This document shows, in pieces, positions 1 through 39,786 of a stretch of 39,786 bases of DNA (positions within the stretch are counted from its first letter, which is position 1; the number at the start of each line of letters is the position of its first letter). The stretch lies in contig CANQRA010000005.1 of the NCBI GenBank assembly GCA_947626125.1, positions 1-39,786 of the forward strand, written 5' to 3'. The notes under the pieces were generated by a model, which was not told where the DNA came from, ran no database searches, and saw only the letters and a program-made list of their open reading frames with translations. Source of the DNA: an uncultured Bacilli bacterium (GTDB taxonomy: Bacteria; Bacillota_I; Bacilli_A; RF39; UBA660). The position numbers and the translations under genes are program-made.

Positions 1-52
1 TCAAGAAGGAAATTGGAATAATTTTAAATACGCGATGTCCATAAAATTGTGT

Positions 53-231
53 CTAAAAACTTGACATAAATCCAAATAATCCACCTTTTAAAATAATATT
101 ATGTTTATATTTGCTTTTTGAAAGTCTTTCTAAAATATGCTCAAAAAATACATTTGATATAGTTGGGCTGATACATTACTATTTCCTTTTGCTTTTTTGA
201 AAATAATACTTTTTAATTTGTCTTTATTCAC
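53..231 (-). pseudogene. Remnant of type IV TA toxin AbiEii (nucleotidyltransferase), frameshifted and truncated
   Basis: Minus strand: GTG start overlaps the AbiEi stop (TAGTG). Reads VNKDKLKSIIFKKAKGNSNVSAQLYQMYF, then needs a +1 shift at an A6 run (143-148) to continue FEHILERLSKSKYKHNIILKGGLFGFMSSF*. ILKGG resembles the AbiEii nucleotidyltransferase motif. Confidence 0.7.
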
Positions 232-830
232 TATAATAATACCTCCATATATTCACTTACTTTCTTTTCTATTTTCATTATTTTGGCATACTTTGTAAGT
301 TTACTTAAATTTTTATTTTTACTTCTAGCGTATTCTTTTAGTGCTTTTGAGAATATTTCTCCATCAATTTTATTTTTATTTTTAATAATATCACAAATAG
401 TTCTCTCAATATCATATACTTTAATTTTCATACCAAAAGGAGATGTCATTTCTATTGCTCCTAAATCTAAAATATTTCTATTTACAAAATTAATAATTAC
501 ATTTTTTTGCTTTTGTAAAACACCACTATATCCAAAAGGCAACGTAACATTATATACTAATGGATTACGGTCAGATAGTTTATGCAAGTATAAAGCAGTA
601 GCCATTGAAAATCTAGCATTTTTACTTTTAGAAGCAATTTTATAATATTCATCTGCAATATAATTTGGAAGTCCATAATAGCCTTTTGAAATTCTCACTA
701 ATTTTCCTGTCTTTACCATATTTGTTAAAAATCTTCTTTCAATTCCATTACTTACAACCTCGCTTGTCGTAACATAGCCATTATTTTTTTTTACGATTTT
801 TAAAATTTTATCATAATTCATATTTTTCAT
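231..830 (-). CDS. Type IV toxin-antitoxin AbiEi family antitoxin (wHTH regulator)
   Basis: 199 aa; N-terminal wHTH 'NNGYVTTSEVVSNGIERRFLTNMVKTGKLVRISKGYYGLP' typical of AbiEi; followed by an AbiEii remnant. Confidence 0.85.
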   Translation of the reverse strand: MKNMNYDKILKIVKKNNGYVTTSEVVSNGIERRFLTNMVKTGKLVRISKGYYGLPNYIADEYYKIASKSKNARFSMATALYLHKLSDRNPLVYNVTLPFGYSGVLQKQKNVIINFVNRNILDLGAIEMTSPFGMKIKVYDIERTICDIIKNKNKIDGEIFSKALKEYARSKNKNLSKLTKYAKIMKIEKKVSEYMEVLL

Positions 831-831
831 C

Positions 832-879
832 GTTCCCTTTCTAACTAAAATTTTATCATTTATTCGTTAAAAAGGGAAC
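832..879. promoter_or_regulatory. Inverted repeat upstream of abiEi, candidate operator
   Basis: GTTCCCTTTCTAAC (832-845) and GTTAAAAAGGGAAC (866-879): 13/14 complementary, directly upstream of the AbiEi start. Confidence 0.6.
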
Positions 880-1004
880 AGTTTTTTTAATTTTGTGCCA
901 ATGAATTGTCTCCATTGATGGCACAAAAAACTTTGCTAAATTATCAACAATTGCTTCCCCATCTATTACTCTAACCTACACAAAACTTTAAAAAATTATT
1001 TGGT

Positions 1005-2201
1005 TTATCTTAAGTTTAGAACGCAAAAACTTTCCACATGCTCACTCCACACAAACATATCTAAAAGTTTAATATCTTTAATAATATAATTTTCTTTTAA
1101 AATATTTAAATCTCTAACTAAAGTAAAAGGATTGCAAGAAACATATATAATAGTTTTAATTTTTTGTTCCATTATTTTCTTTAAAACATTGGCATCAACA
1201 CCACTTCTAGGAGGGTCTAGGATAACAACATCATAATCATTAGTAATTTGATTTAAAATATTCTTCGTATCACTACAAATAAATTCCGCATTATCTATTT
1301 TATTAATAACCTTATTTATTAACGCATCTTTGATGGCATTTTCATTGATTTCGATTCCTAAAGTATAATCACTATTTAAAGCCGCCACTAAAGATAAAGT
1401 ACCAACCCCACAATATAAATCGAGGATTTTCTTTTGGTTTAAAGTATTCTCCCTTATTAAATTAAATAATTTTTCGCACATATTGTCATTAACTTGAAAA
1501 AAAGCATCATAACTAACTTTAAATAATAAATCTTGAATTTGCGTAAAGAAGAAGTCTTCACCATATATACACTTATTATTTTGGATAATTCCTACAATAT
1601 TATGTTGCGTAATAAAATAATCTATATTACTTAATGTATCCGTACTTTTAATTATAATTAATAATTCATTTTTATAATTACATCTAATAGTAATCTCACC
1701 ATTTATAATAGATAATTTAGGTAAATCAGTAATTAAGTTATTAATCGCATCATTAACTAAATAACACTTTTTTATTTCTAATAATTCATGACTATCACTT
1801 AAATAATAGCCTATTTTTTGCTTAATTACTTTTAAAGTAATCTTATTGCGATAAGCATATTCCCTATCACTTTTAATAATATCTTTTACTTGATAGTCAA
1901 TATTCTTACTTCTTAAAATATCATTAATTTTCGTTAATTTATATTCTAATTCTTCGGTAAGAGAAACATGCATTAAATCACATCCACCACACAAATTAAA
2001 ATAAGGACAAATAGCCTCTTTTCTTAATTTAGATGGTTTAATGATTTTTACAATACTTCCTTCAAGATAATCCTTTTTATCTTTAGTTATTTTAACTAGA
2101 ACAATATCGCCAGGAACACTTTTCGGAATAAAAATAATTTTATTATCTAAATAACCAATACCGCGACCAGAATTGTCAAATTTTATTACTTCTATATTCA
2201 T
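1005..2201 (-). CDS. RlmD/RumA/TrmA-type class I SAM-dependent RNA (uracil-C5) methyltransferase
   Basis: 398 aa; Fe-S cysteines CPYFNLCGGCDLMH, SAM motif LDLYCGVGTLSL, catalytic VILDPPRSG and YVSCNPFTLVRDL. Confidence 0.92.
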   Translation of the reverse strand: MNIEVIKFDNSGRGIGYLDNKIIFIPKSVPGDIVLVKITKDKKDYLEGSIVKIIKPSKLRKEAICPYFNLCGGCDLMHVSLTEELEYKLTKINDILRSKNIDYQVKDIIKSDREYAYRNKITLKVIKQKIGYYLSDSHELLEIKKCYLVNDAINNLITDLPKLSIINGEITIRCNYKNELLIIIKSTDTLSNIDYFITQHNIVGIIQNNKCIYGEDFFFTQIQDLLFKVSYDAFFQVNDNMCEKLFNLIRENTLNQKKILDLYCGVGTLSLVAALNSDYTLGIEINENAIKDALINKVINKIDNAEFICSDTKNILNQITNDYDVVILDPPRSGVDANVLKKIMEQKIKTIIYVSCNPFTLVRDLNILKENYIIKDIKLLDMFVWSEHVESFCVLNLR

Positions 2202-2250
2202 AAAATTAATATATCATAAAACGCTAGAGAAAAAAAGACAAAATTGGCAG

Positions 2251-2283
2251 AAAAAAACTAGAGGTTTGAATTTTCCTCTAGTT
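2251..2283 (-). terminator. Rho-independent terminator downstream of lipoprotein gene
   Basis: Minus strand AACTAGAGG-AAAATTCAAA-CCTCTAGTTTTTTT: perfect stem followed by a T tract. Confidence 0.85.
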
Positions 2284-2295
2284 ATTAGTAATTAT

Positions 2296-4215
2296 TTATC
2301 TTGTCATACTTGGGATATCTACAAGTTCGATAAAATCGGCACATTCAGCTTCTTTACCATATTTTTGGATTAAACCTACTAAAGTATCTTTTGCGTAAGC
2401 AAAGACATTACCATTTTCTTCACTAGCAGCATAAGTATTAAAGGTATTTATCAAAACATCATAATCTTCTTTAGCAACAAAGATATCATGTTCACTACCA
2501 TTAGCAGATAATCTTAATGCATAATCTTGGTCATACTTTTCAGCACAAGCTACTAAAACTACACTTTCATTTTCACATCTGATTTGTTTTTGAGTCCAAT
2601 TAGAAGCTAAAAGTAATTCATCAACACTATAATAACTTCCATTATAATTCCAAGATGTATATGCTGACAATGCAGTTGTTTCTTTATTACCATTTCCTAA
2701 ACCAATTTGTGCATAATAACTCTTATCATTAAGAGGAGCATTTAAACTGATTTCATATAAACGGCTGTCATATCCAATATAAGCAATATTATTATTTATA
2801 ATTTCTTCAACAGATAAATCATTAACATAATAATAAACTACATGATTAACATTATCATTGTAATAATGTACTTCGCCATAAGCTTCAGTATATTTCTTTA
2901 AATAAGCATTCAATCTATTGATAGCATCTTTAATATTGCTATTATTTAAATCATCACTGCTTAATCCGATTTCACTAGCATTATCATTATTAAATGCTTC
3001 AATTACATTATTATTTTCTGGTTTTTGTTCAGGCTCTGTTATTTCTGGTTCTGTTATTTCTGGCTCAGTTACCTCTGGTTCGGTTGGAACAGGCTCTGTT
3101 GGCTTAGGTTCCGTTGGAACAGGTTCTGTTGGTTTTGGTTCTGTAGGCTTTGGCTCTGTAGGTGCTGGTTCTGTAGGTTTTGTTTGTTCTTCCTTTGATG
3201 GTTTATTATTACTTGGTTTTTCATTTTGAGTTTCAGTTAAATTAACATTAATGCTACCATCTAAAATAGGAATATATTCTATACACTCATCTTCCATATA
3301 ATACTTGTTAATAACTTGTAATAAGCTTTCTCCACAGTAAGCAATAACATCGCCATAATTACCTTTTTCTTTATAACTATCTATTAATGCTTTTAATGTT
3401 TCATAATCTTCTTTGCTAATTTCAATTGTAACTAAATTCTTTTTACTTGTATCATGTTTTTGGTCAACATCATTAAATTTTAATTTGTATATATCTTGCA
3501 TTTTTTCAAGGTAAACATACATTGAAAATTGATTTCTTGGATTATTAATATCTGGTCCATTATAAGAAATAGAAGTAATTACACCATTATAGCTTTTATA
3601 AAATTGCGTACTATCCATGGTATAAGATTTACCATCGACATTCCATTCTACATTATAACCAAGATAGTCAATAGTTTTAGCATTATCTAGAGAAACACTA
3701 TAAGTTAAAGTGTTATCAGGATTAACCATAGTAAAGTATAAATATTCATTTGCTTTATATAGAACACTATAATATTCATTATCATTAACTATAAATTTAA
3801 CTTGATTACTAACGGCCCCAGCTTTAACTTCACATTGAACATTTTCACGTGAATCTAATACATTATTTAATTCATCAACAATGGCTTTTACTTCAGATAA
3901 GTTATAAATTTCTTCAGGTATACCAATTTGTTTAGCAGTCGCTAAATTAAATGTTCCCGTTGTATTTACAGTTACGTTTGTTTCTGGAGTATTTGTATTG
4001 GCATCGCCTTGTAATTTATTAATTTCTTCTTTTAAAGCTTCTAATTCACTTTCTCTAGCACTATTTTCACTTTCTAATTTTTCAATAGCCTCTAGTGCTT
4101 TATTATAATCATCCTCAGAAACTTTTTTAGCACAACTAGACACTAAACCAATTTGAAGTGCGGCTAGAACAAAGGCAATTCCTTTCTTTAATTTAATTTT
4201 CGATTTTTCTATCAT
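2296..4215 (-). CDS. Lipoprotein with coiled coil, two related domains and a (T-E-P)-rich linker
   Basis: Lipobox-like LVSSC; coiled coil; KPTEPAPTEPKPTEP...EITEPE linker; both domains end in similar segments (EISKEDYETLKALIDSY... and FVAKEDYDVLINTFNTY...). Confidence 0.8.
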   Translation of the reverse strand: MIEKSKIKLKKGIAFVLAALQIGLVSSCAKKVSEDDYNKALEAIEKLESENSARESELEALKEEINKLQGDANTNTPETNVTVNTTGTFNLATAKQIGIPEEIYNLSEVKAIVDELNNVLDSRENVQCEVKAGAVSNQVKFIVNDNEYYSVLYKANEYLYFTMVNPDNTLTYSVSLDNAKTIDYLGYNVEWNVDGKSYTMDSTQFYKSYNGVITSISYNGPDINNPRNQFSMYVYLEKMQDIYKLKFNDVDQKHDTSKKNLVTIEISKEDYETLKALIDSYKEKGNYGDVIAYCGESLLQVINKYYMEDECIEYIPILDGSINVNLTETQNEKPSNNKPSKEEQTKPTEPAPTEPKPTEPKPTEPVPTEPKPTEPVPTEPEVTEPEITEPEITEPEQKPENNNVIEAFNNDNASEIGLSSDDLNNSNIKDAINRLNAYLKKYTEAYGEVHYYNDNVNHVVYYYVNDLSVEEIINNNIAYIGYDSRLYEISLNAPLNDKSYYAQIGLGNGNKETTALSAYTSWNYNGSYYSVDELLLASNWTQKQIRCENESVVLVACAEKYDQDYALRLSANGSEHDIFVAKEDYDVLINTFNTYAASEENGNVFAYAKDTLVGLIQKYGKEAECADFIELVDIPSMTR

Positions 4216-4384
4216 AAATATCCCCCTTTCGAAAATTAATATATATTATAAAGATTTTATTCGATTTGTCAAGAGAATCGCTAACGATTTTAGGCCAAAA
4301 TCATGAAAAATCTATGATAATAGGCAATATATGATTATTTTTACATATTACTACTTAATTTTCTTTAGTCAAGCTTTAGTCAAG

Positions 4385-4411
4385 AAAAAAGTGATGTTTC
4401 CACCACTTTAA
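4385..4411 (-). terminator. Rho-independent terminator after sufS
   Basis: Minus strand AAAGTGGTG-GAAA-CATCACTTTTTT hairpin (one G-T) followed by T tract. Confidence 0.8.
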
Positions 4412-5604
4412 AGCATTTCTTGCATTATTTTATCTTTATCTTTTAATAAATCTACTAAGTTATCTATTTCACTTTCCGTATTATAAAAATATAAACTCAC
4501 TCTTATGGAATTAGCCACCCCTAAAATATCCTTCGTAAGTTTAGCACAATGATTACCCGCTCTTACACAAATACCATATTTATTTAAATAATAAGCCACA
4601 TCTTCAGAGAAAAGGCCATCAATATTAAAAGTTACAATCCCACTATCAGCTTCTAAATTAAGAATATCAATATGAGGTATTTTAACTAATTTCTCGACTA
4701 AATAATTGCGCAATTCTTTTTCATAACTCTCGATTTTGGTCATGCCAATTTTCTCTAAATATCTAATGGCTTCCCCTAAACCAATGACCCCCGCAATATT
4801 AGGAGTTCCTGCTTCAAGTCTTGTCGGAATATCTTTTAAAACCATGGTTTCTTCGGAATCAAAGGATTCATTCATTCCTCCCCCTAAATTAACTGGTTCG
4901 ATATTTTGCATTAGTTCATATTTAGCATATAAAACACCTACCCCGGTTGGTCCTAACATTTTATGGGCAGAAAAAGCTAAGAAATCGACATCAGATGATG
5001 CCACATCAATTTTTTTATGGGGAACACTTTGGGCACCATCAACTACGACAAAGATATCTCTTGAATGAGCAAACTCACATATTTCTTTAATGGGACGAAC
5101 ATCTCCCACCACATTGGTAATTTCCGCAATACTAATAACTCGGGTTTTCGATGTAACTACACTCTTTAAATTCTCTAAAGTAACAAAGTTATTATCATCT
5201 AGGGGTATGTATTTTATTTTAGCCCCAGTTTTACCAGCAATCCGAAACCAAGGCATAACATTAGAGGCATGTTCTGTTTTAGTCAAAATTATTTCATCAT
5301 CAGGCTCTAATAGATTACTAAAAAAACCATTAACGATTAAATTCATACTATCCGTAGAACCACTTGTAAAGACTATCTCTTCTTTTCTTTTCGCCCCAAT
5401 AAAATCTTTAACTAAATCCCGCACATTTTCATATTCTAAATCTACTTTATAAGATATATCATAGTCCCCCCTGTGGGCATTGGCACTATAATTTTCATAA
5501 TAATCAACGACTTTATCAATCACACATTGAGGTTTTAAACTAGTTGCCCCATTATCTAAATAAATTATATCTCCTTTTAACATAGGAAAATCTTCTCTAT
5601 GCAT
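4408..5604 (-). CDS. sufS: Cysteine desulfurase SufS
   Basis: 398 aa; YLDNGATSLKP, PLP-lysine region VDFLAFSAHKMLGPTGVGVLY, active Cys region VRAGNHCAK. Confidence 0.95.
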   Translation of the reverse strand: MHREDFPMLKGDIIYLDNGATSLKPQCVIDKVVDYYENYSANAHRGDYDISYKVDLEYENVRDLVKDFIGAKRKEEIVFTSGSTDSMNLIVNGFFSNLLEPDDEIILTKTEHASNVMPWFRIAGKTGAKIKYIPLDDNNFVTLENLKSVVTSKTRVISIAEITNVVGDVRPIKEICEFAHSRDIFVVVDGAQSVPHKKIDVASSDVDFLAFSAHKMLGPTGVGVLYAKYELMQNIEPVNLGGGMNESFDSEETMVLKDIPTRLEAGTPNIAGVIGLGEAIRYLEKIGMTKIESYEKELRNYLVEKLVKIPHIDILNLEADSGIVTFNIDGLFSEDVAYYLNKYGICVRAGNHCAKLTKDILGVANSIRVSLYFYNTESEIDNLVDLLKDKDKIMQEML

Positions 5605-6254
5605 TATTCACCTTCCAAATTCTTTATATATTCGTCCATATTGCTATATTTAAATCCCTGTAAAAGTAATTCTTTAGCTACCTCTTCTTCTAATTCTTTA
5701 CTCATTAAATAATTTAACATATCTTTATTTAAACTACCAATCGTTGTTAAATGATTTGCTGATACTTCATTACTTAAACAGATAATATTTGGTTCAATAT
5801 GAACAAATCCTCCATTATTTACTCCTTTTAAATCTTCTAAAGCAATATTATTTAAAGTATTTTTTTCTATTTTAACATTAATAATCATTTTCATAAGTTC
5901 TTTATTACTTATTATTCGACTATTTATTAATGAAGAATTATTATTACCTTCAATATTATTATTAACAGTTAATTCACAATTAGCATTACTTATAATAGAA
6001 ATATTTAAATTAACTTTTGTTAATTTATTTTGATTAATATTAATTATTAAATCATTACTTAATTTAGAATTATATAAATATACTTCTAAATTACTATTTT
6101 CTCTTAAATTTAAATCTATTTTATGAACATTTTCATTTACTAAATATAATTTAGTATGACCATCTATATTAATTACGACATCTTTACTTTTTATCTTTAT
6201 ATGATAGTTATCACTTTTTAAATTTATAATATCACTCACTAATAATTTATTCAT
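5604..6254 (-). CDS. Short SufB/SufD-family Fe-S scaffold-like protein
   Basis: 216 aa between sufC and sufS; C-terminal 'FVHIEPNIICLSNEVSANHLTTIGSLNKDMLNYLMSKEL' matches the SufB/D 'P.L....V.ASHGAT.G.LDE..L.YL.SRG' pattern. Confidence 0.75.
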   Translation of the reverse strand: MNKLLVSDIINLKSDNYHIKIKSKDVVINIDGHTKLYLVNENVHKIDLNLRENSNLEVYLYNSKLSNDLIININQNKLTKVNLNISIISNANCELTVNNNIEGNNNSSLINSRIISNKELMKMIINVKIEKNTLNNIALEDLKGVNNGGFVHIEPNIICLSNEVSANHLTTIGSLNKDMLNYLMSKELEEEVAKELLLQGFKYSNMDEYIKNLEGE

Positions 6255-6282
6255 AATCTAATTTCTTTCTTATAACAAACGC

Positions 6283-7011
6283 TTATATTTCGTTAGTTAT
6301 TTCTTTAAATCCTTTATTTAATATTTCTTTAGCTAGCTCTTTTTTACCCGAAGTAACTATTTTTTTATCATTTAATAAGTGAACATAATAATCATCAAAG
6401 GTATTAATTAAAGTATCATTATGGGTAATAATTAAAATACTAGGTTTATATAATTCATAATATTGTTTTAAAGAAGAAGCCACTACTTTAAGGGCATCAA
6501 CATCAAGTCCCGAATCAATTTCATCTAAAATAATAAATTTAGGTTTTAATATCCACATGTGTAAGAGTTCTATTTTTTTCTTTTCGCCTCCTGAACAACC
6601 TACATTTATATCCCGATGAATAAAACTTTTATCTAAATCAAGACTAGCACAAACATTTTCTAATTCTTTATTGAATTTAAAAATATCGACTTTTTCTCTT
6701 TGACTTAAAGCTGCCCTTAACATAGAGGCATTAGAAACACCTTCAATTTCCATAGGGCTTTGGTTAATTAAATAAATACCTAACTTACTTCTTTCATAGA
6801 TATTTAAATTCGTTATATCTTTATCATCATAATAGATATGACCTTTAACTTGATAATTTTTATCACCCATTAACATTTTAGCTATACTACTTTTACCAAC
6901 ACCATTTCGCCCCATTAAAACATGTATTTCACCATCAGGTATTTGTAAATTTAAATTTTCGAATAAGATATTATCATTAACTGATAAAAGAACGTTATCT
7001 ATATTTAGCAT
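6283..7011 (-). CDS. sufC: Fe-S cluster assembly ATPase SufC
   Basis: ABC ATPase: Walker A GRNGVGKSS, signature CSGGEKKKIELL, Walker B FIILDEIDSGLD. ORF track starts at 7044; MLNIDNVLL at 7011 is the more likely start. Confidence 0.93.
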   Translation of the reverse strand: MLNIDNVLLSVNDNILFENLNLQIPDGEIHVLMGRNGVGKSSIAKMLMGDKNYQVKGHIYYDDKDITNLNIYERSKLGIYLINQSPMEIEGVSNASMLRAALSQREKVDIFKFNKELENVCASLDLDKSFIHRDINVGCSGGEKKKIELLHMWILKPKFIILDEIDSGLDVDALKVVASSLKQYYELYKPSILIITHNDTLINTFDDYYVHLLNDKKIVTSGKKELAKEILNKGFKEITNEI

Positions 7012-7059
7012 AAAATCACCTACATAAATGATTATACCACACATTTTTATTTATATTAA

Positions 7060-7086
7060 AAAAAAGAAAAGGATTGCCCTTTCCTC
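7060..7086 (-). terminator. Probable terminator after pseudopilin gene
   Basis: Minus strand GAAAGG-GCAA-TCCTTTTC followed by an 8-T tract. Confidence 0.55.
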
Positions 7087-7093
7087 ATTAATT

Positions 7094-7567
7094 TTATTCA
7101 CAACTACAAGTTTCGGCTTGTTCATTCCAAGTACCAACATTTAAATTACCATTTTTACTAAAATCACTATAAGGTTCATTTATAAACCAATATTCATCGC
7201 CTTTTTTAAGGGATAAATTATATCCTACTTCTTTACCGTTTTCAATATTGATTTCGACTTTACCTTTATAAGTATCTTTATCTAGGGCAGATATCCCAGC
7301 ATTGACTAAAGTTTCAATAGTAAAACATACTTTGCTAGCACTAACACAAGATTTATTATCGTTATTAACTTTTAAAGCCCCCATACTATAATTAAGGTAA
7401 GCATCTTTGGTATTCTTTACTGCCAGTGTGGCTTCTGTTCTAAAAGCTTCTTCTCTTGCTAAATTCATCGTCGGTAGAACATTCGTGGTTGCAAGAGCAA
7501 TAACTACCGCCAAAACTACAATAACCGCAAGTAATTCAATTAATGTAAATCCATCATTATTTTTCAT
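7094..7567 (-). CDS. Type IV pilin-like (pseudopilin) protein with prepilin N-terminal motif
   Basis: N-terminus MKNNDGFTLIELLAVIVVLAVVIALATT. Confidence 0.85.
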   Translation of the reverse strand: MKNNDGFTLIELLAVIVVLAVVIALATTNVLPTMNLAREEAFRTEATLAVKNTKDAYLNYSMGALKVNNDNKSCVSASKVCFTIETLVNAGISALDKDTYKGKVEINIENGKEVGYNLSLKKGDEYWFINEPYSDFSKNGNLNVGTWNEQAETCSCE

Positions 7568-7578
7568 GATTATTTCCC

Positions 7579-8100
7579 TTAAGATATATCTGAAGCACTA
7601 CAAGTAAATGTCCCTGTTTTATCATAATCTTGAACATCTTCTACTTTGACATTACCCGAAATACCATTTATCACATAGTCTTTATTATGCATTGTTATTG
7701 TATATTGATATCTTCCTGTTGTTCCATCGGTATTAGTGTTAACAACTATTTTCCCGGCATATTCAGGTTCTTCTCCTTCAAAGTATTCAGAATCTTTATC
7801 AATTAATCCTACATCAACTAAATATTTTAAAGAAAAACAGTATTTATTATTTCCTTTTTGATAATCTTTATCCATGGCTTTAGGTTCACTAATAGTACCA
7901 AGGTCATAAAAATTCAATATATTAGATGCTGTTCCCATAAAAATATTCGCTTCATCCGCAAAAGCACCTTTTTTTATGTTAGATACCATGGGCAAAACCG
8001 CAGTTGTACCGATGGCAATAACTACCGCTAAAACGACAATAACTGCTAATAATTCAATAAGAGTAAAACCTTTATTATTTTTAAAAGTTTCCATAATCAT
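7579..8100 (-). CDS. Type IV pilin-like (pseudopilin) protein with prepilin N-terminal motif
   Basis: N-terminus MIMETFKNNKGFTLIELLAVIVVLAVVIAIGTT; tandem with the preceding pilin gene. Confidence 0.85.
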   Translation of the reverse strand: MIMETFKNNKGFTLIELLAVIVVLAVVIAIGTTAVLPMVSNIKKGAFADEANIFMGTASNILNFYDLGTISEPKAMDKDYQKGNNKYCFSLKYLVDVGLIDKDSEYFEGEEPEYAGKIVVNTNTDGTTGRYQYTITMHNKDYVINGISGNVKVEDVQDYDKTGTFTCSASDIS

Positions 8101-8185
8101 TTCACCTTTTATCCTATAAATTTATCTTACAATATTTATTATTTAATGTCAATTATAAACCAAGAAAAAAATACTAAATTAATTG

Positions 8186-8980
8186 TTAACTAAAGGCAAC
8201 ATCAAGTAACATCATGATGGCAAAACCAAGAAGAGTAAAAAAGCTCATTAAATTTTTACATTTATTATTTTGACTTTCCGGAATTAATTCACTAACGGCG
8301 ACATAAATCATCGCTCCTGCGGCAAAAGATAAGAAGAATGGCAAAATATTTTCTACATACATAACTAAGAAACAACCAATGATTCCGGCGATAGGTTCAA
8401 CAATACCACTAAGCATACCATAAATAAAGGATTTAGTTCGACTAAAATTTTCTCTTCTTAAAGGAAGGCTAATGGCACTACCTTCGGGAAAATTTTGAAT
8501 ACCAATGCCGACCGCTAACATAAAGGCCCCAATTAAGGTGGTTGTACCTTTCCCTATTGAACCAAAGGCAACCCCAATAGCAAGACCTTCTGGTATATTA
8601 TGAAGCGTAATTGATAACATTAACATTAAACTTCTTTTAATACCTTTGGCATTATCTCTTTTTTTCTTATTTAAATATCTAGAAAAAACATTATCACTTA
8701 AAATGAGAATAATACAACCCACTAAAAAACCTAAGGAAACAGTTAAAGCCGGATTAATCCCTATTTTACTCGCATCTTCAATCGCTGGATTTAAAAGGGA
8801 GAAAAAAGAAGCCGCAATCATAACACCCGCCGATAAACCTAGCATTGCATCTAAGATTGTTCCATTTACTTTTTTAAAAAAGAATACTAAGGAAGCCCCT
8901 AAAGTAGTAACACCCCATGTCATTAAAGTAGCAATTAATACTTGCATAAAAATACTTGTATGAATATAAAAATCTATCAT
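8186..8980 (-). CDS. ZIP family metal transporter
   Basis: 264 aa polytopic; HNIPEGLAIGVAFGS and QNFPEGSAISLPL motifs. Confidence 0.92.
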   Translation of the reverse strand: MIDFYIHTSIFMQVLIATLMTWGVTTLGASLVFFFKKVNGTILDAMLGLSAGVMIAASFFSLLNPAIEDASKIGINPALTVSLGFLVGCIILILSDNVFSRYLNKKKRDNAKGIKRSLMLMLSITLHNIPEGLAIGVAFGSIGKGTTTLIGAFMLAVGIGIQNFPEGSAISLPLRRENFSRTKSFIYGMLSGIVEPIAGIIGCFLVMYVENILPFFLSFAAGAMIYVAVSELIPESQNNKCKNLMSFFTLLGFAIMMLLDVAFS

Positions 8981-9033
8981 TAATAATACACCTAATATAT
9001 TATAGAAATATCTTCTATAACTGTGTAGGCATA

Positions 9034-9876
9034 TTACTTATCATATTCATCTAAAAAACTCTTATATATTCCATCTTTTTTATAACCTAAAATACAATTC
9101 ATATTAATGTTATTTAAAGCTGTAAAAATATTATTATCAATACCTTTATGTTCACTTCTTAATTTCCTTATTAATCTTTTCATAGCTTCTCTTCTACCTA
9201 TTTCACTATCAGGAATATTATCTCTGTCAATTACACAATTACTAGTTAGGGGACAAGCACAATTAATAAATGATAAATTATTGAAATTGCGCCATGCAAT
9301 AATAGCGCTTTCTTTCACTAAATATAAGGGCCTAATTAATTCGATATCTTGAAAATTATCACTATGTAATTTAGGCATCATTGTTTTAATTTCCGCCCCA
9401 TAAAACATGGATAAAAGCGTTGTTTCAATAACATCATCAAAGTGATGACCCAAAGCTATTTTATTACATCCTAATTCTTTAGCTTTATTATATAAATGTC
9501 CCCTACGCATTCTGGCACACATATAACAAGGATTTTCCGGATTTAATTTATAAGCTACTTCAAAGATATCACTATCAAACATCTCTAATGGAATATTTAA
9601 TAACTTCGCATTGTTAATTATCTTCTCTTTGTTTTCTTCATTATATCCTGGATTCATCGTCACATAACAAAGCTCAAAATTAATCTTACCATGCTTTTTT
9701 AATTCTTCTAAACATTTAGCTAGTAAAAATGAATCTTTACCGCCACTTATACAAACCATGATTTTATCATTCTCTTTAATTAACTCATAATCACTAATAG
9801 CTTTAGTAAACATTCGCCAAATATCTTTGCGAAATTTCTTAATAATACTTCTTTCTATTTCTTGATATTTTTCCAT
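9034..9876 (-). CDS. TtcA-like PP-loop tRNA 2-thiolation family ATPase
   Basis: PP-loop SGGKDSFLLA, CYMCARMRRG (CxxC), GHHFDDVIETTLLSMFYGAEIKTMMPKL, INCACPL. Confidence 0.9.
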   Translation of the reverse strand: MEKYQEIERSIIKKFRKDIWRMFTKAISDYELIKENDKIMVCISGGKDSFLLAKCLEELKKHGKINFELCYVTMNPGYNEENKEKIINNAKLLNIPLEMFDSDIFEVAYKLNPENPCYMCARMRRGHLYNKAKELGCNKIALGHHFDDVIETTLLSMFYGAEIKTMMPKLHSDNFQDIELIRPLYLVKESAIIAWRNFNNLSFINCACPLTSNCVIDRDNIPDSEIGRREAMKRLIRKLRSEHKGIDNNIFTALNNINMNCILGYKKDGIYKSFLDEYDK

Positions 9877-9966
9877 GATAATTCCTCTTTTTCTTAAAGA
9901 TTATACCACACTTTTAGTATATTTTTTATTATTTTATATATATTATTTATTAGAAATGAGGTAATT

Positions 9967-10509
9967 ATGACTCTTAAAAAAATGATTATTATTAATTCCG
10001 TTATTACTTTCTTATTATGTTTTTTAACTCACTTTGTTTATGATTTCTTACCTAACCAAATTTTAGCTATATTCTTTCCTGTAAATGAAAGTATATGGGA
10101 ACACATGAAAATGTTATATACCACCATTCTTTTATATGGTTTTATTGAATACTTTATTTTAAAAAAATTAAGAATACCTAATAATAACTTTTTATTAACT
10201 TTATTTTTAAAAGCTATTATAAGTATTCCTATTTATTTAATTATGTTCTTACCAATATTTTATAATTTTGGGGAAATCATGATTGTATCATTTATTTTAT
10301 TATTCATAACTATCTTAATTGTTAATATAATGGGTTATAAATTACTTAATTGTAACCCTATTAAATATCAAAGACCTTTAGCTATAATATTTATAATTAT
10401 AGTTTATATTATTATGACTATTTTAACCTTTAAAGCTCCTAGAACAGATTTATTCTTTGACTCAGATAAAGAAAAATACGGCATAAATGATTATTTGATA
10501 AAAGATTAA
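9967..10509 (+). CDS. Polytopic membrane protein, DUF6512-like
   Basis: 180 aa, several TM helices; 'FPVNESIWEHMKMLY' motif; RBS-like GAGG upstream. Confidence 0.7.
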   Translation: MTLKKMIIINSVITFLLCFLTHFVYDFLPNQILAIFFPVNESIWEHMKMLYTTILLYGFIEYFILKKLRIPNNNFLLTLFLKAIISIPIYLIMFLPIFYNFGEIMIVSFILLFITILIVNIMGYKLLNCNPIKYQRPLAIIFIIIVYIIMTILTFKAPRTDLFFDSDKEKYGINDYLIKD

Positions 10510-10556
10510 GAAACAATAAATGGACTATCTAGACACAGTTAGGTTAATGGGACCAA

Positions 10557-10605
10557 AAGTTAACTAACTTAAATTAGAAAAAATTCTATTTTATTTAGTT
10601 AACTT
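10557..10605. terminator. Inverted repeat between convergent genes, candidate bidirectional terminator
   Basis: AAGTTAACTAA (10557-10567) / TTAGTTAACTT (10595-10605) perfect, with inner stem TAGAA-AAAA-TTCTA. Confidence 0.5.
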
Positions 10606-10628
10606 ATTTTATACTTAAATACAATGTT

Positions 10629-13211
10629 TTAAGCGGGCTTTGCAACAAATGGGTCATTGTAAGTTCCCTTTCCTTGTGGTATTTTTGCTTTGGTAGAATC
10701 AAGATAGAAAACCGGGCGGATAGACAAGCAGGATCGAAGGTCCGTGAAGGAATTAAAACTCCCGAAAGAAGTAATCTCATGTGCACCGAACCCCTTGTCG
10801 CCATATCCATCTTTGTACAGTCCATATCGCGACATAGTCCATTCATATTGAAAATCACTTGTTTTTCCATTATTACTTATATATAACCAACTTGCATCAC
10901 ATCCTGCCCATGATGAATAACAATTTGTTGTTTCTAATCCTTGATATGAATAATAAAAATCATGTATATACATTAATCCTATTTTAGCTTGTATAGGTTT
11001 ATTTTTATCCCATGTGTATGTTCCTTTATTGTTTCCTGTATATGTTTGTTTACTCCCTGTTTCTATAGCATATACTTCATCAGCTGTTTTATCGGTTCCA
11101 ATGTCATGAGAACCGTCATCCCCTATATCTCCATATAACCAGTTGGTATCTTTTATCATGTTATACCATGTGGTATTTGTTTGTATGTATGTTGCGTTGG
11201 TTTTTGCGCTATCGATGAATAGATTGGTATTTCCATAATATCCTTGACTTGACCCTCCTGATTTACCATTTAATCTCTTGAATATATCTACATATGGCCA
11301 CTCACATGATGTCCCTGCACAATCAGAAGAACTATATTTATTATTCCATGCGAATTGATTTGTACTTCCTTCCCATATTGCTGTGTTTTTTATTAATTTT
11401 AAATCTCCTGTTTCTGGTTCGATTCCGATTATTCTATACATGTATTCACTTTCTACATTTCCAACACAATCAGTCTCTGGATGGTCTGTTCCAAAACATA
11501 TGAAGTTATCAACTATACCTGTACATCCACCATTTGCTGCACCACATGCTCCATAAAATCTATATAGGCCTCCTAATTCACCTGTACTTAATCCCGCTGG
11601 ATTCTTTGACTTAATATAATCTCCTAACTTTGCAGATTTGGTTGAAATTGTTTTATTTACTTCTTTATATCTCCCCGATAAATCTATTGTTTTTGCATAT
11701 ATTGTATAACTTGTATTTGCATTTAATCCTTTAATTGTACATGTATTACTGTTTATTGTTCCATTTGTTGTTTTACTTCCTATTACTGCCCAACATGTTG
11801 TTGTTACACCTCCACTTGGATAATTATCATTTGCTGTTATCGTATATGTTATTGTATCTGTTGTTGATGTCTCTTCACTTATACTTACACTTGGATCTGT
11901 ACTATCATATTTTATATTTCCTACTCTACTACTTGATACTCTTCCTGCTCCATCTCTTACAAAGGCATATAATGTCTTTTCCCCTTGTGTTGTTGATGGT
12001 ATTGTTTGTTCATTTAATGCTCCTGGAGATGAACTATCACTTTGCCAATCACATCCACTTACACTATTAGATGTATTTATACAAAAGCTTACTACATCAT
12101 TTGAACTCCATGTTACATTATAATTTACTTTTGTTGTTTGTGTATATCCATTTGTTAAATCATATCCTGTATTCGCTTTATTTCCTGTTATTGTAAAATT
12201 ACCTATTACGGGATTTGTTTTATCTAAGGTTATGGTTTGGCTTGTACTTCCTATATTCCCTGCTTTATCTTTGACATTTATTGTTATTGTTTTGGCTCCT
12301 TCTGTATCATTTACACTCATTCCTACATCAGTTAATGTTTTATTTGTACTACTTATATATGACGTACAATCTCCTTCTCCTATACAATAGCTATCCATGT
12401 TATCTTCTGTTATATTTGCTGTATATGTTATACTTTTGGTTTGTGTATATATGTCACCATTAATTAAGGTTTGACTTGTATCTGCTGTTCCTTTTAATGT
12501 TAATGTTACTATAGGGGCTGTTCTATCTACAGTTATAGTTTGAACAGCTACTTGTGATACATTCCTAGCTTTATCTCTTATATAAGCATTAATTGTTTTA
12601 GTTCCTTCTGTATTTACTGTTATACTTCCATTTATACTTTGTGCTTTATTTGTTTTCTTCCAGTCACTTTCAGTACATTCATTGCTTTCTTCTTTAACAC
12701 AATAATAAACTACATCAGTGTCATTCCAACTAAAGTTATAATTTATAGTTGTATTATATATATAATCTTCTCTTGTTTTTCCTTCTTTATCTGTTCCACT
12801 TATACTCATATTTGTTATACTTGGGGCATCTTTATCTATATCAAAATACATTTGACAATATATTGATATTGTTGTTTCTAATCTTATTCTTCCTTCATCT
12901 GTTTGACTTACTTTTTCTTTTACTTCGCTTCCATGATAATCAAAACACTTGGTCATACTTGTATTTAATATATAACCTTGTGTTGGATAATCATTACCCT
13001 CTTGTTTAACATAATTAGAACTGCCTTTTTCACTTTGCAAATAAATTCCAAAGTCATTGACATTGATATATTGATTATTTAGTTTATTTGTTTCTAATGT
13101 ATAACTATTCCTTACTTTATGGTCATGGTATTTATCTACTTGTAATATTAATATAGCTATTACTACAAACATTATGGTACTTATTATAAAATATTTCTTT
13201 TGTTCTTCCAT
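10629..13211 (-). CDS. Signal-anchored surface protein with Ig-like repeats and a C-terminal DGR-type variable (C-type-lectin-like) domain
   Basis: 860 aa; N-terminal TM; three repeats starting D[KRS]xxP with DKAGN-type motifs plus a fourth FN3-like unit; C-terminus SRYG...LRSCLSIRPVFYLDSTKAKIPQGKGTYNDPF, like the gene at the right window edge. Confidence 0.85.
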   Translation of the reverse strand: MEEQKKYFIISTIMFVVIAILILQVDKYHDHKVRNSYTLETNKLNNQYINVNDFGIYLQSEKGSSNYVKQEGNDYPTQGYILNTSMTKCFDYHGSEVKEKVSQTDEGRIRLETTISIYCQMYFDIDKDAPSITNMSISGTDKEGKTREDYIYNTTINYNFSWNDTDVVYYCVKEESNECTESDWKKTNKAQSINGSITVNTEGTKTINAYIRDKARNVSQVAVQTITVDRTAPIVTLTLKGTADTSQTLINGDIYTQTKSITYTANITEDNMDSYCIGEGDCTSYISSTNKTLTDVGMSVNDTEGAKTITINVKDKAGNIGSTSQTITLDKTNPVIGNFTITGNKANTGYDLTNGYTQTTKVNYNVTWSSNDVVSFCINTSNSVSGCDWQSDSSSPGALNEQTIPSTTQGEKTLYAFVRDGAGRVSSSRVGNIKYDSTDPSVSISEETSTTDTITYTITANDNYPSGGVTTTCWAVIGSKTTNGTINSNTCTIKGLNANTSYTIYAKTIDLSGRYKEVNKTISTKSAKLGDYIKSKNPAGLSTGELGGLYRFYGACGAANGGCTGIVDNFICFGTDHPETDCVGNVESEYMYRIIGIEPETGDLKLIKNTAIWEGSTNQFAWNNKYSSSDCAGTSCEWPYVDIFKRLNGKSGGSSQGYYGNTNLFIDSAKTNATYIQTNTTWYNMIKDTNWLYGDIGDDGSHDIGTDKTADEVYAIETGSKQTYTGNNKGTYTWDKNKPIQAKIGLMYIHDFYYSYQGLETTNCYSSWAGCDASWLYISNNGKTSDFQYEWTMSRYGLYKDGYGDKGFGAHEITSFGSFNSFTDLRSCLSIRPVFYLDSTKAKIPQGKGTYNDPFVAKPA
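10700..10829 (-). other. Candidate DGR variable repeat (VR-like) at the 3' end of the surface protein gene
   Basis: Locally GC-rich, many NNY codons, ends in CGCCCGGTTTTCTATCTTG, which matches 18/19 nt of the right-edge VR-like block. Confidence 0.5.
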
Positions 13212-13222
13212 TTCTATTCTCC

Positions 13223-13276
13223 TATGCTCATAAATGAGTTATTTTATAAATATATTTTAATTCAATTATGAGCATA
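13223..13276. promoter_or_regulatory. Inverted repeat in divergent promoter region, candidate operator
   Basis: TATGCTCATAA (13223-13233) and TTATGAGCATA (13266-13276), perfect 11-bp arms; TATAAT at 13285-13290 for the + gene. Confidence 0.6.
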
Positions 13277-13321
13277 AGTCAATGTATAATAAAGTTTATG
13301 ATAAATTTTAATTGATATTTT

Positions 13322-13768
13322 ATGAATAGATTAAAGAGTTTAAGAAAAGAAAAAAAATTAAGTCAAGCAGAAATTGCTAAAATAATAAATATGAGTCAAA
13401 CGGGCTATTCTCAATATGAAAGAAGCACAAGAAAAATATCCCTAGAAACAGTAAAAGATTTAGCTAATTACTATAATATCAGTGTTGATTATTTATTAGA
13501 ACTTACTGATATTAAAGATAAATATACTAAATCCAAAATTGTTAATAATACTTTAATTAGATTAAAAGAAATAAGAGAAGATAGAGATTTATTACAAGAA
13601 GATATTGCTAAAGTACTTAATATGAGCAGAAAAGGATATTCGCATTATGAATCTTTTTACAGTGAAATACCTCTTAATAAATTAATTAAATTAGCTAAAT
13701 TTTATAACGTCTCTGTTGATTATTTATTATATATTACTGATGAAAGATTACCCCATAAAAGAAAATAG
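13322..13768 (+). CDS. XRE-family regulator with two tandem HTH domains
   Basis: LKSLRKEKKLSQAEIAKIINMSQTGYSQYERSTRKIS and LKEIREDRDLLQEDIAKVLNMSRKGYSHYESFYSEIP, each followed by LA.YYN.SVDYLL. Confidence 0.92.
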   Translation: MNRLKSLRKEKKLSQAEIAKIINMSQTGYSQYERSTRKISLETVKDLANYYNISVDYLLELTDIKDKYTKSKIVNNTLIRLKEIREDRDLLQEDIAKVLNMSRKGYSHYESFYSEIPLNKLIKLAKFYNVSVDYLLYITDERLPHKRK

Positions 13769-14002
13769 TTATTTTAAAGTATCAATAATTGATGAAACAA
13801 TATCGATGGTATTAATGGCATCATTTAATTTATCAGTAGTTCTTTCTTTATATTTTTCTTTCATTTCTTTCATAAATACTTTATAGTAAGCAGGATCTCG
13901 ATTTAAATATTTAATATAATTAGAATTATCATCTAAATATTTTTTAAATTTTTTATCTTCAATTAATTTTTGTTGTAAATAATATTCCATTTTAATCCTC
14001 AA
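13769..14002 (-). CDS. YlbE-like protein
   Basis: 77 aa; 'YIKYLNRDPAYYKVFMKEMKEKYK' pattern like YlbE; adjacent to a YlbD-like gene as in Bacillus. Confidence 0.6.
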   Translation of the reverse strand: MRIKMEYYLQQKLIEDKKFKKYLDDNSNYIKYLNRDPAYYKVFMKEMKEKYKERTTDKLNDAINTIDIVSSIIDTLK

Positions 14003-14354
14003 AGAATTTATTTAAGGGTCTTGCTTCTAAAGGACCTTTAACAATATTTTTAGGAATATTGGTTCCCTTAGATGTTAAATCTTCCACTACCCCTAAAGCT
14101 TTTTGGGCAGTATTAATATGTTTTTGTATTTCATCTAAATTAATATTTTTCATAATGTCTGTTATTTTAGCGCCATTTAAAAGATTATTAGTACCTCTTT
14201 CATATGTTTCATAAGGTTTCCATGCTTCTTCATTAGTCCCATATATATCATATAATTCATAAAATTGTTGCATAGTCATTTCTTTATTTTTAATATATTC
14301 AACTAAAGCTGGTTTACTTTTAATAAATTCTTTAAATTCTTCTTTTTTACTCAT
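13992..14354 (-). CDS. YlbD-like (spore coat-associated family) protein
   Basis: 120 aa; KKEEFKEFIKSKPALVEYIKNKEMTMQQFYELYDIYGTNEEAWKPY matches the YlbD pattern. Confidence 0.7.
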   Translation of the reverse strand: MSKKEEFKEFIKSKPALVEYIKNKEMTMQQFYELYDIYGTNEEAWKPYETYERGTNNLLNGAKITDIMKNINLDEIQKHINTAQKALGVVEDLTSKGTNIPKNIVKGPLEARPLNKFFED

Positions 14355-14358
14355 TAAA

Positions 14359-14394
14359 AATCACCTAATATATCTTATGAAATATTAGGTGATT
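14359..14394 (-). terminator. Perfect 13-bp hairpin between ylbD-like gene and parC
   Basis: AATCACCTAATAT ... ATATTAGGTGATT; minus strand continues TTTTTAATG into the YlbD-like start; stem contains AGGTGA. Confidence 0.75.
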
Positions 14395-14397
14395 ATA

Positions 14398-16878
14398 TTA
14401 TATTTTAAAATCATTAGTAAAAGATTCAAAAGACATTTGTTCTTCTTTAAAAGTATCTTCTTCTTTAACTATTTCTTCTTTATTAATAATATTTAAAGGA
14501 ATATATTTTAAACTAAATTCATTAACATAACCTTTAGTTAAAGAACTACCATTACTAACGGTATCCATAATAGGAATATCACTATTTTTTATTTCGGTTA
14601 TTTCATTATCTTTTTTCATTAAGATAATATCTCTACTACTAGTAACATAAGCATGGGTAATATAATAATTAACTGTTTTATTTTTCTTAATTAACATATT
14701 ACCTTTTTTAGCGCGACTTAAAGTTTTTAATTCATTTAATTTAATTCTTTTACCCGTTAAATTATTAGTGAAAATATTTAGATATTCATCATCTTCTTTA
14801 AAGTTTAAACCATTTACTACTTCATCACTGGCTAAATTAATACTCTTTACTCCTGATGCTTTAGGACCACTTAAAGGTATTTCTTCCGTATTATATCTTA
14901 AATAATAACCATTTTTAGTAACAAGAAGAGTTTCTTTAGAAGCATAGCAAACACTAACTAAAGTATCATTTTCTTTTAATTTAATTGCCGTATAACTTTT
15001 ATTAAAACGATTAACGACTAAATCATTCATATTAATTTGTTTAGTCATTCCTAATTTAGTAAATAAGACTAAATTTTTATTATTTTCAAAAATAAAAGCA
15101 TTGATAACTTTTTCACTTTCTTGTAAAGGAACAAGATTACTAATATGTTTACCAAGTTCTTTCCATTTAGCTTCAAATATTTTATAAACAGGAATAAATA
15201 AGTAATTACCTAAATTAGTAAATAAAATAATATTATCTAGGGTTGTTGTATTAAATAAATTAGTAACATAATCCCCAGGTTTTAATAAAGTTTCGCCATC
15301 AGATGATGCCACACTTTTACTAGGTACTCTTTTAACATAGCCTTCATTAGTCACAATGACTGATACATTTTCTTTCGGAATCATTTCGCGCATATCTAGT
15401 TTAATTTCCGTAATTTCTTCTTTTATCATTGTTTTTCTTGGGGTAGCATATTCTTTTCTAATTATCTTTAATTCTTTTTTCATCACATATTTTAAAGCTT
15501 CTTCATCACTTAAAATAGCTTTTAAACCTTCGATTAATTTATTTAAATTAGCTAACTCTTCTTCTAAGGCAACAACATCGGTATTTGTTAAACGATATAA
15601 TTGTAAGTTAACAATGGCTTTTGCTTGTTCAACAGTAAAAGAAAATTCTTTAACTAAATTAGTTTCCGCATCACTTTTATTTTTACTTGCTCTTATTACT
15701 TTAATAACTTCATCTAAAATAGATAGACATTTTATTAAGCCTTCAACTATTTCTAATCTTTTTTCTTTAACTTTTAAATCAAAGGTACATCTTCTTGTGA
15801 TAACTTCTTTTAAATGGGCTATGTAAGCATCAAGGATTTCAACAATACCTAAGGTTTTTGGTACCCTGTTAACGATAGCGACCATATTGTAATTATAAGA
15901 TATTTGTAAATCAGTATTTTTAAGTAAGTAATTAAGAATTAATTCACTACTAGCACCATTTTTAATATCAATGGCTATTCTTAAACCTTCCCTATCTGAT
16001 TCATCTCTTACTTCACTTATACCCTCGATTTTTTTATCAATCCGAAAAGAATCTATTTTATTAACTAATAAAGCTTTATTAACATCATAAGGAATTTCCG
16101 TTATAAGGATTTTTTCTTTACCTTTTTCTTTAACAATTTCATATTTAGATTTAACAATAATTCTTCCATGACCAGTTTTAAAGGCTTCTTTAATACCCTC
16201 AATTCCTTCGACTATACCACCCGTCGGAAAATCAGGTCCCTTAACGATTTCTAAAATAGAATCTAAATGACAATTAGGCGATTCAATTCTTTTTATCGTT
16301 GCATCAATTATTTCCCCTAGATTATGAGGAGGAATATTCGTGGCATATCCAGCACTTATACCCATGGTACCATTAACTAAAAGATTAGGAAATTTTGCCG
16401 GTAAAACCGTTGGCTCAAGTAACCGGTCATCAAAGTTTGGCGCCCATTCAACTGTATCTTTATCTAAGTCACCTAAAAGCTCATTACTAATTTTCGCAAG
16501 TCTAGCCTCAGTATAACGATAAGCTGCAGCTGGGTCGCCATCCATGGAACCATTGTTACCTTTCATATCAATTAAAGGGGTACTTTGTTTCCACCATTGA
16601 CTCATTCTAACCATGGCATCATATACAGAGGAATCGCCATGTGGATGATATTTACCTAATACATCACCAACTGTCGCGGCACTTTTAATATATTTCTTTT
16701 CATAAGTATTGCCAGCATTATACATGGCGTATAAAATTCTTCTTTGTACTGGTTTTAATCCATCTCTGACATCAGGAATGGCTCTATCTTGAATGATTTC
16801 TTTCGCATAAGCTGCAAATCTTTCCCCCATAATTTCTTCTAAAGCATAATCTTCAATTTTCTTTAATATTTTTTCCAT
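14398..16878 (-). CDS. parC: DNA topoisomerase IV subunit A (ParC)
   Basis: 826 aa; [51 protein letters not shown]; directly downstream of parE. Confidence 0.95.
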
Positions 16879-16888
16879 TACATCACCA

Positions 16889-18796
16889 TTATTCTACCCT
16901 GTAATTATCTTCCATGGTGAAGATGATATTTTCTTCAATCCATTCTTTACGAGGCTCTACTTTATCCCCCATTAAAACATTAACTCTTTTTTCCGCTAAA
17001 GAAGCATCATTGATATTTACTCTAATAAGGGTTCTTGTATCGGGGTTCATCGTGGTATCCCAAAGTTCATCAGGATTCATTTCACCTAAACCTTTATTTC
17101 GCGATATATCTGGTTTACCCGTATTTTCCGAAACAATCTTATATCTTTCTTCATCACTATAAGCATAAAAATGTTTTTTACCATAATCTATTTTATATAA
17201 TGGTGGTTTAGCAATATAAAGTTTACCGGCTTCAATTAAAGGACGCATAAAACGATAAAAGAATGTTAAAAGTAAAATTTGAATATGGGAACCATCAACA
17301 TCGGCATCGGTCATAATAATAACTTTATCATAGGCAGAATCTTCCACGATAAAATCACTACCTAAGCCAGCGCCAATCGTATGAATAATCGTATTTATTT
17401 CTTCATTTTTTAAAATTTCTTCCACACTAGTTTTTTCGGCATTAATTACTTTTCCTCTTAAAGGCAAAATTGCTTGGAATTTACGGTCTCTTCCACTTTT
17501 AGCAGAACCACCCGCAGAATCCCCTTCCACTAAGAAAAGCTCATTAATCTTGCCATTTTTAGTGGTCGCCGGAGCTAGTTTACCCGATAAATTTTTTTCT
17601 AGTTTATTTTTGCCTTTACCATTTCTGGCTTCTTCCCGAGCTTTTCTCGCAGCTTCTCTAGCTACTTTACTTTTTAAAGCTTTTTCCACAATATTTAAAG
17701 CAATCTCTTTATTTTCTTCTAAGAAAAATTTAATCTTTTCATAAGTAATACTTTCGGTTATACTCCTTGCTTCTGGTGTACCCAATTTTCCCTTAGTTTG
17801 GCCTTCAAATTGTAAGCTTGCTTCAGGAATTCTTAAATTAATAACCGCGGTTAAACCTTCTCTTACATCCGAACCATCAAAAGTATTATCTTTGCCTTTA
17901 ATTAAATTATTATTTTTAACATAATCGTTGAAGGCTTTAGTGATGCCAGTTTTAAAACCAACTTCATGTGTACCTCCATCACTCGTCTTAACATTATTAA
18001 CAAAGGAAACAATATTCTCATTATAAGTATCGGTATATTGCAACGCTACATTAACTTCAATATCATTTTTAGTTCCACTAAAATTTAAAACTTTATGCAA
18101 AGTATTTTTACCATCGTTAATATATTCAACAAAATTAGTTAATCCGTCATCATAATGATATTTAACTTCTCTTTTACTTTCTTCATCGATTACTTCAATA
18201 GTGACACTAGGAATTAAAAACGCACTTTCTTGCATTCTTTCACAAATTGTTGTATAAGAAAAAGAACAATTCTTAAAAATCGTATAATCCGGCATAAAGG
18301 TTACAACTGTCCCGGTTTTGTTCGAATCCCCTACTTTTTTTAAAGGTGATTCTACTTTTCCCCCATCCGTAAACCTAATATTCGAAATTACTCCATCCCG
18401 ATAAATTAAAACATCCATTTTACTACTTAGAGCATTAACAACGGATGCGCCAACACCATGAAGGCCACCACTTACTTTATAGTTACCTGATTCAAATTTA
18501 CCACCGGCATGTAAGATGGTATAAATAACCTCAGGAGTTGATTTACCACTTTCATGCATCCCAATTGGAACTCCTCTTCCATTATCAGCGATAGTAATAG
18601 AACCATCCCCATGTAAAACAATTTTTATATAATTACCATATCCATTAATAATTTCATCGATGGCATTATCAACAATTTCCCATACTAAATGATGAAGCCC
18701 TCTTTTATCGGTAGAACCTATATACATACCAGGCCTTTTTCTTACAGCTTCTAATCCTTCAAGTATTTTAATTGATGTTTCATCATATTTTGTCAT
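16889..18796 (-). CDS. parE: DNA topoisomerase IV subunit B (ParE)
   Basis: 635 aa [65 protein letters not shown]. Confidence 0.95.
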
Positions 18797-18876
18797 ATCT
18801 ATTCACCATAAATATTTTAACATTTAAATTTTAAGATGTAAATTAAGGAAAGAACAATTTTCCTTTATTTTGGCAG

Positions 18877-18903
18877 AAAAAAACTCTTAAATTAAGAGTT
18901 TAA
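18877..18903 (-). terminator. Rho-independent terminator
   Basis: Minus strand AAACTCTTAATTTAAGAGTTTTTTT: perfect stem plus T tract. Confidence 0.85.
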
Positions 18904-19823
18904 TTACGAACATCATAAGATTCACCGGTTAAATCACTTAAGGATGGTAAATCAATTTTAACGGTTTCTTCCATAACATCATTATTATTGGAAATATTCT
19001 TTTTTAAAGTTGGTAATTCCATTTCTAATTCTTCTTTCTTAGGAATATCTTTAACTTCTTCTTTTACTTCAGCCTTTGGTATATCAATTTTTGGTTCTTC
19101 GACAAAGACAGAACTAAAAACTTCTTTATTTTTAAAATCATTTTCTTTTATTTCTTCTTTTTTATTTTCTTCTTCAATATTTTTGATTATATCATCAAAA
19201 TTAAATTCCGGTATTTTAGGAGCATCTGCAGTATCAGGAATAGGAGTATCATTGAAAACAAATGGTTTTTCTTCTTCCTTAGCAAATACTGGGGTAAATG
19301 GTTCTTCATTTGCTTTTGGTTCTTCAAAATTCAAAGTTTCAATAACAGTCTTTTCCGGTTCTAAATTTTCTACTGGATTATTTACCGGAAGCTCGGCATT
19401 CATATTAAAACTAGTATCATTAAGGCTTTCAATGTTTGGTACGACAATCGTATTATCAAGGACTTTTTCTTGAGCTGCTACTTGAGTGGTTTCTTGGTTT
19501 GGTTCTGGAATGTTTTCAATAGCTATATTAGAAACTGGTATGTTAGTGTCTAAAGTTTCTGGTATATTACCCATAACTTCGTTTGAAGTATTATTAACGG
19601 GAGTATTAATGGTTTCAACCGCGGTTTTATTATCTTCTTCTTTAAAAGTATTTTCCACATTAATTTGTTGAAGTTTTTTCGTTTCTTCGATTTCTCTATT
19701 CTTTTGGTCTTTTTTCCCAAAAAAGAGAACAATAACAAAAATTAGCAATAAAACAATAATGGCTATCATTAAATATGTCCCAAAATATTCATAACTATAT
19801 AATCTATTTAAAAATTCTTCCAT
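18900..19823 (-). CDS. Membrane-anchored acidic, low-complexity protein of unknown function
   Basis: 307 aa; single N-terminal TM (YLMIAIIVLLLIFVIVLFFG) then an E/P/N-rich tail. Confidence 0.7.
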   Translation of the reverse strand: MEEFLNRLYSYEYFGTYLMIAIIVLLLIFVIVLFFGKKDQKNREIEETKKLQQINVENTFKEEDNKTAVETINTPVNNTSNEVMGNIPETLDTNIPVSNIAIENIPEPNQETTQVAAQEKVLDNTIVVPNIESLNDTSFNMNAELPVNNPVENLEPEKTVIETLNFEEPKANEEPFTPVFAKEEEKPFVFNDTPIPDTADAPKIPEFNFDDIIKNIEEENKKEEIKENDFKNKEVFSSVFVEEPKIDIPKAEVKEEVKDIPKKEELEMELPTLKKNISNNNDVMEETVKIDLPSLSDLTGESYDVRN

Positions 19824-19898
19824 TAATTACACTCCTCTTATTCTTACTATAATATAGATTATCACAAAATGAATACCATTGCAAGAAAAAATCATTAA

Positions 19899-20141
19899 TT
19901 AGAACATTTTATCAATGTTATTAGGGACTTTCCCTCCTTGAACTCGGGAGATGATTTTATCGCTTTGCTCCTTAGATATTTTTTTCCCGGTCATTTGGCA
20001 TAAAGTATCAATAACCTCCCTTAAAGTATTTTCATCTTGCATATTACCATTTTGTAATTTATTAGCTAAACTTAATATAGTATCCTTATCTACTTTGGTT
20101 TTTTTCTCTACCTTATTAAAAAAAGAATCACTTAAATTCAT
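19899..20141 (-). CDS. Stage VI sporulation protein F (SpoVIF)-like
   Basis: 80 aa; 'FFNKVEKKTKVDKDTILSLANKLQNGNMQDENTLREVIDTLCQMTGKKISKEQSDKIISRV' family pattern. Confidence 0.75.
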   Translation of the reverse strand: MNLSDSFFNKVEKKTKVDKDTILSLANKLQNGNMQDENTLREVIDTLCQMTGKKISKEQSDKIISRVQGGKVPNNIDKMF

Positions 20142-20193
20142 AATCCACCTCTAAAATATCTTATGAATAGTAATTCTTATTTGTGCTAAATAA

Positions 20194-21315
20194 CTAATTT
20201 TTAAATTTTTGGATAATGGCATCCACAATATATTGAGAGGCCTTCCCATCCCCATAAGGATTAGAGGCTTTACTCATTTTCTCGTATTCTTTAGGGTCTG
20301 TTAATAGTTTTTTCGTTTCTTGGTATATAACTTCTTCATCGGTACCCACTAATTTTAAAGTACCAGCTTCTATTCCTTCAGGTCTTTCTGTCGTATCTCT
20401 TAAGACTAAAACTGGTTTACCTAGAGATGGGGCTTCTTCTTGAATTCCTCCACTGTCGGTAAGAATTAAATAACTCTTATTTTGAAAGTTATGAAAATCA
20501 AATACTTCTAAGGGTTCAATTAATTTAACCCGGTCACAGTCTTTAAATATTTCCTTAGCAATATCTCTTACTTTCGGATTTAAATGAATAGGATAAATAA
20601 CTTTAACATCACTAAATTCATTAACTATTCTTTTAATCGCGGTAAAAATATGCCGCATAGGTTCGCCTAGATTTTCTCTTCTATGACAAGTAAGTAAAAT
20701 CATTCTTTCGTTATCTTGAAGCCATTCTAAATCTTCGTGATGATAATTACCTAAAACAGTGGTTTGTAAAGCATCAATCGCGGTATTTCCGGTAATATAT
20801 ATTTTATCTTCGCTAATATTTTCTTTAAGTAAATTATCTTTGCTTATTTCAGTGGGAGCAAAATACATATCGGTTAGCCGGTCAACCATTTGGCGATTCA
20901 TTTCTTCGGGGTATGGAGCGTATTTATCATAGGTACGAAGGCCTGCTTCCACATGCCCAATTGAAACATTGTTATAGAAAGCGGCTAAAGCTCCAGCAAA
21001 AGTAGTCGTGGTATCACCATGGACTAAGACAATATCTGGAGCACATTCTTTAATAACATTTTCTAATCCACTTAAAGCTCTAGTGGTTATTTCTGTTAAA
21101 GTTTGCCCTTGTTTCATAATGTTTAAATCATAGTCGGGTTTAATTTGAAAAGTCTCTAATACTTGGTCAAGCATTTCTCTATGTTGAGCCGTAACACAAA
21201 CAATACTTTCGATTTCTTCTCTACTTTCTAATTCTTTAACTAAGGGAGCCATTTTAATCGCTTCAGGTCGCGTCCCAAAAATACTCATTACTTTAATTTT
21301 CTTCATTTTCTTCAA
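20194..21315 (-). CDS. wecB: UDP-N-acetylglucosamine 2-epimerase (non-hydrolysing)
   Basis: 373 aa; KVMSIFGTRPEAIKMAPLVKEL, TAQHREMLDQVL, VHGDTTTT, GHVEAGLRT, LTDSGGIQEEAPSLGKPVLVLR. Confidence 0.95.
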   Translation of the reverse strand: MKKMKKIKVMSIFGTRPEAIKMAPLVKELESREEIESIVCVTAQHREMLDQVLETFQIKPDYDLNIMKQGQTLTEITTRALSGLENVIKECAPDIVLVHGDTTTTFAGALAAFYNNVSIGHVEAGLRTYDKYAPYPEEMNRQMVDRLTDMYFAPTEISKDNLLKENISEDKIYITGNTAIDALQTTVLGNYHHEDLEWLQDNERMILLTCHRRENLGEPMRHIFTAIKRIVNEFSDVKVIYPIHLNPKVRDIAKEIFKDCDRVKLIEPLEVFDFHNFQNKSYLILTDSGGIQEEAPSLGKPVLVLRDTTERPEGIEAGTLKLVGTDEEVIYQETKKLLTDPKEYEKMSKASNPYGDGKASQYIVDAIIQKFKN

Positions 21316-21327
21316 CTTCTTTCTTTA

Positions 21328-23913
21328 TTAAATTTTCGATTTTAATTCTTTATAATTTTTTATATCATTTTGAGGAATACTAATTTTATTGTTTTGCAAG
21401 TAAGTAATTTTACTTTCAATATATTGCATAATTTGTTTATTAATTGTTTTATCAAATTGCCATAAGTAATTTTGGGTAAACAATAAGTCTTCTAAAGTTA
21501 CTATTTCATAATCAGTACCACTAAAAACACCATTTTGATTAACTTGATACCATAAATCACCATTTTCTTTAATCCATTTATCTTTAAAGCCGATTATATT
21601 ATTGAGCATTTCTTTAGCTACTTGATAATATTTTTTATCATTAGTTACCTCATATGCTTTAAATAAATAATTAATTAAAGCTAATTGATGATTAAAAGAA
21701 GAATGCGTATAAGTTTTATTGGAATAAGCAAAATAATCTTGCATCAATAAAAGATTATCCACCGTATATACTCCCTCTTTATTTTGCCAATTATGATAGA
21801 TAAAATCAGCATATGCTAAAAAGGCTTCTAAATATTTTTCCTTCTTTTCTCTTTCATATTTAGTTAATAAAAGATAACCTATCGTTTCATTATATCTTGT
21901 ATCAATATAATAAGCTTTGGTACCATAATCTTTACTTAACCAAGTACTCGTATATTCAGTTAACCAAATGCCGGAAGATGAATGTCTTGGGGTATAATTA
22001 TATAATACATAAAAAGCATTTTCACTTAAAGCTTGGAAAAGAGGACTCTTATCAGTAAGACTAGCATTATAAAAATCTTCTTCAATCAATTTACCTAATA
22101 TTTTACTATATCCTTCCCGGGTAAAAGGGTCAATTGAATATTGAATTTTATATAAATTACCTTTATAAGTAAGCCAAGAACTATTATTATTAATAATATC
22201 AATAAATTGTTTTAAGCTATCTTCACTAGCAAATAATGGATTTTCACTAGTAATTACATAAGTATCTACAGAAGTATTGGGATTAATTATGATTTCTTTC
22301 TTGTTATCCTTAAAATCAATTTCTTGACTTATTAAATCGTAAACAACTGATTTATTGCCTCCTTCATAATTACTAATCAATGTTTTATACGATATACTTC
22401 TTCCTAAAATCATTTCTTGCTTAGAATCTTTAAAGTACCCGATTGGTAAAAGCTTCTTATCATAACCTACTACTGTACTATATGGTGGTCTTTCGTTAAA
22501 AGAAGCAAAATCTTTTAAAGTAGTTAATTGTTCCTTACTTAAAGTTAAATTAATTTTAACTAACGCCTCTTGATTATTAATGGTTATAAAGTTTAATACT
22601 ACCCCATTAATATTTCTTTGAGAGAAAATAATCGTAGCAATTAATTTGTTATGCTTTTTTAAATAATAGTAGTAAATATCTTCTTTAAGAGCCTCATCAT
22701 TATAATGATTTTCTTCGGCCAAATCTAACTCATAATCATTCAAAACTTTTAAAGTGTTTTGTAATTCCAAATCTACAATTATATTAGAAGTGGAAGATTT
22801 AATTAAGAATGGTAGAAGAAAAGAAAGAACTATGATTCCTATTAATAAGAGAAGTTTCTTTAAAGTAAAGATAGTAGCGTACTCTTCTTCTTTGACATCT
22901 TCTTGGCGAAGGCATAAACCAATAATAAGAGCCATAATAGGTAAATAAATAATATTAGTCATAAAGCAAAAAATTATGATAGATATTATATAAGGATTAT
23001 TTAAAACATGTAATTTTTTTAGCAAATAATAATAAAGGGAGAGATAAAGGAGAAAACCTAATATTCCTAGATGGAGAAAAACGGTTATAATACTATCGCT
23101 TAAATTAATAAAATGATAATTATAGCCCCAGATAATATCCTTTATGTCAGTAGTTTTAAATGAGGAAATAAAATCACTATAAGTATTAATGTTAGTTACT
23201 TCATAAGGATGGATGGGAAATTCATAATCATTAATAACATAATTAGTCTTATTTTCTAATGAAGGGGTATGAAGGAAAAGAAAAGAAGAAAGACTAAAAA
23301 TTAAAAGAATACTTAAAATAACAATGCCTTTTCTCGTTTGATGATTTTGCAGATGGAAATAGATTGACGTTATAATTAAAATAGCCGCATAAAGCAATAA
23401 TAGATTGTTTTTAAAAATTAGAGATAAGGAGATTGTTATAATAATAATTATATATTTCAACCATTCTTTGGCTGGATAAATTAAAATTAAACAACTCAAT
23501 ATTAAAATTAATTCTTCTAAATTTAGAGTATGACTTAAAATCATCTTAATTATCATAATTAAACTTAAGATAAGAAGAAAAATAAAGCTACTCTTTTGAT
23601 TATCTTTATCTTTATTTTGACAAATAAAATAGATTAGCAAAGGAAAAGCAAAAATTTTAATTAAGATAAAAATAGATTTTACCGCGTAAACTAAATTATA
23701 ACGAAAGAATTTAAATAAAAAGTAAGTTATAAAATAAAAAACTAATAAATAAATTATTTTAGGGAATGTTTTAGGAATTTTATTTTTTATGCTTAAGAAT
23801 AAGATTAATAAGCAAAGAAATAAAAGGGAAAATTTAGTAACAATATTATAATTTGTAAATATATCAAGAGTAGTTAGCAATATAATTATAATATAAATAA
23901 TATTCTTTTTCAT
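21328..23913 (-). CDS. O-antigen ligase/polymerase-like membrane protein fused to a soluble helical-repeat domain
   Basis: 861 aa; N-terminal polytopic region, then NTSVDTYVITSEN segment and a C-terminal helical (alpha/alpha barrel-like) region. Confidence 0.65.
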   Translation of the reverse strand: MKKNIIYIIIILLTTLDIFTNYNIVTKFSLLFLCLLILFLSIKNKIPKTFPKIIYLLVFYFITYFLFKFFRYNLVYAVKSIFILIKIFAFPLLIYFICQNKDKDNQKSSFIFLLILSLIMIIKMILSHTLNLEELILILSCLILIYPAKEWLKYIIIIITISLSLIFKNNLLLLYAAILIITSIYFHLQNHQTRKGIVILSILLIFSLSSFLFLHTPSLENKTNYVINDYEFPIHPYEVTNINTYSDFISSFKTTDIKDIIWGYNYHFINLSDSIITVFLHLGILGFLLYLSLYYYLLKKLHVLNNPYIISIIIFCFMTNIIYLPIMALIIGLCLRQEDVKEEEYATIFTLKKLLLLIGIIVLSFLLPFLIKSSTSNIIVDLELQNTLKVLNDYELDLAEENHYNDEALKEDIYYYYLKKHNKLIATIIFSQRNINGVVLNFITINNQEALVKINLTLSKEQLTTLKDFASFNERPPYSTVVGYDKKLLPIGYFKDSKQEMILGRSISYKTLISNYEGGNKSVVYDLISQEIDFKDNKKEIIINPNTSVDTYVITSENPLFASEDSLKQFIDIINNNSSWLTYKGNLYKIQYSIDPFTREGYSKILGKLIEEDFYNASLTDKSPLFQALSENAFYVLYNYTPRHSSSGIWLTEYTSTWLSKDYGTKAYYIDTRYNETIGYLLLTKYEREKKEKYLEAFLAYADFIYHNWQNKEGVYTVDNLLLMQDYFAYSNKTYTHSSFNHQLALINYLFKAYEVTNDKKYYQVAKEMLNNIIGFKDKWIKENGDLWYQVNQNGVFSGTDYEIVTLEDLLFTQNYLWQFDKTINKQIMQYIESKITYLQNNKISIPQNDIKNYKELKSKI

Positions 23914-23924
23914 AAATCCTCCCT

Positions 23925-24974
23925 TTAATTAAATAAATTATCTAACGATGCCATTATTTGTTCATTATATTGTCTTAAATCATCAAACACTTTAGGCTTT
24001 TTCTCCGCTTTTTTAAGAGCTTCGACGATGTCATCGTACCCCTTTAAATCATTATTGTATTGTTCTAAATTTTTACTCATAAATAATTCAAGACCTAAGC
24101 ATTTTGCTTCCCATAAAACCATTCCTTGTCCTTCATAACGACTAGTTAAAGCAAAACCATCCATTAATTTTAAATACTTATAAGGATTTTTTTGATAGCC
24201 TAAAAAACTTACATACTCATTTAAATGCCATTTATTCACTAATTTATTTAATTTCTTTTGTTCTTTACCAGAACCAATTAAATAAAAATGAAAATCTTGG
24301 CGAAATAACACTAATTCTTTTAAATCCTTTAATAAGATATCAAACCCTTTTTGAATATTTAAATGGCCTAAAGAACAAAGATTATATTTTTGGGGGTCAA
24401 CTACTAAATCGCATTCTTCTTCGGCTTTTTTGAATATTTCTTCGGTATCGATTAAATTAGGAATTATATGATATTTTATCTCTTTTAAATGATTACTCTT
24501 TAAAAATGGTAAAATTACGCCCTTCGATACGCCGACATATTCATCAAAATATTTATTCTTATCTTTGGTTAAAAGATTAGCTATTTTATATTTTTTATCA
24601 TATTTGGCTTTTTCGATAACATTATTGTGAATCCACATAACTTTTTTATGGGCAGAACATTTTAAGGCATTTAAAGCAGTTAATTTTTGATATCCATCAA
24701 AATCAATCGCCACATCATATTTTTTATTTAATCCCTCATATTGAAAACATTTATTTAAAATTTTATATGGTAAATATTTAAATAATTTATGATGTTCTTT
24801 TAAATAATATATTTTTATTTCTTTAGGTATTTTATCTTGATAAAAATTCTTTTTCCCCATTAAATAAACATCTATTTCATATTTTTTTAAATCAATATTA
24901 TTTAAAAGATTATACAATGACTTTTGAATTCCTCCAACACTTAAATCGTTAGAAAAGATAGCTATTTTTTTCAT
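23925..24974 (-). CDS. Glycosyltransferase family 4-like
   Basis: 349 aa; FSNDLSVGGIQKSLYNLLNN, SLGHLNIQKGFDILLKD, GFALTSRYEGQGMVLWEAKCLG. Confidence 0.9.
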   Translation of the reverse strand: MKKIAIFSNDLSVGGIQKSLYNLLNNIDLKKYEIDVYLMGKKNFYQDKIPKEIKIYYLKEHHKLFKYLPYKILNKCFQYEGLNKKYDVAIDFDGYQKLTALNALKCSAHKKVMWIHNNVIEKAKYDKKYKIANLLTKDKNKYFDEYVGVSKGVILPFLKSNHLKEIKYHIIPNLIDTEEIFKKAEEECDLVVDPQKYNLCSLGHLNIQKGFDILLKDLKELVLFRQDFHFYLIGSGKEQKKLNKLVNKWHLNEYVSFLGYQKNPYKYLKLMDGFALTSRYEGQGMVLWEAKCLGLELFMSKNLEQYNNDLKGYDDIVEALKKAEKKPKVFDDLRQYNEQIMASLDNLFN

Positions 24975-25933
24975 TTTTTACCTCGCATTAAATCTATTAT
25001 TTTTATCATTTTGGTCCACTTTTTATTAATGAGAAAAGCAGTTAGTTTATATTTTATGGATGATTTTTTAAAATATCTATTTTTTTTCCAATTAGGAAAA
25101 TGTTCTCTCATAAAAGAATTAATCACGGGTATTTTCTTATCCGGGTCATTAAATCGTGCATACCTTAAACCAGCACTCATAAGCAAATGACGAATAAATA
25201 AATACTCTATCTCATCGAAATATTTTTTATATGTAACTTCTTTTTGGGCATTTTTTAAAAGAAGAGACATTGACGTAAAGATATCATCAAAATCGTTGGT
25301 GTACTTCGATGAATTCATTACAGAGTTACTATTATCATAATAATAATAAAGAACTTCTGGTAAAGCTTTAATTTTAACATCAGTCTTTAAACCTAGAAGA
25401 GGTATAACGGCAATATCTTCATATTTATGAAGAAGGGGAAAAGAAAAATTATTTTGTTGTAAAAACGCTTTTTTGATAAGCATATTACAAGGTCCTACTT
25501 TAGTTAAAATAAAATTTCTTATCTCATCTTGACTTAAGCATTCTATAAGGGGCTTTATTTTTTCACCTTTAACTTTGGCTAAAGCACAAGTCACTATATC
25601 ATAATCATTTTGAATAATTTCTTTATATAACTTTTCTAGCATCGTACTAGCTAAAAAGTCATCACTATCGATAAAAGTAATATACTCACCTTTGGCTATC
25701 TTTAAGCCTTTATTCCTAGAATAACTTTGACCATGATTTTTTTGCTTTAAATAATGCAAATTTAACTTCAATTTATATTGTTTAATAATTTCTTCACTCT
25801 TATCGGTAGAGCCATCATTGATAATGATTACTTCAACATCGTCTAGATTAAAGGTTTGCTTAGTAATAGAATCTAGACACCTTTTAAGATAATCTGCACT
25901 GTTAAAAACGGGAATTATTATCGAAATTTTCAT
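24971..25933 (-). CDS. Glycosyltransferase family 2
   Basis: 320 aa; SIIIPVFNSADYLKRCLDSITKQTF, IINDGSTDKSEEI, YITFIDSDDFL. Confidence 0.95.
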   Translation of the reverse strand: MKISIIIPVFNSADYLKRCLDSITKQTFNLDDVEVIIINDGSTDKSEEIIKQYKLKLNLHYLKQKNHGQSYSRNKGLKIAKGEYITFIDSDDFLASTMLEKLYKEIIQNDYDIVTCALAKVKGEKIKPLIECLSQDEIRNFILTKVGPCNMLIKKAFLQQNNFSFPLLHKYEDIAVIPLLGLKTDVKIKALPEVLYYYYDNSNSVMNSSKYTNDFDDIFTSMSLLLKNAQKEVTYKKYFDEIEYLFIRHLLMSAGLRYARFNDPDKKIPVINSFMREHFPNWKKNRYFKKSSIKYKLTAFLINKKWTKMIKIIDLMRGKK

Positions 25934-27459
25934 ACATATTCCTTTCTAAATATCTTAGATATTACTTTGGTTAAAATATTTTTTAAATATGCTAATTCTT
26001 TATTTTTAAATATCATTATTAAGCATTCTATAAAATAGAAAAGACAAATAATAATAAATATGTAAATGAGTTTAATAATAAGTTGTTCAGGGATAAATAA
26101 ATGGAAAATAAATTGTAGAATGAGAACATTAAATAAAGCAATAAAAGAAAAGGCTAATTGGGTTCTTAAATATTTTTTAAAATCTAAATCAATTATTTTA
26201 CTAAGTCTTAAGGCGGAAATGAAATAAGAGATAACACTAGAAATTAATGTGCCAAGGAAAACCCCAATTAAACCTATTTTTAAAGCTAAAATAATAGAAA
26301 TTACTAAGTTAATGATTGCCTCCAACGAAAAAGGAAAGATTAACTTTTTAAAATAACCACCCGTATTCATATAATAATTAATAGGTTGACGAGCAACTAA
26401 CAAATAAAGATTAATTATTAAAATAATAAGAACACTATGACTTAATAAATATTCTTGACCAATCCAAAGAGTAATAAAAGGCTCGGTCAAAAAATATAAT
26501 CCCAATAAACAAAATAAACCAATAAAAAAGGCTACATATTGTAAGTTAATAAAAATATTTTTAATTTTCTGACCATTATTCTCAGTAATTAAATTACCAA
26601 TGCTAGCCCCAAAGCCATGAAAGATAGTGGTAATTATCTGGGTTAATTGATTAAATATAAAACTATAATTCACATATAAACCAGAAGTATTAACACTAAT
26701 GAAGGTAGAAATAATTAAATTATCTGTAAAATTAATGAGGGTACTTAGCAATTGAACAACGGCTAAACTTTTAACCGAATCTAAAATGCTTTTTTCAATT
26801 TTTTTATCAACCTTTTTATTTTTAATATTGACTTCGTGATAATAAATTCTTGCTAAAACATAAATAGCAATATTATTTAAAGTAGTATAAAAAATATTAA
26901 TTAATAAGTAAAGAATAAAATTCTTAAAAATAATTAAAGTAATTATCTGGGTAATATATTTTAAAGTTTTAAAAACAAAATCGACGATTGTCGTAACATA
27001 ATTTTTTTGCATAACATAAAATAGATTACGATTGTAGGCAAAGAAATAACTTACGATAGTATTAATAGAACATAAGATAAAAGAAAATCTAATATAATTA
27101 TCTACAATAGTTTTATCTTTAAAGAAAATGGGAATAAAAACCGTAACTATTAAAGATAAAAGAAAAATAATAGTTCCTATGATTTTATAAAACTTTTTAA
27201 AAATAACTAAAATAGAACTTATTTTATCATAATCTTTTTGTGATGCTGGTTTATATAAAGCATAATTTATAGCCCCAGCAATACCTAATTCGGTTATAGC
27301 TAAAATATTAATAATATTATTAAAGACACCATTTAAGCCATTAAATTCAAGGCCCAAATTTTGTAAGAAGACCTTGGATAAAACAAAACCTAAGATAGAA
27401 GTTAAGATTAAAGAGGTTAACCCAAAAATAATATTTAAACTAGAATTTTTTACTCTCAT
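25930..27459 (-). CDS. Polysaccharide flippase (Wzx/MATE-like)
   Basis: 509 aa polytopic; translocase-like N-terminus; set among glycosyltransferases. Confidence 0.85.
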   Translation of the reverse strand: MRVKNSSLNIIFGLTSLILTSILGFVLSKVFLQNLGLEFNGLNGVFNNIINILAITELGIAGAINYALYKPASQKDYDKISSILVIFKKFYKIIGTIIFLLSLIVTVFIPIFFKDKTIVDNYIRFSFILCSINTIVSYFFAYNRNLFYVMQKNYVTTIVDFVFKTLKYITQIITLIIFKNFILYLLINIFYTTLNNIAIYVLARIYYHEVNIKNKKVDKKIEKSILDSVKSLAVVQLLSTLINFTDNLIISTFISVNTSGLYVNYSFIFNQLTQIITTIFHGFGASIGNLITENNGQKIKNIFINLQYVAFFIGLFCLLGLYFLTEPFITLWIGQEYLLSHSVLIILIINLYLLVARQPINYYMNTGGYFKKLIFPFSLEAIINLVISIILALKIGLIGVFLGTLISSVISYFISALRLSKIIDLDFKKYLRTQLAFSFIALFNVLILQFIFHLFIPEQLIIKLIYIFIIICLFYFIECLIMIFKNKELAYLKNILTKVISKIFRKEYV

Positions 27460-28952
27460 ATTAAATCCTCAAATTTTTGGCCATCATTAGCTTTAGTACC
27501 TTTATAACTAATTATAATATCACTGTTAATGTAATTTAATCTTAAAATATTTTTAGGCAATCTACCAACAAATTGTTTTTGATATCTAAAATGGGGTTGA
27601 AAGCGAATTAAATGGGGATATTTATAACAATTATTTTGAGTTTTAATATTAAATGTATAAACATCAACTTCTCTATTTTTGAGCATATACTTAATATCTT
27701 TAATTATTTTATTATCGAATATTTCATCAGAATCTAAAAATAATAGCCAATCCGGATTAAATTTAAGCGTTTCTTCCCATTGCTTTTGCCGATTAAAGTT
27801 ATTTATATCAATTTTAATTATGTGAGTTTTTTTATTAACAAGAATTTTTTTAATTAAGGCTATATCTTCCTTAGAACTAACAAAAATAACAAATTCATCT
27901 ACATACTTTAAAGTTTGCTTTAAGATTTTTTCTAAATAATTATTATCTTTTTCAGTCTTGACCACCATGGTTAAAGTTATTTTCTCTTCTGTATTAACTA
28001 CGCGATGTTTTAAAAATCTACTATTAGAATATTCTCGCCACAAGATTTTAAAATTATTTATTTTAGAACACACTAAATTTTTTATTTTATTTTTAAGATT
28101 TCTTTTGCTTCTAGCTAAAGGATTATATATAAAGGCATGAGGGTTAAAGCCATTTTGGATGTAATCATCAACCCCACTTAAATAACTTTCCCGATAAATA
28201 TGGTAGGCAGGATAAAAGGTATCTACATATAGTTTAAGGCCAAGAACTTGAGCACGAATACAAAAATGACGGTCTTCACCCCAAAAAGATATATTAGGAA
28301 TGCATTGAAAACTTAAATCTTTAGTTAAGGCATATTTAGATATTAATGTACAAGCCCCTAAGCCACCAACCTCATAAAGCCCCGGAATTTTTAATTTGGC
28401 AACAAAATCTTTGGTATATTGTTTGATTTCACTTTTACTATACTCCGAATCCCAATTTCTAATATATAATTTGCTTTCATCTTGCAACCAAACTTGGGGA
28501 GCTAAATTATCGCCAGGATTCCAACTAGTCCAAAATACTTCTGAGACAATATCGACGTTTTGTTTAATTAAATGCTTAATTGTTTGGGGGTTCATAATAA
28601 TATCAGAATCAACAAAAAATAAATAATCGAAGGAGTTATTTTGAGCATATTTTATTATAGCATCTTTAAAAGTAGTTATTCTCTCAATTAAAGATTTTTT
28701 CCAACTATGAGTATCCTGATTTTGATAATTAAGACCAGGCTCATAGCCAAAATCTAAATAGTTTTTTAAAATAACATTCTTATTTGCTTTTTGAAACTTT
28801 TTTAATAGTTCAGAAGAAGATTCTTCAATGTTATCATCGATAAAGAAATAACTTACTTCTAAACCATCTAAATCCATTTTAACTAAATTTTCTAAAAAAA
28901 CCTCTAAAATAGAAGTTTTCTGTTTTATGGGGCTTCCAATCAATAATTTCAT
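27456..28952 (-). CDS. Glycosyltransferase with two GT-A-like domains
   Basis: 498 aa; N-terminal domain with YLFFVDSDIIMNPQTI; second GT2-like domain LTMVVKTEKDNNYLEKILKQTL...WLLFLDSDEIFD. Confidence 0.8.
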   Translation of the reverse strand: MKLLIGSPIKQKTSILEVFLENLVKMDLDGLEVSYFFIDDNIEESSSELLKKFQKANKNVILKNYLDFGYEPGLNYQNQDTHSWKKSLIERITTFKDAIIKYAQNNSFDYLFFVDSDIIMNPQTIKHLIKQNVDIVSEVFWTSWNPGDNLAPQVWLQDESKLYIRNWDSEYSKSEIKQYTKDFVAKLKIPGLYEVGGLGACTLISKYALTKDLSFQCIPNISFWGEDRHFCIRAQVLGLKLYVDTFYPAYHIYRESYLSGVDDYIQNGFNPHAFIYNPLARSKRNLKNKIKNLVCSKINNFKILWREYSNSRFLKHRVVNTEEKITLTMVVKTEKDNNYLEKILKQTLKYVDEFVIFVSSKEDIALIKKILVNKKTHIIKIDINNFNRQKQWEETLKFNPDWLLFLDSDEIFDNKIIKDIKYMLKNREVDVYTFNIKTQNNCYKYPHLIRFQPHFRYQKQFVGRLPKNILRLNYINSDIIISYKGTKANDGQKFEDLI

Positions 28953-28960
28953 AAATCACC

Positions 28961-30169
28961 TTATAACTTATAAACTTTTGGCAAATGACAAACATTTTGC
29001 GTATCAAAAACTATTTTATCTTTTAATAAATCCATATTATCAATAATTTCTTGATGTTTAACCATGATAATAACCACATCAACATCATTTAAGAATGTTT
29101 TTAAATCATGGTATTGATTAGGTACTAAATCTTCTTTTATATAAGGGTCATATACTTTTAGAGGGGTAGCTAAATGTTCTTTTTGATGTTCTAATAATTG
29201 TAATGTAGGGCTTTCCCGATAATCATCAACATTCTCTTTATAAGTTAGACCATATAATCCTACTCTACTATAATCAGTTATATTATTTTCTTCTAAAATT
29301 TCGGATACTCTTTTTAAAACAAACTCCGGCATGGAATCATTAATATGCATAGCCGTATTAATGAGTAACGCAATTTGTGGATAATCTCCCACTAAAAACC
29401 AAGGGTCAACGGAAATACAATGACCACCGACGCCAGGACCGGGATTTAAGATATTAACTCTTGGATGTTTGTTACAAATGCGAATAATTTCATAGACATC
29501 CATTCCGTCATGACTACATATTTTAGCTAGTTCATTAGCAAAAGCAATATTAATAGCTCTAAAAGTATTTTCCACTACTTTGGTCATTTCAGCACTTTTA
29601 ATGTCGGTTACAACTACTTCGCCATCGGTGGTTTTGCCATATATTTCAGCTACTTTTTTGCCTACTTCTTTATCATCGGCGCCAATTGTCCGCGAATTAT
29701 GTTTTAATTCATAAATCATATTGCCAGGAATTATTCTTTCTGGAGCATGAACTAAATGAACATTTTTATTAATAATTGGTTTAATTTCTTTTTCGATTGT
29801 TCCCGGAGATACGGTTGACTCAATAATAATAGTTGCCCCATCATCACAAGCATTTAAAACATCTTTAACGGCATTTACAACATAAGTTGCATCCACTTTT
29901 TTCGAAAATTTATCATAAGGGGTGGGAACAGAAATAATATAATAATCTACTTTTTGATATTCCGTAGTAAAAGTTATGTTACCTGTATTTACGGCATTCT
30001 TAAATAAATCCTCTAAGCCATCTTCTTTAAAAGTTACGATGCCTTTATTTAATTTTTCAATAATTTTCGAATTATAATCGGTGCCAATTACTTGGAAACC
30101 AGCATTAGCCATTGTAAGGGCAGTAGGTAAACCAATATAACCAAGACCAATGACATTTATTTTCATCAT
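28961..30169 (-). CDS. wecC: UDP-N-acetyl-D-mannosamine dehydrogenase
   Basis: 402 aa; VIGLGYIGLPTALTMANAGFQVIG, ESTVSPGT, GPGVGGHCISVDPWFL. Confidence 0.93.
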   Translation of the reverse strand: MMKINVIGLGYIGLPTALTMANAGFQVIGTDYNSKIIEKLNKGIVTFKEDGLEDLFKNAVNTGNITFTTEYQKVDYYIISVPTPYDKFSKKVDATYVVNAVKDVLNACDDGATIIIESTVSPGTIEKEIKPIINKNVHLVHAPERIIPGNMIYELKHNSRTIGADDKEVGKKVAEIYGKTTDGEVVVTDIKSAEMTKVVENTFRAINIAFANELAKICSHDGMDVYEIIRICNKHPRVNILNPGPGVGGHCISVDPWFLVGDYPQIALLINTAMHINDSMPEFVLKRVSEILEENNITDYSRVGLYGLTYKENVDDYRESPTLQLLEHQKEHLATPLKVYDPYIKEDLVPNQYHDLKTFLNDVDVVIIMVKHQEIIDNMDLLKDKIVFDTQNVCHLPKVYKL

Positions 30170-30218
30170 TACTACCTTCTTCCTTTCTTATTTTACCATA
30201 CATTTATATTTTTTTAAA

Positions 30219-30941
30219 TTATATTTCTTTCTTACTAAAAATGATTAAAAATAAAAACTTAACTAATTTCAATTGACGAAATATTCTTTTGGGTTCTTTA
30301 ATTAAACGATATAACCATTCTAAACCAGCTTTTTGCATCCAGAGAGGGGCCCTTTTAATATTGCCACTTATGACATCAAAGGAACCACCTACCCCTTGAA
30401 AAATGGAAACATTTAATTTTTCCATATGTTCCATAATCCAGTTTTCTTGTTTAGGAGAACCTAAAGCTACAAAAATAATGTCAGCCTTACTTTCATTAAT
30501 TTGTTTAACTATTTTTTCTTCATCTTTTTCATAACCATCAATGGTACCCACAATTTTAATTTGTTTATATTTTTCTTCTAATTTTATTTTGGCTTTTTCA
30601 ATAACTTCTTTTTTTGCTCCATAAAGAAAAACTTTATAACCTTTATCACTAGCTAACCCACATAACATATCCATGCAGTCAATACCAGTTATACGGGATT
30701 TAATTTGCCCTTTTTTTATTTTGGAAGCATAAATTATTCCTACCCCATCAGGTATAGCATAACTTGCTTTATTCAGTAAATCTTTTAATTCTTGATTTTT
30801 TCTTGCTTTTAATACTTTTTCGGGATTAATAGCCACGATAAAAGATTTTTTCTTCTTCTCAATATCTTCATTAATAGCCTCTTTCAAATCTTCATAAGAA
30901 GTTACAGAGACATCAATACCTAAAATATTTTCTTTGGTCAT
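30219..30941 (-). CDS. tagA: WecG/TagA/CpsF family glycosyltransferase
   Basis: 240 aa; PDGVGIIYASK, VALGSPKQENWI, GVGGSFDVISGNIKRAPLWMQKAGLEWLYRLIKEPKR. Confidence 0.95.
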   Translation of the reverse strand: MTKENILGIDVSVTSYEDLKEAINEDIEKKKKSFIVAINPEKVLKARKNQELKDLLNKASYAIPDGVGIIYASKIKKGQIKSRITGIDCMDMLCGLASDKGYKVFLYGAKKEVIEKAKIKLEEKYKQIKIVGTIDGYEKDEEKIVKQINESKADIIFVALGSPKQENWIMEHMEKLNVSIFQGVGGSFDVISGNIKRAPLWMQKAGLEWLYRLIKEPKRIFRQLKLVKFLFLIIFSKKEI

Positions 30942-30958
30942 TTTTTACATCTACTTTC

Positions 30959-33601
30959 CTAACATTTATCATTAAATTTATTATTTAAAATATTAATATA
31001 ATTATCTATTTCTTTTTTATTAATCCCTACTTCATGAAGATTTTCTTTTAAAGTTTTTAAATTATTAATAACATGACAGTCTTTAATTGTTCCATTATAA
31101 CTTAAGTCACTTGTTACATAGGCATGAATATCTTTATCCCCAATTAACCATTCTGGATTAACAAACTCATTTAACAATTTATCAATAAGTGATTTAACAC
31201 TGGCTAATCTATGATTTTGATAATATTCTAATAAAATATTTAAAGCACCCATTTGATTAGCAAAAGTTGTTTCTAGTAAGTTAAATACTATTCCTCGATT
31301 CGTTTTTATATAATTATTTTGGCTATATTCTTCTAATAAGATATTACTTGCATTTTGATATATCTCTTCATCAAATAAAGCAACATTTTTATAAAGATTA
31401 TAATTATAATTTAAATCTAAATAAATATCTTTATGATTAATCGTAACTTCTTCATTTAATTCATAATCTTGATACCAAAAATTATGATAATTATAGGTAT
31501 AATTATTTAAACTCATTAAATAATTTTCTTGTAAAATTTCGTTAAGATTATTTTCTTGATAATCTAATTTTAAATTAATAAAATCTCTTAAATAATAATT
31601 ATTTATTTTGGTATAAAAACCATTATAAGTTAAATAAGGGATTGTTTCATCAGAGTTAATTAATTGATTGTCAGAAACAATTAAATAAGTATCGACAGAG
31701 GTATTGGTTTTAATATTAAAACTTTTCTTGATTTTATTACCAGTTTTATGATAATCAAATTCTTCTTTTAAGAAATTTTTTACTACATAAGGATTAAAAG
31801 TAGTAACTTCATCACTCCCATTATTATAATGGTATGAATTAGAAAGCAGAATATTTTTTTCATTTTCAAGGCTCAAACCATTATTAACTGGAGTATAATT
31901 ATTAAATTCATCATTAAAAGAAATATTAACTAACATATTTTTATCTTCTTCATTTGTAAAAGTTAAGAACATTAAACTATCACCTGTACTTAATAGTCTT
32001 TGCACGAATATTATTTTAAAGTGACTATAATCATTAAGCGTGTAATAGAATAATCTATCTTCTATCCCATTAAAGGAAATCTTTTCTTCTTCTACTAATT
32101 TAACACCATTAGCAAAAGAAAGCTTGTTATTATTAACGTTAATATTAATGTTAATACTTTTACTTTTTAAAGGTAAAAGTAAATAAGAAATAGCAAAAAC
32201 AATATATAAGGAACTTATAACTATTAAAATAACATTACCTAATTTAAAAGTTTTTAATAAATGATACTTTTTGACTAAATAAGTTATGACTAAAGCCAAA
32301 AGAGAACTAACGGCTGGAGCCCCTAAAGTATGGCCGGCGGTTAAAGCTATTAAAAACGCAATAATAAAACTTAAGTAAGTAGAACATAATTCATCATCTT
32401 GAATGTTTTCTTTAAATTTTCTTAAAAACTTAAAGAAAACAATAAAGATAATAAAAATAAGGGCAATAGCTAACACAAGAAAGCCCGCAATACCATAGTT
32501 AACTAAGATATCAATGAAATCTAACTCGACTAATTTACCAAATTCTTTACTTGATTCGCCATAAAGAGAAAGACCAATTATTTTTTTAGTGGTAGAAGAA
32601 TTTTTGTAGGCATTTAAATTTTTAACCATATAAATATTGCGGCTACTAAAAATCATATTGAGTAATTTGCTATCTAACATTTTGAAATCTTTCTTTGTCG
32701 AGGTAGTAGGAAAATTAATTAAATAATCTTTCGCATATAACTCTTCTTGATTATAAAAGTTATTTCCATGGGAAGGATTTATATTACTTTCCAAGTTACT
32801 ATTATCGTAAATATTATTTTGATAAGACATATTAAATATTAAATAAGAATGATTGTATATAAAGAATGATAAAATAATTAAACAAACATTAATTATAATA
32901 TTTTTAATATTATTTTTATAAATAATATGTCTAATGATAGATATAAATAAAATGGTTATCAAAGAAATAATTAAGCCTAAAACAGGAGTTTTTGTTCCTA
33001 ATAAAAAAATGGCTAGGATAAACAAAAAACATAAGACAAAATCCCCCATTTTATGTTCTTTTTTTTGTAGATTAAGAAGGACAAAGGGACTTAAGATAGC
33101 TAAAATAGTGCCTATTTCATTGGGAGCGTAAAAAAGACCAGTATAACCTTTTTTGCCATAATCATAGCTTAAATTACTAACACCTAAAATAGTAGGAATA
33201 ATTAAGAATAAAGAATAAACCCAAGCAAGTTTAAGCATTATTTCTTTAATATTTAAATTTTTATCGTCATAATAATTAACTAGGCAAATCGTGATAATAG
33301 GTAAATAGATAAACTTAATTAAAGTGGTAATTTCCCAAAATAAATTAATAAAACCATTGTTTAAATAATAATTAAAAGAAAAAACTAAAGCAAAAGAAAA
33401 AATAACAAAAAGCAAACAAAAAGAACCTTTTTTTAATTTACTATCATTTTTAAATAAAAAGAAAAAAAGGACCATTGCTAAAAATAAACCTCGATATAAT
33501 AAAGATAAACTAACATTAGTAACTGTATTTAGAATATCGATTAAAGGCATAAGTAAAATTAATAATTCTATAATGTCTATTTTTTTTAGTTCTTCCCACA
33601 T
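30959..33601 (-). CDS. O-antigen ligase/polymerase-like membrane protein fused to a soluble C-terminal domain (paralogue of 21328..23913)
   Basis: 880 aa; Wzy-like GLFYAPNEIGTILAILSPFV, later NTSVDTYLIVSDN segment shared with the 861-aa protein. Confidence 0.7.
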   Translation of the reverse strand: MWEELKKIDIIELLILLMPLIDILNTVTNVSLSLLYRGLFLAMVLFFFLFKNDSKLKKGSFCLLFVIFSFALVFSFNYYLNNGFINLFWEITTLIKFIYLPIITICLVNYYDDKNLNIKEIMLKLAWVYSLFLIIPTILGVSNLSYDYGKKGYTGLFYAPNEIGTILAILSPFVLLNLQKKEHKMGDFVLCFLFILAIFLLGTKTPVLGLIISLITILFISIIRHIIYKNNIKNIIINVCLIILSFFIYNHSYLIFNMSYQNNIYDNSNLESNINPSHGNNFYNQEELYAKDYLINFPTTSTKKDFKMLDSKLLNMIFSSRNIYMVKNLNAYKNSSTTKKIIGLSLYGESSKEFGKLVELDFIDILVNYGIAGFLVLAIALIFIIFIVFFKFLRKFKENIQDDELCSTYLSFIIAFLIALTAGHTLGAPAVSSLLALVITYLVKKYHLLKTFKLGNVILIVISSLYIVFAISYLLLPLKSKSINININVNNNKLSFANGVKLVEEEKISFNGIEDRLFYYTLNDYSHFKIIFVQRLLSTGDSLMFLTFTNEEDKNMLVNISFNDEFNNYTPVNNGLSLENEKNILLSNSYHYNNGSDEVTTFNPYVVKNFLKEEFDYHKTGNKIKKSFNIKTNTSVDTYLIVSDNQLINSDETIPYLTYNGFYTKINNYYLRDFINLKLDYQENNLNEILQENYLMSLNNYTYNYHNFWYQDYELNEEVTINHKDIYLDLNYNYNLYKNVALFDEEIYQNASNILLEEYSQNNYIKTNRGIVFNLLETTFANQMGALNILLEYYQNHRLASVKSLIDKLLNEFVNPEWLIGDKDIHAYVTSDLSYNGTIKDCHVINNLKTLKENLHEVGINKKEIDNYINILNNKFNDKC

Positions 33602-33657
33602 CTCATAACACCTACTTATTAGTATACCAAAAACTCATGCTGAGTAAAAGAATAAGT

Positions 33658-33996
33658 TTATTTCTTTTGCTCTTTTTTGAATATTGATAACTCTTGTACT
33701 AAACATTTATTTATTTCTTGTAGTTTAGATATTGTAATATATAATCTAAAAATAATATAAAAGATAATAAAAATAGCAATTAAGAATAACATATTAGGAG
33801 CTTCTTTAAAACCACATAACTTTGCAATATATTCGATTATATTAGGGAATATTATTAATATTAAGAAAAAAAGAAAAATAATACTCCAATACATCCCATA
33901 TTTCATTGATAAATTTTTCTTACTAATTGTTTTAATAATTAAATACATTCCTAAAATAATTAATAAAATTAAAAAGATGCGTAAATGTAAATTCAT
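33658..33996 (-). CDS. DUF2304-type small membrane protein
   Basis: 112 aa; 'KNLSMKYGMYWSIIFLFFLILIIFPNIIEYIAKLCGF' and C-terminal LQEINKCLVQELSIF; next to a GT2 gene. Confidence 0.8.
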   Translation of the reverse strand: MNLHLRIFLILLIILGMYLIIKTISKKNLSMKYGMYWSIIFLFFLILIIFPNIIEYIAKLCGFKEAPNMLFLIAIFIIFYIIFRLYITISKLQEINKCLVQELSIFKKEQKK

Positions 33997-33998
33997 GA

Positions 33999-34712
33999 TT
34001 AACCTTTCCTTTCAATGATACTTCTTACTACCATAGCATATGTAACTTTAACCATATAGTAGATACTTTTAAGGGGAGTAATAGAAGATTTACCATGTTC
34101 TCTTTCATGCATTTGCACTGGTATTTCTTTAACTACATAACCTTTTTTAATTACTTCAACGACAGTTTCCGGTTCCGGGTAATCACTAGGATAATCTTCA
34201 GCAAATAAACTAATTATATCTTTATTAACCGCCCTAAAACCAGAGGTTATATCATAGATTTTTTTACCCGTGGTTATCTTTAAAACAAAAGATAAAAATT
34301 TAATCCCTATTTGTCTCATTTTACTTGATTTAAAATTACTAAGGTTAGAAACATACCTAGAACCAACCGTCATACTGGCTTCTTTATTAATAATAGGCAT
34401 AACTAAATCTTTAATATATTTAGCATCATGTTGATTATCACCATCAAATTGAAGAGCGATATCATAATTATTTTTTAAAGCATATTGATAACCTGTTTGC
34501 ACGGCCCCACCAATACCTAAATTATGAATTAAATTAATAACATTATATTTATTTTTTTCACATATTTCTTTGGTATTATCGGAAGAACCATCATTAATAA
34601 TTACATAATCTAGGATGTACTCTTTATTATCTTGATATTTACGAAGACCATTTATAACATTAACGATATTTTCGCTTTCATTGTAAGTAGGGATTATTAC
34701 AAGAACTTTCAT
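33999..34712 (-). CDS. Glycosyltransferase family 2 (polyprenyl-phosphate sugar transferase-like)
   Basis: 237 aa; VLVIIPTYNESENIVNVINGL, VINDGSSDNTKEIC, ALQFDGDNQHD, DITSGFRAVNKD. Confidence 0.93.
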   Translation of the reverse strand: MKVLVIIPTYNESENIVNVINGLRKYQDNKEYILDYVIINDGSSDNTKEICEKNKYNVINLIHNLGIGGAVQTGYQYALKNNYDIALQFDGDNQHDAKYIKDLVMPIINKEASMTVGSRYVSNLSNFKSSKMRQIGIKFLSFVLKITTGKKIYDITSGFRAVNKDIISLFAEDYPSDYPEPETVVEVIKKGYVVKEIPVQMHEREHGKSSITPLKSIYYMVKVTYAMVVRSIIERKG

Positions 34713-35764
34713 TTATTTTTCTCCTTTTTTTTATGTTCATATAAAATATCGGTATTTAATATTACAAATAATAACATTAATAAAACGACTAAATATAAAA
34801 CAATCGCCGCTTTATTTTTGCCAATCGCATATATAATGGAAATAGCTGAGAATATAATATTAATTAAATAAATAATAATAATACTTACTTTAGGAGAAAA
34901 TTTTAATTTTAAAAGTTGATGATGAAAGTGTTCTTTATCCGGTGTACCAATACTTTCCCCTTTTAATAGTCTTCTTAAAATAGCCAGTAATGTGTCGAAA
35001 ATCGGAATAGCTAAAATAGTTATCGGAATAACGAGACTTGTAAGGGTGGCTACTTTAAAACCTAAAAGAGCAATAACCGCGATCATAAAGCCTAAAAATA
35101 AACTACCGGAATCCCCCATGAATATTTTAGCGGGAGGAAAATTATTAACAAGAAATCCTAAAGTAGAACCTAACATTATAAAAGTAAGGATAACATCTAA
35201 TCCACCCATTTTATTTAAGATAAAAGCAATAATACCAATGGTTAAGAAATAAATTGCACTAATACCCCCAGCTAGGCCATCAAGACCATCAATTAAATTA
35301 ATGGCATTAGAAATAGCTACGATAAAAAATGTTGATAACACATAACTTATTAACAAATTAAATTTAATATTTACTCCTAAAAAACTAATTTCACTAAAAT
35401 ATACTTGCCCATAGATAACTACGATTAAAGCCGCGATTATTTGTACTAAAAATTTATATCGAGCTTTAATGGGTTTAATATCATCAAAGGTGCCGACTAA
35501 AAAGATAATGAATGAACCAATTAAAATCGATATCATTTGAGTAGTAATGGAACCATATAAAATATATCCAAGCAAAAAGGAGCCAAAAATAGCAAGACCA
35601 CCTAACCTTGGCATTGCTTTTTTATGGATTTTCCTTTCATTAGGTAAATCAATGGCTCCAATATGATTAGCAGTTTTAATAGAGATGGGTATTAAAAATA
35701 AACTTGCGACAAAAGTAATTAAGATAATTTCTATAATACTATGACCATTTATAATAAAATTCAT
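34709..35764 (-). CDS. tagO: Undecaprenyl-phosphate GlcNAc-1-phosphate transferase (MraY/WecA/TagO family)
   Basis: 351 aa; KAMPRLGGLAIF, DDIKPIKARYKFL, NLIDGLDGLAGG, IFMGDSGSLFLGF, PDKEHFHHQLLKL. Confidence 0.93.
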   Translation of the reverse strand: MNFIINGHSIIEIILITFVASLFLIPISIKTANHIGAIDLPNERKIHKKAMPRLGGLAIFGSFLLGYILYGSITTQMISILIGSFIIFLVGTFDDIKPIKARYKFLVQIIAALIVVIYGQVYFSEISFLGVNIKFNLLISYVLSTFFIVAISNAINLIDGLDGLAGGISAIYFLTIGIIAFILNKMGGLDVILTFIMLGSTLGFLVNNFPPAKIFMGDSGSLFLGFMIAVIALLGFKVATLTSLVIPITILAIPIFDTLLAILRRLLKGESIGTPDKEHFHHQLLKLKFSPKVSIIIIYLINIIFSAISIIYAIGKNKAAIVLYLVVLLMLLFVILNTDILYEHKKKEKNK

Positions 35765-35781
35765 TTAATACCACCATAATT

Positions 35782-35811
35782 ATTATAACTTAACTTCTAA
35801 ATAAATTGCAA
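35782..35811 (-). promoter_or_regulatory. Candidate sigma-A-type promoter of the polysaccharide cluster
   Basis: Minus strand TTGCAA-N18-TATAAT just upstream of the tagO-like start. Confidence 0.5.
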
Positions 35812-35844
35812 TATAATAACGAGTTTTAGTTTCTTTCAAAACAT

Positions 35845-35889
35845 TTTCATTTCGCAAAAACCAAAAAAATTGTATTTTGCGAAATGAAA
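35845..35889. promoter_or_regulatory. Perfect 15-bp inverted repeat overlapping the ATPase promoter
   Basis: TTTCATTTCGCAAAA (35845-35859) and TTTTGCGAAATGAAA (35875-35889); -35 TTGTAT at 35870-35875, -10 TATAAT at 35893-35898. Confidence 0.75.
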
Positions 35890-35917
35890 TGATATAATGC
35901 TAGCAGAGGTGATTAGC

Positions 35918-37114
35918 GTGAAAATAATTAAAAGAGAGTATTTGAACGATATAATAGATGTTATGGGAACACCAGATATAAAGGTTATTACGGGTGTTAG
36001 ACGGAGTGGAAAATCACAACTACTTAATATGTTTATTGACTATGTTAAAGCAAATGACAATAATTCCAATATTATTTATATTGATTATAATCTTGATAAA
36101 TTCGATAATTTAAAACAATATAAAGAACTAATCAATTATGTTTCTGAAAAATACGATTCTAAAAAAAATAATTTTATTATGATTGATGAAGTTCAAATGT
36201 GTAATGGTTTTGAAAAAGCTATAAATAATTTTCATGCTGAAGAGAAATATGATATTTATATAACTGGTTCTAATGCCTTTCTTTTATCGAGCGATTTAGC
36301 CACTTTATTTACTGGCAGAACCTTTAGTATTGAAATATTTCCTTTTTCATATAAAGAGTTTCTGCAATATTATGATTTAAAAAATAATGATGAAGCCTTC
36401 GATAGATATGTTTTAGAAGGAGGATTTGCTGGTTCATATTTATATAAAGATTTAGATAAAAAGTATAATTATTTATCTGATGTTTATAAAACAATGATTG
36501 ATAGAGACATAGTAAGGAGAAACAAAATACAAAACATTCCTTTACTAGATAGTATTAGTGATTTTTTAATAGATAATATTGCTATACTTACATCTTATAG
36601 AAACATTACTGATACATTAAACACTTTTAAAGCCGAGACGAATGATAAAACGGTTGCATCTTATATTAGATATTTATGTGAATCTTTTGCATTTTATAAA
36701 GTTAGAAGATATGATATTCATAAGAAGAAATATCTAGCTTCTCAGGATAAATATTATTTGTCAGACCATGCAATAAAATACGCTATACAAGGGACAAAAA
36801 ATATGAATTATGGTAGTATCTATGAAAATATAGTTGCAATGGAATTAATTAGAAGAGGATATGAAATATATGTTGGCGTTTTATATGAGAAAGAAATTGA
36901 TTTTGTGGCAATGAAAAGAAATGAAAAAATCTATATTCAAGTTTCAGACGATATAGGAAGTGATTTTGAAAATGATACTTTCAAACGCGAAGTTGACTCT
37001 TTATTGAAAATAAAAGATGCATACCCTAAAATGCTTATAGCTAGAACCAGACATGACAAATATTTATATGAAGGAGTCCAAATTATAGATATATCAAAAT
37101 GGTTATGCGAATAA
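35918..37114 (+). CDS. AAA_14/DUF4143-type ATP-binding protein
   Basis: Walker A TGVRRSGKSQLL, Walker B NFIMIDEVQ, ITGSNAFLLSSDLATLFTGRTFSIEIFPFSYKEFL, C-terminal EIDFVA. Track starts at 35897; GTG at 35918 with AGAGGTGA upstream is more likely. Confidence 0.9.
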   Translation: MKIIKREYLNDIIDVMGTPDIKVITGVRRSGKSQLLNMFIDYVKANDNNSNIIYIDYNLDKFDNLKQYKELINYVSEKYDSKKNNFIMIDEVQMCNGFEKAINNFHAEEKYDIYITGSNAFLLSSDLATLFTGRTFSIEIFPFSYKEFLQYYDLKNNDEAFDRYVLEGGFAGSYLYKDLDKKYNYLSDVYKTMIDRDIVRRNKIQNIPLLDSISDFLIDNIAILTSYRNITDTLNTFKAETNDKTVASYIRYLCESFAFYKVRRYDIHKKKYLASQDKYYLSDHAIKYAIQGTKNMNYGSIYENIVAMELIRRGYEIYVGVLYEKEIDFVAMKRNEKIYIQVSDDIGSDFENDTFKREVDSLLKIKDAYPKMLIARTRHDKYLYEGVQIIDISKWLCE

Positions 37115-37180
37115 ATATTTAATAAAAAGAAAACCCATGGAATTAACGGGCTTTCTAACATATACTCTACTACTTTATGG

Positions 37181-37450
37181 TTAATTGCTTTTACTTAATA
37201 TCAAATCTACTAACTTTAATAAATTTATTTTAATATAATAAAAATCATATAAATTATTTTCGTATTTTTTATTTTCCACTAAAGACATATTTTTTATGAC
37301 GACATAATTTACATTACTATTATTTTTCTTAAGTAAATTTAACAATTCTTTATCTACCCCATAACTAACTAATTTATTACGCTTTTCAAATATAATCACC
37401 GATTTTGGAAAAACACCTTTAAGAAATAAATAACGATTTTTAACTCCCAT
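37181..37450 (-). CDS. Small protein of unknown function downstream of the DGR RT
   Basis: Track ORF 37181..37465 overlaps the RT stop; likely start MGVKNRYLFLKG at 37450; no recognised family. Confidence 0.5.
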   Translation of the reverse strand: MGVKNRYLFLKGVFPKSVIIFEKRNKLVSYGVDKELLNLLKKNNSNVNYVVIKNMSLVENKKYENNLYDFYYIKINLLKLVDLILSKSN

Positions 37451-38561
37451 TTTCAAATCTTCCAAAGAAATTTCTATCTATAATTCTTCTAACTTTCATA
37501 ACATTACCAAACTTACGGTTATAATAATACGACATTATTGAACAAAAACAACAATTTAAATCTATATATCCCTTATTGTACATATAAAAAACATTTTTGA
37601 CTCTCTTTTTTATCTTTTCGCAAGCTTCTTTTCGTACTTTGATTATTGTTTTTTTATTTATTATTTTATAAGTATATCCCAAAAAAGAAAACCCTTCATT
37701 TTCTCTTACAATTTTTGTTTTCTTTTTATTAAGTTTTAATTTATACTTATTTTTTAAAATATCTTCTATTTCTTGTAATGCATTTTCTAGTATTTTTTTA
37801 TCATGATGAATTAATATAAAATCATCCATATATCTTATATAATATTTTACATGTAAATTATTTACTATATAATGATCTAAGGCATATAAATAAAAAATTG
37901 ATAAAAACTGACTTGTCATATTACCTATCGGTAAACCTTTACCTTTATAATATAAAGGTAAAGCGTTTACTTCTTCTTCTAAATTAGGATGAACACTTAA
38001 ATATTTTTCTTTAATATCTAAGATCTTTTTATTAATATATTCCCTATTTGTACTATCAATAATTATGTTTAAGAATTTATATTCATCTAAGCTTAATTTA
38101 TCTTTTAACATCTTTTTTAAAACATCATGATCAATGGAGTAAAAGTATTTATTAATATCTAATTTTAAAATATAAAATTTTTCATGTTTTTTATTAAGTT
38201 CAAGATATTTTTTTAATAATTTAATACCATAATCAGTACCCATATTTTTTCTTGTGGCAATATTACGAGAATCTAAGTATTTAGATAATTTCTTTTCTAA
38301 AATATATCTAGCTACAAAATGATTAATAATTTTATCAGAAACACCTAAGGACATTACTATACGATGTTTAGGTTCTTTTATCAAAAATATATTATAATAA
38401 CCTCCATCATAATTTCCTGTTTTAAGAATATTTACTATCTTACTTATATTTTGAAATTTATTTTTTTCAAAATTATAAATTTTATTCTTATTTTTCACTT
38501 TTTTAGATATTTCTAATTCATATAATTCTAAAACATTCTTTAAATTAACATTTTCTTTCAT
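37440..38561 (-). CDS. Diversity-generating-retroelement-type reverse transcriptase
   Basis: 373 aa; RT motifs FYILKLDINKYFYSID, GLPIGNMTSQFLSIFYLYALD (IGxxxSQ form typical of DGR RTs), YYIRYMDDFILI, FLGYTYK; associated with TR, Avd-like and target genes. Confidence 0.88.
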   Translation of the reverse strand: MKENVNLKNVLELYELEISKKVKNKNKIYNFEKNKFQNISKIVNILKTGNYDGGYYNIFLIKEPKHRIVMSLGVSDKIINHFVARYILEKKLSKYLDSRNIATRKNMGTDYGIKLLKKYLELNKKHEKFYILKLDINKYFYSIDHDVLKKMLKDKLSLDEYKFLNIIIDSTNREYINKKILDIKEKYLSVHPNLEEEVNALPLYYKGKGLPIGNMTSQFLSIFYLYALDHYIVNNLHVKYYIRYMDDFILIHHDKKILENALQEIEDILKNKYKLKLNKKKTKIVRENEGFSFLGYTYKIINKKTIIKVRKEACEKIKKRVKNVFYMYNKGYIDLNCCFCSIMSYYYNRKFGNVMKVRRIIDRNFFGRFENGS

Positions 38562-38907
38562 TTTTTATCCAACTATAAATCATTTTATTTATTTCTTCTA
38601 ATTCACCAACTTTTTTTAAGCATTCTTTTTCGCTTATATATCTTTTCTTATAGGCTCTTTCCAGATAAAAATCCAACATATTAATTTTAGCTACAATTTC
38701 TATTTGAATATCTTTTTTCTTATCTAAATTATCCACATGATTAGCTACATATACTAATTCTAAAACTTTTAAAGAATCTTTATATAATAAATCTTTATTA
38801 ATATATTCTTTTTTAGGAAAATTTACTAAAATTCTTTCTAAGTCTAAGATAAATTTTTTCGTATTTTTAACAATTAAAAATCTTTCACTATGATATTGCA
38901 TTTTCAA
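38545..38907 (-). CDS. Avd-like four-helix-bundle accessory protein
   Basis: 120 aa all-helical; 'KVLELVYVANHVDNLDKKKDIQIEIVAKINMLDFYLERAYKKRYISEKECLKKVGELEEINKMIYSWIK' fits the Avd pattern; overlaps the RT start. Confidence 0.75.
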   Translation of the reverse strand: MKMQYHSERFLIVKNTKKFILDLERILVNFPKKEYINKDLLYKDSLKVLELVYVANHVDNLDKKKDIQIEIVAKINMLDFYLERAYKKRYISEKECLKKVGELEEINKMIYSWIKNERKC

Positions 38908-39262
38908 TAACTTTTAAAATATTCTCTAACTCTTCGCCTGAAAGACTATTAATTTTATTAAATATCTTATTAAACCTCTCTTCAACGGATAAATTATTTA
39001 AGCCTTTTTTCTTTATACTTTTGTAGCTATTCAATTTTTTAAAATTGTTTTCGATAATTAAAGCATCTTTTTCATATACTTGATATGAAACTTCATTTTC
39101 TTCCAAAGCATTTATAACTTTATTATAAGCTGACTCTGGAAAACCAACACCACCCTTATCTTTTACGATTTTATAACCTAGTAGATAATGCAAAATAATG
39201 GCATCATCGCCAAAAGTATTATAAAACTTACCTGATTTTCTAATTTCTACATAATCGCGCAT
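38888..39262 (-). CDS. MutS domain I-like small protein (DGR accessory, MSL-type)
   Basis: 124 aa; 'GKFYNTFGDDAIILHYLLGYKIVKDKGGVGFPESAYNKVINALEENEVSYQVYEKD' resembles MutS-I (FYE.FGEDA...LG...GVP......Y...L...GY.V...EQ). Confidence 0.65.
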   Translation of the reverse strand: MRDYVEIRKSGKFYNTFGDDAIILHYLLGYKIVKDKGGVGFPESAYNKVINALEENEVSYQVYEKDALIIENNFKKLNSYKSIKKKGLNNLSVEERFNKIFNKINSLSGEELENILKVIENAIS

Positions 39263-39439
39263 CTCAACCTCTTTCTATTACATAAAAACTCGATTAAAAA
39301 TTCACGACAAACGACATGACGAAGTATAAAGGCGGTCTCGTAAGACCAACCATCCTCGTCTCCATTTCGGATAAAACTATCCATGATAATCTTTGTCTTC
39401 TATCTTTCCAAATATATAGCCTTGACCATATAATCTCAA
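39263..39439 (-). ncRNA. Putative DGR spacer (Sp) RNA region between TR and accessory genes
   Basis: About 177 nt between TR and the MSL-like start; contains GGTCT-TACG-AGACC hairpin on the minus strand; position matches the TR-Sp arrangement of known DGRs. Confidence 0.45.
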
Positions 39440-39558
39440 CAAGTACTAGAAGTCTCGGGCGCACCGCATTGTTGTTGTTCAGATTGTTGTTGTTCATGTT
39501 GCCATTCGAATTCACATTCCACGCATTGTAATTCCCGTTGCTATTCTGACCATAACGC
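39440..39558 (-). repeat. DGR template repeat (TR)
   Basis: Minus strand CGTTATGGTCAGAATAGCAACGGGAATTACAATGCGTGG...ATGAACAACAACAATCTGAACAACAACAATGCGGTGCGCCCG: run of AAY codons aligned to the VR-like 3' end of the adjacent gene. Confidence 0.85.
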
Positions 39559-39620
39559 TTTTTTCTTCCTCAAGATTACCATATCTCTATATTAAATCTA
39601 TAAAGACCTTAATTAACGCG

Positions 39621-39650
39621 CCGCCCGGAGGCTTAAACCCTCCAGGGCGG
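39621..39650. other. GC-rich hairpin downstream of the truncated target gene
   Basis: CCGCCCGGAGG-CTTAAAC-CCTCC(A)GGGCGG: 11 bp with one bulged A; very GC-rich for this window. Confidence 0.7.
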
Positions 39651-39657
39651 TATTTTC

Positions 39658-39786
39658 TACGCCGTCCCCACAATAAACGGTGAATCCACAGTCCCTTTTC
39701 CCGAACTAATTTCCGCCGTTTCAGACCCAAGATAGAAGACCGGGCGAACGCCATTGCTGCCGCTCAGGACGCCGCTGCTCATATAG
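39658..39786 (-). CDS. 3' end of a DGR target gene (variable lectin-like C-terminus), truncated at the window edge
   Basis: Minus strand, open to the edge: YMSSGVLSGSNGVRPVFYLGSETAEISSGKGTVDSPFIVGTA*; resembles RPVFYLDSTKAKIPQGKGTYNDPFVAKPA of 10629..13211. Confidence 0.75.
39728..39786 (-). repeat. Partial DGR variable repeat (VR)
   Basis: ATGAGCAGCGGCGTCCTGAGCGGCAGCAATGGCGTTCGCCCG aligns gap-free to TR ATGAACAACAACAATCTGAACAACAACAATGCGGTGCGCCCG; 10 of 14 mismatches fall at TR adenines. Confidence 0.7.

Follow-up and report, generated by a model that had tools for sequence, protein, structure and literature searches.

We have analyzed a window of 39,786 bases, which is the entire contig C5 of an uncultured gut Bacilli genome of 1.24 Mb in 92 contigs. 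Near the right end of this contig, and all on the minus strand, lie a template repeat (TR) and three protein genes of DGR type. The reverse transcriptase (RT) gene (37440..38561) encodes 373 aa and matches RVT_1 with an E value of 6.2e-18; its motifs IGNMTSQ and YMDD are invariant across 14 relatives and fit the DGR type ([ILV]GxxxSQ, YxDD). The best match of the RT profile among PDB entries is 8ub7, annotated as a reverse transcriptase, which we take to be the structure of the BPP-1 DGR RT. Ahead of the RT gene is an Avd-like gene of 120 aa (38545..38907), whose annotated start is a TTG with an ATG two codons later. It matches PF22296 (bAvd) with E 2.5e-08 and NF033474 with E 1.1e-09, both scores falling under the curated cut-off. 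The third gene, an MSL accessory gene of 124 aa (38888..39262), contains MutS domain I (PF01624; Pfam E 9.2e-07, 29.5 bits versus a cut-off of 20.6), and MSL is among the listed DGR accessory proteins (PMC10053308). The positions of both accessory genes are kept in 16 related loci. The gene order TR-MSL-Avd-RT is likewise kept in related loci, with the TR found upstream in most of the 16 by BLAST.

A sequence-only reading of this DNA had placed a template repeat made of clustered AAY codons at 39440-39558. The right edge of this span stands, but its left edge was drawn 16 nt too far, since the part shared with the variable repeats (VRs) starts at 39456; the TR is thus a segment of 103 nt (39456..39558, minus strand) with 37 A, 26 G, 21 C and 19 T. 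The reading frame that had been claimed is indeed open on the minus strand and gives RYGQNSNGNYNAWNVNSNGNMNNNNLNNNNAVRP. AAY codons make up 16 of its 34 codons (8 AAC, 8 AAT), and 21 codons contain an A. Elsewhere in the window no 34-codon stretch in any frame holds more than 12 AAY codons, and none of 20,000 base shuffles reached 16. The adjoining RT, Avd and MSL genes and the remote VRs with their adenine-biased mismatches strongly support the identification of this stretch as a DGR template repeat.

Copies of the TR with 74-76% identity are found on contigs C57 and C15 of the same genome. When the TR was aligned to its genomic copies and mismatches were scored by TR base, the check originally proposed, the mismatches were concentrated on adenines and not evenly spread. 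In the VR on C15, 25 of 27 mismatches fall at TR adenines (P 8e-13) and 64 of 66 non-A bases agree with the TR; the corresponding counts are 21 of 26 (P 7e-8) for a VR on C50 and 19 of 25 (P 3e-6) for the one on C57, which has 6 non-A mismatches. The altered adenines read G, T or C in the VRs. Remoter copies on C14 and C4 show a weaker A bias. The sequence-only reading had predicted that the Asn codons alone would be diversified, and this proved too narrow, since codons containing A vary generally (CAG to CGG, TAT to TGG, AGC to AAC); any TR adenine is mutable. Of the residues expected to stay fixed, W, L and RP are unchanged in the C15 VR, as is A. Met does not belong to this scaffold: the VRs of C15 and C57 have TTG where the TR has ATG, and only the C50 VR keeps the ATG. 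The 3' ends of TR and VR share a G+C-rich GCGGTGCGCCCG, followed by AGACTTCTAG in the TR and GTCTTCTA in the VR, which are putatively IMH* and IMH.

The VR lies near the 3' end of its target genes on C15 (837 aa) and C57 (848 aa), with the stop codon about 29 codons past the VR. Both target proteins carry a hydrophobic segment at the N-terminus and show weak similarity to Ig-like domains. Their C-terminal part recurs at 26 places in the window's genome; these include the TR itself and two domains of one gene, and therefore represent roughly twenty genes or fragments. The VR-like regions of this family have mostly drifted from the present TR. DUF6273 is the sole recurring Pfam match, found in 7 of 19 target C-termini with a best E value of 6.1e-06. 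For the variable domain, where a C-type lectin or Ig fold would be expected in a DGR, an AlphaFold model of the target C-terminus is of low confidence (pLDDT 48) and Foldseek was uninformative. The sole hit of a PDB sequence search with the target domain, to ribosomal protein L13-type chains, was at chance level and was discarded. Several copies of this surface-type family (about 20 places genome-wide) are located at contig ends, where they probably break the assembly.

A search for DNA repeats inside the window does not find the VRs, since these are located on other contigs. The window does contain two members of the target family, both on the minus strand. One is an 860-aa paralogue (10629..13211), 68% identical over the C-terminal part, that has a hydrophobic segment at its N-terminus and ends in a VR-type C-terminus; Ig-like repeats are present in relatives. 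Its VR-like region has diverged, and the mismatches to the present TR are not biased towards A. The other is a target-type gene that runs off the contig and leaves only its 3' tail (39657..39786), with the translation YMSSGVLSGSNGVRPVFYLGSETAEISSGKGTVDSPFIVGTA* and a paralogue match. The VR-like part of this tail (39741..39782) has 11 A and 5 non-A mismatches over 45 aligned columns (P 0.009); we rejected it as the main VR because its non-A mismatches are too numerous. Elsewhere in the window, at 7094-8100, are two short minus-strand ORFs that resemble prepilin-type genes and whose 5' ends carry a 68-nt repeat of 84% identity (D2).

The TR is more than a bare repeat: alignment of relatives revealed conservation on both sides of it, and a structured RNA gene is built around it. 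The inferred TR-RNA unit of about 265 nt (39316..39580, minus strand) consists of a 5' arm, the TR, a structured 3' domain and a terminator-like hairpin, and was defined by covariation over 24 units, whose flanks were spliced together, aligned and analyzed with RNAalifold and a pair count. The structure comprises 7 helices with 42 pairs altogether; 98.0% of the cells are paired, and compensatory changes occur at 25 pairs. Cells with double changes number 127, versus 39.7 expected by shuffling (0 of 500 shuffles reaching the observed value) and 11-22 in slid controls. The 5' arm, GGUAAUCUU (39572..39580), lies just upstream of the TR and pairs across it with the 3' arm, AAGAUUAUC (39385..39393), which starts about 60 nt downstream of the TR. 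This TR-bracketing helix is present in 24 of 24 units, with double changes at two pairs; one lineage has the doubly changed arms GGCAGUCUU/AAGGCUGUC. The 3' arm is recovered both by covariation and by the single-sequence fold. In a second element, CUUCUAU just past the TR pairs with AUAGAAG, though not perfectly in every unit. Next comes a never-varying ACAAA, located between this putative IMH*-pairing stem and the bracketing helix. Helices 6-7 of the covariation analysis form the terminator-like hairpin that closes the unit (39333..39348). The covariance model matches the window at 39316-39456 with E=1.3e-27 and 137 bits. Folding of the window RNA as a single sequence gives the same helices at an energy not under that of shuffles (z -0.08); minimum free energy was accordingly rejected as support, and our claim is based on covariation. 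An Rfam search over 35500-39786 returned only a chance-level match, with E 0.18 and far under the gathering score.

Upstream of the 5' arm, an exact TATAAT ending 6-8 nt ahead of the arm is present in 41 of 49 units, versus 9 of 757 background windows. The window has the -10-like TAATAT at the same place (39589..39594, minus strand). Given this box and the terminator-like hairpin, the TR RNA is likely to be transcribed as a separate unit.

The covariance model of the 3' domain was also used to search 38 genomes of the genus. TR-RNA units were found in 18 of these, with 1-13 units each: 13 in G019, 12 in G026, 11 in G013, 7 in G032, 6 each in G022 and G007, and one in the window's genome, where the same search gave no further unit (none above E 0.27). 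Units occur in 16 of the 17 genomes that have an RT match and otherwise only in G013 and, weakly, in G029; in the Fisher test of RT against units, the partial, divergent RT match of G017 was scored as no RT. G007, G019, G022, G026 and G032 have one RT apiece. In G013, a 94%-complete genome with 11 units and A-biased VRs, no DGR RT was detected; the RT may have been lost, be unassembled or be supplied otherwise. Tandem units can stand beside the RT, four in L038 and three in L037. Those on other contigs frequently follow a VR gene at a distance of 29-200 nt, and many are far from the sole detectable RT. The TR RNA is also carried by other Bacilli lineages, and 4 of 9 searched have, besides the RT-linked unit, another strong one located apart from it.

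The remaining units have PD-(D/E)XK (PF12784), DUF3800 or unrelated genes as neighbours. The PF12784 genes, which belong to a PD-(D/E)XK nuclease family transposase and are often found beside units (L221:5011-5829, L218:5329-6171, L203:4381-5271, L220:5590-6450), are a possible vehicle for unit spread. Between two units at L216:5092-5625 is a 178-aa gene that matches the CdiA C-terminal domain (PF18451, E 2.4e-15). Near L035 3183-3330 an RT-proximal unit has kept both flanks around a missing TR, with an intact-TR unit upstream. At L046:1243-5773 and L045:1526-2616 the RT genes are split, with about 3.4 kb separating the two halves in L046, or contain in-frame stops, and these DGRs are decayed or interrupted.

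To see how dispersed templates relate to target genes, the VR genes of three genomes (G013, G022 and G019) were compared with all of their own TRs. As a reference, the RT-proximal TR/VR pair of G022 differs at 17 of 32 A and 1 of 74 non-A positions. The dispersed G022 TR C7a differs from a VR on C38 at 12 of 37 A and 3 of 72 non-A positions, and the RT-proximal TR fits this VR worse, with 17 of 74 non-A mismatches and 5 gaps. TR C4a of G013 shows 15/39 A and 3/76 non-A mismatches to a VR on C6, and TR C11 of G019 shows 20/39 A and 8/73 non-A mismatches to a VR on C44. Differences between TRs are without A bias (in G013, 38/249 A versus 68/509 non-A). The VR-type genes that match a present TR well are a minority, most being too diverged, and G019, G026 and G032 share TRs and so are not independent. 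Because dispersed units match VRs of their own with A-biased changes, they appear to be in use, or to have been so recently. No other RT was found, from which we infer that a single RT serves them in trans, with the proviso that all genomes are fragmented MAGs (40-150 contigs), in which a second RT may be unassembled.

Some features of these genomes are what would be expected if the dispersed units were inactive copies or remnants carried along with target genes, with only the RT-proximal TR in use: certain units lack a well-fitting VR in the set of genes compared (for example several of the 13 in G019), the L035 unit has lost its TR, and G013 combines units with an undetected RT. Such an account is nevertheless unlikely, as several dispersed TRs agree with VRs elsewhere at non-A bases where the RT-proximal TR does not, their changes are concentrated on A, and the dispersed units keep both structure and promoter box. 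Decay of the DGR in the window's own genome, where few VRs still match and the neighbouring target has drifted, is less probable again. The non-A mismatches of the C57 VR and of the contig-end tail would fit with it; however, the RT and accessory genes are intact, the C15 VR is nearly identical to the TR outside adenines, and the RNA unit scores highly against the covariance model. The TR of the closest relative (L042) moreover differs at non-A sites, so that evolution of the TR can account for old mismatches. We regard the system as a genuine DGR, working-looking and presumably active.

The number of contigs per MAG also raises the question of whether units of several species were binned together. 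We consider a binning artefact very improbable: G019, G022, G026 and G013 show contamination of 1-2%, the contigs that carry units are long (a 51-kb one in G019 holds four), and units reappear across many MAGs. Among these are other lineages with a pair of units, which in G061 share one contig at a distance of about 80 kb. Finally, the open frame of the TR, its homology to the coding VR and the large size of the target family could suggest paralogous coding repeats under positive selection with no retroelement activity, but this can practically be dismissed, as A is altered and the C or T of the same AAY codons is spared, and the TR is non-coding in context, inside a structured RNA and beside DGR RT, Avd and MSL genes.

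We are thus highly confident that 39456-39558 is a DGR template repeat, together with an RNA-unit mechanism and modular units served in trans in the genus. In the proposed mechanism, the unit's own promoter would drive the TR as a non-coding RNA of about 265 nt. The 5' end of this RNA would pair across the TR with the 3' spacer, thereby making the TR a loop on the structured 3' domain. The adjacent RT and Avd (and MSL) would then copy the TR, erring at adenines. With the G+C-rich end as its anchor, the cDNA would take the place of the homologous VR at the 3' end of remote surface-type genes. Formation of an RNP and cDNA priming are presumed in this scheme. In the genus the unit would act as a module, present several times per genome, in tandem or distant from the RT, each copy feeding its own VR genes and all of them probably served in trans by one RT. 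The broader proposition is that each template in this Bacilli lineage forms an autonomous non-coding RNA gene, comprising promoter, TR-bracketing helix, spacer domain and terminator, that such genes have multiplied to reach a dozen loci per genome, and that one RT-Avd-MSL complex works in trans on exchangeable templates that each have their own set of surface genes. It seems to us probable, with somewhat less assurance.

The system resembles the DGR of Bordetella phage BPP-1 in its RT, Avd, adenine mutagenesis (here read from sequences) and structured 3' spacer beside the TR. In BPP-1 this spacer recruits RT-Avd, and a spacer adenine primes cDNA at IMH* (PMC12875486), and by analogy the invariant ACAAA is a candidate cDNA priming site. 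The TR RNA of BPP-1 has avd coding sequence on its 5' side. The present TR, by contrast, precedes MSL-Avd-RT as an RNA gene in its own right, equipped with a promoter box, a 5' arm and a terminator, and its targets are remote. As in MSL-type DGRs, a MutS domain I protein adjoins the RT; RNA structure and dispersed TRs are not part of that account (PMC10053308). Remote targets diversified by a TR and RT elsewhere in the genome are known from Thiohalocapsa PB-PSB1 (PMC10907252); there, a complete DGR has remote targets and other DGR loci are incomplete, in contrast to the many complete, RT-less stand-alone TR-RNA genes seen here. Multi-TR/multi-VR DGRs, such as that of Stenotrophomonas with two TRs, share the presence of more than one TR and many VRs, but the accessible part of their description (PMC6642488) does not mention conserved TR-RNA genes that have promoter and terminator and are dispersed over as many as 13 loci. 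The Treponema denticola DGR is likewise cellular, with several remote surface targets; it differs in having one TR per genome and a known target fold (PMC4891356). Remote VRs, several TRs and action in trans are therefore already known (PMC6642488, PMC10907252). What seems to be new are stand-alone TR-RNA genes, multiplied in the genome, with promoter, bracketing helix and terminator, and probably served in trans. The open-access literature searched offered no precedent for dispersed or orphan TRs; its coverage is incomplete, which makes this absence weak evidence and the novelty provisional.

If one RT does serve many stand-alone templates, DGRs would resemble guide-RNA systems, in which an added template gene means an added set of targets. 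In genomes of this kind, most templates would escape a survey of TRs confined to the surroundings of the RT. With the covarying RNA there is a model for finding templates, for testing the features that recruit the RT and prime cDNA, and for designing modular template RNAs. Such an arrangement would also explain how a genome of 1.2-1.4 Mb keeps a family of 20-50 hypervariable surface-type genes.
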